A stretch of 64,000 bases of DNA from Anaerolineales bacterium. Its GTDB lineage: Bacteria; Chloroflexota; Anaerolineae; Anaerolineales; Villigracilaceae. Each line of letters begins with the position of its first letter. Positions within the stretch are counted from its first letter, which is position 1. The DNA is taken from assembly GCA_919902735.1 (NCBI GenBank), contig CAKKRM010000098.1:1531-65530 (forward strand), in the 5' to 3' direction. Positions 1 to 64,000 of the stretch are shown here, piece after piece. The translations under genes were made by a program, and so were the position numbers. The notes under the pieces are model-generated. The model was not told where the DNA came from, made no database searches, and was given only the letters and a program-made list of their open reading frames with translations.

Positions 1-1452
1 ATGTGGCACGAATACATCAACGCAACCTCCACCGATGAGGTCATAAAATTTCTTGCGGACAAGAAAGAACATGCCCGCATTGTGGCCGGCGGCACAGACC
101 TGATCCTCGAACTTGAGCGCGGCGTCCGCAAAGGCGTGGACGCGCTCATCGACATTTCGCGCATCCCCACCCTGCAACAAATCACAATTGACGAAGACAA
201 CGTCATTCATCTTGGCCCGCTCGTCACGCACAACGATTGTGCCGCGTCCAAACTCATTCGCGGCAAAGCCTATCCCCTCGCGCGCGCCGCCTGGGAAGTG
301 GGCGCGCCGCAGATCCGCAACCGCGGCACGATTGCAGGCAACCTCATCACCGCCTCGCCCGCCAACGACACCATCACCCCGTTGATGGCGCTCGGCGCAA
401 GCGTCACATTACTTTCCACAAGAGGCGAAAGAACAATTCCTTTAAAAGATTTCTACACAGGCGTCCGCAAAAACGTGATGCAAGCCGATGAAATGCTGGT
501 GGATATTTCCTTCCCCGCCCTGACAAAAACCCAGCGCGGGACGTTCATCAAACTGGCCTTGCGCCGCGCCCAGGCCATCTCGCTTGTGAACGTGGCGGTC
601 ATTCTTAATCTGAAAGCGGATACTGTCCAATCGGCATCCATCACGCTGGGGGCCGTGACTCCCATCATCACCCACGCCGTTGAAGCGGAACAATTCCTCG
701 CAAAGAAAAAACTGACCGACAAAAATATTGCCCAGGCCGCGGAACTCGCCGTGAAATCCGCCCATCCCATTGACGATGTGCGCGGCTCTGCAAGCTACCG
801 CCGTGAAATGGTAAAGGTTATCACCGCGCGCGGCCTCACCGCCATACGCGATGAAACTGAACAGGCGGGGATGCCGAAGAGGCCGATCCTTTTGCAGGGC
901 AGGAAGACCGTGGATGGTGGACAGCAAACCACGAGCAAGTTCCCCGAACTCCCAATTGAAACCACCATCAATGGAAAGAAATACTCCTTCAAAAGTGGCC
1001 ATAGCAAAACCCTGTTGCGCCTGCTCCGTGAAGAAGGCATGTTGACAGGCACAAAAGAAGGCTGTGCGGAGGGCGAATGCGGCGCGTGTACCGTCTTTTT
1101 GGATGGACAGGCAGTCATGTCCTGCCTTGTCCCTGCGCCGCGCGCGCATGGCGCGGAAATCGTCACTGTCGAAGGTCTTGCCACCCTCACCCCAACCCAT
1201 CTCCCTGAGGGAGAGGGGCAAGAGGTGAGGGAGCAACTTCATCCCGTGCAGGAAGCCTTCATCGAGCATGGCGCTGTCCAATGCGGGTATTGCACGCCGG
1301 GCTTCATCATGTCTGGCGCAAAGCTGTTGGAAGAAAAAAGCAACCCGACAAAAAACGAGATCGAACAGGCCATCACCGGCAACCTATGCCGCTGCACCGG
1401 CTATTACAAGATCGTCAAAGCCATCGAAGATGCAAGCAAAACAAAAGCTTAA
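1..1452 (+). CDS. Molybdenum hydroxylase: FAD-binding subunit fused to [2Fe-2S] subunit (CoxM-CoxS / XdhB-XdhC type)
   Basis: N-terminal RIVAGGTDLILELERG and GAPQIRNRGTIAGNLITASPANDT (FAD-binding molybdopterin dehydrogenase); C-terminal GCAEGECGACTVFLDG and QCGYCTPGFIMS...NLCRCTGYYKI 2Fe-2S motifs. ATG at base 1, so the true start could lie upstream. Confidence 0.93.
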   Translation: MWHEYINATSTDEVIKFLADKKEHARIVAGGTDLILELERGVRKGVDALIDISRIPTLQQITIDEDNVIHLGPLVTHNDCAASKLIRGKAYPLARAAWEVGAPQIRNRGTIAGNLITASPANDTITPLMALGASVTLLSTRGERTIPLKDFYTGVRKNVMQADEMLVDISFPALTKTQRGTFIKLALRRAQAISLVNVAVILNLKADTVQSASITLGAVTPIITHAVEAEQFLAKKKLTDKNIAQAAELAVKSAHPIDDVRGSASYRREMVKVITARGLTAIRDETEQAGMPKRPILLQGRKTVDGGQQTTSKFPELPIETTINGKKYSFKSGHSKTLLRLLREEGMLTGTKEGCAEGECGACTVFLDGQAVMSCLVPAPRAHGAEIVTVEGLATLTPTHLPEGEGQEVREQLHPVQEAFIEHGAVQCGYCTPGFIMSGAKLLEEKSNPTKNEIEQAITGNLCRCTGYYKIVKAIEDASKTKA

Positions 1453-1461
1453 GAGGTAATC

Positions 1462-1884
1462 ATGGGCAAATATAGAAGTTCAGCGGTAAAAAAAGAAATA
1501 CCAAAATCACAAGGCCCGCATTTCGTCTGGCGCGGTCTGGGCTGTCTGATGATGATCATCATCCCGGTCATCTCGAGTGCGGCAGCGTATGAAACTATCA
1601 ACTATGGGCTGGATCACAAATGGACGATTCCATACCAGCTTCTTGGAACTCCGCGCCTCCCGGAAATCATCTATCAATCCGATGCGCTGTGGGCAGTGTT
1701 TGGGCGCATTACCGGAATTCAACACTTTTACGCCTACGCCGTCGTTGGAATTTTGTACATGATCGGCCTCAGCGGCTTCATATCGTTTATTTACGCGCTG
1801 ATCTATCGTATGATCAGCCCATCCCGTTGGGGACCTTTGGATGCGCCGCCCCCGAAATTCAGGCCCAAAAAATATACCCGCTAG
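1462..1884 (+). CDS. Small membrane protein (about 3 hydrophobic segments) between molybdenum hydroxylase subunits
   Basis: ORF of 140 aa, 9 bp after the upstream stop and 6 bp before the next ATG; hydrophobic stretches. Confidence 0.75.
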   Translation: MGKYRSSAVKKEIPKSQGPHFVWRGLGCLMMIIIPVISSAAAYETINYGLDHKWTIPYQLLGTPRLPEIIYQSDALWAVFGRITGIQHFYAYAVVGILYMIGLSGFISFIYALIYRMISPSRWGPLDAPPPKFRPKKYTR

Positions 1885-1890
1885 GAAGCC

Positions 1891-4089
1891 ATGTCTGAAA
1901 ACTCTGTCGGAAAATCATATCCGCGTGTGGATGCGCGCGGGAAGGTCACCGGGCAAACTCTCTACTCCGGTGATTTAGTCATGAAGGGTATGTTGCACAT
2001 GAAGATTCTCATGGCAGAACGCCCTCATGCCCGCGTGAAAGACATTCGTGTGGAAAAAGCCCTGGCCTCGCCGGGGGTTGTGGCTGTGTACACCGCAAAG
2101 GATGTGCCGCTCAACGAGTATGGATTGCAAATTCCAGACCAGCCCGTGCTATGCGGCCCGGGCGCGAGCAAGCCACACACAGACATCGTCCGCTTCGTGG
2201 GGGATCAAGTTGCAGTCGTGGTCGCCAACTTCGAGGTCGAGGCAGAGGCGGCGATGAAATTGATCGAGGTGGATTACGAAGACCTTCCGCTTCTTTCCGA
2301 CCCGATCACTGCCATGCGTCCCGATGCGCCTCTCCTACATCCAGACAGGGGCGCCACGAACGTGTGCGTGCATTACAAAATCCGCAAAGGGAATGTGGAC
2401 GCGGCCTTCGCCAACGCCGATGTGATCGTCGAAGGCGAATATCACACCCCCGTTCAGGAACATGCCTACCTCCAGCCCGAAGCGGGACTGGCCTATATCG
2501 ACGAGCAGGGACTTGTCACCGTGGAAGCCGCAGGCCAGTGGACACATGCTGACCGGGAAACCATCGCACATGCCCTGGGTCTGCCAGATGAAATGGTGCG
2601 CGTGGTCTACCCTGCCATCGGCGGCGCGTTCGGCGGACGGGAAGATATGTCTGTGCAGATCGTGCTGGCTCTCGCCGCGTGGAAGTTACAGCGGCCGGTC
2701 AAGATCGTCTGGTCGCGGCGCGAATCGATCATTGGGCACGGCAAACGTCACGAGGTATTTCTCAAAGCCAAATGGGGAGCTACCAGCGAAGGAAAACTCG
2801 TCGCAGCAGAATCAGAATTGGTTGGGGATGGAGGCGCGTACATGTACACCTCCAACAAGGTGCTTGGCAACGCGGCCATCACATCCACAGGCCCGTACTT
2901 CATCCCGAATGTAAAAGTGGATGTGTACGGGGTGTACACCAACAACCTGCCCGGCGCAGCCTTCCGCGGGTTCGGCGCGCCGCAAGCCCTGTTCATGGCT
3001 GAGTCGCAAATGAATAAACTCGCCGAACAGCTTGGCATGGACGCGGTGGAGTTCCGCCTGCTGAATGCCCTGCGCGATGGCGATACGCTGGGCGTTGGCA
3101 CGCCTGCCCCCAACCCTGTCAGCATCGTCGAATGCATTGAAGCCGCGCGCGATAAATTTGGCTGGAAGAAACGCAACACGCAACACGCAACACGCAACAA
3201 ACAGCGGGCATCAATCGTCCGTGGTCGAGGTTTTGCGGCGGGCTTCAAGAATGTTGGCTTCTCTTTTGGCTATCAGGAAAACTGCTGGGCGAAAGTTGAA
3301 ATTCACGGCAACGGCGCAATGGATCGCGTTATCGTCCATCACGCGGGCGCGGAGGTTGGGCAAGGCACACACACGGTCATGATCCAGATGGCCGCGCAGG
3401 TTCTTGGAATTCCCGAAAGCAAAGTGGAATTGCGGACTTCGGACTCAGCCACGCAAGGCAACCCTGGCTCTGCCTCCGCTTCGCGCCTGACCTTTATGGC
3501 TGGCAACTCGATCAAAGGAGCAGCGGAAGCCGCCCTGGCAAAATGGAATGTAGAAGAGCGCCCCGCGATTGCAGAGTTCAAATACCTTGCGCCGCGCACA
3601 ACTCCATTCGACAAAGAGACGGGCTATTCCATGCCCAATTTTCAATATGCGTATGTGGCCCAGGCCGCCGAAGTGGAAGTGGATACGGAGACGGGCCACG
3701 TCCGCGTCATCCGTTTGGTCTCTGCGGATGATGTCGGCAAAGCCATCAACCCCGACCTGGTGGTCGGTCAAATTGAAGGCGCGGTGGTGCAGGCGCACGG
3801 CTACGCCCTCCTCGAAGAGTACAAGATGAAAGACGGCAAAGTGCTCACCGATCAGTTCAGCACCTATCTCATCCCCACCATTTGGGATATCCCCGAAAAA
3901 GTGGAATCCGTTTTGGTGGAAGTCCCCGACCCGAACGGTCCCTGGGGCGCGCGCGGCATGGGCGAATTGCCCTACCTGCCCGTTGCGCCAGCCATCGCGG
4001 CGGCCATCCACGACGCGACTGGTGTTTGGATCAGCGAATTCCCGTTTACGCCGGAGCGTGTGTTGAGGGCGTTGGGGAAGATTGAGTAG
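1891..4089 (+). CDS. Molybdenum hydroxylase, molybdopterin-binding large subunit (xanthine dehydrogenase/CoxL family)
   Basis: IGGAFGGREDMSVQ, GAAFRGFGAPQALF, GQGTHTVMIQ, WGARGMGELPYLP (catalytic Glu region). Confidence 0.94.
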   Translation: MSENSVGKSYPRVDARGKVTGQTLYSGDLVMKGMLHMKILMAERPHARVKDIRVEKALASPGVVAVYTAKDVPLNEYGLQIPDQPVLCGPGASKPHTDIVRFVGDQVAVVVANFEVEAEAAMKLIEVDYEDLPLLSDPITAMRPDAPLLHPDRGATNVCVHYKIRKGNVDAAFANADVIVEGEYHTPVQEHAYLQPEAGLAYIDEQGLVTVEAAGQWTHADRETIAHALGLPDEMVRVVYPAIGGAFGGREDMSVQIVLALAAWKLQRPVKIVWSRRESIIGHGKRHEVFLKAKWGATSEGKLVAAESELVGDGGAYMYTSNKVLGNAAITSTGPYFIPNVKVDVYGVYTNNLPGAAFRGFGAPQALFMAESQMNKLAEQLGMDAVEFRLLNALRDGDTLGVGTPAPNPVSIVECIEAARDKFGWKKRNTQHATRNKQRASIVRGRGFAAGFKNVGFSFGYQENCWAKVEIHGNGAMDRVIVHHAGAEVGQGTHTVMIQMAAQVLGIPESKVELRTSDSATQGNPGSASASRLTFMAGNSIKGAAEAALAKWNVEERPAIAEFKYLAPRTTPFDKETGYSMPNFQYAYVAQAAEVEVDTETGHVRVIRLVSADDVGKAINPDLVVGQIEGAVVQAHGYALLEEYKMKDGKVLTDQFSTYLIPTIWDIPEKVESVLVEVPDPNGPWGARGMGELPYLPVAPAIAAAIHDATGVWISEFPFTPERVLRALGKIE

Positions 4090-4145
4090 AGCTGGAATCC
4101 AGAAGGTGTTATGACACACCTATTCAACAGAGGTAATATAAAAGT

Positions 4146-4721
4146 ATGAACAACATTAATGGCAAGAAAAAGAAGTTGTCACCAGAACAACGTGAAGAAC
4201 TACTCAGGGCATTGAAAGTCCGTTTCGAGAAAAACATGAACCGTCATAAAGGTCTTGAGTGGGCCAACGTACAAGCCAAGCTGGAAGCTAATACTGAAAA
4301 ACTGTGGTCGCTCCATGAAATGGAAAGAACTGGCGGCGAAGCGGATGTTGTTGGTCATGATAAAAAGACGGGCGAATACATTTTTTATGATTGTTCAGCG
4401 GAAAGTCCTAAAGGCCGCAGAAGTGTTTGTTACGACCGTGAAGCGCTGGAGTCAAGGAAAGAACATAAACCAGAAAATAACGCCATGGATATGGCTGCTG
4501 CCATGGGCATTGAACTTTTAACGGAGGAACAATATCGGGAATTGCAGAAACTTGGAAATTTCGATATGAAAACATCGAGCTGGATAAAAACACCTTCTGA
4601 GATTAGAAAACTCGGCGGCGCCATCTTTGCTGATTTCCGCTACGGCAATGTCTTCGTGTATCACAACGGCGCAGAATCTTACTATGCCGCCAGGGCGTTC
4701 CGTGGCTCGTTAAGGGTCTAG
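4146..4721 (+). CDS. DUF4256 family protein
   Basis: 191 aa; GGEADVVGHDKKTGEYIFYDCSAESPKGRRSVCYD and AMDMAAAMGIELLTEEQYRELQ typical of DUF4256. Confidence 0.8.
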   Translation: MNNINGKKKKLSPEQREELLRALKVRFEKNMNRHKGLEWANVQAKLEANTEKLWSLHEMERTGGEADVVGHDKKTGEYIFYDCSAESPKGRRSVCYDREALESRKEHKPENNAMDMAAAMGIELLTEEQYRELQKLGNFDMKTSSWIKTPSEIRKLGGAIFADFRYGNVFVYHNGAESYYAARAFRGSLRV

Positions 4722-4907
4722 CGCCCGAAGGACACACCGCAATGGCGCACGGTGCAAGTGCCGGGACGATGTGAGCGGAGCGAAGGGTCTCTACGACAAT
4801 CTCAGAGACCCTTCGGTCACGAAGAGCACGCTCCCTCAGGGCGACATGCAAAGTGACATGAGCAAAAAATACTACGGCGGGCGCGATATAATAAGCTATC
4901 TCCGATT

Positions 4908-5783
4908 ATGCCTTTCCCCTATTTGGACGAAACCAAGGAACTAAATGAAGTCACCCGCAGGGAGGCGGCGGGTTCTTTCGTTGCGCTGCCTGACGGAGTC
5001 ACCCATTTCGAGCTTGGCGGCCCTGCAAACGGAAAGACGATTGTCCTTGTGCATGGCTTCTCTGTCCCGTACTTTATCTTTGACCCTTTGTTCGAGTTCC
5101 TGAAAAATTCTGGCTTTCGAGTCTTAAGATACGATCTGCTGGGGCGCGGATATTCGGACAAGCCCAATCTGCGCTACGATATTCATTTGTTCGTCAAACA
5201 ACTCAAAGACCTGCTCGATGCGCTCAACTTAAACGAAATCACCCTGCTGGGGCTTTCCATGGGCGGGCCTGTCACAACCGCGTTCATTCAAGAACACCCG
5301 CGTTATGTCCGCAAACACATCCTCATCGACCCCTCAGGTGGAACAAGCGTGGAACTCACCCGCCTGCTCAAGCTGACAAGACTGCCGATCCTTGGCGAAT
5401 TAATCATCGGCTTGTTCGGGAGCAAAAACCTGATCAAGGGCATCGCCTCGGACTTTTTCGACCCGAAGCTGGTCGGGCAATTCCAGGCAAAATACAAAAT
5501 CCAAATGGAATATAAGGGGTTCAAACGCGCCATCCTGTCCACCATGCGCAGCGGGATGCTGGAGTCGTTCCTTGAAACGTATCGGAATGTCGGCGCGTTG
5601 AAAAAGCCCACGCTGGTCTTCTGGGGAAAGGATGACAAGACAACTCCCTACCAAGATCACACCCTGATTATGCAGGCTTTGCCCCATGCGGAATTCCACG
5701 CAATCGAAAACTGCGGTCATCTCCCGCACTACGAAAAGCCCGAAGTTTTCAACCCTATTTTATTGGAGTTTTTATCGAGATGA
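4908..5783 (+). CDS. Alpha/beta hydrolase
   Basis: VLVHGFSVPYFIFDP, LLGLSMGGPV nucleophile elbow, GHLPHYEKPEVF. Confidence 0.9.
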   Translation: MPFPYLDETKELNEVTRREAAGSFVALPDGVTHFELGGPANGKTIVLVHGFSVPYFIFDPLFEFLKNSGFRVLRYDLLGRGYSDKPNLRYDIHLFVKQLKDLLDALNLNEITLLGLSMGGPVTTAFIQEHPRYVRKHILIDPSGGTSVELTRLLKLTRLPILGELIIGLFGSKNLIKGIASDFFDPKLVGQFQAKYKIQMEYKGFKRAILSTMRSGMLESFLETYRNVGALKKPTLVFWGKDDKTTPYQDHTLIMQALPHAEFHAIENCGHLPHYEKPEVFNPILLEFLSR

Positions 5784-6526
5784 ACAAAATCAAAAATTAC
5801 ATCTACCGAAATAGGCACAGTATCGCCGTTTTCGTTCTGCTCAACACCGCCTGCCTGGTCTGTATTTTGCTGGTGGCGGCGCGGGTGGCATACACAGACT
5901 CTAGGCGGCATACGGGTTTGATTTGGAATCTCTTCCTCGCATGGATTCCGTTCATTTTGGCATACGTGGCGCACGCTGTTTCATGGAAACGCACCTGGTT
6001 GTATCTTGTCATTCCAGTCATCGCCTTCCTCTGGCTGATCTTCTTCCCCAACGCGCCGTATATGCTCACCGACCTGCAAGACCTTGCGCGCGCAGGCGGG
6101 GTGGGCGCTCCGCTTTGGTATGACGTGCTGATCGTAGTCTGGAGCTCGTGGACAGGCACCCTGCTCGGCGTGATTTCCCTGTACCTGATGCAGGACATCA
6201 TCTTCCGCACCGTTGGACGATGGGCAGGATGGGTCTTTGTCTTTGTAATTTCCGGGTTGAGCAGTTTCGGCATTTACATCGGGCGTTTTGTGCGCCTCAA
6301 CTCATGGGACATTCTGCAAAACCCCGCCGAAACCACCATGGAAATCCTCGGCCTCGTTATCGACCCAAGTATGCGCCTCGCCGCGTTCACCATCCTGTAC
6401 ACATTTTTCTTCCTTTTCGTTTTCGTGCTCCTGTATTCGTTCAGCCATATGCTGCAAGAGCAGGCGATCAGAGCGCAAAGCACCCCCGAACAACTTGCAT
6501 CCACACAGCCGACGCAGGTAAATTAA
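5780..6526 (+). CDS. DUF1361 membrane protein (paralog 1)
   Basis: WNLFLAWIPFILAYVAH...FLWLIFFPNAPYMLTDLQDL...WYDVLIV signature; overlaps the upstream stop (ATGA). Confidence 0.85.
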   Translation: MNKIKNYIYRNRHSIAVFVLLNTACLVCILLVAARVAYTDSRRHTGLIWNLFLAWIPFILAYVAHAVSWKRTWLYLVIPVIAFLWLIFFPNAPYMLTDLQDLARAGGVGAPLWYDVLIVVWSSWTGTLLGVISLYLMQDIIFRTVGRWAGWVFVFVISGLSSFGIYIGRFVRLNSWDILQNPAETTMEILGLVIDPSMRLAAFTILYTFFFLFVFVLLYSFSHMLQEQAIRAQSTPEQLASTQPTQVN

Positions 6527-6826
6527 TCTCACCTTACGCAGTTCAATCCCCAAACCGTATCCCAAAAACCATAATCATTTGACCCCTACGGGGTCGCAGG
6601 GCTTCTTGCGTAAGATCAGGTAATAAGTCACCTTACGCAGTCTAGCCACAGCCCGCAGGGTAATAAGCGAACGGAGTTTTTGAATTTTTTTTCTCGAGGT
6701 TTTCTCTGTGAACTCTGTGGCAAATCCTCGCCCTGCGTAAGGTGAGTCAATAATATTAATTGCGAGTCTTTGCAAGTCATTGCAAGCGGAAGCCGCTACA
6801 ATTGGAGAAAAAAATTGGAGACTGGT

Positions 6827-7540
6827 ATGATTCAAAACATGTACATCAAACTGCAACCCTTCAAGTTTCGGCTGACAGTCTTCGGCTTATTGTGCGGCTC
6901 GAGCCTGCTTTCGGTGGTGTTGTTCCGCGTCCGCACGCTATTGAGCGGCTCCGAAGATTACACCTTCCTGGTCTGGAATCTCTTCCTCGCGTGGATTCCG
7001 CTTGGGATGGCGTACGCAGCTTCGAGCTTCGCAAAGAAGCGCAGGCATCTTTTCGTCGCCATGCCATTGGCCGCCATCCTCTGGCTGGTGTTCTTTCCCA
7101 ATGCGCCCTACATCCTGACAGACCTGCAGCACCTCAGCCATCCGCGCCCAAACATCCCCGTATGGTTCGACATGCTGCTCATCAACTGGTTTGCATGGAC
7201 GGGGATTCTGCTCGGCGTGTTCTCCCTTTTTATGATGCACGATATTGTGCGGCGCGCGTTCGGGCGCGTGGCGGGCTGGTTTTTTGTGCTTACCGTCAGC
7301 ACACTCAGCGGGCTTGGCATTTACATTGGCCGTTTCCTGCGCTGGAATTCATGGGACCTGCTCTTCCATCCGTTTGAACGATTAACAGACTTCCTGTATT
7401 ATGCAACCCACCCGAGCCTGCAATCCATCGTATTCATCAGTGTGTTCTCGGCTTTCTTCATTTTTATCTACATCACCCTGTATGCCTTCGGCTTGTTATT
7501 TCACGAACAAATGCATCAGGTTCCAAAGGAAATTTCATGA
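6827..7540 (+). CDS. DUF1361 membrane protein (paralog 2)
   Basis: WNLFLAWIPLGMAYAAS...ILWLVFFPNAPYILTDLQHL, closely related to the preceding gene; start MIQNMYIKLQ chosen over the longer ORF. Confidence 0.85.
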   Translation: MIQNMYIKLQPFKFRLTVFGLLCGSSLLSVVLFRVRTLLSGSEDYTFLVWNLFLAWIPLGMAYAASSFAKKRRHLFVAMPLAAILWLVFFPNAPYILTDLQHLSHPRPNIPVWFDMLLINWFAWTGILLGVFSLFMMHDIVRRAFGRVAGWFFVLTVSTLSGLGIYIGRFLRWNSWDLLFHPFERLTDFLYYATHPSLQSIVFISVFSAFFIFIYITLYAFGLLFHEQMHQVPKEIS

Positions 7541-8361
7541 ACCCTCTCATCTTAATTCGCGGCGGCGGCGACCTTGCAAGCGGCGTGGCTTTGCGCCTGC
7601 ATCGCGTCGGCTTTCAAGTGGCGATCCTCGAACTGGACAAACCACTCGCGGTGCGCCGCAGCGTTTGCTTTTCAGAAGCAGTGTACGAGGGAATGCAAAC
7701 TGTCGAGGGTGTCATCTCAAGGCTTGTGTCGGCAGACCAGTTTCAGGTCACGTTGGAGGCGGGTGAAATTCCAGCGCTGGTCGACCCGAATGCAAACATC
7801 CTTCGCAATCAATTTTTGACGAGTCCGCGATCCACTTTTCTTGTGGATGCAAGATTGTTGAAGTCTGAACCTGAACCGCTGAGCATGAACATCCCGCTTC
7901 ATATCGGACTTGGGCCTGGATTCCGCGCAGGAGAGAATTGCCACGCTGTGATAGAAACCCGCCGCAGCCACACCCTCGGCAGGGCGCTGTGGAGCGGAGA
8001 GACCCAACCCGACAACGGCCAGCCCGATGGCGACTCACGCCGCGTGCTGCGTGCGCCAGACTCCGGGACGTTGATTCCCCTCGCAGAGATTGGTGACCAC
8101 GTCAAGGAAGGCCAACTCATTGCAGAGATTCAATCGTCAACCGAAAATCGAAAATCGAAAATCGTAAGTCCCTTCAACGGCCTCCTGCGCGGACTGATCC
8201 ACCCGCGCGTGGAGATCACCGCAGGCATGAAGATCGGCGACGTGGACGCGCGCAACGACCCGTCCATGTGCAAGCTGGTTTCAGACAAGGCGCTTTCCGT
8301 TGGCGGCGGCGTTCTGGAAGCGGTGTTGATAAAACTGAGGGAATTTGAAAATTTAGAGTAA
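7537..8361 (+). CDS. yqeB: Selenium-dependent molybdenum hydroxylase accessory protein, YqeB/EF2563 family
   Basis: LILIRGGGDLASGVALRLHRVGFQVAILELDKPLAVRRSVCFSEAVYEG; LGPGFRAGENCHAVIETRRSHTLGRALWSG; ATGA overlap with the upstream gene. Confidence 0.88.
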   Translation: MNPLILIRGGGDLASGVALRLHRVGFQVAILELDKPLAVRRSVCFSEAVYEGMQTVEGVISRLVSADQFQVTLEAGEIPALVDPNANILRNQFLTSPRSTFLVDARLLKSEPEPLSMNIPLHIGLGPGFRAGENCHAVIETRRSHTLGRALWSGETQPDNGQPDGDSRRVLRAPDSGTLIPLAEIGDHVKEGQLIAEIQSSTENRKSKIVSPFNGLLRGLIHPRVEITAGMKIGDVDARNDPSMCKLVSDKALSVGGGVLEAVLIKLREFENLE

Positions 8362-8519
8362 GCCTGTCCATTGCTGGCGCGCATCTCTCTCGTCCAAACC
8401 CTAACCCACAGGGCTAATATCTCCTTTTTGGTTGTGAATTTCGACAAGGATAATCGCGCGCCTGTTCAATTACTGGCAAAGACTAACATTTGGCAATCAC
8501 CTTTCCCAACCCGGCACAA

Positions 8520-8609
8520 ACTAGTGCCCGAACAACTTAAAATTGATGGGTAAAAGCGGCGAAATTCAGCCACTTTTACCCTACATCTTCATGTTGTTCG
8601 GGTACTAGA
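8520..8609. repeat. ~90-bp palindromic element
   Basis: CTAGTGCCCGAACAAC...GGGTAAAAGCGGC versus reverse complement of the right arm CTAGTACCCGAACAAC...GGGTAAAAGTGGC. Confidence 0.75.
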
Positions 8610-8683
8610 CATGGTCGCGCGCCATTCTTCATCGCCTGTCAAACCGCTCACTGTTTTAATCAGGACTTTATCGGCAATAAGCA

Positions 8684-8757
8684 AACACCGTCCCGAAGGT
8701 TTTTTCCGAGCAATTGAACTGCCTGACGGGCAACCTTCGGGACGGTGTTTATGTCTG
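8684..8757. repeat. Long stem-loop in the convergent intergenic region (possible terminator)
   Basis: 19-bp perfect inverted repeat AAACACCGTCCCGAAGGTT ... AACCTTCGGGACGGTGTTT. Confidence 0.7.
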
Positions 8758-8772
8758 TTTAAAAAAATAAAC

Positions 8773-9681
8773 TCACTGGCGGGAATTTATCATTTCCCTG
8801 TCAAAGATGGCGGGGCTGGTGTATTGCCGATCCTGCAACAGGGCGCGGGCGCGCTGGATATCGTGTAATATTTTCTGGATGTCTTCATAATCTTCGTCGC
8901 AAAGCAGCACGCCCAAATTCACGCGCAGGCCAAGCCCCTGGTCGTTATCTTCGACAAATTTTTTCATGCCGTCTCGTACGCGGCCCGCAATGCGAAGCGG
9001 GGCTTCCGGGTTGGGAATATCCTCTATCAGCGTAAGAAAAACCCCATCGGTCGGCGACCAGGCCATGGTGTCCGTAGGTCGAAGCGTGATCCTGAATTGG
9101 TCTGCCAGTTTGCGGTAAAACGTATTAAATTCCCCATCGCTCATTTGCTTCTTTAATAATGAAGTTTGAGCCACATCCGCAAACAGAACCCCAAAGCGGC
9201 GCAATCCCGTTTGTTTGACGCGCTCCAAAGAAAACGCAAGCCGCACAGTGAAAAAAGAATATGTGTAAAGCCCGGTTATCTTATCGTGAGCGGGTTCGCG
9301 CATGGCTCCCTGGGTGGCCTGCAAACGCTGCACGAGGCTGCTCAACTGGTTGATGTCCACAGGTTTCAGCAGGAGCAGGTCCGGCTCCACGGGCAGGCTG
9401 TCGGCATAGGGAGCGTAGGCAGTGATAACCACCACAGGGATGCTGCTCATGCGCTCGTCGGCGCGCATTCGCCTCAATATTTCAACGCCAGACATGCCCG
9501 GCAATTGCAGGTCCAGCAAAACAATGTTTGGCAGCATTGTCTCGACCCGTTCCATGGCCTCTATGCCGTTCAGAACGATCTCGGTATGATAGCCTGCAAT
9601 ATCCAGCACGTGCCGAAACAACGCGACAATATCGCGGTCGTCTTCCACGATCAATGCAACTGGTTTTTCCATGAGGCACAC
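8773..9681 (-). CDS. Response regulator, receiver domain plus degenerate GGDEF-like output domain
   Basis: ALIVEDDRDIVALFRHVL, NIVLLDLQLPGMSGVEILRRMR, VVVITAY receiver motifs; C-terminal DKITGLYTYSFFTVRLAFSLERVKQ resembles a GGDEF N-terminus without the GGDEF motif. Confidence 0.88.
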   Translation of the reverse strand: MCLMEKPVALIVEDDRDIVALFRHVLDIAGYHTEIVLNGIEAMERVETMLPNIVLLDLQLPGMSGVEILRRMRADERMSSIPVVVITAYAPYADSLPVEPDLLLLKPVDINQLSSLVQRLQATQGAMREPAHDKITGLYTYSFFTVRLAFSLERVKQTGLRRFGVLFADVAQTSLLKKQMSDGEFNTFYRKLADQFRITLRPTDTMAWSPTDGVFLTLIEDIPNPEAPLRIAGRVRDGMKKFVEDNDQGLGLRVNLGVLLCDEDYEDIQKILHDIQRARALLQDRQYTSPAIFDREMINSRQ

Positions 9682-9818
9682 CCTTTAACCTTCACAACAT
9701 GAGAACAAATTCAACAAAAAAGAATACTCTTTGATTATACGATTCTTTGCAAAAATGCCAAAGAAAATTCCATTGCAAATATACCCAGCGCGGGCATTAT
9801 ATAACGTACAATTGCGGC

Positions 9819-11141
9819 ATGGATTTCGCGCACGCGCTTCGGCTAGCGCTCCCCTCCGCCTCAAACCTGACCGTCAGCCTGGTTGGCGCTGGCGGAAAGT
9901 CATCTGCGCTGTTTCAGCTTGCGCGCCAGATGCAGCCAGCCATCGTTACGGCAACCTCGCACCTCGGCGTCTGGCAAATTCCGCTCGCCGATCAGCACAT
10001 CATCGCCAGGGAATTAAGCGATCTACAAAAGCTCACAAACAAAGGGATAACTTTGATTACAGGCGAGGTTGAAAATGAAAGAACCAAACCAATCCACGCT
10101 GAATTCATACATTGGCTGCATGAAAAATCGAAAGCGTTGAAAATTGCCCTGCTCATCGAAGCGGATGGCTCGCGCCAAAAGCCGATCAAAGCGCCTGCGC
10201 CTCACGAACCGCCCATCCCTGATTTTGCCGAAGTCGTCATCGTAGTTGCGGGGCTGTCTGCCATTGGAAAGCCGCTTGGCGGGGAGCATGTTCACCGCCC
10301 CGAAATTTTTTCACAGCTTTGCGATTTGGAAATTGGTCGGCCAATTACGCCAAAGGAAATCATCGCCACCCTCACCCATCCGCAGGGCGGGCTGAAAAAT
10401 ATTCCAGCCAGCGCGCGGCGAATTGCATTTCTCAACCAGGCAGATACGCCCGAACTTCAATCCACGGGCGGGGAGGTGGCGCGCGAATTGCTCGGGCATT
10501 TCGGCTCGGTCATCGTTGGGTCGCTGCTGCAAAATTCTTTCCGCACCATCGAACGCACCGCAGGCATCATCCTCGCCGCAGGTGAGTCGACTCGCTACGG
10601 CTCGCTCAAACAATTATTGGATTGGAAGGGAAAACCATTTGTGAGACAAGTTGCCGAAACCGCGCTTCGCTCCGGTCTTTGGCCTGTGATGGTGGTCACA
10701 GGCTTTCGCTCCGCTGACGTTGAATCCTGTTTAAAAGACCTGCCCGTGAATATTGTCTACAACCCAAATTATCAGCAAGGACAAAGCGCCTCCATCCGCG
10801 CTGGAGTGCGGGCGCTTCCTCAAAATGCGGGCGGCGCAGTTTTTTTATTGGCCGACCAGCCGCAAATCCCCGCCGAAGTCATCCGCGCTTTAACAAATAC
10901 ACATGCCAGGGAACTCCATCCCATCGTCGCGCCCCTGGTTCTCGAAGAACGCCGCGCCAACCCCGTGCTGTTTGACCGTGTCGCCTTCCCCGATCTCCTG
11001 CAACTGACAGGTGATATTGGCGGGCGGGCTATTTTCTCGAAATACAAAGTAGAATACATGCCCTGGCATGATGATATATTATTGCTGGATGTGGACAAGC
11101 CGGAAGACTATCAAAAGCTGATCGAAATAGAAAAACTTTAA
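9819..11141 (+). CDS. YqeC-like protein fused to MocA-family nucleotidyltransferase
   Basis: N-terminal VSLVGAGGKSSALFQLARQ and LIEADGSRQKPIKAPAPHEPPIP (YqeC); C-terminal AGIILAAGESTRYGSLKQLLDWKGKPFVRQVAE (MocA). Start MDFAHALRLA chosen. Confidence 0.87.
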   Translation: MDFAHALRLALPSASNLTVSLVGAGGKSSALFQLARQMQPAIVTATSHLGVWQIPLADQHIIARELSDLQKLTNKGITLITGEVENERTKPIHAEFIHWLHEKSKALKIALLIEADGSRQKPIKAPAPHEPPIPDFAEVVIVVAGLSAIGKPLGGEHVHRPEIFSQLCDLEIGRPITPKEIIATLTHPQGGLKNIPASARRIAFLNQADTPELQSTGGEVARELLGHFGSVIVGSLLQNSFRTIERTAGIILAAGESTRYGSLKQLLDWKGKPFVRQVAETALRSGLWPVMVVTGFRSADVESCLKDLPVNIVYNPNYQQGQSASIRAGVRALPQNAGGAVFLLADQPQIPAEVIRALTNTHARELHPIVAPLVLEERRANPVLFDRVAFPDLLQLTGDIGGRAIFSKYKVEYMPWHDDILLLDVDKPEDYQKLIEIEKL

Positions 11142-11150
11142 AGGAAATTC

Positions 11151-11729
11151 ATGATTACAGCCATTATTCTCGCCGCAGGCGAATCCAAAAGGATGGGGCA
11201 GCCTAAAATGCTCATGCCATGGGGAAAAAGCACGGTGCTGCAAACGGTCATCTCCACCATTCAAGCCGCGGGCATCAACGACATTCTCGTTGTAACGGGC
11301 GGGGCGCGTGCGCAGGTGGAAAGGCTGATCGGTAAAACCGTTCAAACTGTTTTCAACAACAATTATGAGACGGGTGAAATGCTCAGTTCCATCCAGGTGG
11401 GGTTGGCGGAGAAAATGCGTGAGGCGAGCGCCACACTCATTTGCCTGGGCGACCAGCCCCAGGTCGAGGAAAGAAGCGTGCGGTACATCTGCAATGCGTT
11501 CCTCACAAGCAAATCCCAGATCGTTGTTCCAAGTTATCAAATGCGGCGCGGACATCCCTGGCTGGTGGCGCGCCCCCTTTGGAACGAACTGCTCGCCATG
11601 AAGCCGCCAAAAACTCCGCGGGATTTTTTGAAAAAAAATGCCCGTAAAATCCATTATATAAATGTGGACACCCCCAGCGTGCTTGCAGACCTGGATACGC
11701 CCGAAGATTACATGAAACGCAAAACATGA
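11151..11729 (+). CDS. MocA-family molybdenum cofactor nucleotidyltransferase
   Basis: ITAIILAAGESKRMGQPKMLMPWGKSTVLQTVI; CLGDQPQV. Confidence 0.87.
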   Translation: MITAIILAAGESKRMGQPKMLMPWGKSTVLQTVISTIQAAGINDILVVTGGARAQVERLIGKTVQTVFNNNYETGEMLSSIQVGLAEKMREASATLICLGDQPQVEERSVRYICNAFLTSKSQIVVPSYQMRRGHPWLVARPLWNELLAMKPPKTPRDFLKKNARKIHYINVDTPSVLADLDTPEDYMKRKT

Positions 11730-11791
11730 TACAGATTGACAAGCCGCCTTGTAAAAGATAAACTCGCTCCATTCCAAATTGGGAGCGGTAC

Positions 11792-12712
11792 ATGAAATAT
11801 TTTGTGATTGTCAATCCAACATCAGGCCGCGGGCTTGGTGAGCGGTCCATTCCGCAAATCGAATCCAGCCTGCAAGAGTACGGGCTGGATTTTACGCTTG
11901 TTAAAACCGAGCGGGTCTGGCACGCCGCAGAGTTGGCCGAAGGCGCCGCGCGTGACGGATACGATGTGATCGTGTGCGCCAGCGGTGATGGAACTGTGAA
12001 TGAAGCCATCAACGGCATCATGCGCGCGCGCAAGGACGGCCACAATCAATCTGCCTTCACCGTTTTGGGAATTGGCACAGGCAATGACTTTGCGGGCGGC
12101 ACGGGCATCCCCACCAATTTAACCGACGGCTTGAAAGCCTTGAAGGAAAACAAACGCAGAAAAATTGACCTGGGTTTGGTGAAAGGCGGCGATTATCCCG
12201 AAGGCAGATATTTCGGCAACGGGATCGGCGTCGGCTTCGATGCGGCGGTTGGCAACGAAGCCATCAAAGTCCGCTGGACGCGCGGCCTGCTGGCTTATCT
12301 CATCGGCGTGATCAAAACTGTTTTCCTTTATTACAACCCCGCGCAGGTTGAAATTATTTTGGATGACAAGGAAACCATAAAACAGGTTTCGTTGATGATC
12401 TCGGTGATGAACGGCAGGCGCATGGGCGGCGGTTTTCAAATGGCCCCCGAAAGCCAGCCCGATGACGGTCTCTTCGACCTGTGCATTGCGGAAACCGCAT
12501 CCAAGGGGCGCATCCTTGCAATGATCCCGCACTTCATCAAAGGGACTCAAGCCACGCTGCCTGAGATCCAAATGAAGCGCGCGAAAAAAATATCGATCAA
12601 ATCATTGGACTTAACATTCCCAGCCCATGCAGACGGGGAATTCATCTGCCTCAACGGTTCAGCCCTGACCCTGGAACTGCTCCCGAAAGAACTGGAAATT
12701 ATCTGCGCCTGA
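11792..12712 (+). CDS. Diacylglycerol kinase-like lipid kinase (YegS/DgkB family)
   Basis: VNPTSGRGLG, VCASGDGTVNEAINGI, LGIGTGNDFAGGTGIP, HADGEFI. Confidence 0.9.
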   Translation: MKYFVIVNPTSGRGLGERSIPQIESSLQEYGLDFTLVKTERVWHAAELAEGAARDGYDVIVCASGDGTVNEAINGIMRARKDGHNQSAFTVLGIGTGNDFAGGTGIPTNLTDGLKALKENKRRKIDLGLVKGGDYPEGRYFGNGIGVGFDAAVGNEAIKVRWTRGLLAYLIGVIKTVFLYYNPAQVEIILDDKETIKQVSLMISVMNGRRMGGGFQMAPESQPDDGLFDLCIAETASKGRILAMIPHFIKGTQATLPEIQMKRAKKISIKSLDLTFPAHADGEFICLNGSALTLELLPKELEIICA

Positions 12713-12716
12713 GCCT

Positions 12717-13391
12717 ATGAATTTCACGCATTGGTTTATCAATTTCCTCATTCGAGTATATACCCGCGTCACCTGCCGCATCGACGCGCCTGACTTGCAC
12801 AAATTCCCGTCACACGGGCCGGTCATCGCGATTGCGAATCACACGGGGCAAATCGAAGTGCCGATGTTGTTCGCGCATTTACAGCCCCGTCAACTTACGG
12901 GCTGGGCAAAAGTGGAGGCGTGGGATAACCCGTTCCTGCGCTGGGTCTTCGGCGTTTGGAATGCAATCCCCGTCCGCCGCGGTGAAGCGGATATAAAAGC
13001 GCTCAAGCTGGCCTTGAAAGCTTTGGAAGAGGGAAAAATATTCGGGCTGGCTCCCGAAGGGACGCGCAATTACAACGGGAAACTGAAACGCGCCATGCCA
13101 GGAACGGCAATCGTCGCGCTTCATTCAGGCGCGCCAATCGTTCCCATTGCCCATTGGGGCGGCGAGGTGTACCTGAAAAATCTGAAGCGATTAAAACGCA
13201 CCGATTTCCACATCCGCGTTGGCGAGCCGTTCAAGATTAACGTGAGCGGCGTAAAAGTGAACGGTGAAATCCGTCAGCAAATTGTGGATGATATGATGTA
13301 TGAGCTTGCAAAACTGCTTCCTGAAGAATATCGCGGGGAGTACAGTGACATGAGCAAGGCGACGGGGAAATATATTGTGAAGGTGGAATAA
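12717..13391 (+). CDS. plsC: 1-acyl-sn-glycerol-3-phosphate acyltransferase (PlsC family)
   Basis: ANHTGQIEVPMLF (HX4D-like variant NHTGQIE) and FGLAPEGTRNYNGKLKRAMPGTAIVALHSGAPIVPIA. Confidence 0.87.
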   Translation: MNFTHWFINFLIRVYTRVTCRIDAPDLHKFPSHGPVIAIANHTGQIEVPMLFAHLQPRQLTGWAKVEAWDNPFLRWVFGVWNAIPVRRGEADIKALKLALKALEEGKIFGLAPEGTRNYNGKLKRAMPGTAIVALHSGAPIVPIAHWGGEVYLKNLKRLKRTDFHIRVGEPFKINVSGVKVNGEIRQQIVDDMMYELAKLLPEEYRGEYSDMSKATGKYIVKVE

Positions 13392-13456
13392 AGCGTAATT
13401 GGTAAATGGTAAAAATTATGTTTCACAAATTACCAGTTACCAATTTAGAGTCACAA
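13389..13456. repeat. Hairpin built from 7-bp-period repeats (convergent intergenic)
   Basis: TAATTGGTAAATGGTAAAAATT ... AATTACCAGTTACCAATTTAG: both arms have 7-bp periodicity and are reverse-complementary. Confidence 0.65.
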
Positions 13457-13461
13457 CAAAC

Positions 13462-13890
13462 CTAGAATTTATAACTGTATGCATTCGTCTCGCGTTTTAC
13501 AAACCCCACCCGCAAATATAATTTATTCGCCGCCACCCGCATGGGGTTGGACGTGAGCGAGATGTTCCCCGCGCCTTTCTCACGCGCCAGTTCAATGCCG
13601 CGCAGCATCAAGGCTTCGCCAATTCCTTCGCCGCGCGCCGAAATATCCACGATCACATCTTCGATGATGGAGCGGATGCCCGTCGGCACGCTGTAGACAG
13701 CGAGAGTCAACGCGCCAACGATATCGTTATTTTCGTTGCGGGCTATTATCAGCGTGGAAGATGAATCTCGGAGGAGAGCAGCCAGATCGTCCAGAGAAGG
13801 AGGCGGGTTGTTATTCGTCAATTGAGGGACGAGGCGTTGAAATGCTTCGTACAGTTCCTCGTCCGCTGTTGTAACAATCTCAATTTGCAT
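13462..13890 (-). CDS. GNAT family N-acetyltransferase
   Basis: IIEDVIVDISARGEGIGEALMLRGIELAREKGAGNISLTSN...LYLRVGFVKRETNAYSYKF. Confidence 0.87.
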   Translation of the reverse strand: MQIEIVTTADEELYEAFQRLVPQLTNNNPPPSLDDLAALLRDSSSTLIIARNENNDIVGALTLAVYSVPTGIRSIIEDVIVDISARGEGIGEALMLRGIELAREKGAGNISLTSNPMRVAANKLYLRVGFVKRETNAYSYKF

Positions 13891-14605
13891 TTGATTTTTT
13901 TGGAATGACGCTCAAGATAATGTAATAGGCGACATAAATAAGCGAAGCCCACGCCACCCATTGCGGCTGGTTGGGATATTGGATCAACCCCCAGATGCCG
14001 ATTACTCCGTAAAGATAGGTTAGGGCAAGCGTGAGGGTTCGGAAAAAAGTGTTGCGAGTGGGATAAATATATTTAATCGGAATGAAGACCATGATGTTGA
14101 ATAACATCAGAAAACCAAAATTCACCCATTGCGGCAGGTTCATCAAAAGCATGTAAAGCGCGGCGACATTCCAATAGGATGGAAAGCCTTTGAAATGATG
14201 GTCATCCGTCTTTGCATCCGTTTGCGTGAATTGATAGGCAGAGGTCAACAAAATGGAACAAGCGCCCAACAAGCGGACACTTGCAGGCAACGCATCCGCT
14301 TCGATCAAAAAGAGGGCAGGCACAAGCACGTAGTTGACATAATCGAGAATATTATCGAGCAGCGCACCATCGATACCGTTGGCGTATGTTTTCACGTCCG
14401 CCCAGCGCGCCAACATGCCGTCGAAGCCATCCACGAGCATGGCGACGATCATGTACATGATCATCATGCGCCAGTTGTGTTCGAAGATCGCGAGGATCGC
14501 CAGCAATCCCCACACCGCGCCCGTGGCAGTAAAAAGATGCACTCCCCACGCGGCGGTCACGCGCAGGAGGTTTGGTTTATTTTCTGAAATTGCAGAAGTT
14601 GGCAT
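13880..14605 (-). CDS. CDP-alcohol phosphatidyltransferase, phosphatidylcholine-synthase-like
   Basis: DGFDGMLARWADVKTYANGIDGALLDNILDYVNYVLVPALF matches the CDP-alcohol motif DGx2ARx8Gx3Dx3D; FKGFPSYWNVAALY is Pcs-like. Start MPTSAISENK preferred. Confidence 0.82.
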   Translation of the reverse strand: MPTSAISENKPNLLRVTAAWGVHLFTATGAVWGLLAILAIFEHNWRMMIMYMIVAMLVDGFDGMLARWADVKTYANGIDGALLDNILDYVNYVLVPALFLIEADALPASVRLLGACSILLTSAYQFTQTDAKTDDHHFKGFPSYWNVAALYMLLMNLPQWVNFGFLMLFNIMVFIPIKYIYPTRNTFFRTLTLALTYLYGVIGIWGLIQYPNQPQWVAWASLIYVAYYIILSVIPKKSNAN

Positions 14606-14677
14606 GGTTATCCTTTGACGATGAAGTAAACGTGTAAACACGCAGACAAGTAAACAGGTTCGTTTAATTATAAATTA

Positions 14678-14714
14678 AAAGGGCTTCGAAAATTTAAATT
14701 TTCCAAAGCCCTTT
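14678..14714 (-). terminator. Intrinsic terminator-like hairpin downstream of ileS
   Basis: AAAGGGCTTCGAAAATTT/AAATTTTCCAAAGCCCTTT followed on the minus strand by TAATTTATAATTAAA. Confidence 0.7.
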
Positions 14715-14752
14715 ACTGATCACTGATTACTGATTACTGATCACTGATTACT
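14715..14752. repeat. 7-bp tandem repeat ACTGATY, 5 units
   Basis: ACTGATC ACTGATT ACTGATT ACTGATC ACTGATT ACT immediately after the ileS stop. Confidence 0.93.
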
Positions 14753-17700
14753 TTCCAATCTTCATCAACCCAACCTTAACTTTTTCACCGTCAAACTCAT
14801 CTTCAACGACAGATGAATTCGCGGGCGGACTCGCAAAGGATAATTTAATCGTCAATGTTTCGGCTTTGATGTAACCCTCGTGCGCCTCAATTGCGGACCG
14901 TAGGCCTGCTGTTGCTTCGACGAATAATTCCACGCGATCGGAAACATCCAAGTCCGCGGTCTTGCGCAAGTCCTGCACGCGGCGCACAAATTCACGCGCC
15001 TGACCTTCCGCCACAAGTTCGGGAGTCAGGTCAATGACGAGCGCGGCAACGTACGCGCCATCTTCGGCAACGGAGAAACCTTCCTTTGCAAGCGCCTTGA
15101 CTTCCACTTCTTCAGAAATGATCTGGTAGGTTTCGCCGCCAACTTTTACTTCAAGCGCATTTCCTGCAACAAAGGTTTTTGCAACTTCTTCCGCATTCAT
15201 CGCAAGGATCGCCTTTTGGATGGCAGGGAACTTGTTGCCATACTTCTGTCCCAATTGCTTGGGCAGCGGCTTTACGGTATGCGAGAGGGCTTCCGTGGCA
15301 GTATCCAGCAGGCGGACTTGCTTCACATTCAACTCATCCTGAATGACATCCAGGTTGTTAATGAGAGCGTTTCGCTCGGTTGCATTTCCAACAGAAAACG
15401 CAGCTTCAGCGAGTGGCTGGCGTACTTTTCGATTGGCCTTCTGGCGGGCGGCATGTCCCAGCGAGACGAGCTTCATCACCAAATTCATATCGCGGTTGAG
15501 CGATTCGTCAATGAATTCTTCCATCACCTGCGGCCATTCAGCCAGGTGGACGGATTCAGGCGCGGTCTCATGCACCGAGCGGACGAGGTTTTGATACAAC
15601 TCTTCCGCGAGGAATGGCATGGCAGGCGCGATGAGCTTGGCAACCGTGGTCAACGCGGTGTACAACGTTGAGTACGCGGCCTGCTTGTCTGAATCCGAGT
15701 CGTTCTTCCAGAAGCGGCGGCGCGAACGGCGCACATACCAGGTGGAGAGATTCTCGACGAACTTTTCCACGGGGCGCGTCGCGTTGGTGACATCATATTT
15801 TTCGTAGGCTTCGGTCACATCGCGGACCAACACGTTCAACTCGGAGAGCAGCCAGCGGTCAAGATCATTGGTTGCGGCGGTCACAGTCAAGGCTTGCGGT
15901 TTGTCGAGGTTGGCGTATGTCACAAAGAACGAGTAGACATTCCACAGCGTAAGCGTAAAGCTGCGGATCACATCCCCAACCAGATCGGAAGAGAAGCGGC
16001 GTTCCTGTCCAGGCGGCGTGGCAGTGAAAAGATACCAGCGCAATGCGTCGGCGCCGTGGAGATTGATCACATCCCAGGGCTGGACGATATTGCCCAACGA
16101 CTTGGACATCTTGCGTCCTTCTCCATCCTGAATGTGACCAAGACAGATGACGTTCTTGAATGAAACATCATTATTCAGCAAAGTGCTGATGGCGTGCAGC
16201 GAGTAGAACCAACCGCGAGTCTGGTCAACGGCCTCGCAGATGTAATCCGCGGGGAATTGCTGTTTGAACTTTTCCTGATTCTCAAACGGGTAATGCCATT
16301 GGGCATATGGCATGGAACCAGAGTCGAACCACACGTCGATGAGGTCCTTCACACGGGTCATCCTGCCGCCGCAATCGGCACACTTCCAATGGACATTGTC
16401 CACGTACGGGCGATGCAGGTCGAGGCCTCGCCCTGAGTTTATCGAAGGGTCGGTTAAATCTCTGCCAACTTTTTCAGAAAGTTCGGCAACAGACCCCACA
16501 CACTCACGGTGTTTGCACTCTTGATTCTCGCACTCCCAAACTGGGAGCGGCGTGCCCCAATAACGTTCACGGCTAAGAGACCAGTCAATATTATTTTCGA
16601 GCCAGTTGCCGAAGCGTCCGTTCTTGATATGATCGGGAACCCAGTTGATGGTCTTATTCAACTCAACCAAACGGTCACGCTTTGAACTCGTGCGGATATA
16701 CCAGGACTCGCGCGCGTAATACAGCAACGGGGTCTTGCAGCGCCAGCAGAAGGGATAGGTATGCACCAGCGTGCCCGCGCGGAATAAAAGTCCACGGGCC
16801 TCGAGGTCTTTGATGATGAGCGGGTCGGCTTCTTTGACGAAGATTCCGCGCCAGGGTGTGATCTCAGGAATGAATGTGCCATCGGGCTGTACAGTGAGGA
16901 GAATGGGCAAATCATATTGTTTCGCCATTTCCATATCTTCGGCGCCGAAGGCGGGAGCCTGATGCACAAGACCTGAGCCATCCTCTGTGGTGACGTAATT
17001 TGCAAGCAGCACGTAGTAAGCGGGCTTATCCACTGGCATAAAGGTAAAGAGCGGTTGATATTTCACACCCTTCAACTTCCTGCCTTTGAAGGAATCCACT
17101 ACTTTTACTTCTTCGTCCTTGAATATCTTTTCAACTAAATTCTTCGCAAGAATGAGTTTTTCTTTTGTGCCGTTGTTGTCGCGCTCGACGGTTACATAGT
17201 CCACTTCGGGGTGTGCGGCAACGGCCACATTGGCGGGTAACGTCCACGGGGTTGTCGTCCAAACTAGCAAGGAGGTATCGGGCTTATCTACCAGCGGCAG
17301 GCGCACAAAAACTGACGGGTCGGTGGCGTCGTCGTACCCGAGGGCAACTTCATGGTCAGAAAGAGGCGTGCCGCAGCGCGGGCAATACGGTACGACCTTA
17401 TATCCCTTGAAGAGTAAATCCTTTTCCCAGAAGTTTTTCAGAATCCACCAAACGGATTCGATGAAATCATTGGTGTAGGTCACATAAGCCGTGTCAAGGT
17501 CAACCCAAAAGGCGATGCGGTCTGTGAGTTTTTCCCATTCCTGAATGTAGGTGAATACAGACTTCCTGCACAGCTCATTGAATTTATCGATACCGTATTC
17601 TTCGATCTGTTGTTTGTTGTTGAAGCCAAGCTGCTTCTCCACTTCGATTTCAACCGGCAGGCCATGCGTATCCCACCCGCCGCGGCGCGAGACGTGATAT

Positions 17701-17927
17701 CCGCGCATGATCTTGTAGCGCGGAAACATATCCTTGAAAGCGCGCGCCAACACGTGATGCACGCCAGGCCGTCCGTTCGCAGTGGGAGGCCCTTCATAAA
17801 ATACGTATTCTGGTTTGCCCTCGCGTTGCTCGATGGTCTTCTTGAAGATGTCCTGCTTCTTCCACATCTTGAGGACATTTTCCTCCAACGAAGGTGCATC
17901 GAGTTTTGGGCTTACTGGTTTGAACAT
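14748..17927 (-). CDS. ileS: Isoleucyl-tRNA synthetase
   Basis: YEGPPTANGRPGVHHVLARAFKDMFPRYKIMRGYHVSRRGGWDTHGLPVEIEVEKQLG; KMSKSLGN; VWFDSGSMPYAQWHYPFEN. Confidence 0.97.
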   Translation of the reverse strand: MFKPVSPKLDAPSLEENVLKMWKKQDIFKKTIEQREGKPEYVFYEGPPTANGRPGVHHVLARAFKDMFPRYKIMRGYHVSRRGGWDTHGLPVEIEVEKQLGFNNKQQIEEYGIDKFNELCRKSVFTYIQEWEKLTDRIAFWVDLDTAYVTYTNDFIESVWWILKNFWEKDLLFKGYKVVPYCPRCGTPLSDHEVALGYDDATDPSVFVRLPLVDKPDTSLLVWTTTPWTLPANVAVAAHPEVDYVTVERDNNGTKEKLILAKNLVEKIFKDEEVKVVDSFKGRKLKGVKYQPLFTFMPVDKPAYYVLLANYVTTEDGSGLVHQAPAFGAEDMEMAKQYDLPILLTVQPDGTFIPEITPWRGIFVKEADPLIIKDLEARGLLFRAGTLVHTYPFCWRCKTPLLYYARESWYIRTSSKRDRLVELNKTINWVPDHIKNGRFGNWLENNIDWSLSRERYWGTPLPVWECENQECKHRECVGSVAELSEKVGRDLTDPSINSGRGLDLHRPYVDNVHWKCADCGGRMTRVKDLIDVWFDSGSMPYAQWHYPFENQEKFKQQFPADYICEAVDQTRGWFYSLHAISTLLNNDVSFKNVICLGHIQDGEGRKMSKSLGNIVQPWDVINLHGADALRWYLFTATPPGQERRFSSDLVGDVIRSFTLTLWNVYSFFVTYANLDKPQALTVTAATNDLDRWLLSELNVLVRDVTEAYEKYDVTNATRPVEKFVENLSTWYVRRSRRRFWKNDSDSDKQAAYSTLYTALTTVAKLIAPAMPFLAEELYQNLVRSVHETAPESVHLAEWPQVMEEFIDESLNRDMNLVMKLVSLGHAARQKANRKVRQPLAEAAFSVGNATERNALINNLDVIQDELNVKQVRLLDTATEALSHTVKPLPKQLGQKYGNKFPAIQKAILAMNAEEVAKTFVAGNALEVKVGGETYQIISEEVEVKALAKEGFSVAEDGAYVAALVIDLTPELVAEGQAREFVRRVQDLRKTADLDVSDRVELFVEATAGLRSAIEAHEGYIKAETLTIKLSFASPPANSSVVEDEFDGEKVKVGLMKIGK

Positions 17928-17949
17928 AATTAGTCTCCTAGCCGCTTGG

Positions 17950-18290
17950 TCTCGTAGTTAAAAACAAAACTCTCATCTCACACAGAGACGAGAGCAAGGC
18001 TCACGCGGTACCACTCTGATTTCCATCCGAAGACGGACACTTCATGGATGACAACCATCATCCTGTTCTGATAACGAAGAACAATTTCGGATTCCCTACT
18101 CTCAAACAGGATTCTGCCTGATTTCAGTTCACAGCTCCGGGAGGATTTTCAATCGTCTACGCGTATCCGCTTCACACCTGCCCTTCGACTTTGCTCAGGG
18201 CGCCTCGGACTCGCTGACCGTTTCGACAGATTTACTCGTTCCCATCCACGCTTTTTCCGCCATGCGGAATAATGTAGTTTTTGGATTATA
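17950..18290 (-). promoter_or_regulatory. T-box riboswitch leader of ileS (transcriptional)
   Basis: Minus strand reads AGAGTGGTACCGCGTGAGCC (T-box core, about 18003-18018) then CTCTCGTCTCTGTGTGAGATGAGAGTTTTGTTTTT terminator (about 17960-17994). Upstream GATGGGAACGAGTAAATC and GAAAATCCTCCCGGAGCTGTGAACTGAAATC resemble Stem I with an ATC (Ile) specifier. Confidence 0.92.
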
Positions 18291-18332
18291 CACACCGTAA
18301 AGACAATCGGCAAGAGCAAAATCGGTAGGGGC

Positions 18333-18495
18333 CATGGCTGTAGCAAAGTCAGGAAAATCTTAGCGCGAAATACGCGAAATTGGCGAATGGACGCGAAAAA
18401 GGAAAAATTCGCGCTCTTTCGCTTTTTTCGCGGCGTTCGCGTTAAAACGACGCCATGAATTCAGAACCACGTCAAGCGACTTTGCAACAACCATA
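18333..18495. mobile_element. MITE-like element family A, copy 1 (163 bp)
   Basis: Terminal inverted repeats CATGGCTGTAGCAAAGTC / reverse complement of right end TATGGTTGTTGCAAAGTC; flanked by perfect 10-bp direct repeat CGGTAGGGGC (18323-18332, 18496-18505). Confidence 0.88.
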
Positions 18496-18678
18496 CGGTA
18501 GGGGCGGGGCTTGCGCAAGGATTATCGCATGTCGGCTGTCATGCATCCGCAAAACCAGCGCAGCCAGGAAGAGAAAGATTTGAAGGAAATTTTCCAAAAA
18601 AGTAAGCGAAGATGTAATAGAGCTGAATGAGGTTTGGTCCAAGTATTGGCTCAGGAATAGCGGGGTTATACCGTAACA

Positions 18679-18711
18679 ATAAAGCCAGCCATTTTGCAGG
18701 CTGGCTTTATT
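18679..18711 (-). terminator. Intrinsic terminator downstream of the tad-like cluster
   Basis: AATAAAGCCAGCC-ATTTTGCA-GGCTGGCTTTATT perfect stem. Confidence 0.75.
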
Positions 18712-18734
18712 TTCTAATGTCTTTTAACTAATAA

Positions 18735-20303
18735 CTAGCAGTCCGAGCAGAAAGTTGGGGTACGACTTGGCGTTGGCGACGGTGTGCGCGACGGTGTGGG
18801 CGTTATTTGAGTTGGTGTGCGCGTTGGTGTGCGCGTTGGTGTGCGCGTGATCGTCGGTGTATTCGTAGGTGTACGGGTCGGCGTACGCGACGGTGTGAGG
18901 GTGATCGTCGGTGTGAGGGTAATCGTCGGCGTCTTTGACGGCGTTGGCGTACGGGATGGCGTGCGCGTGATCGTCGGTGTGCGCGTGATCGTCGGTGTGC
19001 GCGTGATCGTCGGTGTGCGTGTGATGGTCGGTGTGTTTGACGGCGTGCGCGTGAGGGTGGGTGTGGCGGTGTAATTATTGATACTGCCCACCACTACACA
19101 GTCACCCCAGTTCGGGAAGTTAAAAGTCAGGCTGATATCCCAGATGCCGGACCAGGTTGAATCGCTAAAGTCCGCAATCCATTGGCGTTCTGTGCCACCG
19201 CCGTTGATTGGGAGCGCTGGCGGGATGGAGGATGTGGTCACTGGAGAGTCGACGATGTTGCTTGCGGGGTTATAGTATGTTGTCCCAAAATTCGCATAAT
19301 CGAAGTATCTGCCAGCAAGGGGGGATGGCGACCAGCTTAAGGTAGAACTCACCAAATAAGCTGTGGCAAAGTTGTTGTTACGAACACGCGCCTCGAAATT
19401 ATCGCCGAAGAAGCGGGTGCGGTTAATGAAGATATTGGGACAGGATGGCGTAGGTGTATTGGTCATTGTAGGCGTAATGGACGGCGTGCGTGTGGCTGTT
19501 GGCGTGCGGGTTGGCGTGGGCGTGAGAGTCATCGTTGGTGTATTGGTAAGCGTTGGCGACGGCGTGATGGTCGGAGTTAGCGTGATGGTCGGAGTTAGGG
19601 TAATGGTTGGAGTGCTGGTGGGAACTGTGGGGATGTTAAGCGGCAAAGGCGTGTTGATGGCGCGCGTGGCGCGAAATTGCTCCACAATCCCTTCACGATA
19701 GGAAGCGAGATGGATCATCGAAGGCTCGATGCCAAAGGCTGGCAGAACGATAAAGGTAAAGTTGTAATCTGCGGCAACCACCACACGATTCCCAGGCGCG
19801 CCGGGGTGTTCGTTACGGATGCCGTCCAGGTTGCATTCAGCATATACGGGTCTCGCCATTAATGGGGGGATGAAGACGCGCCCCTCTTCCGCTGAACAGA
19901 CGGTGATGTTGAAATAATTTTCATCTGCATTTGTCGCGGGGTCCGGGGAGCTAAACAGCGAGGTATCCCTAAGGAAAAAGCCAACCACAATGCGGCGGGT
20001 TTCATCTTTGATGGAAGGGATGCGGGCGGCATCCACTTCCGCGTCGCCATCGTCGCAGTCTCCGTCTGAATTGCCAATTAACCCGCAGTATGGGTTGTCT
20101 TCGAAATTACCCGTTGTGGCGTAGCGGATGCCGAAACGGGTGGAATTCTCGATGATGATCCAGGCAAACATCAGGCGGGAGAATTCGATGACGCCCACCA
20201 AAAGTAACAGCAGGATCGGCAATACGAGCGCGAACTCAACCATGCCTTGCGCTTTTTTGCGATCAGGCGAACTTCGAATTTTTTTGAAAAAAAGATTGTT
20301 CAT
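18735..20303 (-). CDS. TadE-like pseudopilin-type protein with two Thr/Pro-rich low-complexity regions
   Basis: KKAQGMVEFALVLPILLLLLVGVIEFSRLMFAW (TadE N-terminal segment); long PTITLTPT / TRTPTITRTPT tracts; C-terminal CSDC. Confidence 0.87.
   Translation of the reverse strand: MNNLFFKKIRSSPDRKKAQGMVEFALVLPILLLLLVGVIEFSRLMFAWIIIENSTRFGIRYATTGNFEDNPYCGLIGNSDGDCDDGDAEVDAARIPSIKDETRRIVVGFFLRDTSLFSSPDPATNADENYFNITVCSAEEGRVFIPPLMARPVYAECNLDGIRNEHPGAPGNRVVVAADYNFTFIVLPAFGIEPSMIHLASYREGIVEQFRATRAINTPLPLNIPTVPTSTPTITLTPTITLTPTITPSPTLTNTPTMTLTPTPTRTPTATRTPSITPTMTNTPTPSCPNIFINRTRFFGDNFEARVRNNNFATAYLVSSTLSWSPSPLAGRYFDYANFGTTYYNPASNIVDSPVTTSSIPPALPINGGGTERQWIADFSDSTWSGIWDISLTFNFPNWGDCVVVGSINNYTATPTLTRTPSNTPTITRTPTITRTPTITRTPTITRTPSRTPTPSKTPTITLTPTITLTPSRTPTRTPTNTPTITRTPTRTPTRTPTQITPTPSRTPSPTPSRTPTFCSDC
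18775..19070. repeat. Degenerate tandem repeat array encoding [ST]RTPTIT
   Basis: Repeated GTGTGCGCGTGATCGTCG-like units on the plus strand; coding on minus as TITRTPTITRTPT. Confidence 0.9.
19440..19635. repeat. Second Thr/Pro-coding tandem repeat array in the same gene
   Basis: GGAGTTAGCGTGATGGTC / GGCGTGCGGGTTGGCGTG units; coding TPTITLTPTITLTPTIT. Confidence 0.88.
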
Positions 20304-20342
20304 GGCTTTACCCTTGAGAAAAATAAAAGTGCAAAAGGCAGG

Positions 20343-21863
20343 TTACTGGGAAAGTCTTGTAAAAATATTTTCGGCAATTCTACTGAAAATACTGGCTAGA
20401 CCAGATGGATCAGGCGAGAAGGCGTAGAAACCATGATTTGCCGTTACGGTCGGAGGAGAATCACCGGCTTCTTCCGCAATATATTGAAGGAGCAATTCTC
20501 CAGCATTAATCGGGTCGCTCTTTGGCGTATTAACGAGCAAGCCTGAACCCGCCGTTCCCATGCCAATCGTGAAAACGGTTACGCCCATGCCATCCACCGG
20601 GTCTGCCAGGAAGTCTGCGCGGTCGCGGGCGTAATCGTCAGCATCATAAATCGAATTTCCGGTACCATCTACTTCTCCGGCGCTATGCCTTGTGCTTTCC
20701 AATGTATCACGGCATGGCGGGTTGACTGGTGAATTCCAGGTGTTATATGGGCAAAAACCAAAGGTGGCTGGATCATCAGGATAGCCATCAGCAGGACTTA
20801 CATCTGTCAAATTGCCAGTGCCAGTGGAAGCGTTTGCAGGACCGCCGACCAATGCAATTACTACCCAGAATGAATCTTCGCGAATGGGTTCCCGGCCAAA
20901 CTCAGCGCCTGCCATTTCCAACGAGCCGCCAACATTTGAGGAAGTACACGAAGAACGATCCCCGTAAATGCGGAAGGCTGGGCAGTCTTCGCCCACATAA
21001 TAATCCACAGGTTTGTTATAACAAGGGTTGCTATTGTCTGTAGCGGCGGCAATTTCGTCGGCTGTGCATAAGTCACGGCATGTTCCATAGACTGAGGGGC
21101 AGGCAGGGGGTTGATAAACCCTGATATTCCCAATTGCGGTTCTAACGGTCGTCTCGTCAGATGAAAGCGGCAACAAGGTGTAAGGATCTCGAAAGCCATT
21201 GTCGTTCTGGCTGGTCATGGTGACGATGGCAACGCGGTCATAGGGGAAGAACATGGTATCCATAAAATCCAAAGCCACGGCTTTGACGCTTTCCAAAGGC
21301 TCACAAGTTTGGGCGGCATTACACAGAGCCGGGTCATCGCCCGGATCGGAACTTGATGAACTGCCCGTTGTTTCATAGGCCATGGACGCCGAAGTATCTA
21401 TCACCAAAACCAGGTCGAGAGAAGCGGCTTCACCAACGGATGAGGCGGTAATTGTGGTGCCATTGATGCCGATCACTCTCAGGAAACCAAAACCAATCGT
21501 CCGCGTGGCGTTGATGCGGATCAGTTTGCGAAGGGGCACAGTGCAAAGTTCAGGGTCGTGAAGGGTGTTAATTTCGTTATCGGGATTGCAAGTATAAACT
21601 TGTATGTTGTCAGCGGCGGATTGGTTGAGAATCAAGAATTCCTGTGCGGCAGTGGTCAAGTCTGCTCCGGTAAACCCGCGGCGAAATTGCAGGGCCGAGG
21701 CAATGGAGGCAGAGTCAATGGCGCGCTTTAGTTTTGCGTATTCGATTAAAAGAATGCCGCCATCGGTCATTAAACCTACAATGGCAATTAACCCCACCAT
21801 CGCAAAAGCGATTAGGATAATTGCCTGACCCTGTTCGGATTTTTTCAACAATTTTTCAAACAT
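20343..21863 (-). CDS. TadG-like protein with von Willebrand factor A domain
   Basis: EQGQAIILIAFAMVGLIAIVGLMTDGGILLIEYAKLKRAIDSASIASA (TadG N-terminus); DLVLVIDTSASM MIDAS motif. Confidence 0.88.
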   Translation of the reverse strand: MFEKLLKKSEQGQAIILIAFAMVGLIAIVGLMTDGGILLIEYAKLKRAIDSASIASALQFRRGFTGADLTTAAQEFLILNQSAADNIQVYTCNPDNEINTLHDPELCTVPLRKLIRINATRTIGFGFLRVIGINGTTITASSVGEAASLDLVLVIDTSASMAYETTGSSSSSDPGDDPALCNAAQTCEPLESVKAVALDFMDTMFFPYDRVAIVTMTSQNDNGFRDPYTLLPLSSDETTVRTAIGNIRVYQPPACPSVYGTCRDLCTADEIAAATDNSNPCYNKPVDYYVGEDCPAFRIYGDRSSCTSSNVGGSLEMAGAEFGREPIREDSFWVVIALVGGPANASTGTGNLTDVSPADGYPDDPATFGFCPYNTWNSPVNPPCRDTLESTRHSAGEVDGTGNSIYDADDYARDRADFLADPVDGMGVTVFTIGMGTAGSGLLVNTPKSDPINAGELLLQYIAEEAGDSPPTVTANHGFYAFSPDPSGLASIFSRIAENIFTRLSQ

Positions 21864-21875
21864 GCATCATCCTCG

Positions 21876-22631
21876 CTATTCCGGCTCTGCTGCGCTAAGC
21901 GGCATGATTGTGTAAGCGCGCAATGGCAGAGGATCTGCCATAAAAGGAGCCAGCCACGGCAAGCCCAAAACCTGATGATAATTGTAATGAACTTCCACCA
22001 GCAGGATGCCCGCGTTGGGCGACCCGCTCACCAGGCGGCTTTGAATTTCAGTTGCGGTAAAGATCGAATCAAAATTGCCGTACATGCGATGCGGTCCGGA
22101 AGTTGGGTATTGAACAACGCTGCTTCCGCTTGCCGCGTAGACCGTGATAATAACGTCATCCAAAGTGGAGTCAAGGGTAATGCGGCGTCCCTCATAACTC
22201 GGGTTTACAACATAGGGGTCCAGACTGGCCCGAACCATGGCGGCTGCGTCCGAATAAAACCCAATATCATCTGAACCGTCTGTCAGAAATGGATCATCGT
22301 TGCTGTAAAGACGCGCTGATTCGCGGGTGGCGTCCAGCAGTGAGAGATAATAATTAAGGATAAAGCCGTACTCTATCACTCCGGAAAAGAGCAGAATAAT
22401 GATCGGGAAGGCAATGGCAAACTCCACCAGACTCTGGCCTTTGGATTTTTGACGGCCATGCGAGGTGGTGGGATTGGCTAGGTTTAATATGATTTTCTTA
22501 AGTAATTCCTTCATTTTTCTCATTTTAATCTGTTCCTGCAAATCCAACAGCCGGACATAGGTACTGTAATGCAATCGGGATGGTTTGAGTATGGCGGTGT
22601 GGGGAATGAAACGAAAAATACGCCGGCGCAA
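21876..22631 (-). CDS. TadE-like protein
   Basis: KSKGQSLVEFAIAFPIIILLFSGVIEYGFILNYYLSLLDATRESAR. Confidence 0.85.
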   Translation of the reverse strand: MRRRIFRFIPHTAILKPSRLHYSTYVRLLDLQEQIKMRKMKELLKKIILNLANPTTSHGRQKSKGQSLVEFAIAFPIIILLFSGVIEYGFILNYYLSLLDATRESARLYSNDDPFLTDGSDDIGFYSDAAAMVRASLDPYVVNPSYEGRRITLDSTLDDVIITVYAASGSSVVQYPTSGPHRMYGNFDSIFTATEIQSRLVSGSPNAGILLVEVHYNYHQVLGLPWLAPFMADPLPLRAYTIMPLSAAEPE

Positions 22632-22740
22632 CGTTTTGGACAGCTATATTATATCCTATTGCCGCGTGAGGTAAAACACAAGGCGACTCTGCGATGCTTA
22701 CATTTCTGTTAGAACCCCGGAGAGTCGAGATCGCCTTTTG

Positions 22741-24015
22741 TTACTGGGTCAGAATCACTTCCGGCATTTGCAGGCTGTCGTAATTTTGTTCATCTTTATA
22801 TTTTATAACAATGCTGTCGGTGCCGTCCACTTCGATATAGTAGCCAATGATCTGGCTGTGGTAGGCGGCTCCGTTGGTTGAATCCAGGCCGTTAATGCGC
22901 ACATCCGCGCCGGGAGCCAGAATGGTTCCCTGGTATTTGGATTCGGCATTGCCATTCAGGGCCAGGATGTTGTGATTATCAATGGGCATGTATATTAATA
23001 AGCCTTCAAATTCGCCGTTTCCTGGGGCGCTTATGTCAATCTCTGCGCTTCCGCTGATCTTTACTTCGCCGTCTATGACCAGCACGATGTTGCTTCCTTC
23101 CAGCCGCTGCCCGCCTCCGAGGATGAAATCTCCGCCAATGCAATAGATTCCATGTTCCAAAAATGTGACTCCCTCTGGAGGGAATATCTCCTCATCCCAG
23201 GCGCCGGGCGTCATTGTGCCGGTTAGTTCATTCACAGTGGCTATTTTGCTGCCACAACCTACTTTCGGCATTTGAAATGAAGGCGGGTAGGAAATTGGAG
23301 GCACGCCAGTTTGCATAGGGAAGGGAGTGATCAACTGTGGTTTTTGAACCTGCGCGCCGCCTACCACGAGGATTGGGCTGGTTCCTTGCGCACGGACGCT
23401 TCCGCTACCGAACGAGATGAAGGCGCATTCCGGATTGTCAGAATTGACGAATAAACCGCCCCCTTCAAGGATAATGGTGGCTTCCGTGTGGATCCAGAAG
23501 GATCGGTGACTGTCACATTTGCTGTGGGGGGCCAGGCTGACGAGGGCGAAGCCATCGAAAAGCTCGCCAAGGATTGCGGGTTTCGATTGCGAAACGACGG
23601 TAACCCTGTTTGTGATCTCGGGTACTCCGATCACAGACCCAAAATATGTTTTAAGATGGGACGTGATAATTACTTCGATGTATTCGGGATTTCCGTTGTA
23701 GTCATTGCTGATGGGCGGCGTGTTTAATTCAACAGTGTTGGTAATGCCGTCGTTGTTGTATCCATTGTCCCGTGCGGTGGCGAGCGCGGCTGCTCTCCAG
23801 TCGCCGCCTTCAATACGCGTAGTCGCGGCGGTGAGGGCGGCGGCAGATGCGGCGGTTTCTGCCCGGCGACTGTCTACGTAGGCGTTTCCGCCATCGATAG
23901 CCAGCGCGGTCATGCCAATGAGACCGATGATCGAAAACACGATCAGAATCATTGCCTGACCCTGTTCGCTTCTTTTGCGCAGCTCAATATTTGATGATAA
24001 TGGTTTCATGGGCAT
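22741..24015 (-). CDS. TadG-like protein (Flp-pilus-assembly TadG N-terminal domain)
   Basis: EQGQAMILIVFSIIGLIGMTALAIDGGNAYVDSRRAETAASAAALTAAT. Confidence 0.85.
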   Translation of the reverse strand: MPMKPLSSNIELRKRSEQGQAMILIVFSIIGLIGMTALAIDGGNAYVDSRRAETAASAAALTAATTRIEGGDWRAAALATARDNGYNNDGITNTVELNTPPISNDYNGNPEYIEVIITSHLKTYFGSVIGVPEITNRVTVVSQSKPAILGELFDGFALVSLAPHSKCDSHRSFWIHTEATIILEGGGLFVNSDNPECAFISFGSGSVRAQGTSPILVVGGAQVQKPQLITPFPMQTGVPPISYPPSFQMPKVGCGSKIATVNELTGTMTPGAWDEEIFPPEGVTFLEHGIYCIGGDFILGGGQRLEGSNIVLVIDGEVKISGSAEIDISAPGNGEFEGLLIYMPIDNHNILALNGNAESKYQGTILAPGADVRINGLDSTNGAAYHSQIIGYYIEVDGTDSIVIKYKDEQNYDSLQMPEVILTQ

Positions 24016-24485
24016 GACGGCTGAAGGATAACGTTGGTTGCTGAGCCTGTTAACTGTATTGTTTCAGAACCGATAATTGCGCCAATAAAGGGCATCAGGA
24101 TCGGATATTGATACCGCACGCGGACTCGCAGGCTGTTTGCCGCGCCGCCTGTCGTGCCCTGGCAGGATGCTCCCACAGAGTCCACATCCACCTGAACCAG
24201 TTCTTTGTTCGTCAATTCCACTGGTGAGGAGAAGATCGGGTCTTCGCCCTGCGGGGATATATTGCGAGCCCTGTTCTCGATCTCAGCTTTGTTGTCCGGG
24301 TTGAACGAGCCGTAAAAGGCGCCCTCCTGTGCGGCGTCTCTCAGGATTGCGTAGGAGAAAATTGCCATTCCAAAATCCACTGTGCCGAGAAGCAGTAACA
24401 GGATGACGGGCAGGCTGACTGCAAGCTCGACGAGGCTTTGTCCACGTTCTGTGGGGGGACTCTTCTTGTATGTAGTTGCCTTCAT
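24006..24485 (-). CDS. TadE-like protein
   Basis: ERGQSLVELAVSLPVILLLLLGTVDFGMAIFSYAILRDAAQEGAFYG. Confidence 0.87.
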   Translation of the reverse strand: MKATTYKKSPPTERGQSLVELAVSLPVILLLLLGTVDFGMAIFSYAILRDAAQEGAFYGSFNPDNKAEIENRARNISPQGEDPIFSSPVELTNKELVQVDVDSVGASCQGTTGGAANSLRVRVRYQYPILMPFIGAIIGSETIQLTGSATNVILQPSCP

Positions 24486-24488
24486 ATC

Positions 24489-25682
24489 TTAATTTCTTGA
24501 ATCGACTGGATAATTTATGCAGCCAGGTGTGCCGAGTGTGATGATAATTCTTTCCGTGCCGTCGGCCTGGTCGTACTTCTGGTGGAATACGAATTGGATC
24601 GTGGATAGGCCGGGCGGAATGGATGGGTAGAAAGCTGGAATATAAGCGGACGGCGCATGGATATCGCCGTTCCAGGATTGTGATGCGATCAAAATTTGTT
24701 GAAGGCGCAGGCTGCGGTCGCTTCCGGACGGGTGGCCGGTATCATGGTTCCATTCCAGATAAACCAGCGCCGCAGACAGGGTGTAACCGGTTGCATTGTT
24801 GATGCTCATTTCCATGATGTTATCTTCGATGCGCAGCGGACCGTGGAATACTCCGCTAAACCCTGTGCAGCTTATGGCGGTTGGGGTGATGGATGATGTG
24901 CTGGTTGGCAGCGGTGTTCTGGTTGGAGTAAAGGTGAGGGTGGGGGGGATGGGTGTGTTTCCGCCAGACTGGTTGGTGAGCGCCAACTGCGTATTGGTTA
25001 GGAATACCGATGGCGGCGTAATTCTCCCGCCGCCAGGGATACCGCTCGTGGGAGTGGCGATTGTAACTTCGGTGGGTGTTTCAAAGCCGGAGGGGGTAAA
25101 TGTTGGCGTCAGGGAGGGTGTGGCTGTCTCTGCCGAGAATTCCATGGGCATGGATGAGCCAACGATTGGAACGGAGATCAGGAATGTGCGCGCGCTTGCA
25201 GAGACCACCGTAAAAGGTTCGAAGGGGAGGATCGGGAGGATCGGTTCGTAGACCGACGATACCTGGACGATGATGCGATCTCCATTGCGAATGGTGTTGT
25301 CTTCAATTGGGCAGGCGCTTGTATCAGGGCTTGGGTCAACATCCGGTATCTGGATTTGCTCCCCTTGCGGGGTTAGGCCGCGATCATAGGTAATGTTGAT
25401 TTCGTCAAACGATGAAATGATGGCCGATTTTTTTGCCACCTCACGCATCCCCTCACAATCCTGATAGTAGTACATATCGTTGGTTTCGCCGGCGGCTGCC
25501 CCGTACCGCGCCGCCTGGCGGGAGGCGTTTGCAACAGATGCGAATATAAAAACCAATCGTGAAACTTCGATGATGCCGTACAGAAGTACCACCAAAAGCG
25601 GCAGGGCCAGCATGAACTCAACCATGGCCTGCGCTCGAGTTTTTTCAGATCGTTTGAAAGTGATTCTTTTCATGGCGTACAC
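24489..25682 (-). CDS. TadE-like protein with Thr/Pro-rich linker
   Basis: TRAQAMVEFMLALPLLVVLLYGIIEVSRLVFIFASVANASRQAARYGAA; PTLTFTPTRTPLPTST linker. Confidence 0.86.
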   Translation of the reverse strand: MYAMKRITFKRSEKTRAQAMVEFMLALPLLVVLLYGIIEVSRLVFIFASVANASRQAARYGAAAGETNDMYYYQDCEGMREVAKKSAIISSFDEINITYDRGLTPQGEQIQIPDVDPSPDTSACPIEDNTIRNGDRIIVQVSSVYEPILPILPFEPFTVVSASARTFLISVPIVGSSMPMEFSAETATPSLTPTFTPSGFETPTEVTIATPTSGIPGGGRITPPSVFLTNTQLALTNQSGGNTPIPPTLTFTPTRTPLPTSTSSITPTAISCTGFSGVFHGPLRIEDNIMEMSINNATGYTLSAALVYLEWNHDTGHPSGSDRSLRLQQILIASQSWNGDIHAPSAYIPAFYPSIPPGLSTIQFVFHQKYDQADGTERIIITLGTPGCINYPVDSRN

Positions 25683-25685
25683 ATC

Positions 25686-26474
25686 CTAGCCGGGTACAAT
25701 TTTTTCGATGAAGCCTGGAAAATAAATAATGAGAAATGCGCTGGTGATAAAGTAGGGGCCGTAGGGAATAAAAATCATCAAAGAATTTTTGTCATATTTT
25801 TTTGTGATCAATAGCCAGGCCACAAGGAAAAAGCTGACAAATCCGCCAAATAAAATTCCGAAGAGCAGGCTGAACCAGATCAGCGGCCAGCCGAGCATAA
25901 GTCCGATGATGGTGACCAGAATGACATCCCCGGCCCCAAGGGCTTCCTCATCGTCTGCTTCCTTTCCCATTGCAAGCATTCGCTTCGTGCGTATCCTTGA
26001 AAAGAGCACGCCCATATAGTAGAAAACGAGCATGATGAGCAGGCCGCTCAGGCCGCCCGTCAGAGTGGGTTTTAAGCCGTGGGTAACAAGACCAACTGTC
26101 AGCGCGAGGAATGAACCGAAGAGGCTGGTGGGGTGCAGGATCAGGCGGTGTTCCATGTCAATCGTAAAAATTACTCCAAAATATGCGGCTAAAATCAACC
26201 CAAGCGGGTAGCCAATTTTTGCGGGGGGTTGCAGCCAGGTAAATATGCTGATGGCAGGCAGGATGATTTGGACAATCCGGGCACGGGTTTTGCGGGCATG
26301 TTCATTTTGGCAGGCGCGCAGGAGAAAATAATCCATCCATGAAAACGGTGCGCCACACTGCAAACAAACCGGCTGGCTAAGCTTTCTTGTAACTGGAAGA
26401 ACGTCCGATAAATAATTTACGAGCTGTCCGGCGAACCAACCAAGCATAACAGGTATGACGAGTGAGATTGACAT
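25686..26474 (-). CDS. Prepilin peptidase (A24 family, leader peptidase)
   Basis: FTIDMEHRLILHPTSLFGS, GKEADDEEALGAGDVILVTIIGLMLGW (aspartyl protease motifs). Confidence 0.88.
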   Translation of the reverse strand: MSISLVIPVMLGWFAGQLVNYLSDVLPVTRKLSQPVCLQCGAPFSWMDYFLLRACQNEHARKTRARIVQIILPAISIFTWLQPPAKIGYPLGLILAAYFGVIFTIDMEHRLILHPTSLFGSFLALTVGLVTHGLKPTLTGGLSGLLIMLVFYYMGVLFSRIRTKRMLAMGKEADDEEALGAGDVILVTIIGLMLGWPLIWFSLLFGILFGGFVSFFLVAWLLITKKYDKNSLMIFIPYGPYFITSAFLIIYFPGFIEKIVPG

Positions 26475-26598
26475 TTGAAATTATTATAATTCCAATTATG
26501 ATAGGCCGCAAAGTTGATGTGGGGTGTAGGTCAATTGCAATGTTCTTGGCGGAATTTTGAAACCGCCTTACAATCTTGATGGTTTAAGGAGATATATT

Positions 26599-27879
26599 AT
26601 GGAAGAATTTGTTATTGAGGGCGGGGTTCCGCTGCAAGGGGAAGTGATTCCTTCGGGAAACAAGAATGCGGCCCTGCCTTTGCTGGCGGCTTGTTTATTA
26701 ACGGATGAACCGGTGGTGCTTCACAATTTGCCTTTAATCCGTGATGTGCTTGCCATGCGAAAATTGATCGAAAGTCTGGGCGCTCAAATCGAAGAAGTGG
26801 ATTCAAACTCCTGGCGGATTACGACGCGAGAACTTACCGCCTCTCATCTGGACCCTGAGCTGTGTCGCCGCATCCGGGCATCCATCTTAATTGCGGGACC
26901 TGTTCTTGCGCGCGCGGGCGGCCTGCGCCTGCCGCCCCCCGGCGGAGATGTGATTGGCCGCCGCCGCCTGGATACTCATATTTTGGCTTTGCGGGCCTTG
27001 GGTGCAAAGGTCACTTATGATCGTGTTTTTGATATTGAAGCGGCTCAATTGCACGGCGCGGATATTCTTTTGGATGAAGCGAGTGTAACTGCAACAGAAA
27101 ATGTAGTGATGGCCGCAGTTCTGGCGAAAGGCGTTACGCAAATCCGCAATGCCGCTTCGGAACCGCATGTGCAGGAACTGTGTCAGTTTTTAAATTTGCT
27201 TGGCGCAAAGATCGATGGCATTGGCTCGAACACCCTGCGTATTACCGGAGTGGACGGATTGCACGGCGGCGAATATACGATTGGCCCTGACCTTCTTGAA
27301 GTGGTGAGTTATATCGGGGCGGCAGTCGTTACACATGGAAATATCCGCATCCGGAATGCTGGCGTTGAACACCTTGAAATGGTGGCGCAGGTCTTTCATC
27401 GTTTGGGCGTCCATTGGCAGGTGGATGGGAACGACCTGCTTGTGCCTTCCGAACAATCCCTGACGATTAACTCTGACCTGGATGGCGCAGTGCCTGAGAT
27501 TAAAACGAATATCTGGCCGGCCTTCCCCACCGACCTGACAAGTATTGCTATCACGGTTGCAACCCAGGCTTCCGGTTCGGTACTTTTTCACGATTGGATG
27601 TTTTCCGGGCGCATGTATTTTACAGATAAACTTGTCGGCATGGGCGCGAGAATAATTTTGTGCGATCCGTATCGCTGTTTGATCCAAGGCCCTACACAAC
27701 TCTATAGCGAAAGACTGGAAAGCCCCGATATCCGCGCTGGAATGGCGCTGCTGTTGGCCGCGCTGGCCGCAGAGGGTACGTCAAAAATACGAAATGTGGT
27801 TCAAATTGAAAGAGGCTACGAAAGGGTGGATGAAAAACTTCGAATGCTGGGAGCCAAAATTACCCGTGAAAGGGAATAA
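26599..27879 (+). CDS. murA: UDP-N-acetylglucosamine 1-carboxyvinyltransferase
   Basis: SGNKNAALPLLAACLLTDEPVVLHNLP, RRIRASILIAGPVLARAGGLRLPPPGGDVIGRRRLDTH; AAGGAG RBS before MEEFVIEGG. Confidence 0.95.
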   Translation: MEEFVIEGGVPLQGEVIPSGNKNAALPLLAACLLTDEPVVLHNLPLIRDVLAMRKLIESLGAQIEEVDSNSWRITTRELTASHLDPELCRRIRASILIAGPVLARAGGLRLPPPGGDVIGRRRLDTHILALRALGAKVTYDRVFDIEAAQLHGADILLDEASVTATENVVMAAVLAKGVTQIRNAASEPHVQELCQFLNLLGAKIDGIGSNTLRITGVDGLHGGEYTIGPDLLEVVSYIGAAVVTHGNIRIRNAGVEHLEMVAQVFHRLGVHWQVDGNDLLVPSEQSLTINSDLDGAVPEIKTNIWPAFPTDLTSIAITVATQASGSVLFHDWMFSGRMYFTDKLVGMGARIILCDPYRCLIQGPTQLYSERLESPDIRAGMALLLAALAAEGTSKIRNVVQIERGYERVDEKLRMLGAKITRERE

Positions 27880-27921
27880 AAAGAGAGAGGCCGCTCACGG
27901 CCTCTCTCTTTTTATTCCCTT
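27870..27921. terminator. Bidirectional intrinsic terminator, 24-bp perfect stem
   Basis: AAGGGAATAAAAAGAGAGAGGCCG-CTCA-CGGCCTCTCTCTTTTTATTCCCTT between convergent genes, overlapping both stop codons. Confidence 0.93.
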
Positions 27922-28528
27922 ATTTTGAAACAATTACTTCTTTTTTGATTAGCACAGGGAATAGGTGATTGTCGCCGACTTTGTTGATAAAGGAACCGGC
28001 CGCAGTGCCTGTGTCTCCATTTGAGTATGTGATCCACGCCCATGCGTAATAATTACCTTTTGGCAGGGCTACGATAAGATTCTCGTTTTTAGTCAGAGAA
28101 TACGATAAATTTCCACATTGCCCAAATGCATTGGTGCTGAGGTTTAAAGATAAAATGATGGTACCCCCGGTTTCGTTTTGAAAACGGACATTGGATTGAG
28201 GGCCTGCTTCTCCAATATTTAACAACTTTGTGTTGCAATCATCCACGCCGCCTGCGGCCTGGGTGGCAGTAGGCAAAACGAGGGGTGTGCTTTGTGTTGG
28301 CAATGCAATCGGGGTAAAAGTGGGCAGTGAAGTAGGGCTGGGTATTTCTGTGGGGGGCAGGGGGGTGGCGGTGGGAATTGCCAATTGGGTCATCGCAACA
28401 ATCGTCCACGCGGCAGAGATGGCCGTACCTTCAACTTCGACAGGGGACATGGTCGGGGTGCCTTGCGGTCCACAGGCAGTGATAAATATGGCAATGACTG
28501 CCAAAACGGGTATTATTTTTTTAATCAT
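27920..28528 (-). CDS. Lipoprotein, hypothetical
   Basis: MIKKIIPVLAVIAIFITACGPQG signal peptide with lipobox; shares a C-terminal pattern with the neighbouring lipoprotein. Confidence 0.75.
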   Translation of the reverse strand: MIKKIIPVLAVIAIFITACGPQGTPTMSPVEVEGTAISAAWTIVAMTQLAIPTATPLPPTEIPSPTSLPTFTPIALPTQSTPLVLPTATQAAGGVDDCNTKLLNIGEAGPQSNVRFQNETGGTIILSLNLSTNAFGQCGNLSYSLTKNENLIVALPKGNYYAWAWITYSNGDTGTAAGSFINKVGDNHLFPVLIKKEVIVSK

Positions 28529-28559
28529 GGTTCTCTCCATTTCTTTATTTGCAACAAGC

Positions 28560-29246
28560 TTACTTGATTGTAATTTTGTCCTTGAAAATATTGATGGTCA
28601 GGTCTTCCCCTTCTGAAAGGGAAAACGAACCGGTGAACTGTCTGCCGCCAACCCACGCTACATACGTGTACTTCCCGGCTGGAGACTTTGCATTAACCGT
28701 TTTCTTAACTGGATACTCAAGGATCGTAACATACCCGTCTCTGGTTACGCAACGAAGTGATATGTAAACTTCAACCTTGGCTTTATTTACCAGATAAATG
28801 GAGCCAAATGGCAGGTTGGGCGGCAGCGTGCCGGAGAATTGCGGATGGGGAGTTGTTGGCGTCAACGGGTTTGGCGTGGCGCTGGGTGTCGTGGATAGAG
28901 CGCCGGCAGAAGGGACAGTCGAACTCCCCGTTACTTCTGTTCCTGCTGTAACTGTACCGGTGCCCAAAGTTGCAGTCAGTGTGAGCAATATTGGGTTCGG
29001 CGTTTCCGTTGATGTTGCAATTATCGGTGTATTGGTGGCAGTCATTACAACAGGCGTCTCGCTGGGCGCGATGGTTTCGGTTGGAAAGATCGCCTGAAGG
29101 GTCAGTTGCGAAACCACCGCGGCGGTTTCCTGCAAAACCGCTTCTGAAACTGGAGTTGGGTTGGATGTCTGCGGTTGAAGAGCGGCTGGCAGACAGGCGC
29201 TGAGTGAAACACCAAGCACAAACAACAGGGCAAAAAAATTTTTCAT
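28560..29246 (-). CDS. Lipoprotein, hypothetical
   Basis: MKNFFALLFVLGVSLSACLPAALQ lipobox; TPSATPNPLTPTTP linker. Confidence 0.75.
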   Translation of the reverse strand: MKNFFALLFVLGVSLSACLPAALQPQTSNPTPVSEAVLQETAAVVSQLTLQAIFPTETIAPSETPVVMTATNTPIIATSTETPNPILLTLTATLGTGTVTAGTEVTGSSTVPSAGALSTTPSATPNPLTPTTPHPQFSGTLPPNLPFGSIYLVNKAKVEVYISLRCVTRDGYVTILEYPVKKTVNAKSPAGKYTYVAWVGGRQFTGSFSLSEGEDLTINIFKDKITIK

Positions 29247-29271
29247 AGCCGGCTCCTCCAGCAAGCAGAGT

Positions 29272-29616
29272 CTAATTTTGGTTAACCACATCCATGAATT
29301 GCGCCACAACCTCGCGCAACATGCGTTCGGGGAGCGCGCCAACCTGGCGATGCACAACCTTGCCACCCGAGACGAACAACAAAGTTGGAATGCCTTGAAT
29401 GCCAAATTTTTGCATCCATTCCGCGTGATCATCCGTGTTAACCTTTGCCACGATCAATTTGCCTTCGTTCTCTTTGGCAAGTTTATCCAGCGTCGGAGCT
29501 ATCATTTTACAGGGGTTGCACCACGGCGCCCAAAAATCCACAATCACAGGCAATGTAGATTGCATTACGACTTTTTCAAAAGCCTCGTCGGTGATGTGAA
29601 CAGGTTCTCCAGTCAT
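29272..29616 (-). CDS. trxA: Thioredoxin (CNPC active site)
   Basis: VIVDFWAPWCNPCKMIAPTLDKLA...FGIQGIPTLLFVSGGKVVHRQVGALP. Confidence 0.93.
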   Translation of the reverse strand: MTGEPVHITDEAFEKVVMQSTLPVIVDFWAPWCNPCKMIAPTLDKLAKENEGKLIVAKVNTDDHAEWMQKFGIQGIPTLLFVSGGKVVHRQVGALPERMLREVVAQFMDVVNQN

Positions 29617-29691
29617 TATTTTTATATCCTTTCCTATTTACTTATTTAGCCGATGGAGTATAACATAATTTCCCTGATATAATCGCCGCTC

Positions 29692-30603
29692 ATGAATAGC
29701 CTATTCTCACGATGGAAAGACGGACTCTCGCGCACAAGCAAAGCCGCGTTTGGGCAAATTGCATCCGTACTTGGTGCGTCCGAGATTAATGATGAAACAT
29801 GGGATGATCTTGAAACGCTTCTCGTTCAAGCAGATTTGGGAATCGAGACCACAACCGCCGTTTTGGATTCACTAAAACGCCTCACACGGACCGAAGGCCT
29901 GATTCGCGCCAATGAGCTTTTCTCTACGCTGAAAAAGGAACTGCGTTCGCGCCTCATCACACCGCCTGCTTTGAGCTTTATCAACAAACCGACGGTTATT
30001 TTGGTTGTTGGAGTTAATGGTTCAGGGAAAACCACAACGATTGCAAAACTTGCCTCACGTTTCACTGGTGAAAAAAAACAAATATTGCTTGGCGCAGCGG
30101 ATACCTTCCGTGCCGCAGCGATGGACCAACTCCAGGTTTGGGGTGACAGGCTAAAGGTCGAAGTGATCGTCGGCGCTTCGGAGAGCGACCCTGGCGCAGT
30201 GGCGTTCAATGCCGTTCAGGCGGGAGTCGCCCGGGGCGTGGATATCGTCATGATCGACACGGCAGGAAGATTGCACACCCGCTTCAACTTAATGGAAGAA
30301 CTGAAAAAGGTTAATCGCGTGGTTGGTAAGGCTTTTGCAGGCGCGCCGCATGAGGTGTGGTTGGTGTTGGATGCAACCACTGGGCAGAACGCATTGCAAC
30401 AGGCACGTTCTTTTAAAGAAGCAGTACATGTGACAGGCGTTATTTTGTCGAAACTGGATTCGTCCGCGAGAGGCGGCATGGCGTTTGCGATCCAGCGCGA
30501 ATTAGGGCTGCCAATCCTGTTTGCAGGGCTGGGCGAAAAGCCTGAAGATTTAACGCCTTTCGACCCCGATGCCTTTGTGGATGGAATTTTGTTGAATAAC
30601 TAG
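29692..30603 (+). CDS. ftsY: Signal recognition particle receptor FtsY
   Basis: VILVVGVNGSGKTTTIAKLA, LGAADTFRAAAMDQL, DIVMIDTAGRLHTRFNLMEELKK, LSKLDSSARGGM. Confidence 0.96.
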   Translation: MNSLFSRWKDGLSRTSKAAFGQIASVLGASEINDETWDDLETLLVQADLGIETTTAVLDSLKRLTRTEGLIRANELFSTLKKELRSRLITPPALSFINKPTVILVVGVNGSGKTTTIAKLASRFTGEKKQILLGAADTFRAAAMDQLQVWGDRLKVEVIVGASESDPGAVAFNAVQAGVARGVDIVMIDTAGRLHTRFNLMEELKKVNRVVGKAFAGAPHEVWLVLDATTGQNALQQARSFKEAVHVTGVILSKLDSSARGGMAFAIQRELGLPILFAGLGEKPEDLTPFDPDAFVDGILLNN

Positions 30604-30611
30604 GAGAGATT

Positions 30612-31698
30612 ATGCAGGATTTGCTTCAACGCTTGCAGGCCGCGAATGACCTGACTCAGCAATTAATGGTGCGTCTTTGACCTGACAGGCAAAGAGATTC
30701 AACTATCCCAACTCGAAAAAGAAATAGGCGAACCTGATTTTTGGAATGATTCCACGAATGCGCAAAAGACGATGAAGATCGTTTCCAGTCTGCGCACGGA
30801 TGTGGAATCTTGGAACGCATTAAAACAACAAATCCACGATCTGATGGAACTTGCAAAACTCGACGACGAGTCGTTACGCGCTGACTTGGAAAGTGAACTT
30901 CATAAAATTGAAGTTGATCTTGAAAAGCGATCTTTCGCGGCCATGCTTTCAGGGCCTTATGATCATGACGATGCCATCCTTGCCATCCACGCTGGCGCAG
31001 GCGGCACAGATTCACAGGATTGGGCGGATATGCTTCAGCGCATGTATTTGCGTTGGGCGGAAGATCACGGCTTCTCGGCAGAAATATTGGATTCAACACC
31101 CGGCGAAGAGGCGGGCATCAAAAGTGTGACCATTGCGGTAGGTGGTCGTTATGCCTTTGGTTATTTGCGTTCGGAAAAAGGGGTTCATCGTTTGGTGCGC
31201 CTTTCCCCATTTGATGCGGCGCATCGCAGACATACATCTTTTGCGTTGCTCGAAGTTCTTCCGCAGGTGTCTATGGAAGAAGTGGATATTGAGATCAACC
31301 CCGGTGATATAAAGCTGGATGTCTTCCGTTCGTCTGGCGCAGGCGGGCAGAATGTGCAAAAGAACGCCACAGCCGTGCGGCTCACGCACATTCCCACAGG
31401 GATTGTTGTGACATGCCAGAATGAGCGTTCCCAAAATCAAAACCGCGAGTTTGCCATGCGAATTATGCGAGCGCGGCTGTTGGAATTGCGTCAGGCCGAA
31501 AGAGAGGAGGAGCGGGCAGTTCTGCGTGGTGAATACACTAAAGCAGAGTGGGGGAGTCAGATCCGTTCCTATGTGTTGCATCCATATCAGATGGTCAAAG
31601 ACCACCGCACAGATTTTCAATCTGGGAATTCGCAAGCTGTTTTGGACGGCGACCTGGATGCCTTTATGGAAGCCTATTTGAAGAGCGTTGCAAAGTAG
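30612..31698 (+). CDS. prfB: Peptide chain release factor 2, with +1 programmed frameshift
   Basis: ATG 30612; zero frame MQDLLQRLQAANDLTQQLMVRL then TGA at 30678 in CTTTGAC; +1 frame DLTGKEIQLSQLEKEIGEPDFWNDSTNAQKTMK continues into the 30772 ORF; GGQNVQKNATAVRLTHIPTGIVV. Confidence 0.95.
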
Positions 31699-31705
31699 CC
31701 AGAAT

Positions 31706-31737
31706 CAAAAGAGCAGGTTTTGAACCTGCTCTTTTTG
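31706..31737. terminator. Bidirectional terminator between prfB and the S1-domain gene
   Basis: CAAAAGAGCAGGTT-TTG-AACCTGCTCTTTTTG. Confidence 0.8.
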
Positions 31738-31738
31738 T

Positions 31739-32515
31739 TTATCCACCAGTTGGAAGTCGCTTTTCCAATGTACTGTTGAACATTTTTTCCTGTTCTTCAG
31801 AAGCTGATTTATACGACTTGCGGCGAACTTTTTTGCCTTTTGATTTTTCGAGAGCCTGCGCCCATGCAATTTGCATTGCGGTGAACTGCGGTTCGTTGGA
31901 AACCTCAGTTTCCATAACGTATTCATCTTCCTTTTTACGTTTACCTTTGCCCTTCGCGCCAGTCCCAGGCTTGCGGTCTTCGCGTTCGGGTTTGGCTTCT
32001 TCGATGACTTCGGCCTGTAAAGCTTTCATGCTCAGGCGGATCTGGCGCTTGCGGCGATCCACATCCAAAACCTTGGCTTCGATCTCTTCGCCTTCTTTGA
32101 GAACTTCGCTTGCGGTTTTGACGTAGCCGTGCGTCAATTCACTGACGTGAATGAGACCAGGACGTTCAGCGCCGAAATCCACAAATGCGCCATATGTTTC
32201 GAGACGGACAACCTTGCCTTTAACAATCAGGTCAGGTTGTATTTCCTTCCATTCATAGGCCAGTGGCTCGATCATGGTGAGTTCGATACGGTCTTTCTTC
32301 ACGCGTCGTACCCAAACATCCACCGATTGCCCTTCCTTTACAACGTCTTCGACTTTGTTTACCGCTTCCGTCTGGAGTTGTGAGATGTGGATGACACCAG
32401 GTAAACTTTGTCCGATGTCAACAAGCGCCCCCGCGAGTGTCGTCTTCAAAATTTTGCCGCTGAGTTTTGTTTTTAGTTCAAGCGCTACGGCGGGCGCGCT
32501 GTCGGGTGTAGTCAT
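31739..32515 (-). CDS. S1 RNA-binding domain protein (two S1 repeats)
   Basis: GALVDIGQSLPGVIHISQLQTE...GKVVRLETYGAFVDFGAERPGLIHVSELTHGYV. Confidence 0.87.
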   Translation of the reverse strand: MTTPDSAPAVALELKTKLSGKILKTTLAGALVDIGQSLPGVIHISQLQTEAVNKVEDVVKEGQSVDVWVRRVKKDRIELTMIEPLAYEWKEIQPDLIVKGKVVRLETYGAFVDFGAERPGLIHVSELTHGYVKTASEVLKEGEEIEAKVLDVDRRKRQIRLSMKALQAEVIEEAKPEREDRKPGTGAKGKGKRKKEDEYVMETEVSNEPQFTAMQIAWAQALEKSKGKKVRRKSYKSASEEQEKMFNSTLEKRLPTGG

Positions 32516-32601
32516 ATAGATTCTCCTGCTGTTTGAAATAATGCCGAAGAAAGATTATACCTGTCGGGTATAAATACGTCAACATGAATTTGGTAAGAAG
32601 G

Positions 32602-32764
32602 CATGGCTATTCCAAGGTCAGGAAAATCTTAACGCGAATTCCGCGAAAAGGCGAAAGACGCGAATTTTTCATTTATTTTCGCGTAAATTTGCCTGATTTG
32701 CGCTTTTCGCGTTAAGCCTTGCTACAAAATTAAAAAGATGTCAAGCGACTTTGGAAAAGCCATG
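32602..32764. mobile_element. MITE-like element family A, copy 2 (163 bp)
   Basis: CATGGCTATTCCAAGGTC ... GACTTTGGAAAAGCCATG terminal inverted repeats; perfect 10-bp flanking direct repeat GGTAAGAAGG (32592-32601, 32765-32774); same length as copy 1. Confidence 0.92.
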
Positions 32765-32889
32765 GGTAAGAAGGGGATGAATGACCCAGCCGACATTGAG
32801 ACAGAATCTGTTTAAGTGAGAGGTGGCAGGTATGTTCCCGGCAGAGAGATCATTGGCAGTACAATATATAAAAAACCAAAGGCTGGCTA

Positions 32890-33777
32890 ATGGAAGACTT
32901 CGATTCCCTAAAACATAATCGGATAGGTTCCCCGAAATATAAAGTGTCGAACGCAAGTGTATTCGTCTCGGCGGGGGGATTCCACTTTATTGACCATCTC
33001 GACCCTGTGGAGGAGCTTTCCCCAGTCATTGACGGGGGCGCGCTTACCGATGAGGAGATTGCCTACATCGAAAAATCCCTGCAATCGAACCCGGGGCGGC
33101 TTGAGCATCAGGTGTTTGCGGTCAGACGGCACAGTGAGGTCAACGGTAAAAAAGCGCTGGATATTGGCTGTGGCGGCGGGTTGTTCCTCTCGAAAATAAA
33201 ACAGGCGGGCGCGGATGTGCTTGGCATCGAGCTAAGCGATACGCGAGCGTATTACGCTAAAACCAGACATGGGTTTGAAGTTGTCAAGCGCACCATCGAG
33301 GATGACTATTGGAAAAGTTATCACGGGACCTTTGACATGGTCACCCTGTGGGATGTGATCGAGCATGTCAACTACCCGCTTGCCACCCTGCGCTCTGCGG
33401 CGGATATACTAAAGAGCGGCGGCATTTTGCTGATCGATACGCCTTGCCGGGATGCGTTCTATCACCGCTTTGGAGAATTCACCTACTGGCTTTCGCGTGG
33501 GAAATATCCCACCTTTTTGAACGCCATGTATTCCGCAAAGCCGTTCGGCCACAAGCAGATTTTTTCGCTGGCGGAGATGAAGTCTGCGCTGGAGATGGCG
33601 GGGCTGGAAGTGGTGGAGTTGCGGCGTTTCCATGAACTGTCTTTCCCGTACAGTTTTTATTTAAAAAAACTGGTCAGGTCTGAGTTGCTTGTGAAACTGC
33701 TGCTGCCATTCGTTCACATCTTTTTTATTATTTTTCCCATCCGCAATAAAATGCTGGCTGTGGGGCGGAAGAAGTGA
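32890..33777 (+). CDS. Class I SAM-dependent methyltransferase
   Basis: KALDIGCGGGLFLSKIKQAGADVLGIELS...FDMVTLWDVIEHVNYPLATL. Confidence 0.87.
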   Translation: MEDFDSLKHNRIGSPKYKVSNASVFVSAGGFHFIDHLDPVEELSPVIDGGALTDEEIAYIEKSLQSNPGRLEHQVFAVRRHSEVNGKKALDIGCGGGLFLSKIKQAGADVLGIELSDTRAYYAKTRHGFEVVKRTIEDDYWKSYHGTFDMVTLWDVIEHVNYPLATLRSAADILKSGGILLIDTPCRDAFYHRFGEFTYWLSRGKYPTFLNAMYSAKPFGHKQIFSLAEMKSALEMAGLEVVELRRFHELSFPYSFYLKKLVRSELLVKLLLPFVHIFFIIFPIRNKMLAVGRKK

Positions 33778-33841
33778 TTCTTGTACACGGATAACACGGA
33801 ATTTTTGGGGGGAATTTTGGGGCTTGGGAATAGCGTCAGAA

Positions 33842-33991
33842 TCACTGAGGCAGTTTCTCGGTCGGGAAATGAGGCGGCCGCTTTTTGCACATGTCGCCAA
33901 ATATAATGTCGCATCTCAAAAGGTTTTGAAAAAATGCGGCTTCGAATTCATCGGCTGGGGTACCTGGGTCGCCCAATGCGGGCGGAGATGA
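33842..33991 (+). pseudogene. GNAT acetyltransferase C-terminal remnant
   Basis: Frame reads ...QFLGREMRRPLFAHVAKYNVASQKVLKKCGFEFIGWGTWVAQCGRR*; motif N-x-A-S-x-x-V-L-x-K-C-G-F-E is the GNAT C-terminal signature; no upstream acetyl-CoA-binding region found. Confidence 0.7.
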
Positions 33992-34023
33992 TGTGGAAGG
34001 GGTAATCTTGATTCTCAAGTGAA

Positions 34024-34776
34024 TCAGGCAACATCCACTTGCATGATGTACACGAGCAGGCGGTGAAAGACAAAAAAGGGGAACAGTAAAATGACATGCA
34101 ACACATTACTTAACCCAAAGAGCAAAGCCACTGTGTTTAAAAAATTGTCGAGGAGTGGGGCAAGGTTTTCGAGCATCCATGTGCCTGCGCCTGAAAAAAT
34201 TGCCAGCGCCAATAATGCCGCCGCCCAGATGCCAAGCGGAAGCCAGGCATGGCGGTCTGACTCGGAGGGCATCATGGCGCTGGAAACTGCGAAGGTGAGG
34301 TAGAACCACAGAAAAAAATCCTGCACGGTGGGCAGCAGGCCAAGCCCCATCCAGAATAATTCTATTTGCCCGTTGCGCAATACGTTCCACAAGGTGTGAA
34401 CTTGCAATTGATAAATTCCCGCGTAGGCCACGAACAAAGAGCCGGCAATCAGCGGCGCCAGGCCGACGAGCGAATCGCGGACAATATCCGTGCGTTCGGT
34501 TTCGACGTAGCCCATTTGCAAGCGTCCGTCGGGCAGGGCGCGGGGGATCAATGAAATTTTCCCTGTGCGAACCCGCAGAATTTTTGCCATGAGAAAATGA
34601 GCGAGTTCGTGCAGGAACACGCCGGGAAAAAATAAAATAGAAAACAAGCCTATGGTCAACTGCACATTGCGGGTGAGCAAAACGAGAACGGCTTGAATCT
34701 CACGATGCAAAAGCCGCTGGAGAATGACCAGCGGCAGAAGCATCAAAATAAACCAGAGGAAGCCAGAGAACCACAC
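34024..34776 (-). CDS. M50-like (S2P) membrane metalloprotease family protein
   Basis: FFPGVFLHELAHFLMAKILRVRTG: HExxH-type zincin motif (HELAH) in a multi-TM protein. Confidence 0.7.
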   Translation of the reverse strand: MWFSGFLWFILMLLPLVILQRLLHREIQAVLVLLTRNVQLTIGLFSILFFPGVFLHELAHFLMAKILRVRTGKISLIPRALPDGRLQMGYVETERTDIVRDSLVGLAPLIAGSLFVAYAGIYQLQVHTLWNVLRNGQIELFWMGLGLLPTVQDFFLWFYLTFAVSSAMMPSESDRHAWLPLGIWAAALLALAIFSGAGTWMLENLAPLLDNFLNTVALLFGLSNVLHVILLFPFFVFHRLLVYIMQVDVA

Positions 34777-34782
34777 GAAAAA

Positions 34783-35238
34783 TTATATGGGTGTAATGTC
34801 GGAAGGAGGGGGCATGGATTTCCCGGCGGTATTATTCCATATTGCGCCGCCGCCCGCGCCAAGCGCGGCTGTAAGGCCCACGTTGACCAACCCAACGCAA
34901 CAGGCCACTGCGATCTGAGCGATCCATACTGTGGCGGGGTCGGCGGCGGGAAGGCCGAGCGTCTGGTTGATCTGATAGTTCGGGTTTTGCATTACGAAGG
35001 AATTGATCACAGACGCGATCACCTGTCCAAAAATACCAAAGGCGCCTGCTATTGCGCCTGCATACGCGCCGCGTTGGATCGTGGTCAACGGGTTCTTTTC
35101 AAATACACCCGTGAGATATCCTGCGGCAAGACCGGTCAACAATGGGACGCAAAAAGCACACAACGGGCTGATAACTGAAGCTGCAAGTAAAACAAGAAAG
35201 AACATGGCAGCGCCGACGATGAGACCTGCTTTTAACAT
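34783..35238 (-). CDS. Hypothetical membrane protein, Ala/Gly-rich (151 aa)
   Basis: ORF between tpiA and the M50-like gene; several hydrophobic helices. Confidence 0.6.
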   Translation of the reverse strand: MLKAGLIVGAAMFFLVLLAASVISPLCAFCVPLLTGLAAGYLTGVFEKNPLTTIQRGAYAGAIAGAFGIFGQVIASVINSFVMQNPNYQINQTLGLPAADPATVWIAQIAVACCVGLVNVGLTAALGAGGGAIWNNTAGKSMPPPSDITPI

Positions 35239-35256
35239 GGCGAATCTAAGCTCCTT

Positions 35257-36015
35257 TTATGATTTGGCTTGTGAGACGATCTGAACGAAATCATCCAACT
35301 TCAAACTTGCTCCGCCCACCAACGCGCCGTCAATATCGGGCTGTGAGAAAAATTCTGCGGCATTTGCGCCAGTGACAGAACCGCCGTACAAAACGCGGAT
35401 GGCTTGCGCGGCCTGCTCGCCGTACAACTCGGCAATGGCAGGGCGGATAAAATCCTTGATAACGACATTCACCGCTTCGCCTGTGGACGCTTTGCCTGTT
35501 CCAATTGCCCAAACAGGTTCGTACGCTACAACAATGCGCGGCGCATATTCGGGGGAGATGCCTTTGAGTCCGAGGCTGGTTTGGCGGGTGACAACTTCAC
35601 GGGTCTGGTTTGATTCGTATTGTTCCAAGGTCTCACCCACACACACGATGGGGGTCAGGTCAATTTTTTGGGCGGCGATCAATTTTCGATGTACGATCTC
35701 ATCCGTTTCGCCAAAATATGCGCGGCGTTCCGAATGGCCGAGAATGACATAGCCACATAACTCCTTCACCATCCCTGGCGAAACCTCGCCTGTGAACGCG
35801 CCTTTTTCCTCCCAGTGCATGTTTTGTGCGCCAAGCCCAATACCCGAACCTTCGAGCAAGGGAAATGCCGCCGCCAATGACATAAACGGGGGGCACAATA
35901 CTTTTTCAACACCGTTGATCTCGCGTAATTTCGAGATCATGGCAGAGGCCAGATCACGAGTCTCTGCGGTGGTTTTGTTCATCTTCCAGTTACCGGCCAC
36001 AAAAGGCGTTCGCAT
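35257..36015 (-). CDS. tpiA: Triosephosphate isomerase
   Basis: MRTPFVAGNWKMNKT, YVILGHSERRAYFGET, VVAYEPVWAIGTGKAST, VLYGGSV. Confidence 0.97.
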   Translation of the reverse strand: MRTPFVAGNWKMNKTTAETRDLASAMISKLREINGVEKVLCPPFMSLAAAFPLLEGSGIGLGAQNMHWEEKGAFTGEVSPGMVKELCGYVILGHSERRAYFGETDEIVHRKLIAAQKIDLTPIVCVGETLEQYESNQTREVVTRQTSLGLKGISPEYAPRIVVAYEPVWAIGTGKASTGEAVNVVIKDFIRPAIAELYGEQAAQAIRVLYGGSVTGANAAEFFSQPDIDGALVGGASLKLDDFVQIVSQAKS

Positions 36016-36021
36016 AAATTT

Positions 36022-37794
36022 CTACTCCATTGTTTTCAAGAATGTATCAGCCATGATTCGTATCCATTCGGGCGCGCCCAGGTCTGAGGAAAGCGAAAGC
36101 AGGATGGGTTTGGCCTCCGCGTTGTTACCCGATTTCATTTCGATCTCCGCCCGCAGTAAAGACACCTCGAACATATCGGGCATCAATTTCTCAGCATTTG
36201 ACAGTTGTAATTTGGCCTCATCCATACTGCCGTTAAACAGGGCATAGCGCCCACGCGCAACATAGCCAAGCGGCAGGTCGAAATTATCGATGCGCTCAAA
36301 GAACACAAAGAGGGGCATTTCCTTGCTTTCGCTGGCTTTATAGATTGCCTCATGCAGGTTATTCCTGGTCTCTTCTGGCATTTGCTGATCGCGTTTAATG
36401 GGCGCGGAACGCATATACATCCCAGCGGCGGGGGCCCATGCCTCGCGGGCTTTATATTCCTGCGCCGCATTCAAGAAAAATTCCTTGTTATTCGGCCCGG
36501 CCAGGTTGGCGGCCTGCGCCAGTTCCTGCATGGAAGCGGCGGTTTCATTTGCATCCCAAAGCGCGAGCGAGAGATGTAAATGGGCGTTCGGGTCTCCGGG
36601 GTTTTTCGCCACTTCTTCGCTTGCCGCTGAAACCTCTGGTGAAAGATGTTGCGGGGTCGGCGGCGGCGCTTTTGTGGCGTGCAGGGGCGTCAGCGGAGTG
36701 AATGCCTGGGTGTTGATGACAGCCGTCGGCGGGGTTTGAGCGGCAGGGCGATTTCTCATCACCGCCAGCATTGCCACTCCAACACATAGGATGGCGACCA
36801 CTCCAACGCCGATCCACATCCAGGAAAAAGAACGCTTCTCTGTCGGACTTTTGCCTGCCACGGTTTCAACGACGGGTTGCACGCTTTGGCTTTTTGGCTG
36901 GCTTTTGGTTTGGCCTTTCAAAACTCCGGGCCCCATGGTGATGGCGGTGCCCTGCATTGGAATGCCCGCTTCCTCCCAGGCATCTTTGAAGGATTGGATC
37001 ATGTCCAAGACAGATTCGTAACGGTCTGCGCGGTCTTTTGCAAGCGCCTTCAATAAAACGCGCTGAACATGCTCGGGCACGCTGGGGTTGATCACCTGTG
37101 GCAGCGGCAGGGGCGTGTAAATGTGATCGTGAATAATGGAGAATGGCGTGTCTGCGCTGAATGGAACCTGCCCCACCACCATTTCATACAACATGACCGC
37201 GAAGGAATAGATGTCTGTGCCGGAATCGAGGTCTTTCTTTCCCATGGCCTGCTCGGGCGAAATATATTGCGGCGTACCCATGATCGAATCGGATGAAAGT
37301 GTGGATTCTCCCGCCGCCGCGATTCGCGCCAGGCCAAAATCAGCAAGGTACATCACGCCGTCGTTTGCGATCAGCACATTGGAAGGTTTGACGTCGCGAT
37401 GTAAAATTCCCTGTTGGTGGGCATAGGCCAATGCGGAACCGACAGAGTCAACCACCTGTTCGATCTCTTGCGAGGAGAGCGGGCCCTTGTTCAAGCGCGC
37501 CTTTAAAGTATCCCCTTCGATGTATTTCATTACGAGATAAGGCCGCGCCTGGTGCTCGGAATAATCGTAGATCGGGACGATGTTGGGGTGTTCCAAACGG
37601 GCCACCACCCGCGCCTCACGCTGGAAGCGCGCGGTGAAGGTTTGGTCTTCGTGAAAGGCCGCGTGCAAAACTTTGAGGGCTACGTAACGGTCCAGGGCGG
37701 CATGATACGCCTTGTAGACAGTTGCCATGCCGCCCTGACCCAATTGCTCCATGACGCGGTACGGCCCGATATTTTCACCAATGTTGAATGACAT
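36022..37794 (-). CDS. Serine/threonine protein kinase with TPR-like C-terminal region
   Basis: GQGGMATVYKAYH...VALKVL, ILHRDVKPSNVLIANDG, ADFGLARI, GTPQYISPEQA; single TM segment VGVVAILCVGVAMLAV; start MSFNIGENIGPYRV. Confidence 0.93.
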   Translation of the reverse strand: MSFNIGENIGPYRVMEQLGQGGMATVYKAYHAALDRYVALKVLHAAFHEDQTFTARFQREARVVARLEHPNIVPIYDYSEHQARPYLVMKYIEGDTLKARLNKGPLSSQEIEQVVDSVGSALAYAHQQGILHRDVKPSNVLIANDGVMYLADFGLARIAAAGESTLSSDSIMGTPQYISPEQAMGKKDLDSGTDIYSFAVMLYEMVVGQVPFSADTPFSIIHDHIYTPLPLPQVINPSVPEHVQRVLLKALAKDRADRYESVLDMIQSFKDAWEEAGIPMQGTAITMGPGVLKGQTKSQPKSQSVQPVVETVAGKSPTEKRSFSWMWIGVGVVAILCVGVAMLAVMRNRPAAQTPPTAVINTQAFTPLTPLHATKAPPPTPQHLSPEVSAASEEVAKNPGDPNAHLHLSLALWDANETAASMQELAQAANLAGPNNKEFFLNAAQEYKAREAWAPAAGMYMRSAPIKRDQQMPEETRNNLHEAIYKASESKEMPLFVFFERIDNFDLPLGYVARGRYALFNGSMDEAKLQLSNAEKLMPDMFEVSLLRAEIEMKSGNNAEAKPILLSLSSDLGAPEWIRIMADTFLKTME

Positions 37795-37885
37795 ACAGCG
37801 CTCCGCTTGCAAGTTTATTCGATTATAGTACAGGGTGATTAATTCTGGTTATTCGTATTGTAAATTGTGTGTAAATTGAAATACA

Positions 37886-37919
37886 CACCTGGGCAGGAAG
37901 ATAGTCTCCTGCCCAGGTG
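37886..37919. terminator. Intrinsic terminator-like hairpin
   Basis: CACCTGGGCAGGA ... TCCTGCCCAGGTG. Confidence 0.7.
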
Positions 37920-37968
37920 CGATATGCCCCAAAATCAATGCGTGTGTTTTAGCGGCGCGGTTTTATTT

Positions 37969-38463
37969 TTATGGAATTTCGACATTCACGTTTACCGCCC
38001 CATTTTCGGGGGTAAACGTCACTTTGAAAGATTGGGAATTTCCATTCCCACAATTGGCAGTCCATTCCTCCACCCATACGCCGTTCGAGTCTGGTTGCTG
38101 GCTCACGCTGATGGTGGTGCCTTGCGCGGTGGGGGTTTCACAGCCGGTCATCATTCCCACAAGTTGAATTGACAACCAGGCTGTATAACGAGTCGATTCA
38201 TCCGCAAGGCCGCCCTGTGGCACGTCGCCTAAATCTTCGGGGAGTTGATTCGGGTCAAAGGGGATGCCCGTTGGAATTTCAATATCCTCAAACTGCTGAA
38301 CCGCCTGCTGGGCCGTGAGATACGCCTGATAGCCATAATATCCTGCAACGCCGGTAACGACACAGCAACAGCATAAGATGACTGCAACGACAACGCCAAT
38401 GATCAAATTACGGTTTGATTTCGGCGCTTCTGGTGATGGATTGAAAGACGGGGTGGATTCCAT
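37969..38463 (-). CDS. Hypothetical membrane-anchored protein
   Basis: NLIIGVVVAVILCCCCVVTGVAGYYGYQAY TM segment with a Cys cluster. Confidence 0.65.
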   Translation of the reverse strand: MESTPSFNPSPEAPKSNRNLIIGVVVAVILCCCCVVTGVAGYYGYQAYLTAQQAVQQFEDIEIPTGIPFDPNQLPEDLGDVPQGGLADESTRYTAWLSIQLVGMMTGCETPTAQGTTISVSQQPDSNGVWVEEWTANCGNGNSQSFKVTFTPENGAVNVNVEIP

Positions 38464-38532
38464 AAATTAATTCTCCTTTTAATTTGATTGCGAATTATAT
38501 AACTGATATTACGCACTTTTACCAAAAAGTGA

Positions 38533-38652
38533 TGTCGTTCCCCATTCGGGGACGATGTGCGAGCCGCGCACTTGGTTTTAGCGGCGAAGCAATCTCTGAG
38601 ACGGCTGGGAGATTGCTTCGGACAAAAAACAAGAGCGTCCTCGCAACGACAT
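38533..38652. repeat. Palindromic repeat family C (GTCRTTGCGAG...GAAGCAATCTC), divergent copy
   Basis: ATGTCGTT...GCGAG...GAAGCAATCTC...GAGATTGCTTCG...CCTCGCAACGACAT. Confidence 0.78.
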
Positions 38653-38661
38653 ACCCTTACT

Positions 38662-38693
38662 GCGTAAGGTGAGTTATATAACTCACCTTACGC
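38662..38693. repeat. 32-bp perfect palindrome
   Basis: GCGTAAGGTGAGTTAT|ATAACTCACCTTACGC. Confidence 0.93.
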
Positions 38694-38698
38694 GGAAC

Positions 38699-38780
38699 AT
38701 CCCGAAGGTTCTCGTAAATTAAGCCTGTTTGTAGTCCAAACCTCACCGCACTAGCGCGCGGCGCAAGTGTCGGGACGGTG
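38699..38780. repeat. Dispersed repeat family D copy (CGTCCCGACACTTGCGCCGCGCGC)
   Basis: Reverse complement matches 41337-41415 almost exactly for its first ~40 nt. Confidence 0.88.
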
Positions 38781-38802
38781 CGTAACATCAGTTAGATAAT
38801 AG

Positions 38803-38838
38803 AAAGGAGCGGAAGGATGTACATCCTTCTGCTCCTTT
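38803..38838 (-). terminator. Intrinsic terminator downstream of pgk
   Basis: AAAGGAGCGGAAGGATGT/ACATCCTTCTGCTCCTTT plus T-run. Confidence 0.8.
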
Positions 38839-38853
38839 TTTCCTATGGAAAAT

Positions 38854-40026
38854 CTATTTATCCAGCAACGCCGCCACGCCGGGCAATTCTTTGCCTTCGA
38901 GAAATTCCAGCGATGCGCCGCCGCCGGTGGAGACGTGGGTCATCTGCCTGGCAACGCCTGCTTTCTTGACTGCGCTGGCCGAGTCGCCGCCGCCAATGAC
39001 GGTAATGGCTTTGGATTCAGCCAACATCTTCGCAAGAGCGAACGTTCCTTCGGCGAATTTCGGCATTTCAAAGACGCCGACGGGTCCATTCCAAACGATC
39101 AATCTGGCTCCGTCCAATGTGGCTTGATACAGGCTGATGGTTTTCGGCCCCACATCCAACATACGCCAGCCTGCGGGGATGGCATCAACATCTACAATCT
39201 GGGCATTCGCTTCGGCATCGAACTTGTCTGCGATAACTGCATCCACGGGCAGGACGAGTTTGTGGCCCAGTTTGCCGAGCAGGGTCTTTGCGGTTTCGAG
39301 AGATTCCGCTTCGACGAGGCTGTCTTGCATGTTCAATCCCCTGGCAGAGAGGAAGGTGTTTGCCATGCCGCCACCGATGATGAGCTTGTCGCATTTCGCG
39401 GCAAGGGTTTCCACAACCAAAATTTTGTCGCTGATCTTTGCGCCGCCGAGGATGGCAATGTAGGGATGTTCAGGGTTGGCAACGGCGCGTCCGAGGTATT
39501 CCAATTCCTGTTCCATTAAAAAGCCAGAGACTGCGGGCAGGAAACGCGCAATTCCTTCCGTGGAGGAATGCGCGCGGTGTGCGGAGCCAAACGCATCGTT
39601 GACGTATACTTCGCCGAGAACCGCCATTTGTCTGGCTAGCTCAAGATCATTTTTCTCTTCGCCGGCATGGAAGCGGGTGTTTTCGAGCATCAATACATCG
39701 CCGGGCTTCAAGGCCTTCGCCAGCGTTTCCACTTCCGCGCCCACACAATCGGGAGCCATTTGCACGGGACGATTCAACAGCGTGGCTAATGTCTCCGAAG
39801 CGGCGCGCAGGCTGAAGGCGGGGTCTGAAGCGGATTTTGGCCGTCCGAGATGACTCATCAAAATCAACGACGCGCCTTGATCCAACACATATTGAATCGT
39901 CGGCAAGGCGGCTTTGATGCGCTTGTCGTCAGTTACTTTGCCATCTGCCATCGGGACGTTAAAGTCCACCCGCATGAGCACGCGTTTGTTTTTGATGGCG
40001 ATATCTTTAACTGTCTTTTTATTCAT
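38854..40026 (-). CDS. pgk: Phosphoglycerate kinase
   Basis: [60 protein letters not shown]. Confidence 0.97.
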
Positions 40027-40038
40027 GGCTGTATCCAT

Positions 40039-41126
<1,088 letters not shown>

Positions 41127-41336
41127 TTAAAATATTTACCTCAGAGAAAAATACTCTGGTGATTTGCAACGCCATGATTTTACTTCCATACAGCAGATTT
41201 GTGAATTTTATAACTGCTTGAATTTTTCGGATTAATGTCAGGATCAACAAATCGCATCCCACCCAGCCGATAACTGATTCGGTTACGAAAGGCATTTTCT
41301 CATTTGGGCGTGTTTCAAATGAGTTGAAGGTTGGAA

Positions 41337-41415
41337 CGTCCCGACACTTGCGCCGCGCGCCAGTGCGGTGAGGTTTTCTCGAATACTGTTGCCGTTTTTC
41401 AAACCTTCGGGACGG
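41337..41415. repeat. Dispersed repeat family D copy
   Basis: ACGTCCCGACACTTGCGCCGCGCGCCAGTGCGGTGAGGTTTT...CCTTCGGGACGG; see 38699-38780. Confidence 0.88.
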
Positions 41416-41477
41416 TTGTTTCAACTGAAACGAAACACACCCTTCTCATTTGTGGTTTTGTCAGGCTGCAAGCCCGC

Positions 41478-42800
41478 CTACGCTAACGGCCCCGTTCTTT
41501 CGTAGAAAATATCCATGAGCGCCTGAGCGAGTTTTATGGAGTCATGCCGCCAGGGATGATCGTCATCCACGAGGTCGGCGCTGTAGGTGCGCGAATCGGA
41601 CAGGGTCTTTTCATCTGCAATCACCCAGCGTGAATTCAGACCGACATCTCCTTGATAATTATCATTGCAGAGAATAATATCGAAAAAATCCTCCCCGACA
41701 TGTCCCTCCAATGCGCGGACGTGGTCATGGCAGGTAAACGAGTCTGTTTCGCCGGACTGGGTGGCGATATTGCACACGTAAATTTTAACAGCGCGGCTGA
41801 CGTGAATGCTGGCAAGCAGATCGTGCACAAGCAAATTGGGCAAAAGGCTTGTATAAAGACTCCCTGGCCCAACCACGATGACATCCGCATTCAAAAGTTC
41901 CTTAATCACGGGAGGGAACGCCGGCGCATCGTCCGGCTCCAGCCACACGCGGCGAACACGCCCCGCCATTTCGGGAATCTTGCTCTCCCCCTCCACGCGG
42001 ACTTCATTGAGCGAGTGCGGCAACTCCATGCTGGCTACCAGTTTGACATCATGCAGGGTTGATGGGAGCACACGCCCGTTGACGGAGAGCACGCGTCCGG
42101 ACTCAACGACGGCTGATTCGAAACTCCCTGTAATATCTGCCAACGCTGTGATAAAGAGATTGCCAAAGGAATGGCCTTCGAGGTCTGGCGAGCCGCTAAA
42201 TCGATATTGAAATAATTGCGTGAGCATGTCTTCGTCATTGGAAAGCGCGGCGAGGCAGTTGCGAATATCGCCCGGGGGGAGAATGCCAAAGGTCTCACGC
42301 AAACGCCCGGAAGAGCCGCCATCATCCGCAACGGTGACGACTGCGGTGAGATTGCCCGTATGGCCTTTCAACCCGCGCAGTAATGTGGAAAGCCCATGCC
42401 CGCCGCCGATGGCGACGATGCGCGGGCCGCGTTCGCGGCGCTGAAAACCTGTCAGTTGGTTGAATACATCAGAGCCGGGGCGGATGAACGGTCTAAGCAA
42501 AGAGCGGTTGAGCTGGATAATGCCATAGGCGACAAGCCAAATCCCCAATCCGCCAAAGAGGATGGCACGCCAGATACGCGGGATGAACCGCAGGGATGCG
42601 TAGGAAAGAAAAGTGAGCAGGGCTGGGTCAGTTGAGTCGGTGCGGTACAAGTCGATCAAAATAACTGCAAAGCCCAGGCCAAGTAGTGTGATTCCCACCA
42701 TCACAAAAAAGAACCAGCGTTTGATGCCCAGGCCGGGGCGAAGCCAGCGGGGAAGGTCTCGCAAGGTCTGCCAGAACTGTGCTAACAGGTTCTTTTGCAT
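41478..42800 (-). CDS. yvcK: YvcK/GlmR-family protein (gluconeogenesis factor, CofD-like fold)
   Basis: RIVAIGGGHGLSTLLRGLKGHTGNLTAVVTVADDGGSSGRLRETFGILPPGDIRNCLAALS. Confidence 0.93.
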   Translation of the reverse strand: MQKNLLAQFWQTLRDLPRWLRPGLGIKRWFFFVMVGITLLGLGFAVILIDLYRTDSTDPALLTFLSYASLRFIPRIWRAILFGGLGIWLVAYGIIQLNRSLLRPFIRPGSDVFNQLTGFQRRERGPRIVAIGGGHGLSTLLRGLKGHTGNLTAVVTVADDGGSSGRLRETFGILPPGDIRNCLAALSNDEDMLTQLFQYRFSGSPDLEGHSFGNLFITALADITGSFESAVVESGRVLSVNGRVLPSTLHDVKLVASMELPHSLNEVRVEGESKIPEMAGRVRRVWLEPDDAPAFPPVIKELLNADVIVVGPGSLYTSLLPNLLVHDLLASIHVSRAVKIYVCNIATQSGETDSFTCHDHVRALEGHVGEDFFDIILCNDNYQGDVGLNSRWVIADEKTLSDSRTYSADLVDDDHPWRHDSIKLAQALMDIFYERTGPLA

Positions 42801-42839
42801 GAAAAAGATGATAGCAGGGATGGATTAATGAGTCAAACT

Positions 42840-42980
42840 GAGTGTAGAACAGAAGTATCGGTAAAATTTCACCAAGCGCCTTGCAATGTTTAACGCAAAG
42901 GCGCAGAGATGCAAAGGAATTAAATTCTTGACGTCTTGGCGGCTTTGCGTTAAGAATCCCGGCAGTTTTGCGCCATACCC
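42840..42980. mobile_element. MITE-like element family B, copy 1 (~141 bp)
   Basis: Ends GAGTGTAG...AAGTATCGGTAAAATTTC and GGCAGTTTTGCGCCATACCC; flanked by AGTCAAAC(T/C); interior similar to 55525-55656. Confidence 0.8.
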
Positions 42981-43032
42981 AGTCAAACCACCCAGGATGT
43001 TCGTAAAAGGGCGTTACGGTATAATTGTGCTT

Positions 43033-43971
43033 ATGCCCACAATCGTAGCGGTTGACATCGGCGGCACTCAAATGCGTGCCGCTTCTTATACCTCTGAAAA
43101 GCTCAAGCCCATCAAGCAAAAGAAAATAGCCACCCTCGCATCCGAGCCAGGCGGGTTGGAGCGTCTCACGCATGTCATCGAGGAAGTTTGGCCCAACGGC
43201 GATAAAGTGGAAGCGATTGGGTTGGGGTCGCCGGGTCCGCTGGACCCGCACACGGGGTATTTGCTTGCGCCGCCCAATAACCCGGAATGGCATAATTTTC
43301 CGCTCGCTCCGAATGTCTCCAGGCATTTTGGGGTGAAGGTATATCTTGATAATGATGCCAACCTGGCCGGGCTGGCGGAATATCGCTTTGGAGCGGGCAA
43401 GGGCCACCATAATGTTCTGTATATTACCGTCAGCACCGGGATTGGGGCTGGCGTTATTATTGCAGACAGGTTGTTGCAGGGGTATCACGGCCTTGCGGCA
43501 GAGTTGGGACACATCATCATAGACCCGAACGGTCCGCCATGTTCGTGTGGTTTTAACGGACATCTTGAATCATTTTCGTCCGGGCCTGCCATCGTGAGGT
43601 ATGTGCTTGGGGAACTGGAATCAGGCGTCGGGTCGAGTCTGAAGCGGGAAGGCGTCATCACGGCGCGGGATGTGGCGGAAGCCGCTCATCAGGGAGATGC
43701 GCTTGCCATCAAAGCCTATCGGCGCGCGGGGGAATATCTTGGGATCGGGGTGGCTTCGCTGCTCCATGCGTTTGATCCATCCATCGTCATCTTTGGCGGA
43801 GGTGTTTCACAAGTTGGCAGTTTGTTGTTCGATACATTTCATACCAGCTTGAAAAAGCATGTGTTTCATCCACGCTATTTGGAAGGGCTGGTAATCACAA
43901 AGGCGGAATTGGGAGACGACGCGGGCCTGCTGGGCGCGCGGGCATTGGCGGAGATGAAGTTGCAGAAATAA
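43033..43971 (+). CDS. ROK family glucokinase-like sugar kinase
   Basis: TIVAVDIGGTQMRAA; TVSTGIGAGVIIADRLLQGYHGLAAELGHIIIDPNGPPCSCGFNGHLESFSSG. Start MPTIVAV; the longer ORF reads into a repeat. Confidence 0.92.
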   Translation: MPTIVAVDIGGTQMRAASYTSEKLKPIKQKKIATLASEPGGLERLTHVIEEVWPNGDKVEAIGLGSPGPLDPHTGYLLAPPNNPEWHNFPLAPNVSRHFGVKVYLDNDANLAGLAEYRFGAGKGHHNVLYITVSTGIGAGVIIADRLLQGYHGLAAELGHIIIDPNGPPCSCGFNGHLESFSSGPAIVRYVLGELESGVGSSLKREGVITARDVAEAAHQGDALAIKAYRRAGEYLGIGVASLLHAFDPSIVIFGGGVSQVGSLLFDTFHTSLKKHVFHPRYLEGLVITKAELGDDAGLLGARALAEMKLQK

Positions 43972-44111
43972 TGTCTTTGCGAGGAGGATGCTCTTTCCGA
44001 CGCGGTGTCCTGAGCCTGTCGAAGGGAAGCAATCTCCTACATTGTGCAGTAGATTGCTTCGGGCACACCTGCCCTGCGGGTGGTGCAGGGAAGTGCGCCC
44101 TCGCAATGACA
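43972..44111. repeat. Palindromic repeat family C, expanded copy (~140 bp)
   Basis: TGTCTTTGCGAGG...GAAGCAATCTC...AGATTGCTTCG...CCCTCGCAATGACA; contains CCTGAGCCTGTCGAAGGG insert. Confidence 0.85.
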
Positions 44112-44132
44112 TAATAGCTATAAGGAGAATGT

Positions 44133-45461
44133 ATGACCAAATCCAATTTACCTGGCCCAAAGGCCAGGGCAATGATAGAGCGGGATCATAAGGTGATCTC
44201 GCCTTCTTATCCCAGGGGCTATCCGTTTGTGATGGACCATGGAAAAGGCAGTGAAGTTTGGGATGTGGACGGGAATCGCTTTTTGGATTTTATGGGGGGA
44301 ATTGCCGTGGTGTCCACTGGATATTCGCACCCAAAAGTAGTGAAAGCCATTCAGGAACAGGCTGAAAAATTTATCCATATTTCATCGGACTTTTATCACG
44401 AGAATTGGATTCGCCTTGCGGAGAAACTGGATGAAATTGCGCCTTTCAAAGAGGATGCGCTTTCATTTATGACCAACTCAGGGACGGAAGCCGTTGAAAC
44501 CGCAATCAAACTGGCGCGCTATCACACCAAGCGCACAAATTTCATCGGCTTCACGGGCGCCTTCCACGGGCGCACCATGGGCGCAGTCACCTTTACCGCC
44601 AGCAAGGCAAAGTATCACGGCGGCTTCTACCCGCTGATGAACGGCGTGACCCATGCGCCGTTCCCGAACCCGTACCGCCCGGTGCTTGAAAGACGCAAGG
44701 GTGAAGATTACGGCGAAGCGGTGGTGCGCTACATTGAAGAGGAAATCCTTGCGCAAATTTTGCCGCCCAAAGATGTGGCGGGTATTTTGGTTGAAACCAT
44801 CCAGGGCGAAGGCGGGTACATTGTCCCGCCCGATGGCTTTTATCCCGCGTTACGCAAACTGTGCGACAAGCATGGAATTTTGATGATCCTCGATGAAGTG
44901 CAGTCTGGCATGGGGCGTACGGGCAAGTGGTGGGCAATCGAGCATTTCGGCGTCGAGCCGGACATCATCACTTCTGCAAAAGGCATCGCCTCGGGGATGC
45001 CGCTTGGCGCATGTGTTGCGCGCAAATCGGTGATGGATTGGGAGATCGGCACGCATGGCAACACCTACGGCGGCAATCCCATCTCCTGCGCCGCGTCCCT
45101 CGCGACGATTGATCTGATCGAAAAAGAGTTCATGCAGAACGCAAAGGAAGTCGGCGAGTATGCAATGGATGCGCTGGAAGAAATCAAGGCGCGCCATCCC
45201 AGCATTGGGGAAGTGCGCGGCAAAGGATTGATGATCGGAGTGGAATTTGTAAAAGATCGTGAAAGCAAAGAACCCGCTCACGACTTGACAGAGCGCGTTG
45301 TAGAGCTTGGATATGAGAGCGGCTTGCTGATGCTTTCCTGCGGTAAAAGCGTCATCCGCATTGCGCCCCCGCTGGCAATCACCAAAAGCGAAATGGATGA
45401 AGGTTTGAAATTGTTCGAGGAAGCAGTGACGGTGGCGGAGAAGGAAGGGGGCAGGTTGTGA
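44133..45461 (+). CDS. Class III (PLP) aminotransferase, acetylornithine/4-aminobutyrate type
   Basis: MTNSGTEAVETAIKLARYHT, GFTGAFHGRTMGA, LILDEVQSGMGRTGKWWA, TSAKGIASGMPLGA. Confidence 0.92.
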   Translation: MTKSNLPGPKARAMIERDHKVISPSYPRGYPFVMDHGKGSEVWDVDGNRFLDFMGGIAVVSTGYSHPKVVKAIQEQAEKFIHISSDFYHENWIRLAEKLDEIAPFKEDALSFMTNSGTEAVETAIKLARYHTKRTNFIGFTGAFHGRTMGAVTFTASKAKYHGGFYPLMNGVTHAPFPNPYRPVLERRKGEDYGEAVVRYIEEEILAQILPPKDVAGILVETIQGEGGYIVPPDGFYPALRKLCDKHGILMILDEVQSGMGRTGKWWAIEHFGVEPDIITSAKGIASGMPLGACVARKSVMDWEIGTHGNTYGGNPISCAASLATIDLIEKEFMQNAKEVGEYAMDALEEIKARHPSIGEVRGKGLMIGVEFVKDRESKEPAHDLTERVVELGYESGLLMLSCGKSVIRIAPPLAITKSEMDEGLKLFEEAVTVAEKEGGRL

Positions 45462-45505
45462 CTCAGAGCTAGCGAGACTGGAACACGATGATAAAATAAC
45501 AAACC

Positions 45506-47056
45506 ATGTCTATCATCCCCTCCATGCTGCCGGACTTTCGCGTCCGCCAAAGAGATTATTTACTTGAAATTTCGCGCGCCCTCACCCAGGAACTTGACCT
45601 GGAGAAACTGCTGGCGCGCATTTTACGGATTTCGATTGAAATGCTGGCCGGGCAGGCGGGACTCATCGCGCTCAAACTACCCGACGGCTGGCGCGTGGCA
45701 ACGGCACACGGCATCGCCCCGGCATTTCTCTCCTACTTAACCCCGCTCCTCGCCGAAGAAAAAGTCCGCGAGTTGGATGTGCTCGAACTCAACCGCATGT
45801 TAAAAGAGTTGACCTACACCGCCAGCATGGGCCTGCTCAACGGCACGGGGCTGCCCCTCGCGGCCCACGGACAGGTCATCGGCGTGATCTTCATCTTCCG
45901 CAATTACGCCGACCTGTTCACCCCAAACGACCGCATCCTTCTGCAATCCTTTGCAGACCAGGCTGCCATCGCCGTCTTCAACGCACAACTTTATGGGCAA
46001 GTCACCTACGAAAAGAAGCGCCTCGATGCGCTGCTTGATTCTGCAGCGGATGGCATTCTTATTTTGGATGCGGATTTAAACATTGAAAGATGCAACGGCG
46101 CATTTGAAAAACTGTTCGGAGAAACGCGCAAAGAGATCGTTGGTAAAAATCACAAAGAGATCATCAAGTGGAAGAAAGAGCCGCACGGCAAAACACTTGA
46201 AGAATCCGTTGCAGATGGCTGGCCGCTTACCCCGAACGCCACGTTATATGTGGAAGGCGATCTCAAACGTCCGTTGCCGCCGCCGCTGCCAGTTGGCATT
46301 ACCTACGCTCCCCTGCTTTCGGAAGAAAACAAACTACGCAACGTCATCCTCAGCGTGCGCGATATTACCCATTTCAGAACCGCCGATGAACTCAAAGCAA
46401 CCTTCATTTCAATTGTGAGTCATGAACTGCGTACGCCCGTTGCGTTGATCAAAGGCTATGCCTCCACCCTGCGGCGTGACGATGCAAAATGGGACAAGCG
46501 CACCATCAGCGATTCGCTGGCCGTCATCGAAGAGGAGGCAGACCGTTTATCCAAGATGATCGATGATCTGCTGGATGCCTCACGGCTGCAAGCGGGCGGC
46601 CTCAGCTTGAATCATGCCGATGTAGCGCTGCCCAGCCTTGCGTTAAGAGTGACCGAGCGTTTTGCGTCGCAATCGCCGAAGCACAAACTCGTCACAGACT
46701 TTCCCGCAAATTTCCCAATCATCTTCGGCGATGAAAATCGTTTGGAGCAGGTCGTTTCAAATCTTGTGTCGAATGCTTTGAAGTATGCATCCGAAGGCGA
46801 GATAAAGGTTGGCGGAACGGCGCTCCCTGAACAGGTGATCGTTTGCGTGAGCGACGAAGGAACTGGGATCGACGCCAGGGATATCCCGCATATCTTTGAC
46901 CGTTTCTATCGTTCGACGAATGCCGTCAAGCAGACCAAAGGCGCAGGGCTTGGACTCTACCTCGCGCGCGCCATTGTTGAAGCGCATGGCGGGCGCATCT
47001 GGGCGGATGCTTCGACAGATTCTGGGGCAAAGATATGCTTCTCACTTCCACGTTAG
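45506..47056 (+). CDS. Sensor histidine kinase (GAF-PAS-HisKA-HATPase)
   Basis: SIVSHELRTPVALIKGYASTLRRD; NRLEQVVSNLVSNALKYA; VSDEGTGIDARDIPHIFDRFYRS; GAGLGLYLARAIVEAHGGRIW. Confidence 0.93.
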   Translation: MSIIPSMLPDFRVRQRDYLLEISRALTQELDLEKLLARILRISIEMLAGQAGLIALKLPDGWRVATAHGIAPAFLSYLTPLLAEEKVRELDVLELNRMLKELTYTASMGLLNGTGLPLAAHGQVIGVIFIFRNYADLFTPNDRILLQSFADQAAIAVFNAQLYGQVTYEKKRLDALLDSAADGILILDADLNIERCNGAFEKLFGETRKEIVGKNHKEIIKWKKEPHGKTLEESVADGWPLTPNATLYVEGDLKRPLPPPLPVGITYAPLLSEENKLRNVILSVRDITHFRTADELKATFISIVSHELRTPVALIKGYASTLRRDDAKWDKRTISDSLAVIEEEADRLSKMIDDLLDASRLQAGGLSLNHADVALPSLALRVTERFASQSPKHKLVTDFPANFPIIFGDENRLEQVVSNLVSNALKYASEGEIKVGGTALPEQVIVCVSDEGTGIDARDIPHIFDRFYRSTNAVKQTKGAGLGLYLARAIVEAHGGRIWADASTDSGAKICFSLPR

Positions 47057-47136
47057 TTCAAGGGCAACCGCGAGGGTCGCCCCTACGTATCCAAATGGTA
47101 AAATGAACCTGCAAACCCAATAAAAAGGATAAACTC

Positions 47137-48945
47137 ATGGCCACGACAATTCCACTACGCAATAAAGTCAACAAGAAATATACATGGAACGCCGAAAGTG
47201 TTTATAAATCTCCAAAGGAATGGGAGGCCGCATTAAAGGCGGTTATGAACGACATTCCCAAAGTAAAGAAGTTTGAAGGCAAGCTCAGCGAAAGCGCCGC
47301 CACCTTGCTGAAGGGCTACACGGCCATCGAAGATTTAATTCTCCGCGCGCAGACCGTATACATGTACGCGCAATTCTCCTACGCGGTGGATACCACCAGT
47401 CAAACCGCTGGCGCGATGGTCGGAAAAGCACAGGGTATGTATGGTCAGGTGGCTGCGGCGGTTTCATTCCTGAATCCTGAACTGCTCAAGATCGGCAGGA
47501 AAAAACTCAACGCCTGGATGAAAGAGAATAAGAAGCTGGCTGTTTACGGACAAGCCATCGATGATCTCTTCCGCCAGCAGGCGCATGTGCGCTCTGGTGA
47601 AGTGGAAGAAATCATCGGCATGTTGGGCGATCCGTTTGGCGGGCCTTCCACCAGCACCAGCATGTTGGTGAATGCCGATTTCAAATTCATGCCCGCCGTA
47701 GACAGCAAAGGCAAAAAGATCGAAGTGACTCAGGGAAATTTCTACTCCACTCTGTTGGAACACCCCGACCGCAAAGTTCGCCAGAGCGCGTTTGAAAGCT
47801 ATCACGACAAGCACATCGAATTCAAGAACACGCTTGCCACCAACCTCTCCAGTTCCATCAGCGCCAACGTGTTCAACATGCGCGCGCGCAAGTTCGATAC
47901 CACCCTCTCCGCTTCCCTCTTCAATAACAACGTTCCCGAAGAAGTATTCCATAACCTGATTAACACCTTCACGAAAAAATTACCGGTCTGGCATCGCTAC
48001 TTTGAAATCCGCCGCAAAGCCTTGGGCTTGAAGGAAATCCAATACTTCGATATGTGGGCGCCGATTGCCAAAAAGAAAACACAAATCTCCTACGAGAAGG
48101 CCGTTGACCTCATCAGCGACAGCCTTGCGCCGCTTGGCAAGGATTACGTGAATACCCTGCGGCAGGGTACTCTCAAAGACCGCTGGGTCGATTCCACTGT
48201 GAACCAGGGCAAGATGAATGGCGCATTCTCTTACGGCGCTCCCAAAACCCATCCCTTCATTATGATGTCCTTTACGAATGACATTGGCAGCATGAGCACA
48301 CTTGCACATGAGCTGGGTCACTCCATGCACTCGTATCTCACCTGGCAAAACCAGCCGCTCGCTTACTCTGGCTATACGCTCTTCGTGGCAGAGGTGGCTT
48401 CGAACTTCAACCAAGCCATGATGCGCGGGCATTTGCTCAAGACCATCACCGACAAGAACTTCCTGATCTCTTTGATCGAAGAAGCGGTCGGCGGTAACTT
48501 CTTTCGGTATTTCTTCCAGATGCCGACTCTCGCTCGCTTTGAACTTGAGACTCATCAACGGGCGGAGCGCGGCGAACCGTTGACTGCCGATTCAATGCAA
48601 AATCTGATGGCTGATCTGTTTACTGAGGGATTTGGCCCCAAAGTGAAAGTAGATCGCCCCCGCGTGGGCATGGTTTGGTCCACATTCAGTCACTTATTTG
48701 CAGACTATTATGTTTATGCTTATGCCACAGGCATTTCAGGCGCGCACGCCCTCTCCGGCAGAATCCTGCGCAACGAACCCAATGCCGTTGAAAATTATCT
48801 CGGCTTCCTTAAGTCTGGTTCATCCGTCTATCCGCTGGATGTGCTCAACAAAGCAGGCGTAAACCTGACCACCCCCAAGGCCGTCGAAGAGACCTTTGCT
48901 GTGATGGAAGGTTATATTGACCGGTTGGAAGAGTTAGTTGGGTAA
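47137..48945 (+). CDS. pepF: Oligoendopeptidase F (M3B)
   Basis: STLAHELGHSMHSYLTWQNQPLAYSGYTLFVAEVASNFNQAMM (HExxH); GGNFFRYFFQMPTLARFELETHQ. Confidence 0.94.
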   Translation: MATTIPLRNKVNKKYTWNAESVYKSPKEWEAALKAVMNDIPKVKKFEGKLSESAATLLKGYTAIEDLILRAQTVYMYAQFSYAVDTTSQTAGAMVGKAQGMYGQVAAAVSFLNPELLKIGRKKLNAWMKENKKLAVYGQAIDDLFRQQAHVRSGEVEEIIGMLGDPFGGPSTSTSMLVNADFKFMPAVDSKGKKIEVTQGNFYSTLLEHPDRKVRQSAFESYHDKHIEFKNTLATNLSSSISANVFNMRARKFDTTLSASLFNNNVPEEVFHNLINTFTKKLPVWHRYFEIRRKALGLKEIQYFDMWAPIAKKKTQISYEKAVDLISDSLAPLGKDYVNTLRQGTLKDRWVDSTVNQGKMNGAFSYGAPKTHPFIMMSFTNDIGSMSTLAHELGHSMHSYLTWQNQPLAYSGYTLFVAEVASNFNQAMMRGHLLKTITDKNFLISLIEEAVGGNFFRYFFQMPTLARFELETHQRAERGEPLTADSMQNLMADLFTEGFGPKVKVDRPRVGMVWSTFSHLFADYYVYAYATGISGAHALSGRILRNEPNAVENYLGFLKSGSSVYPLDVLNKAGVNLTTPKAVEETFAVMEGYIDRLEELVG

Positions 48946-48955
48946 ATAATCATCT

Positions 48956-49054
48956 CGTCATTGCGAGGGCGTTCTTGTTCTTAGCCCGAAGCAATCTCGA
49001 ATTGAGTCGGAGATTGCTTCGTCGGGAAGAACAAGTGCCCTCCTCGCAATGACG
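48956..49054. repeat. Palindromic repeat family C (99 bp)
   Basis: CGTCATTGCGAGG...GAAGCAATCTCGA...GGAGATTGCTTCG...CCTCGCAATGACG. Confidence 0.93.
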
Positions 49055-49088
49055 AAAAAATCATAAATCGGAAATCGGAAATCACTAA

Positions 49089-50444
49089 ATGCCACAAACA
49101 CAAATCTCATGTCCTCGCTGCAGGCAAATGATCCCTGCCAACGTCGAGCAATTGTTCGACGTGACATATGAACCCGCATCCAAGCAACGCCTAATGAGCG
49201 GACAATCCAATTATGCCCGCTGTCCACATTGCGGATACGAAGGCCGCCTCGCAACTCCCATCGTCTATCACGACAATGAAAAAGAATTGCTGCTGACCTT
49301 CTTCCCGCCTGAGTTGGGATTGCCGTTGAACGAACAGGAAAAAATGATCGGTCCGCTCATCAAACAGATCGTGGATCGATTGCCTTCCGAGAAGCGCAAG
49401 GGGTATTTGTTCAGCCCGCAAGCCAACCTCACCTACGAGTCGATGATGGAGACCATCCTGAATAAAGATGGTATCTCATCCGAAATGATCAAGGGGCAGC
49501 AGGAACGCGTGCAGTTCATGGAGAAGTTGATGCAGGTCACCTCGAAGGATGTGCGTTTGGAGTTGATCAAGCAGAATGAAAGAATCATCGACGAGCAATT
49601 CTTTGCGCTGTTCAGCCGCATCGCGCAGAACGCCATGCAAAGCGGACAGGAACCGATTGCCCGCGCCATGATCGAGATCCAAACCATGTTGTTGGAAGAG
49701 ACCGCGTATGGCCGTCAGCTGAAGGAATCTGTCGGGGAAATGGAAGCAGCTCAACAGGTCCTGCAAGAAGCGGGACAATCCCTCACCCGCGAAAAACTGC
49801 TGGACTTCGTCCTCGAATCAAAAAGTGATTTACGCATTCGGGCGTACGTCAGCATGGCACGCGCAGGCATGGATTATGTCTTCTTCCAGAATTTGACGGA
49901 TAAGATTGAGAAGGCCAGCGCTGAGGAAAAGACCAAGCTGGAGGGCGTCCGCGAGAAATTGCTTTTCTTCACCAGTGAAGTGGACAAGCAGATGGAAGCG
50001 CGTTTGAAGCAGGCGCAAAAGTTCGTGGAGACCATCCTCGAACAGGAAGATATTGAAAAAGCCACACAGGCCAACCTGGAGAACTTCACGCAGGATGCCG
50101 TGGAAGTGGTCAACCAGTTGCTGCGACAGGCTTCAGAGAAAAATGATTACACCCGCATGGGTAAATTGCAAAAGATGGTGCAGGTGTTGCAATCCGCCAG
50201 CGCCCCACCGCCAGAGGTGGCCTTCATCGAGCAACTGCTCCAGGCTCCAGACGAAGCGGGCATGGAACAGATGCTCACGGAGAACGATGCGATGGTCAAC
50301 CAGCAATTCGTAGACGCCCTGAGCGGATTGATTGCCCAAATGGAGTCGCAGCCTGATAACCCCGAAGCGAAAGATATGGCCGAAAAACTTACTGTGATTT
50401 ACAGAGTGGCGTTGAAGCGGGTGATGAAAAAGAATATGGGATAG
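49089..50444 (+). CDS. CpXC domain-containing protein
   Basis: TQISCPRCRQMIPANVEQLFDVTYEPASKQRLMSGQSNYARCPHCGYEG: paired CPxC zinc-ribbon motifs. Confidence 0.82.
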   Translation: MPQTQISCPRCRQMIPANVEQLFDVTYEPASKQRLMSGQSNYARCPHCGYEGRLATPIVYHDNEKELLLTFFPPELGLPLNEQEKMIGPLIKQIVDRLPSEKRKGYLFSPQANLTYESMMETILNKDGISSEMIKGQQERVQFMEKLMQVTSKDVRLELIKQNERIIDEQFFALFSRIAQNAMQSGQEPIARAMIEIQTMLLEETAYGRQLKESVGEMEAAQQVLQEAGQSLTREKLLDFVLESKSDLRIRAYVSMARAGMDYVFFQNLTDKIEKASAEEKTKLEGVREKLLFFTSEVDKQMEARLKQAQKFVETILEQEDIEKATQANLENFTQDAVEVVNQLLRQASEKNDYTRMGKLQKMVQVLQSASAPPPEVAFIEQLLQAPDEAGMEQMLTENDAMVNQQFVDALSGLIAQMESQPDNPEAKDMAEKLTVIYRVALKRVMKKNMG

Positions 50445-50477
50445 AGAAAATATAACGGGTTTGCTGTTATATCAACA

Positions 50478-50508
50478 ATCAGGCCTGCCAAAATTTGGCA
50501 GGCCTGAT
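50478..50508. terminator. Bidirectional terminator, 15-bp perfect stem
   Basis: ATCAGGCCTGCCAAA-A-TTTGGCAGGCCTGAT between convergent genes. Confidence 0.88.
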
Positions 50509-50553
50509 ATATTTTGTAACACGTGCAGTAGTATCAATTGCGTGAACGCGAAC

Positions 50554-52524
50554 TTATGGCAAATGATACTCAATAATCAATTGCGGGCGGTCCGCTGCCG
50601 TAGCGGCGTTGCCGCTGTATATCTTGAGGAAGTCTGCGCCGAGGTCGTTGTTGTCATCAGTGGAGAAACGCAGGCGGAACTGGGTCACACCGCTCAGGTT
50701 GACGTACTGGAAATTGGCAGAAGCGAATGAATTGCTGTACCAATTGTCCACTGCGTTGTTGATATAGCTAAGGACCGCATTCATGCTGGCGCCAGCTTTG
50801 AAATCATTGAGTTGCAGGCTGGAACTACTGTTGAAGGGTCCTTTGCGAACATCCGCGAGTAAATTTCCGTGGGTGTTAAAAGGCAGGGTACCAATCGTTC
50901 CCGCATACTTGAACTTAAGGGTAGCCACGGTGATGATAGCGGTATCCGGCAGGGAAGAGGTATCGAAGGAGAGGATGGAGCGGTACTGATAGTTGGAGGC
51001 GTTATCACCGATGGCTAGAATAGAGTTGGCGCTGTTCATTGTACCGCCGGTAGTGGTGGTTTCACCGGATTCCAATATCCAGCCATCCTCTGAGGCGACT
51101 GATGTAAATGTAACAGGCCTGGTGATGGTGTAGACCTCCCCGGTGGTGAAATTACCGTTTCCTGCGCCTGGGCCTCCAAGAGGATTCGATGCGCTATTTT
51201 GAATGGTGTCGTTGTCGATCACATTGAGGCGGATGGTGCCATTGCCATTACCCGTGGTGACAGTGACAGTAAAGACACCGGTCGAACCCAGAATACTACT
51301 CACAGAGGCGCCAGAGACGCCTGTTGTGGTCAGGGTAAAGTCGCTGATATCCACACCTGTGACAGACTGGTTGAATAAAACTGTATATTCCACGGTGGCG
51401 GCGCTGGTGGTTGAACCACTTGGGTTACCGCGGACAATACTAGCCACAACAGGGTAGTTTTGCACGGTAAATGACCACCAGGCGCCACTATTTGCATAGA
51501 CTCCGAGGTCCCTCACCCGCACCTGCCAATAGTAGGTATGGCCTGTCAAAACCGGAAAATCGCCGGGACCGCCGGAATAAAGAGAAGCTCTTGTGATCCA
51601 GTTATTGCCTTCGCAGAGTGAGTTATTCGTTTCATCGATGCAATATTGATATCTATCAGTGGATGCTATGTGGGCGTCGCTCCATTGCAGCAACATATAC
51701 GTTGTGGCAGGAGGACTTATTATCGCTCCATTGGAGGGGGTGGTTTTATTAAAGCTGACGGTTGAAATGGTAAATGACCACCAGGTGCCGCCATTTGCAT
51801 ACGTACCTGCATCCCTGGTCTTGACCTGCCAATAGTAGGTATGCCCTGGTAAAATCGCGAAATCACTAGGGCCGCCAGAGTAAAGTGAGTTTCTTGTCAA
51901 CCAGATAGTGTCGCAACTATTGTTGTTTATTTCGTCAATGCAATATTGATACCTATCCGTAGTCGGAATTTGAGCGTCAGTCCATCGAAGCAACTGGTAG
52001 GTAGTGGTGGGCATGGCAATAGTCGCCCCATTGGACGGGGTGGTTTTATTAAAAGCAACGATGGTCGGCACAGTTAGGCCGCGAACCAATACATTCCCAA
52101 GCCAAACATTCACACAATAGCCCACCCCATCCGTTGAGCATTGCTCAATCTCTACCGTTAGATACGAATCCAGTCCATTGGTGTAAACCAGCTCGACATC
52201 CACGCCTCCTACAAATAACCACCCAAGAGACTCCAAATTTTCAGAGGAATAATACTCGAACAGGGGTGTAGGATTCTTGTCCGGGAAACTTGCAACGGCC
52301 TCAAACGCCTCCCCGCTTAACACCAGGGATTGGCCCTGCACTTGCAGGTCTTTTTGAACAACCCCCAGGGTTTTCCAATCCAAACCGGAAAACAGGGGCG
52401 GGGCAATTTCCGCGCCCGCAGCCTGCGTTGGAGATTGCGCCAAAACGCTGCCCTGGCTGGAAAAGCCCAAAGCCGCCACAAGGATTAAATTGAATAGGTG
52501 CAACAGGTATTTTTTTGTTAACAT
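50554..52524 (-). CDS. Secreted surface protein with duplicated ~90-aa domain and C-terminal DNRLRE-like domain
   Basis: Signal peptide KKYLLHLFNLILVAALGFSSQGSVLAQ; two copies of FNKTTPSNGA...TYQLLRWTDAQIPTTDRYQYCIDE...GHTYYWQVKTRDAGTYANGGTWWSFTI; C-term SEDGWILESGETTTTGGTMNSANSILAIGDNASNYQYRSILSFDTSSLP. Confidence 0.82.
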   Translation of the reverse strand: MLTKKYLLHLFNLILVAALGFSSQGSVLAQSPTQAAGAEIAPPLFSGLDWKTLGVVQKDLQVQGQSLVLSGEAFEAVASFPDKNPTPLFEYYSSENLESLGWLFVGGVDVELVYTNGLDSYLTVEIEQCSTDGVGYCVNVWLGNVLVRGLTVPTIVAFNKTTPSNGATIAMPTTTYQLLRWTDAQIPTTDRYQYCIDEINNNSCDTIWLTRNSLYSGGPSDFAILPGHTYYWQVKTRDAGTYANGGTWWSFTISTVSFNKTTPSNGAIISPPATTYMLLQWSDAHIASTDRYQYCIDETNNSLCEGNNWITRASLYSGGPGDFPVLTGHTYYWQVRVRDLGVYANSGAWWSFTVQNYPVVASIVRGNPSGSTTSAATVEYTVLFNQSVTGVDISDFTLTTTGVSGASVSSILGSTGVFTVTVTTGNGNGTIRLNVIDNDTIQNSASNPLGGPGAGNGNFTTGEVYTITRPVTFTSVASEDGWILESGETTTTGGTMNSANSILAIGDNASNYQYRSILSFDTSSLPDTAIITVATLKFKYAGTIGTLPFNTHGNLLADVRKGPFNSSSSLQLNDFKAGASMNAVLSYINNAVDNWYSNSFASANFQYVNLSGVTQFRLRFSTDDNNDLGADFLKIYSGNAATAADRPQLIIEYHLP

Positions 52525-52734
52525 ATTTTCAGTCCTTTCTTCAACATAATAGTATCACAGCCTGTAGAATCTTCAAGCCGCCCTAAAAGCGATTTTTCGT
52601 CATTCCTTTTTAGTGATAACGCAGGCTTCCCCCATTCACCAGACGCAAAGCTCAATAAAAAGTTCCTTGCAGCGCAGGCGCGTCACAACCCGGAGTACCC
52701 CAGAAGTATCTGATGAAAAGGATATTAGACCTCT

Positions 52735-52850
52735 TGCACACGTAGGTGCAATCAGCCACAGAGCACACAGAGACCTTTGAGAAAAAGCTCTTAAAACTCA
52801 TTTTCTCTGTGATCTCTGTGGCAAAAAAGACTTTCGCAAGAGCTCTATTG
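52735..52850. repeat. Palindromic 'CACAGAG' element
   Basis: GCCACAGAGCACACAGAGACC ... TTTTCTCTGTGATCTCTGTGGC, outer CTCTTGCACA/GCAAGAGC; one arm also occurs near 6690-6725. Confidence 0.75.
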
Positions 52851-52922
52851 GATGAGCTTACAAAAAAGAGGCCGTCATCAGGATGACGGCCTCCAGGGTT
52901 GAATTTGCAAAAAGCCTTCGTT

Positions 52923-53888
52923 TCATCCCCTGAAGAAATTCGAAACAAAGAACCAGATATTCGCTGGCCTCTCTGCGAGTCGTCTCATGAAATATGGATA
53001 CCAATGCGTGCCGAAGGGAACATACACCCGCACGGGGTAGCCTTCCTTCGCCAGCGATTCCTGTAAATCCCTGCGGATGCCGTAGAGCATTTGGAATTCC
53101 AGGCCGTTTTTTGGCAGACCGGCTCTCTCTGCATAGGACTTTGCAAAAGCAATGCGCTTTTCATCGTGGGATGCAATTGCGGGAATGGGCGGTACGCGGC
53201 CATCATTTGATAATTTTGTGCCATTTGCAAGGGATGTATCGATCAGAATCTTTGAAAGCAGATCGTAATTCGCATCCACATCCGCTTTTTTGGGGAAGGC
53301 TTTGTCAGGCGGTTCCTTGTACGCGCCTTTCACCAAACGGATCGGGACGCCATCCTGCGCCATGCGGCGGGTATCCGCTTCGGCGCGATATAAATAAGAT
53401 TGCACAGCCATGCCGGCATTTTCATATCCTTTTTCACGCATGGCATAATATATATTTATCGTCTTGTCTGTATATGGGGTGTCTTCAATATCGACGCGGA
53501 CAAAAGTGTTATTCTGTTTTGCACGCGCAAGGATGCGCTCGAGGTTCTGGGCGCACAGGCTTTCGTCCAGACCAAGCCCGATCTGAGTCAGCTTGATGGA
53601 GATGTTGCCCCTCGCAGCAGAATCAGCCCCCAGCGCGTCGAGAGTCGCGAAGATGTCATCTGTGGCTTGCTGCGCTTCTTCGGGGGTATTCGTATGTTCG
53701 CCAAGGTGGTCGAGAGTCGCATTGATCCCCTTTGCATTCAATTCACGGACGACGCGCATTGCTTCTTCAAGTTTTATTCCCGCAATGAAACGCGAGGCAA
53801 TACGCGATGCATATCCCCAATTTGTTACAAGTTTTTGCATCCATAGGGACTTGGAAAGGTAGATGAGAAAAGAACGTAACATATCCAT
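52923..53888 (-). CDS. Proline dehydrogenase family protein
   Basis: ALGADSAARGNISIKLTQIGL, VRVDIEDTPYTDKTINIYYAMR, IRLVKGAYKEP, EFQMLYGIRRDLQESLAKEGYPVRVYVPFGTHWYPYFMRRLAERP. Confidence 0.93.
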   Translation of the reverse strand: MDMLRSFLIYLSKSLWMQKLVTNWGYASRIASRFIAGIKLEEAMRVVRELNAKGINATLDHLGEHTNTPEEAQQATDDIFATLDALGADSAARGNISIKLTQIGLGLDESLCAQNLERILARAKQNNTFVRVDIEDTPYTDKTINIYYAMREKGYENAGMAVQSYLYRAEADTRRMAQDGVPIRLVKGAYKEPPDKAFPKKADVDANYDLLSKILIDTSLANGTKLSNDGRVPPIPAIASHDEKRIAFAKSYAERAGLPKNGLEFQMLYGIRRDLQESLAKEGYPVRVYVPFGTHWYPYFMRRLAERPANIWFFVSNFFRG

Positions 53889-53997
53889 CCTTTGAGGAGA
53901 GATGTGCCAGCGTACCGGCAAAGCTATTCTAGCACAGGCACCCTGTTTTGGTGTGTTATACTTTTTATGTGATTTTCATCATAATTTCGGAGGCCGA

Positions 53998-55488
53998 GTG
54001 AGAAACCGTAATACCAACACCATCCTTCGCGGGGTATCCATTTTATTCCTGACCGTCGCGCTCGTACTTACAATCCTTTCCCTCATCAACTACAGTCGTC
54101 AAAGAAATAACTACCCCGCCAGCATGACCATTGCCGGCATCTCCGTGGGCGGCCTGTCGCCTGCCGAGGCGTCTCAAAGACTGCTTGAAGTGTACACGTC
54201 CCCAATCGAAGCGCAGTACGGCGACGCGATCATCCACATTGACCCAGGCACAGTTGGTTTCGAAATTGATGTGGAAACCATGCTTGCCGCCGCCGATCTC
54301 AGCCGCACAGGCGGCCCCTTTTGGGGTGGATTTTGGGACTCCATCTGGAACCGCACTCCACCTGAGACTCAAATTCCATTGAGTTCTTCGATCTCTGAGG
54401 AACGCTTGCGCGAATACCTGCAAAACGAGATTGCGCTGCGCTATGACCAGCCCCCTGCCCCCGCACAACCGGTTCCAGGCGGGACCTCGTTCCTGCCCGG
54501 CGCGCCCGGACAGACTCTCGATCTTGGCCGCGCCGTCCTGCTCATTACGGATGCCCTGAGATCACCAACCAACCGCACGATTGCGCTCTCGTTCACCCGC
54601 AGTTCCGCCTCGAGGCCGACGATTGAAAACCTTGAAATCCTGCTTAAGCAAATCATCACCGTTTCAGACTTCGACGGGCTGATCGGTTTTTACATGCGAG
54701 ACCTGCAAAGCGGACAGGAAATCCACTTTGCGATGGATAACAAACAGGAAATTTCAGCCGAGCCTGATATTGCCTTTACCGCATCCAGTACCATCAAAGT
54801 GCCAATCGTGGCTTCGTATTTGATTAACCGCGGCAGTAACCTGGATGCGGCAACTACAGATGCGATCTCTCGCGTTTTAGCAAAGTCGGACAATTCCGCC
54901 ACCGACCAGGTTCTCGAGCGCATCGACTCGAACAACGGCCCCATCATCGTCACACAAAACATGGAATCACTGGGGTTGAACAGCACCTTCCTCGGAGGCA
55001 TGTTCTTCCTCGGCGCGCCAAACCTATTGCCCGGGCGGCTGACCCCCGGCAACCAAAGGGCCGATGTCTTTACCGACCCAGACCCCTATTCACAGACCAC
55101 TCCTTCTGAAATGGGAACCCTGCTGGCGGATATTTATCAATGCGCCCAAAGCGGAGGCGGCGCGCTCGTGGCCGCCTTCCCGGATAAAGTCAACCCTGCC
55201 ACCTGTCAATTGTTGATCGATTTCATGGCACAAGATAAACTTGGCTCGCTCATCCAAGGCGGCGTCCCTGACGGCACGCTTGTACCGCACAAGCACGGTT
55301 ATGTACTATCCAGGGACGGCATCATGCACGACACGAGCGACGTTGGCATAGTTTATTCGCCAGGTGGGAATTTTGTGTTGTCCGTTTATACCTTTCATCC
55401 CGTTCAAAATATTTGGGATAATACCAACCCTCTGTTCGTAAACCTGACCCTGGCCGTATATAACTACTTCAACGTTTCAACTCAATAA
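53998..55488 (+). CDS. Class A beta-lactamase-like serine hydrolase with N-terminal YoaR-like peptidoglycan-binding region
   Basis: GTG start; FTASSTIKVPIVASYLINRG (SxxK) and LAKSDNSATDQVLERI (SDN); IPHKHGY-type KxG segment. Confidence 0.83.
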   Translation: MRNRNTNTILRGVSILFLTVALVLTILSLINYSRQRNNYPASMTIAGISVGGLSPAEASQRLLEVYTSPIEAQYGDAIIHIDPGTVGFEIDVETMLAAADLSRTGGPFWGGFWDSIWNRTPPETQIPLSSSISEERLREYLQNEIALRYDQPPAPAQPVPGGTSFLPGAPGQTLDLGRAVLLITDALRSPTNRTIALSFTRSSASRPTIENLEILLKQIITVSDFDGLIGFYMRDLQSGQEIHFAMDNKQEISAEPDIAFTASSTIKVPIVASYLINRGSNLDAATTDAISRVLAKSDNSATDQVLERIDSNNGPIIVTQNMESLGLNSTFLGGMFFLGAPNLLPGRLTPGNQRADVFTDPDPYSQTTPSEMGTLLADIYQCAQSGGGALVAAFPDKVNPATCQLLIDFMAQDKLGSLIQGGVPDGTLVPHKHGYVLSRDGIMHDTSDVGIVYSPGGNFVLSVYTFHPVQNIWDNTNPLFVNLTLAVYNYFNVSTQ

Positions 55489-55524
55489 CAACACCAGCAG
55501 ACCCGTTTTCCCGCCAAAGGCGCG

Positions 55525-55656
55525 GGGTGTAGCGCAAAAGTATCGGTAAATTTCTGCAACAAACGTCTAACGCAAAGACGCCAGGCCGCAAAGCATTAAA
55601 TTCCTGGCGCCTTTGCGGCTTGGCGTTAAAGCTCCCGATAGTTTTGCGCCATACCT
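55525..55656. mobile_element. MITE-like element family B, copy 2 (132 bp)
   Basis: GGGTGTAGCGCAAAAGTATCGG ... reverse complement of right end AGGTATGGCGCAAAACTATCGG; perfect 9-bp direct repeat AAAGGCGCG at 55516-55524 and 55657-55665. Confidence 0.9.
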
Positions 55657-55706
55657 AAAGGCGCGAAAACCGGTCTTTTTTTCACACATCGTATATAATT
55701 CAACGT

Positions 55707-56408
55707 ATGAGCGCCTCACTGGGACTTTTCCGCCTTCAGCAAGTCGACCGTCAAATAGACCGCGCCCGCACCCAACTCGAAACCATCCGAAAAACACTCG
55801 AAAACGATGTGGAATTAAAAGAAGCCCTGCACCGCGTAGAGACCGCTCAGACCGACAATCACCGCGCCAGCCATGAAATGAAATATGCAGAATCAGAAGT
55901 GGATGCGCAAAAGATAAAGATCGAACATGCCGAATCCAGTTTATATGGCGGGACGGTAAAGAACCCAAAAGAATTACAGGATCTGCAAAAAGATATAGCT
56001 TCGCTTAAAAAGTACCTGGTCACATTGGAAGAGAGCCTGCTCGAAAGCATGTTCAAGGCGGAAACCGCAGAAAACGAATTGCAAAATGCAAAGAACGAGC
56101 TTGAAAAAATACAGGCGCGTCTTGGAAGCGAACATGGAAAGTTGATCGAGGAACAATTCACATTTTTTAAACATCTCGAAAGACTGACGGAGGAGCGCGA
56201 AGCGGCTCTTGCCCCCATCGAAATCAATCTGCTTCAAATTTACGAGGGACTGCGCCAGCAGAAGCGCGGCGTGGCCGTGGCAGAGATCATCGATAACGCT
56301 TGCGCATCCTGCGGCACAACCGTGAACGCCTCCTTTCAACAAAATGCGCGCTCTCAAAAGCAACTGGTAAACTGCCCATCCTGCGGACGCATCCTCTTCG
56401 CGAACTAA
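55707..56408 (+). CDS. Coiled-coil protein with C4 zinc ribbon
   Basis: Coiled coil, NPKELQDLQKDIASLKK; C-terminal CASCGTTVNASFQQNARSQKQLVNCPSCGRIL. Confidence 0.88.
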   Translation: MSASLGLFRLQQVDRQIDRARTQLETIRKTLENDVELKEALHRVETAQTDNHRASHEMKYAESEVDAQKIKIEHAESSLYGGTVKNPKELQDLQKDIASLKKYLVTLEESLLESMFKAETAENELQNAKNELEKIQARLGSEHGKLIEEQFTFFKHLERLTEEREAALAPIEINLLQIYEGLRQQKRGVAVAEIIDNACASCGTTVNASFQQNARSQKQLVNCPSCGRILFAN

Positions 56409-56417
56409 ACGACAACC

Positions 56418-58955
56418 ATGTTCCAGATCGAAATTTATCCCTTTTCATTCTTCCTCGGCTTCGTATCCGCAACCATTTTCTGGCTGCTGGCTACGCGGGC
56501 GCGCCCATTATGGGCTGAAATGCGCGCCAACCTGAAGGAGCAGCGCGAAGCCGCCGAAGGCAGAAAAACAAACACCGTTGAAGAAAACCATCGCCGCATC
56601 ACATTGCGCCGCGCACAAGGGATGCACCTCGCCGCGCAGCTCTTCGCATTGGATGAGGTACTTCAGGAGCCTTTGGTTCTTTCTCCAATGCAAAACGTGG
56701 AACCGGGCACGCCCCCAAAGTTCGAAGATGTCATTTCCCAAACCCTGCCCTACCTGCCCGCCTGGCCCGAGATCGCCGCAGTATATCAACCACAAACCTT
56801 AACCCTTGCCCAGGCATTGGCAGGAAACGCAAACATCGTCATCATCGGCCAGCCCGGCGTCGGGAAGACAGTGTCTCTCGCGCACCTTGCATCTCTCGCC
56901 GCGAATCAAAGCGAAAAGCTCGAAGCGTTGAAAAGCCATGTCCCCTTCCTTTTCCATGTGGCAGATCTCAAACTCCCAATCGCAGATCCAAAAGACGCGC
57001 TCATCCCTTTAATTTCGTCCGCCTCCGAACATGCGCCCATGTTCGATCTCGGCAAACTGCCGGACTTTTTCAAGAATACCTTCAAAAATGGAAACGCCCT
57101 TTTGCTTGTGGATGGTTTTGATGAAATCCCCCCCGAAAGCCAGCAGGTGATTTCAGAATACTTCAAGATCATCCTGCAAAATTATCCGCAAACCCGCATC
57201 GTCACCACTGGCGCTCCCGAATATTTGGACGGCCTGATCTCAATTGGATTCGCGCCGCTTACACTTTGCGCATGGTCCCATCAACAGGATGAAAAATTCA
57301 TGGAACAATGGGGGCAGTTGTGGTCGCAAACCGTAGCGCTGGAAGCCTGGTCGCAGACCGGCCCCCGGCAAGTGGATCCGCTCCTGCTTAACGTTTGGCT
57401 GAACGCTGACAATTCACATTTGACTCCCCTTGAATTAACCCTCAAAGCCTGGGGCGCTTACGCCGGCGACAGTTTAGGCCCGCACGTTCTGGAAGTGATT
57501 GCCACACACATCCGCCGCATTGCGCCTGCCAACACTCCACTGGCCGCCCTGGAAACCCTCGGGATGCAAGTGATGTTGAATTCGCAGCCAGTCTTCGACC
57601 CGCGCAAAGCGCGTGCCTGGGTAAAGTCATTTGAAGTGGCAGAAGAAAAGCCCGAAGGCGAATCTCCCGAACAACCTGTAGAAGAAACAACCAGGGAAGA
57701 CACAAAACCCAAAATAGGGAAAAAGATCGAAAAAGTGGTTGCCACCCCAACTTCCGGCCTGCTCGGCAAAATGGCCGCCAGCGGACTTTTGATCTCACAT
57801 CCCAACAACAAAATGAGGTTTGTACATGCTGTCTTTGCAGGATACCTTGCAGGACATGCACTTACCAATTACAACGCCGAAGAGACCATGCTAAATCAAC
57901 CGGATTGGTCCGGTAAATATCTTGCCATGCGCTACTATGCCGCGCATGGAGATGTCAGCAAGCTTATCCAATCGCTCCTGGAAACTTCACATCTGCCGAT
58001 GCACCGCCCGCTATTTGCGGCGGCACGCTGGCTGCGGGATGCGCCCAAAAATGCTCCCTGGCGTGGAAAATTATTCGGCGCTCTCGCCGCCATTCTGCAA
58101 ACCGAAGGGATTCCACTCAGCCTGCGCGGGCAAGCCATGGCCGCATTTGTCGTCAGCAATGATCCAAGCGCCGCCACCCTGTTCCGCCAATTCTCCACAT
58201 CTCTTTCATTTGAGCTCGTCCAGCTTGCCATCCTCGGCGCTGGAGCCATGCGCGACTCAAAATCAATCAGGGCCTTGGAAAATGTAATGGAGGCCCCCAG
58301 CCTATCCGTCAAACGGGCAGCCTGCATGGCATTGGTTGCCATCGGCACAAACGAATCGCTTGAGATCGTCGCGCAAACCCTGCTGACTGGCGACGAAGAC
58401 ATACGCCGCGCCGCCGGTGAAGCGCTCGCAAACGATAGCAACGAAGGCTACGAAATGCTGCGCGACGGGATTTCCATCAACGACATTCTTTTGCGCCGCG
58501 CAGTTGTTTACGGGCTTGGCCGTGTCCATCACCCATGGGCATTGGAAGCCCTCCAAAAATTGCAGGTGGAAGACGAACAATGGGTGGTCCGCAATGCCGC
58601 CACCGAAGTATTGGATGCAAAGGTAAATATCAACACACTTGCGCCCAGTAAACTCCGCGCTCCCTCCGATACCCCCTGGCTGATAGAATTTGCCGGCAAG
58701 AACGGCACCGGCATTTCCCCCGGCGTGCCCGCCACAGATATTCTCCTGCTTGCCCTCAAGGGCGAAGACCCGGACGCCCGCATGGCCGCCCTGCCTTTCC
58801 TGAAATACACACCCAACGAAGGCGTGGTTATCCAACTCTACAGCGCGATGTATAAAGACGACCCTGAGCTGCGAGAAGCGGCCTATAACATCCTTTGGGA
58901 AATCAGCTTATCTGGAATCAAACTCCCACTCCCCAGCCAATATGGATACGGTTAA
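56418..58955 (+). CDS. Membrane-anchored NACHT-type NTPase with HEAT-repeat C-terminus
   Basis: N-terminal TM FFLGFVSATIFWLLATRA; Walker A VIIGQPGVGKTVSLAHLA; Walker B GNALLLVDGFDEIPPES; multiple HEAT-like repeats (SVKRAACMALVAIGTNESLEIVAQTLLTGDEDIRRAAGEALAND). Confidence 0.85.
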   Translation: MFQIEIYPFSFFLGFVSATIFWLLATRARPLWAEMRANLKEQREAAEGRKTNTVEENHRRITLRRAQGMHLAAQLFALDEVLQEPLVLSPMQNVEPGTPPKFEDVISQTLPYLPAWPEIAAVYQPQTLTLAQALAGNANIVIIGQPGVGKTVSLAHLASLAANQSEKLEALKSHVPFLFHVADLKLPIADPKDALIPLISSASEHAPMFDLGKLPDFFKNTFKNGNALLLVDGFDEIPPESQQVISEYFKIILQNYPQTRIVTTGAPEYLDGLISIGFAPLTLCAWSHQQDEKFMEQWGQLWSQTVALEAWSQTGPRQVDPLLLNVWLNADNSHLTPLELTLKAWGAYAGDSLGPHVLEVIATHIRRIAPANTPLAALETLGMQVMLNSQPVFDPRKARAWVKSFEVAEEKPEGESPEQPVEETTREDTKPKIGKKIEKVVATPTSGLLGKMAASGLLISHPNNKMRFVHAVFAGYLAGHALTNYNAEETMLNQPDWSGKYLAMRYYAAHGDVSKLIQSLLETSHLPMHRPLFAAARWLRDAPKNAPWRGKLFGALAAILQTEGIPLSLRGQAMAAFVVSNDPSAATLFRQFSTSLSFELVQLAILGAGAMRDSKSIRALENVMEAPSLSVKRAACMALVAIGTNESLEIVAQTLLTGDEDIRRAAGEALANDSNEGYEMLRDGISINDILLRRAVVYGLGRVHHPWALEALQKLQVEDEQWVVRNAATEVLDAKVNINTLAPSKLRAPSDTPWLIEFAGKNGTGISPGVPATDILLLALKGEDPDARMAALPFLKYTPNEGVVIQLYSAMYKDDPELREAAYNILWEISLSGIKLPLPSQYGYG

Positions 58956-58957
58956 CC

Positions 58958-60310
58958 ATGCTTATAACAAACGCAAATATCATCACCTGGGAATCGCCCA
59001 ATCGCATCCTGCAAAACCATGCACTTTACATCGAAGGCGACCACATCAAAGAGATTGGCACAACCAAAGCGCTGACCGCCAAATATCCAAAAGCCAAACC
59101 CACCGATGCGAACGCCCAATATATTATGCCTGGCGGAATCTGCGCGCACACCCATTTTTACGGGGCTTTCGCGCGCGGCATGGCAATCCCGGGCCCTGCG
59201 CCAAAAGATTTTCCTGAAATATTAAAAAAACTATGGTGGCCGCTCGACCGCTCGCTGGATGCGGAAGCCGTACGTTACTCTGCCCTTGTCTGTCTCGTAG
59301 ACGCCATCAAACACGGCACAACCACCCTCATCGACCATCACGCCTCACCCAATTTTATTGACGGCTCGCTGGATATGATTGCCGATGCCGTGGATAAAAG
59401 CGGATTACGCGGCGTATTGTGCTATGAAGTAACAGACCGCGACGGGAACGAAAAAACAAACGCAGGGATCAACGAAAACGTCCGCTTCCTGAAACGACTC
59501 GCCTCCGACCCACACCCGCGCCTGGCAGCCACCTTTGGGCTTCATGCCAGTCTGACGCTTTCCGGCGCCACCCTGCAAGCCTGCCGCGCCGCCGCACCGG
59601 ATGGGACAGGTTTCCACATCCACACCGCCGAACATGAATCAGACGAATATGACAGCCTCTCCAAATCCAACATGCGCGTGATTGACCGCTTGCTCAAACA
59701 CAACATCCTTGGGCCAAAGACCATCACCGCGCACGGCGTCCATTTTGATGCGCGTGAAATGGAAATTTTGAAGGAAACAGAAACATGGCTCAGCCACCAG
59801 CCGCGCTCCAATATGAATAATGCCGTTGGCGTGGCGCAAATTGAATCCATGCTGCGGCTGGGAATAAAAGTCTGCCTCGGCAACGATGGCTTCACCAACT
59901 CGATGTGGGATGAATGGAAGACTGCCTACCTCCTGCACAAAAACGAAACCCGCGACCCGCGCCGCATGGGCGGGTATGACGTAACGCAGATGGCTGTCTA
60001 CAACAACGCCGCGCTTGCAAACATGTTCTTCCCCGCCGCGCCCATCGGACAGATCGTCCCCGGCGCAGTTGCAGATTTGATCTTCGTGGATTATCAACCC
60101 TTCACCCCCCTCACAGACGGCAACCTGCCCTGGCATATCATCTTCGGTTTCCAGCAGAGCATGGTCACAACTACTATTGCGGCTGGCAAAGTTCTAATGA
60201 AAGACCGCAAATTGCTCACACTGGATGAAGCCGAAATTGCCGCACACGCCCGCGAGATTTCGCCGCGCATTTGGAAAAAGTATGAAGAAGAAGTTGCGAA
60301 AGTTTTATAA
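58958..60310 (+). CDS. ssnA: Amidohydrolase, SsnA-like
   Basis: LWWPLDRSLDAEAVRYSALVCLVDAIKHGTTTLIDHHASPNFIDGSLDMIADAVDKSGLRGVLCYEVTDRDG; QPRSNMNNAVG; LGNDGFTNSMWDE. Confidence 0.85.
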   Translation: MLITNANIITWESPNRILQNHALYIEGDHIKEIGTTKALTAKYPKAKPTDANAQYIMPGGICAHTHFYGAFARGMAIPGPAPKDFPEILKKLWWPLDRSLDAEAVRYSALVCLVDAIKHGTTTLIDHHASPNFIDGSLDMIADAVDKSGLRGVLCYEVTDRDGNEKTNAGINENVRFLKRLASDPHPRLAATFGLHASLTLSGATLQACRAAAPDGTGFHIHTAEHESDEYDSLSKSNMRVIDRLLKHNILGPKTITAHGVHFDAREMEILKETETWLSHQPRSNMNNAVGVAQIESMLRLGIKVCLGNDGFTNSMWDEWKTAYLLHKNETRDPRRMGGYDVTQMAVYNNAALANMFFPAAPIGQIVPGAVADLIFVDYQPFTPLTDGNLPWHIIFGFQQSMVTTTIAAGKVLMKDRKLLTLDEAEIAAHAREISPRIWKKYEEEVAKVL

Positions 60311-60330
60311 CCAATTCTCTACCGTACATC

Positions 60331-60429
60331 CGTCATTGCGAGCCACCGCTCTTGCCCTTCGGCGGCGAAGCAATCTCCTTCCAAGACCGAGATTGCTTCG
60401 GGCGAAAGGGCATCGCCCTCGCAATGACG
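60331..60429. repeat. Palindromic repeat family C (99 bp)
   Basis: CGTCATTGCGAGCC...GAAGCAATCTCC...GAGATTGCTTCG...CCCTCGCAATGACG; outer TACCGTACA/TGTACGGTA. Confidence 0.93.
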
Positions 60430-60569
60430 AAATTACTTGTTTTTGTACGGTAAAGAAATAATCAATTCAGGACTTTCGCTTGTCATTCTCCCGAAGGACA
60501 TCGGGAGGGTGACATGCAAAACAAGAGGAGCGAGCGAAAGTCCTACACAATTAATATTGCGGAGAATTC

Positions 60570-61250
60570 ATGAAAGACTCACAATTATTATTATCCATCG
60601 CGGTGCTGGGTGGAACTGGAAAAGAAGGCAAGGGACTTGCGTATCGTTGGGCGCGCGCAGGCTACCATGTCTTTATCGGTTCACGCACCGAGGAAAAAGC
60701 CATCCTTGCGGCGAATGAAGTCAGGGAAATGCTCGGGGAAGGAACCTCCGTCATTGGAATGGACAATTTGCGAGCGGCGAAGGAAGCGAACATCGTCGTG
60801 TTGACTGTGCCCTATTCCGCGCATCGTGACACGCTTGAATCCGTGAAATCTGAATTGCAGGGAAAAATCCTCATTGATGTAACTGTTCCGCTTGTGCCGC
60901 CAAAAGTAGCCACGGTGCAAATGCCTGCGGCTGGTTCCGCCGCGCAAGAAGCGAAAGAGATCGTCGGCGAAGGCGTGCAGGTCTGTGCCGCGTTCCAGAA
61001 TATTTCGCATGAGCATTTGATGGATGATTCAGACGTGGAGTGCGACGTTTTGGTGACTGGCACAAGCAAGGATGCGCGCGCCGAAACCATCAAACTTGTG
61101 GAAGCCGCCGGACTCAAAGGCTGGGATGCAGGTCCCATTGAAAATTCAGTTGTTATTGAAGGCCTGACCAGTGTTCTCATCGGCATCAACAAAAGATATG
61201 GCTCCACCCACGCAGGCATCAAGATCACAGGCGCAGGAAATATTCCGTAA
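60570..61250 (+). CDS. npdG: NADPH-dependent F420 reductase
   Basis: IAVLGGTGKEGKGLAYRWARAGYHVFIGSRTEEKA; AFQNISHEHLMD; NKRYGSTHAGIKITG. Confidence 0.9.
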   Translation: MKDSQLLLSIAVLGGTGKEGKGLAYRWARAGYHVFIGSRTEEKAILAANEVREMLGEGTSVIGMDNLRAAKEANIVVLTVPYSAHRDTLESVKSELQGKILIDVTVPLVPPKVATVQMPAAGSAAQEAKEIVGEGVQVCAAFQNISHEHLMDDSDVECDVLVTGTSKDARAETIKLVEAAGLKGWDAGPIENSVVIEGLTSVLIGINKRYGSTHAGIKITGAGNIP

Positions 61251-61287
61251 AACGTAATTCGTAAAGAACGATCACGCATTACTCATT

Positions 61288-62055
61288 ATGCCCCTAACTC
61301 TAACTTCACTCAATAACATCCCACTAATCCGCCGAGATGACAACTTGGCGGATATTGTTCTTAAGTCTTTGCAGGAAACAGGATTGGAATTACAGGATGA
61401 GGATATCCTCGTGTTTGCTCAAAAAATTGTCAGCAAGGCGGAGGGGCGCAAAGTAAACCTCGCGACGGTTTCGCCCTCCCCACGCGCCATTGAGCTTGCA
61501 CAGCAAACCGAAAAAGACCCGCGCATTGTTGAACTCATGCTTCAGGAAAGCAATGAAGTTTTGCGAACCCGCGTTGGCACGATCATTGTTGAACACAAAC
61601 TGGGATTCGTCTGCGCTAATGCAGGCATCGATCATTCCAATGTGGCGGGTGCGGGGAATTCTACAGAAGAATGGGTATTGCTGCTCCCTGAAGACCCAGA
61701 CCAATCTTGCACATTGTTGCGAAATCAAATCGAATCCAAAACTGGAAAACACATCGGCGTCGTCATCATCGATTCGCACGGGCGCGCCTGGCGCAATGGC
61801 ACAGTGGGCGTGGCAATCGGCATGTCGGGCGTCCCTGGAATTATTGACAAGCGCGGAGACAAAGACCTCTTCGGCTACACTTTGCGCGTCACCGTGATCG
61901 GAGCCGCGGACGAACTCGCCGCCGCCGCGTCGCTGGTGATGGGGCAAGCCTCCGAGGGCAGGCCCGTTGTGCATGTGCGCGGGTTTCCGTATCCATTGCA
62001 GGAAGGTTCGCTCAAGGAATTGATCCGACCCAAAGAACAGGATATGTTTCGCTAA
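61288..62055 (+). CDS. cofE: Coenzyme F420-0:L-glutamate ligase
   Basis: LQDEDILVFAQKIVSKAEGRKVNL; RIVELMLQESNEVLRTRVGTIIVEHKLGFVCANAGIDHSNV; DSHGRAWRNGTVGVAIGMSGVPGI. Confidence 0.94.
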   Translation: MPLTLTSLNNIPLIRRDDNLADIVLKSLQETGLELQDEDILVFAQKIVSKAEGRKVNLATVSPSPRAIELAQQTEKDPRIVELMLQESNEVLRTRVGTIIVEHKLGFVCANAGIDHSNVAGAGNSTEEWVLLLPEDPDQSCTLLRNQIESKTGKHIGVVIIDSHGRAWRNGTVGVAIGMSGVPGIIDKRGDKDLFGYTLRVTVIGAADELAAAASLVMGQASEGRPVVHVRGFPYPLQEGSLKELIRPKEQDMFR

Positions 62056-62092
62056 CAGAAATCTTATTCGCGCCTGATACACTCAATAACAG

Positions 62093-62704
62093 ATGCCCAC
62101 CAAAGAGGATTTCCATTCCTTCCTGCGGACTCGCCGCTCGATCCGCCGCTTCAAAACGGACCTTGTGCCTGATTCCGTTTTAAGGGACATCCTCCACACT
62201 GCCACATACGCCCCCTCCGCACACAACCGCCAGCCCTGGCGCTTCATCGTGTTGACAGATTTCCCCGCCAAAAAACATCTATCCGATGCGATGGCGGAGG
62301 AATTTCAACGCGACCTGGAAAAAGATAACCTCCCCCCCGACGAAATTAAAAAACGCATAAACAAGTCACGTGAAAGAATTACAGGCGCGCCTGTTGTCAT
62401 CATCCTCTGTGTGGATATGAGCGAGATGGATGAGTACCCCGATACCCGCCGCAAAAAAGCTGAATACATCATCGCAACCCAATCCGCCGCAAATGCAGGC
62501 ATGCAATTATTACTCGCCGCACACGCTGAAGGATTGGGCGGGGTTTGGGTGTGCAGTCCCATGTTTGCGCAGGATACCGTGCAGGAAGCGTTGAATATCT
62601 CAAAAATGTGGGAACCGCAAGCCATGTTCTTATTAGGTTATCCTGTGGAAATTCCTGCGTTTCGAGGAAGAAAAGTTTTAGAAGAAGTTGTGAAATTTAT
62701 TTGA
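62093..62704 (+). CDS. Nitroreductase family protein (FbiB C-terminal domain-like)
   Basis: TRRSIRRFKTDLVPDSVLRDILHTATYAPSAHNRQPWRFIVLTD; position next to cofE. Confidence 0.88.
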   Translation: MPTKEDFHSFLRTRRSIRRFKTDLVPDSVLRDILHTATYAPSAHNRQPWRFIVLTDFPAKKHLSDAMAEEFQRDLEKDNLPPDEIKKRINKSRERITGAPVVIILCVDMSEMDEYPDTRRKKAEYIIATQSAANAGMQLLLAAHAEGLGGVWVCSPMFAQDTVQEALNISKMWEPQAMFLLGYPVEIPAFRGRKVLEEVVKFI

Positions 62705-62730
62705 CCGTGGACCGTGGACGGTAGACCGTA
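62703..62730. repeat. 7-bp tandem repeat, left flank of four-helix-bundle gene
   Basis: GACCGTG GACCGTG GACGGTA GACCGTA. Confidence 0.93.
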
Positions 62731-62746
62731 TCGAAAAAGGAACAAT

Positions 62747-63157
62747 ATGCCTTTCAAATTTGAACAATTGGATGTCTGGCAATTATCTTTGGATTATTCC
62801 GATCAAATTTACGAAGTAGCTGAAAAACTACCCGAAAGCGAGCGGTTCAATCTAAAGTCTCAAATTACTCGTGCAGCAACATCAATCTCTCTAAACATAG
62901 CAGAAGGTTCAACAGGACAGAGCGACCCTGAACAAAATCGATTTCTCGGTATGGCAGTCCGCTCTCTGATCGAAACCGTAGCCTGCCAAAGACTCATATC
63001 CCGCCGAAAATATATAACCGACAAGACTTTAATGGAGCAGTTAGATTTGAAAGCCCAAGAGCTTGCCAAACGTCTACATGCTTTCCGCAAATCACTTGTG
63101 AATTCTAAAAAATCCATCAGCGAAGAACAAGCATTTTATGAAACCGATGAACACTAG
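62747..63157 (+). CDS. Four-helix bundle protein (S23/IVP, Avd-like family)
   Basis: [79 protein letters not shown]. Confidence 0.92.
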
Positions 63158-64000
63158 TGACTTAAGCCACCGTCCACCGTCCACCGTCCACCGTCGTATT
63201 GTCGCCCTTGCTGGCGGAGTCGGTGGCGCGAAACTGGCGCACGGACTCGCCCAAATCCTTGCTCCCGAAGAATTGACCATCATCGTCAACACTGGCGATG
63301 ACTTTGAACATTTGGGCATGTACATCTGCCCCGACCTTGATACAGTCTGCTATACGTTGGGAGGGTTAGCAAACCCCGAAACCGGCTGGGGACGAGTAAA
63401 TGAAACGTGGAATGCCATCGCAAATGTCGAAAGACTCGGCGGGCCTGCCTGGTTCCGCTTGGGCGACCAGGATATTGCCACCCATCTTGAGAGAACCAGA
63501 AGGTTGAAGGAAGGTCAACCGCTTTCGCAGATCACAAAGGATTTTTGCAAGGCATGGGGAATTCAACATACGATATTACCCATGTCCGATTCGCCGGTGC
63601 GGACGATGGTGGACTCAGACGAAGGCGAGCTGGCTTTTCAGGAATATTTTGTTCACAGACAATGCGCGCCCAAAGTGAGAGGCTTTCGGTTCGATGGAGT
63701 CGAAGGTGCAGAATCAGTTGTCGGCGCGAAAGAGGCGATTGATGCGGCAGATGCGATTGTCATTTGCCCGTCCAATCCCTGGGTGAGCGTAGACCCGATC
63801 CTGAAGGTCATCAAAAAAATAGCCAGGCCTGTCGTGGCGGTTTCTCCGATTATCGGCGGAAAAGCAGTGAAAGGACCTGCCGCAAAGATGTATACTGAAT
63901 TGGGCATCGAGCCTTCGGCGCTGGCGGTTGCAAACCATTATCGCAACATTCTTGCAGGTTTCGTGTTAGACAATGCAGACTTATCAATGGAAAATGATGT
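63138..64000 (+). CDS. cofD: 2-phospho-L-lactate transferase (runs off window)
   Basis: [67 protein letters not shown]...; absent from ORF track because no stop lies within the window. Confidence 0.94.
63167..63194. repeat. 7-bp tandem repeat, right flank of four-helix-bundle gene (inverted relative to left)
   Basis: CCACCGT x4 (reverse complement ACGGTGG x4). Confidence 0.95.

Follow-up and report, generated by a model that had tools for sequence, protein, structure and literature searches.

The element upstream of ileS

The window analysed here is a whole stretch of 64,000 nucleotides from the draft genome of an Anaerolineales bacterium, and it carries the gene ileS (TIGR00392) on its minus strand. 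A short repeated element, probably a miniature inverted-repeat transposable element (MITE) of the ISAs1 type, lies next to this gene. The features of the site are the following:

17981..18257, minus strand: ileS T-box leader (RF00230, E 1.5e-15; its 71.9 bits fall short of the gathering score, 93)
18285..18313, minus strand: predicted sigma-70-like ileS promoter, TTGCCG, 17, TATAAT (a single site of this sort is close to what chance would give, but its position fits)
18323..18332, no strand: target-site duplication, left copy, 10 bp, CGGTAGGGGC (sequence read and repeat search)
18333..18495, plus strand: probable ISAs1-type MITE, family A, 163 bp (present in 27 full copies in the genome, with ends matching those of an ISAs1-family IS)
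18333..18357, plus strand: left end, CATGGCTGTAGCAAAGTCAGGAAAA (all 25 bp shared with the corresponding end of the autonomous IS at locus L117)
18360..18445, no strand: interior quasi-palindrome, 86 bp (four CGCGAA-like and four TTCGCG-like units)
18471..18495, minus strand: right end, GTCAAGCGACTTTGCAACAACCATA (matches the corresponding end of that IS at 23/25 bp)
18496..18505, no strand: target-site duplication, right copy, CGGTAGGGGC (sequence read and repeat search)

The 163 bp at 18333-18495 are flush with an exact CGGTAGGGGC on either side, as read over 18323-18505, in base-for-base agreement with the original prediction of a 163-bp element bounded by an exact 10-bp duplication. A repeat search recovers the direct repeat of 10 bp as well as the inverted repeat of the termini. 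The latter had been described as imperfect, and the left end CATGGCTGTAGCAAAGTC in fact agrees at 15/18 positions with the right end read in reverse complement, TATGGTTGTTGCAAAGTC; likewise the interior, said to be rich in ACGCGAA/TTCGCGT, is a quasi-palindrome in which the units are CGCGAA and TTCGCG. There is no transposase gene within the 163 bp, which are crossed only by short frames. One part of the prediction was not supported, namely that the insertion is nested because the empty site resembles another interspersed repeat: the pattern GTAGGGGCGGGGCTTGC, searched over the whole genome with up to two mismatches, gave 4 matches, the 18323-18505 site itself included, and the reversed control gave 3. 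Further end matches within the window, at 53137 and 54878, were discarded, since no element is seen in the local sequence and chance alone would give as many matches.

The element starts 19 bp upstream of the -35 box of the predicted ileS promoter, and an effect on ileS is possible. In relatives, the conserved ileS leader block stops a few bases before the duplication and no MITE is present there. A clean empty site with joined flanks was sought in the relatives and none was found; conservation does not extend to the far flank. Beyond the element on that side, the minus strand has a 522-aa open reading frame (18735-20303) with long TPT-rich repeats (TPTITLTPT and similar), for which the NCBIfam profiles give no match.

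Copies and target duplications in the host genome

Searched at the DNA level, the host draft (4.26 Mb in 356 contigs) yielded 27 full copies of family A with 97-100% identity and the same two boundaries, together with 12 more that are truncated at a contig end or close to one, the true number being about 34 to 39, as some left and right halves may represent one insertion. Ten full copies, that at 18333-18495 among them, are identical, and among the 26 that measure exactly 163 bp the mean difference is 1.4% (56/325 pairs identical). Such near-identical copies show a recent burst of family A in this genome. In addition, part of the assembly breaks is explained, about a dozen contigs ending within family A copies.

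Exact, flush 10-bp duplications, each one different, surround 17 of the 27 full copies, whereby the conserved ends and duplications that the original prediction expected elsewhere in the genome are kept. Three other copies have an exact 9-bp duplication, two have a duplication with one mismatch in 10, one has 9 bp with a one-base offset and one (L018) a partial duplication; inspection of the flanks of the remaining three found none. Because 27 full copies have common boundaries and 17 of them flush 10-bp duplications, the element is not a product of chance. Comparison of 40 duplications of the wider family gave no clear target consensus.

An autonomous relative of the ISAs1 family

Species genomes scanned for exact matches to ATGGCTGTAGCAAAGTC gave 75 stretches, mostly of Anaerolineales or other Chloroflexi. 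At locus L117, from Anaerolineales isolate WB-IL-11, 1308 bp lie between two inward-facing ends (937-2244) flanked by the 10-bp duplication CGTTTCTTTG, and the same IS is found at L175. Its only long open reading frame, of 423 aa with a TTG start, encodes an ISAs1-family transposase (NF033564, E 3.3e-56, 190.8 bits versus a cut-off of 70) in which the Pfam domains DDE_Tnp_1 and DDE_Tnp_1_assoc are found. The family A element matches this IS at 25/25 positions of the left end and 23/25 of the right end, with the same polarity, and the match runs past the inverted repeat into stretches that are unlike between the two ends (AGGAAAA versus GTCAAGC). Given this identity beyond the inverted repeat, both IS ends appear to have been retained in the MITE and the middle lost.

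The autonomous IS with matching ends and 10-bp duplication that the prediction had envisaged is thus present in a relative (L117/L175) and absent from the host assembly, in which neither the protein search nor the family model detected an ISAs1-family transposase. The mover would therefore have been lost from the host or be unassembled; the same protein search gave matches in many relatives.

ISAs1-family elements generally duplicate about 8-10 bp of their target, and their ends are expected to begin with CAGGG. Among the loci studied, a 10-bp target duplication occurs at L117 and L175 and also at L199 and L183, two other ISAs1-family IS from related genomes with CAGGGC/TAGGGC ends. The ends begin with CAGGGC in L199 and L197, with TAGGGC in L183 and with CATGGC/TATGGC in L117 and the MITEs. 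L197 is of an intermediate type, with ends CAGGGCTTTCTTAAAGTC and a 9-bp duplication CCCACCCGG read from its flanks.

Related elements with common ends and different interiors

The window contains a second element with another type of ends:

32602..32764, plus strand: second MITE, with B-type ends CATGGCTATTCCAAGGTC / CATGGCTTTTCCAAAGTC (10 full copies in the host)
32592-32601 and 32765-32774: duplication GGTAAGAAGG flanking the B-type MITE

An exact, flush 10-bp duplication is found at 7/10 of the full host copies of the B type, and about 30 more elements of like build, mostly with exact 10-bp duplications, occur in related Chloroflexi genomes. A looser end pattern combined with a required duplication gave 39 rows in the window and the fetched loci together, a number of elements being counted twice. 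This set has a common shell and three kinds of interior: a CGCGAA array (families A and B, L075, L091 and others), an ACACGGA array (L116, L118, L125, L137, L164 and L166) and a CTGAGCGAAG palindrome (L045, L063, L066, L107 and L151). A third end type, C (TACGGCTTTCTCAAAGTC), surrounds the CGCGAA array in L215, L216, L218 and L219, and a nearly identical end, TATGGCTTTCTCAAAGTC, lies on one side of the ISAs1 transposase of L176, where a second end was sought and not found. The CGCGAA array is thus present in shells of three end types (A, B and C), and two of these types each match an ISAs1 transposon of their own.

CGCGAA arrays with no clear ISAs1 ends are also present, in the host and in relatives. 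Several of them retain remnants of one ISAs1 end, and in L323, L324 and L326 the arrays are enclosed by a different inverted repeat, GGCTCATGTGTA; from these cases, decay or nested insertion would account for at least part of the end-less arrays. An 8-bp duplication AAAGTCTT was read by eye around the GGCTCATGTGTA inverted repeat of L323, and the three loci possibly hold a MITE of another kind, into which one of the ISAs1 type was incorporated. In L322 and L325, another insert of about 20 bp lies around ACCCTTCGGGCACGAT / ATCGTGCCCGTAGGGT within the CGCGAA arrays.

Tandem MITEs were also observed. L068 (1592-1947) has the order duplication-element-duplication-element-duplication, with TAGCATCATA common to both elements, and in L026 (1491-1768) two elements share CCGCATTTGC, the second copy being truncated where the contig stops. 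Each pair includes one hybrid element, with an A-type interior and a B-type end.

Origin of the element

We think, with a probability of about 94%, that the 163-bp element is a non-autonomous MITE derived from an ISAs1-family IS and transposed in trans. That it is a MITE had already been proposed, and the proposal is sustained by the ends and duplications kept at other copies and by the autonomous IS in a relative. In the mechanism that we envisage, an ISAs1-family IS would have lost its transposase gene while keeping about 25 bp of each end, and the 86-bp palindromic motif array would have come to occupy the middle. An ISAs1-family DDE transposase supplied in trans would bind both ends and mobilise the element, which would then be joined to a 10-bp staggered target cut whose repair gives the flanking duplication. 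Mobilisation in trans, as well as the past presence of the mover in the host followed by its loss or its being missed in assembly, is what we infer from the comparisons above.

A very different origin is suggested by the strong palindromic interior. The element might be an extragenic palindrome of the REP, BIME or ERIC kind, kept as a regulatory RNA or DNA hairpin, its transposon-like ends being incidental. As single-stranded DNA it folds at -36.1 kcal/mol, better than all 200 dinucleotide shuffles (z -4.05), and the arrays with no recognisable ISAs1 ends in the host and related genomes would also fit such an origin. However, nearly all copies have sharp common boundaries and 9-10-bp duplications, by which this explanation is already largely refuted, and the end-less arrays may themselves be decayed MITEs. 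No compensatory evolution of the hairpin was found either: in 17 aligned arrays, both sides had changed in 0/21 consensus pairs, and folding is no weaker when arms are exchanged between elements, the mean being slightly better for swapped arms (-36.6 kcal/mol) than for true pairs (-33.5). The motif units are conserved across the aligned arrays and the spacers drift with no compensation, which argues for conserved sequence units rather than a conserved hairpin, within the power that 17 sequences at 75% identity allow. Altogether, we consider an extragenic palindrome very improbable.

Hardly credible is a mover from another family with 9-10-bp duplications (e.g., of IS4 type), encoded by the single DDE_Tnp_1 frame of the host (about 450 aa, on contig C315): the host indeed has no ISAs1 match, but the MITE ends resemble at 25/25 and 23/25 positions those of an ISAs1-family IS that itself has a 10-bp duplication, and none of the matches listed by the genome-wide search for MITE ends lies on contig C315.

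Relation to known systems

As a MITE of ISAs1 origin, family A shares with the ISAs1-family IS the end sequence and the 10-bp duplication, a family member with matching ends being present in a relative, and differs in lacking a transposase and in measuring 163 bp instead of 1.2-1.3 kb. In addition, its ends begin with CATGGC/TATGGT, compared to CAGGGC/TAGGGC in the other ISAs1 relatives checked, with the L197 ends in between. Bacterial MITEs such as MITEAba12 of Acinetobacter (PMC6382973) and Chunjie (reviewed in PMC10969869) are, like family A, short and gene-less, with ends that match a full IS, a fixed duplication length and many near-identical copies, whereas host phylum and parent IS are different. 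REP/REPIN sequences and extragenic palindromes (GTAG- and CGTC-tagged), given as 20-40 bp long in PMC3733652, are also palindromic, multi-copy and mostly intergenic; unlike them, family A carries duplications and the ends of a transposon, and the genome pattern test did not show its target to be a repeat. Among the open-licence papers searched, none was found that describes a MITE derived from ISAs1 or one of this kind from Chloroflexi.

Family A is an ordinary kind of parasitic DNA and a good new example of it, by which the Anaerolineales gain a mini-transposon that is clearly bounded, was active recently and has an identified parent family. What seems unusual is the occurrence of different palindromes inside the same ISAs1-type ends in related genomes. 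A tentative and rather doubtful reading of these sequences is that the ISAs1-type ends form an exchangeable shell and the interiors are cargo that passes between shells, conserved as motif arrays and not as hairpins; on this reading, the arrays would perhaps be protein-binding sites. Shared shells with differing interiors offer a way to investigate how the interiors of MITEs are gained and exchanged.

Other repeats in the window

A palindrome with TTTAACGCAAAGGCGCAGAGATGCAAAGG / GGCGGCTTTGCGTTAA arms at 42885-42955 has a build like that of the MITE interiors, with other units and no clear ends. The window also contains three copies of a dispersed 26-bp repeat:

4735-4760, minus strand: 26-bp repeat CACTTGCGCCGYRCGCYAGTGCGGTG
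38744-38769, minus strand: the same repeat
41345-41370, plus strand: the same repeat

At up to three mismatches this repeat has 78 matches in the host genome and the reversed control 0; it also occurs at L026 (1728), L217, L218, L063 and other loci. In 44 distinct contexts no duplication is visible around the copies, which nearly always follow CGA or CGAA and are mostly followed by AG. The repeat appears to be inserted in the arms of palindromic repeats of several kinds, among them MITE interiors, and is reminiscent of the small dispersed repeats of cyanobacteria (cited as Elhai 2008).

What the first reader, a model, noticed from the sequence alone, without database searches (positions are those of the whole stretch)
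55499..55682. MITE-like family B inserted into an intrinsic terminator hairpin
Excising 55525-55656 plus one AAAGGCGCG duplication regenerates AGACCCGTTTTCCCGCC-AAA-GGCGCGAAAACCGGTCTTTTTTT. This is a 17-bp stem with two mismatches and a T-tract just downstream of the serine hydrolase stop (55488). The element therefore appears to have landed in the terminator loop and right arm. This could reflect hairpin targeting or alter read-through into the next gene.
Basis: partly seen in the sequence, partly recalled or inferred. Interest (0 to 1): 0.75.

Follow-up and report, generated by a model that had tools for sequence, protein, structure and literature searches.

The report
Promoter-seeking mini-transposon inside a terminator
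A 132-bp mobile DNA scrap in an uncultured Chloroflexota bacterium has landed in the loop of a transcription terminator, most likely not because it seeks hairpins but because its transposase family inserts at a fixed distance upstream of promoters, and here the next gene's promoter sits right behind the terminator.

Summary
Positions 55525-55656 hold a 132-bp element with 22-bp inverted ends, flanked by an exact 9-bp duplication (AAAGGCGCG). It is absent at this locus in all 29 congeners read. Most of them keep an intact terminator there, and the 94%-identical relative has a single copy of the target.

The element is a MITE of the ISKra4 (Mutator-like) transposon family: full-length ISKra4-family ISs in congeners share its ends and make 9-bp duplications.

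Hairpin targeting is not supported: 11 of 22 insertions fall in hairpins, against 10.3 expected from local DNA. The sites share another feature. A -10 box lies 38-41 bp from one end in 18 of 29 elements (19 of 58 flanks; shuffles mean 0.9, maximum 5) and in 13 of 51 independent ends (0.75 expected). An unrelated MITE of the same genome shows 1 of 35. This is the published upstream-of-promoter specificity of the ISKra4 group, seen here in MITEs.

At this locus the next gene's TATAAT lies 38 bp from the junction. In most relatives the same slot falls inside the terminator hairpin, so the landing is a by-product of promoter targeting. Predicted pairing of the terminator stem is unchanged. Read-through remains untested.

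The parts
53902..55488 (+). Upstream gene: beta-lactamase-like serine hydrolase (Pfam PF13354), whose terminator was interrupted
   Evidence: ORF; Pfam E 1.2e-18
55499..55515 (+). 5' arm of the intrinsic terminator (AGACCCGTTTTCCCGCC)
55516..55524 (+). Left copy of the 9-bp target duplication (AAAGGCGCG)
55525..55656 (+). 132-bp ISKra4-family MITE (family B)
   Evidence: ends shared with ISKra4-family ISs L156, L162
55525..55546 (+). Left terminal inverted repeat GGGTGTAGCGCAAAAGTATCGG
55635..55656 (-). Right terminal inverted repeat AGGTATGGCGCAAAACTATCGG; this end faces the downstream promoter
55561..55630 (.). Inner palindromic core shared with two other TIR families and with standalone repeats
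55657..55665 (+). Right copy of the 9-bp target duplication
55660..55676 (+). 3' arm of the terminator (GGCGCGAAAACCGGTCT)
55676..55682 (+). T7 tract of the terminator
55694..55699 (+). -10 box TATAAT of the downstream gene, 38 bp from the element's right junction; present in all 29 relatives 6-8 nt before the ATG
55707..56408 (+). Downstream gene: CT398-like coiled coil / C4 zinc-ribbon protein, apparently leaderless
   Evidence: ORF; Pfam PF24481, PF02591; spacing

Best explanation
55525-55656 is a non-autonomous ISKra4-family MITE. An ISKra4-type (Mutator-like DDE) transposase inserted it with a 9-bp target duplication at a fixed distance upstream of a sigma-A-type promoter, here 38 bp from the -10 box of the CT398/zinc-ribbon gene. 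In this compact intergenic region the terminator of the preceding gene lies directly upstream of that -10 box, so the promoter-defined slot coincides with the terminator loop; no recognition of the hairpin is needed. Shown by computation: the element, the 9-bp duplication, empty alleles, partner ISs, the fixed distance to a -10 box, and the overlap of slot and hairpin in relatives. Inferred: that the transposase reads the promoter (perhaps through bound RNA polymerase), that the MITE was mobilised in trans, and that termination and the downstream promoter still largely work, since both stem arms, the T-tract and the promoter core are all present.
For: Exact 9-bp duplication here and in 12 further elements. 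ISs with the same ends and exact 9-bp duplications in two congeners, matching the ISKra4 transposase model (E 6e-31). A -10 box at 38-41 bp in 18 of 29 elements / 19 of 58 flanks, shuffles mean 0.88 and maximum 5, no other 4-bp slot above 3; independent ends 13 of 51 vs 0.75 expected, among them ends that carry IS sequence; unrelated family A MITE 1 of 35. The published ISKra4-group specificity is a -35 at 13-17 bp from the junction, on both sides when the inverted repeats are nearly complementary (PMC3942029). Here the -10 is at 38 and the slot 38 bp upstream of the -10 lies within a predicted helix in 26 of 29 relatives. The three other clear terminator insertions L109, L170, L178 also have a -10 box at 38-40.
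Against: 11 of 29 elements have no -10 box in the slot, including the two complete ISs L156 and L162, which have possible -10 boxes closer, at about 31-33. -10 boxes are computed, not mapped. This genome gave no ISKra4 transposase match, so the source transposase is inferred. Several of the 26 helices are weak or are not the terminator.
Confidence: 0.85

Rival explanations
1. Hairpin targeting: the transposase recognises terminator hairpins or cruciforms and inserts in or next to the loop.
For: This copy, L109, L170 and L178 lie in terminator-like hairpins.
Against: 11 of 22 sites in hairpins vs 10.3 expected from the surrounding noncoding DNA; 6 vs 6.6 at -15 kcal/mol. The position in the hairpin varies, and all four sites are explained by the -10 register. 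The sample is small.
Confidence: 0.05
2. Chance: a random insertion tolerated because it fell between genes and left the terminator arms and promoter intact.
For: Intergenic location; predicted stem pairing unchanged, and 26 of 60 shuffled inserts do as well.
Against: The family as a whole is in register with -10 boxes far beyond chance, and this copy is in that register.
Confidence: 0.07
3. Domesticated regulator: the insertion was kept because it changes read-through or the promoter of the downstream gene.
For: It sits between terminator arms and about 50 bp upstream of the inferred start of a conserved gene; the self-complementary insert forms one continuous long hairpin in the RNA (-81.9 kcal/mol for the intergenic region).
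Against: Seen only in this genome of 30 read at the locus. Predicted stem pairing is unchanged. No expression data.
Confidence: 0.03

Closest known systems
ISKra4 group of the ISKra4 IS family (p-MULT 4; Guerillot et al. 2014, PMC3942029)
   Same: Transposase family of the partner ISs, inverted repeats of about 22 bp, 9-bp duplication, insertion upstream of sigma-A promoters on either side of the element.
   Different: This copy is a 132-bp element without a transposase. The signal is seen as a -10 box at 38-41 bp with no conserved -35 in the targets. The partner ISs have a split transposase frame, a feature reported for the ISMich2 group (-1) rather than the ISKra4 group; here the second frame is +1.
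TnGBS / ISLre2 (p-MULT 3)
   Same: Fixed-distance insertion upstream of sigma-A promoters (15-17 bp from the -35).
   Different: Different transposase family; oriented insertion with the right repeat at the promoter, whereas here either end can face it.
REP / palindromic intergenic repeats
   Same: Short, palindromic, intergenic, many copies; the inner core resembles such a repeat.
   Different: Element B has terminal inverted repeats and a 9-bp target duplication, and shares ends with a DDE-transposase IS.

Membership tests
ISKra4-family MITE | Short, no transposase gene, terminal inverted repeats, several copies per genome | tested here: met
   132 bp with 22-bp imperfect inverted repeats; at least seven further copies in this genome
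ISKra4-family MITE | Direct repeats of 8 or 9 bp (PMC3942029) | tested here: met
   Exact 9 bp here and in 12 further elements, 7-8 of 9 in most others
ISKra4-family MITE | Ends shared with an IS whose transposase is ISKra4 family | tested here: met
   L156 and L162 (1.48 kb) and ends L094, L097, L107; NCBIfam NF033572 E 8e-32 to 6e-31, but 108-111 bits, under the curated cut-off of 205 because the frame is split or the contig cut
ISKra4-family MITE | Inverted repeats of 18-39 bp with a conserved terminal cytosine (PMC3942029) | tested here: inconclusive
   22-bp repeats; most ends of the family finish in C (GGG.../...CCC) but this copy's right end finishes in T
ISKra4 group (promoter-targeting lineage) | Insertion at a fixed distance upstream of sigma-A promoters | tested here: met
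   -10 box at 38-41 bp in 18 of 29 elements and 13 of 51 independent ends; equivalent to a -35 about 15-18 bp from the junction with a 17-bp spacer
ISKra4-family MITE | Mobilisation in trans by the ISKra4 transposase | not testable with these tools
   Needs a transposition assay; no transposase match in G000, only a truncated IS end at C252:48495-48516

The most novel reading that the evidence does not exclude
A genus-wide set of promoter-reading MITEs: ISKra4 ends carry interchangeable palindromic cores taken from host repeats and are placed by the transposase in strict register with -10 promoters that lack a conserved -35, presumably by contact with bound RNA polymerase. They would systematically replace the region upstream of promoters and, in compact genomes, split the preceding gene's terminator.
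Probability: 0.35. Interest if true: 0.6.

Novelty: new member of a known kind. Interest (0 to 1): 0.5.

Why it matters
It replaces an appealing but unsupported idea (hairpin targeting) with a tested rule that predicts where these elements land. It extends the promoter specificity known for ISKra4-group insertion sequences to MITEs, and to targets recognisable only by a -10 box, which would favour recognition of bound polymerase over a DNA motif. The insertions also point to leaderless promoters in uncultured Chloroflexota, and show how a terminator next to a promoter becomes collateral damage of promoter targeting.

Tried and rejected
Hairpin targeting (no enrichment). A full-length partner IS in this genome: the end at C11:9504 runs into a PAS-domain protein, not a transposase, and no ISKra4 match was found in G000. 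The idea that the insert is specially suited to keep the terminator arms together: 26 of 60 shuffled inserts do as well. An Rfam family in the region: none. The consensus sigma-70 promoter scan found nothing, as it demands a -35 hexamer. Papers on MITEs or transposons in terminators: nothing on point in the held library.

Full report
What was checked. The window lies on contig C98 of a 4.26-Mb draft genome. Named records that carry the same inverted repeats are mostly Chloroflexota/Anaerolineae metagenome bins. The element at 55525-55656 is real: 132 bp, 22-bp imperfect inverted ends (GGGTGTAGCGCAAAAGTATCGG / AGGTATGGCGCAAAACTATCGG), and an exact 9-bp duplication AAAGGCGCG on both sides. Joining the flanks with one copy of the duplication gives a 15-pair hairpin with two single mismatches and a T7 tail (-19.6 kcal/mol).

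Empty alleles. The hydrolase gene upstream has matches in 60 of 61 genomes searched. In 29 same-genus loci the region between it and the CT398/zinc-ribbon gene was read. None carries the element. Most have a short spacer (66-88 bp) with the hairpin GACCCGTTTTC-loop-GAAAACGGGTC followed by a T-tract, or a clear variant. The closest by hydrolase identity (L063, 94%) has a loop CGCCAAAGACGC with a single copy of the target.

What the element is. The family has at least seven further complete copies in this genome, a decayed one and a chimera, and relatives in many congeners. The 9-bp duplication is exact in 13 elements (this one included) and matches at 7-8 of 9 in most others. Two congeners hold 1.48-kb insertion sequences with the same ends and exact 9-bp duplications (L156, L162). 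Their proteins match the NCBIfam ISKra4 transposase model (E 6e-31), as does a transposase fragment ending just inside a B-type end in a third (L094). This genome gave no ISKra4 transposase match, only a truncated IS end. The element is thus an ISKra4-family MITE; mobilisation in trans is inferred.

Hairpin targeting. For 22 insertions the empty site was rebuilt and compared with the noncoding DNA around it. Eleven fell in a hairpin of -12 kcal/mol or better, against 10.3 expected, and 6 against 6.6 at -15. The sample is small and gene calls were crude, but nothing points to hairpin recognition.

Promoter targeting. Guerillot et al. 2014 (PMC3942029) report that ISKra4-group elements, like TnGBS/ISLre2, insert upstream of sigma-A promoters, with the -35 at 13-17 bp from the junction, and on either side when the inverted repeats are nearly complementary. 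Tested here on both flanks of 29 elements, a -10 box (at least 5 of 6 matches to TATAAT, A2 and T6 required) begins at position 38-41 in 19 of 58 flanks, i.e. 18 of 29 elements. No other 4-bp slot exceeds 3, and dinucleotide shuffles give a mean of 0.88 and a maximum of 5. A second, independent set of 51 single ends gives 13 against 0.75 expected, including ends that carry IS sequence. The unrelated family A MITE of the same genome gives 1 of 35. The aligned targets show TATAAT, a G two bases upstream of it, no -35, and often a start codon within about 10 nt downstream. The test was suggested by the paper after sites L001, L003 and L007 had been looked at by eye, and the slot was fixed on the first set; the independent set is therefore the cleaner test.

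Why it lies in the terminator. At this site TATAAT is at 55694-55699, position 38 from the junction. In all 29 relatives a TATAAT lies 6-8 nt before the ATG, and the slot 38 bp upstream of it falls within a predicted helix in 26, mostly the terminator hairpin; a few of these helices are weak or of another kind. The terminator of the hydrolase gene and the promoter of the next gene are so close that an insertion in promoter register must enter the hairpin. The same arrangement holds for L109, L170 and L178, the other clear terminator insertions.

Consequences. Because of the duplication, the 3' arm, T-tract and promoter core remain complete, and the 5' arm is untouched. Folding predicts the same pairing of the arms in filled and empty transcripts (14.6 vs 14.8 expected pairs), but random inserts of this length often do so too (26 of 60). 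These are equilibrium predictions; termination is kinetic, and 141 nt more between the arms could still weaken it. No claim of altered read-through can be made.

Limits. The rule rests on computed -10 boxes, not mapped transcripts. Eleven of 29 elements do not show it, and the two complete ISs do not have a -10 box in the main register. The sites come mostly from one genus.

Noticed in passing
window 42840-42980: A second, more diverged family B copy (141 bp) with duplication AGTCAAACT/AGTCAAACC and a TATAAT at position 40 from its right junction (43020-43025), i.e. the same promoter register.
   Followed up: yes
window 55561-55630; L010-L030; L270, L271, L274, L275; L272, L273, L278-L280: The inner palindromic core (TTAACGCMAAGMCGC...GCGTTAA) is shared by three MITE-like families with different ends: B, family A (ends CTCACCTTACGCA, more than 20 near-identical copies, AT-rich target repeats) and a third with ends TATACTGRGCGCGGTCA. 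It also occurs alone. How one core came to lie in three sets of ends is unexplained.
   Followed up: partly
L100, L102, L129, L159, L169, L170, L178, L091, L171: The same B ends carry quite different palindromic cores in congeners (for instance GCTCAAGCCGCCGTCCCCGGCGGC types), as if cores were interchangeable.
   Followed up: partly
L006 (G000:C317:44195 and around): A chimera with a family B end on one side of the core and a family A end on the other, suggesting recombination through the shared core.
   Followed up: partly
L156 262-1594, L162 1764-2940, L157: The ISKra4-family transposase of the partner ISs is split at the same place (TTTTTCCCC) with the second part in the +1 frame in three divergent copies: a candidate programmed +1 frameshift, where -1 is reported for the ISMich2 group.
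   Followed up: partly
L081, L084: In two congeners the hydrolase terminator is replaced by a GGCTCAAGCCGCCGTCCTCGGCGGC-T-tract hairpin resembling the core repeat of other B elements, so a dispersed repeat may have become the terminator.
   Followed up: no
window 18767-19614: An array of degenerate repeats spaced by multiples of 6 bp (GTCGGTGTGCGCGTGATC-like), probably a low-complexity coding stretch.
   Followed up: no

Follow-up and report, generated by a model that had tools for sequence, protein, structure and literature searches.

The S23/IVP gene lying within an F420 operon in a 64,000-nt stretch of a Chloroflexota (Anaerolineales) genome, hereafter the window, forms with its flanking repeats a cassette of about 490 bp that probably belongs to a widespread family of hairpin-type mobile elements. 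At either end the cassette has an array of a degenerate unit, 7 bp long (8 bp in a minority of loci), the two arrays being inverted relative to each other, and its loop encodes an S23 protein with a predicted Avd/IVP fold. Relatives differ at the same junctions, which are variously occupied, scarred or empty, and at one junction either of two S23 subfamilies may be found. S23-less mini-hairpins bearing the unit of the cassette are dispersed in the genome, and the heptamer unit is coupled to the S23 subtype.

An S23 cassette within an F420 operon

The placement of the window in Anaerolineales agrees with proteins of same-genus genomes that are identical to proteins from named records (L018 = L122 and L016 = L183). 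The F420 operon runs in the order cofE, nitroreductase, S23, cofD, with terminal inverted repeats enclosing the S23 open reading frame (ORF) (Table 1). The left array has the unit order GACCGTG GACCGTG GACGGTA GACCGTA and takes the G of the nitroreductase TGA stop codon (62702-62704) as its first base, whilst all four CCACCGT copies of the right array are exact and the cofD reading frame runs from them directly into CofD proper. The initial annotation, in which the cassette began in the nitroreductase stop codon and ended at the first structural residues of CofD, is confirmed. The inverted arms are 85-90% complementary across 20-27 nt, and the S23 ORF between them extends from an ATG at 62747 to a stop at 63157, with an AAGGA ribosome-binding-like sequence upstream. 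The closing stem of the cassette appears in the minimum-energy fold, and the fold energy of the cassette as a whole is ordinary (z = -0.46). No target-site duplication could be established, the empty junctions of relatives being too diverged to fix an exact footprint. The absence of rRNA from the vicinity, also annotated initially, was upheld by a search of 54-64 kb of the window, in which no rRNA or other Rfam family was matched; the cassette lies between nitroreductase and cofD, not inside a 23S rRNA gene.

Table 1. Coordinates of the cassette, its neighbours and a solo array of related type in the window
Feature	Position	Strand	Remarks
cofE	61288-62055		Same F420 operon
Nitroreductase family gene	62093..62704	+	Upstream neighbour; host gene, outside the cassette; ORF and profile match
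Left heptamer array, four GAC(C/G)GT(G/A) units	62703..62730	+	Starts within the nitroreductase stop codon
S23/IVP gene (PF05635, four helix bundle), 136 aa	62747..63157	+	Profile matches and predicted fold
cofD	63138..63998	+	Downstream neighbour, only partly contained in the window; its start codon falls in the 3' end of S23
Right heptamer array, four CCACCGT units	63167..63195	+	Opposite in orientation to the left array; encodes the CofD N-terminus
Solo ACTGATN heptamer array	14715..14752	.	Same type as the arrays round S23 gene L004 of the same genome

The encoded protein scored 102.5 bits against PF05635 (cut-off 33.8) and 103 bits against TIGR02436 (cut-off 24). Its fold, predicted as a four-helix bundle (pLDDT 89.8), agrees with the solved structures of the S23 proteins 2gsc (TM by target length 0.94) and 2rld and, less closely, with that of Avd (4dwl; TM by target length 0.85-0.88). 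No catalytic domain is recognised in S23. Altogether 14 PF05635 matches were found in the genome of the window, two of which are true Avd genes according to the Avd profile NF033474; unlike these, the window protein did not match that profile, nor was it accompanied by the adjacent reverse transcriptase of an Avd-type diversity-generating retroelement (DGR). Both of the true Avd proteins, L013 (G000:C77) and L014 (G000:C201), are weak PF05635 matches, with L014 lying next to a reverse transcriptase gene that is broken. Heptamer arms are missing beside both, which makes the pair a useful internal control.

Heptamer arrays around S23 genes

To the S23 loci of the genus and phylum of the window we added 80 from a public genome collection, covering many phyla and including one archaeal metagenome-assembled genome (MAG), for a total of 151 loci, 141 of them usable. 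The collection was scanned with an alignment of five closer S23 proteins, which biases these 80 loci towards their subfamily; 12 diverse S23 proteins gave an alignment too variable to serve as a query. Arrays were called as period-7 runs scoring 12 or more within 250 bp of S23, and occurred upstream in 40% and downstream in 35% of the 141 loci. Periods 4-6 and 9-12 were found beside 0-1% of the genes and period 8 beside 5-6%, the last being an octamer variant in which inverted 8-bp arrays flank the S23 gene (L124, L138 and L191). About half of the S23 genes have no array at this strict threshold. A period-7 run was present in 3.7% of control 250-bp windows farther off in the same loci, and one scoring 12 or more in only 2 of 5880 shuffled 250-bp S23 flanks; taken with the complementary arms and the PF05635 match, this confirms the original description of an S23/IVP gene bracketed by inverted 7-bp arrays.

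Arrays accounted for 15.5% of the bases in intergenic DNA near S23, against 1.6% in intergenic DNA farther off and 0.3% in coding sequence. Measured by bases, flanking heptamers are some ten times as dense beside S23 genes as in the remaining intergenic DNA of these loci; the initial annotation had named an equal frequency at random intergenic sites as one of two grounds for its rejection, and this ground fails. Arrays were present on both sides of 18% of S23 genes compared to 1 of 140 other ORFs in the same loci. The unit varies from locus to locus yet is common to both ends of one locus: the inverted match between left and right units was 0.743 within loci and 0.488 between loci (0 of 2000 permutations as high), and inverted matching beat direct matching in 49 of the 54 loci having both arrays. 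Upstream arrays are usually purine-rich (AGT, AGC, AGG), with the complement downstream. At non-homologous sites the unit type tracks the S23 subfamily, unit similarity rising once protein identity exceeds 50% (Mantel 7/1000), and unit groups include CAGCNNT and GTATATC, the latter spanning Omnitrophota and Atribacterota. Strong arms of the GGGGACT type are present in Geomobilimonas luticola JCM 17780 (L164), a cultured carrier.

A further tight gene pair resembling nitroreductase-cofD is found at L008, where an S23 gene with inverted ATGAAGG-type arrays lies between two ABC exporter subunit genes. No S23 gene was found inside 23S rRNA using two conserved 23S motifs (151 loci) or Rfam (20 loci), and the link to rRNA therefore rests on the literature.

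Occupied, scarred and empty junctions

Comparison of 49 orthologous nitroreductase-cofD junctions from the genus of the window revealed the S23 cassette in eight, a truncated S23 in two (L055 and L086) and scars at about five (L046, L047, L049, L053 and L056), where S23 is absent and an array or array-derived CofD N-terminus is kept. The remaining junctions are clean, and in most of these cofD has its native start (MKI-), in many cases overlapping with the stop of the nitroreductase gene. Orthologous junctions thus do not always carry the gene, so that the other ground named for rejecting the initial annotation also fails. Occupancy is scattered on the CofD tree, requiring eight changes, of which the starred branches force at least four. 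S23 identity was not correlated with CofD identity at these junctions, nor was CofD with nitroreductase identity; CofD and nitroreductase being themselves mutually incongruent, the mismatch between S23 and CofD is no proof by itself of repeated insertion.

The junction between the pyruvate dehydrogenase genes for E1beta and E2 is a stronger case than nitroreductase-cofD for the coming and going of cassettes. It holds a type A S23 gene in 6 loci, a type B gene of a different subfamily in 10 and none in 14, where gaps are as short as 12 nt. Where arrays were detected, they were of CAGT type around type A and of GTTG/CAAC type around type B. Closely similar S23 proteins also occupy sites without detectable flank homology, namely those of L029 and L030 (86% identical) and, between a bacterium and an archaeon, those of L128 and L153 (81%), although both of the latter are MAGs and contamination is possible. 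A NuoEF locus (L295), considered as an empty/occupied pair, was dropped since the contrast was not clean.

Other repeats occur around the pyruvate dehydrogenase genes. Several S23-free E1beta-E2 junctions (L369, L370, L381, L390 and L391) contain palindromes of the CACAAAGG/CACGAAGG type, resembling the octamers of L191, and at L004 heptamer arrays lie in-frame inside the E2 gene (2219-2250 and 2509-2556; DSGQWSVVS, NLQPATFQPSNLQPGT).

Solo arrays and mini-hairpins

Array counts across genomes were obtained from genome samples and sequence patterns. In the genome of the window, the GACSGTG unit gave 21 pattern matches in all, and its reversed control none. Beyond the cassette, the unit recurs at about a dozen other places, most of which are mini-hairpins of about 65 bp consisting of inverted arrays round a short loop. 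Three of these folded alone gave z = -4.3 to -8.5, and unit order across the two arms of mini-hairpins matched no better than between hairpins. One mini-hairpin is in-frame in a GMC oxidoreductase gene, whose orthologues vary at this site: some alleles are short or nearly empty, and others contain a different heptamer hairpin, CAGT-type arrays or a palindrome of an unrelated kind. This palindrome, CCCTCACCCCAACCCCTCTCCCTGAGGGAGAGGGGCAAGGGGTGAGGG and close variants, lies in-frame at L343, L349, L350 and L355. In unit, the solo arrays of the genome are closer to the arrays of its own S23 genes than to S23 arrays from other phyla (0 of 500 draws).

Further repeats were observed within the window itself. 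Solo arrays at 3171-3199, 8130-8170, 40084-40100 and 49058-49083, with the units ACGCAAC (twice), CGAAAAT and AAATCGG, have no close match among the compared S23-gene arrays of this genome, and positions 18776-19613 contain several overlapping tandem repeat arrays of 12, 18 and 66 bp (GTCGGCGTG-like).

The initial annotation had suggested an undescribed mobile or repeat-associated cassette. The association with repeats is firm, and mobility is supported by the occupied and empty sites, the hotspot and the S23-less mini-hairpins, yet no transposition event or enzyme was seen.

A candidate mechanism and its alternatives

Under the mobile element interpretation, copies of the cassette would spread among operon junctions and other tolerant sites, where the transcript would fold the insert into a stem and this RNA hairpin would make the insertion tolerable. 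The S23 protein may recognise its own heptamer type and promote the spread or maintenance of both the cassette and the mini-hairpins, acting on the latter in trans, in the manner supposed for RAYT proteins and REP elements. Cutting and joining could be carried out by host replication or repair, with host enzymes supplying the strand chemistry. The S23-encoding intervening sequences (IVSs) of 23S rRNA would then share this architecture, placed within a ribosomal helix. Several observations weigh against the interpretation: the many S23 genes with no array at the strict threshold, the lack of a recognised catalytic domain, the genomes with numerous GACSGTG arrays and no matching S23, the small number of kinship-corrected pairs, the incongruent histories at nitroreductase-cofD, the unmatched unit order of mini-hairpin arms, the ordinary fold energy of the cassette and the failure to establish a target-site duplication. 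We advance more tentatively the wider proposal that S23 defines a class of mobile element without a known transposase, in which the protein directs the spread of cassettes and mini-hairpins by recognising its own heptamer type, and that this class gave rise to much of the so far unexplained excess of heptamers in prokaryotic genomes, as well as to the 23S rRNA intervening sequences.

The heptamer hairpins may instead be an independent repeat family, moved by other means such as Y1/RAYT-type transposases or replication slippage, with S23 genes as passengers in insert-tolerant loops, an explanation that we consider unlikely. Consistent with such a family, more arrays stand alone in the genome samples than flank S23 genes (93 solo arrays in 1.78 Mb), Y1_Tnp genes are present in 55 of 57 genomes of the genus, unrelated palindromes occupy the same GMC oxidoreductase and E1beta-E2 sites, and some genomes (G017, G050, G022, G009 and G072) have many GACSGTG arrays without the matching S23 subtype. 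Array counts, however, are explained less well by Y1_Tnp counts (Spearman 0.26, P = 0.054) than by S23 subtype (Spearman 0.45, P = 0.0005). Across the 57 genomes the median number of GACSGTG matches was 15 with the matching S23 subtype and 0 without it (P = 0.0004, uncorrected for kinship), a link also found among genomes at least 90% complete (P = 0.0001); kinship-corrected pairs almost all pointed in the same direction and were too few for significance. In twenty-kb samples of Chloroflexota genomes, heptamer arrays numbered 16 in 380 kb from S23-bearing genomes and none in 341 kb from S23-free genomes, half of the 16 coming from one genome so that independent events are fewer, whilst most other periods were of similar order in both. 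The tracking of S23 subfamily by unit type at non-homologous sites and the rarity of other ORFs between such arrays (1/140) also argue against S23 as a passenger.

Somewhat less probable still is that the arrays are regulator sites, with S23 binding heptamer RNA or DNA to autoregulate its operon and control genes with solo arrays, the apparent mobility being no more than genes gained and lost in the usual way. The median distance from the left array to the S23 start is 27 bp, a translational role has been proposed for TAACTGA arrays near start codons (MacGregor, PMC4679880), AGT-like cores are conserved in the heptamer units with other positions variable, and S23 proteins are mostly basic (median pI 8.8, though that of the window is 5.8), all of which would suit a regulator. 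Clustering of the variable positions within the heptamer was not significant (647/5000), so a model of one repeat bound per subunit stays speculation. Such a role accounts poorly for arrays that are inverted on both sides of the gene and also lie in-frame inside coding sequences, or for cassettes that are themselves gained and lost at orthologous junctions.

A requirement for a reverse transcriptase partner, as for Avd in DGRs, is very improbable. In its favour, Avd and the DGR ribonucleoprotein both resemble the predicted fold (TM by target length 0.80-0.88), and real Avd genes exist in this genome, one beside a reverse transcriptase. Array counts, however, correlated more weakly with reverse transcriptase counts (rho 0.26, P = 0.054) than with S23 subtype, no RVT_1 was detected in four array-rich genomes (G016, G009, G069 and G071), the real Avd genes have no adjacent heptamers and the only RVT_1 match of the genome is on contig C201, other than that of the window.

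Relation to known systems

The mobile element interpretation brings together two long-standing puzzles, the function of the very common S23/IVP proteins and the over-representation of 7-bp repeats in bacterial genomes. If these are one system, both puzzles become open to testing, since S23 gains a predicted nucleic-acid target that varies by locus and the heptamer repeats gain a predicted agent. A possible origin of 23S rRNA intervening sequences would also emerge, and palindromic inserts lying in-frame in metabolic genes would find an explanation.

In REP/RAYT (TnpA-REP) systems, a single protein gene lies between inverted copies of a short repeat found, mostly in intergenic positions, throughout the genome. 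The S23 gene is likewise flanked by inverted copies of a genome-dispersed short repeat. Unlike RAYT, S23 is a small helical bundle without a Y1/HUH transposase domain, PF05635 being the only profile matched by the ORF between the arrays, and unlike the single palindrome of REP, the cassette arms are tandem 7-bp arrays. Rickettsia palindromic elements are palindromic inserts lying in-frame inside protein genes, as are some heptamer hairpins, although the units described here are heptamer arrays tied to the S23 gene family. With Avd of diversity-generating retroelements the S23 protein shares its predicted fold; it differs in having neither an Avd profile match nor a reverse transcriptase on its contig, and the genuine Avd genes of the same genome lack heptamer arms.

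Degenerate 7-bp tandem arrays, mostly intergenic and often many per genome, are also shared with the TAACTGA repeats (MacGregor 2015, PMC4679880), the GGGAATC repeats of Xanthomonas and Nostoc (Rehm 2015, PMC4692102) and cyanobacterial heptanucleotide repeats. Read on the opposite strand, TAACTGA becomes TCAGTTA, one of the CAGT-type units seen here beside S23 genes. A text search of both papers returned nothing on S23 or helix bundle proteins, and Rehm et al. drew no general link of the repeats to mobile elements (PMC4692102).

The closest precedent is the 23S IVS of Coxiella burnetii. In the sections of PMC4990558 that concern it, an S23p ORF lies in the loop of a terminal inverted repeat with a 28-bp terminal stem, GACAGAT heptamers of strain-variable copy number are situated upstream, excision is by RNase III, and the patchy distribution of S23p-encoding IVSs is interpreted as horizontal transfer; the heptamers are noted there in one species, without a general link being drawn. 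Among the open papers searched, which took in few subscription journals and preprints, it was the only one found to connect S23 with heptamers. As described in those sections, the Coxiella IVS looks like the architecture of the present cassette within rRNA, sharing an S23 ORF in an inverted-repeat loop and tandem heptamers upstream. It differs from the present cassette, which lies at operon junctions, has heptamers as both arms and is accompanied by dispersed S23-less mini-hairpins. Heptamer arrays and S23 proteins have otherwise been described separately in the papers found (PMC4679880, PMC4692102, PMC4990558), and we rate as new the generalisation of the IVS architecture to free-standing cassettes with dispersed mini-hairpins.
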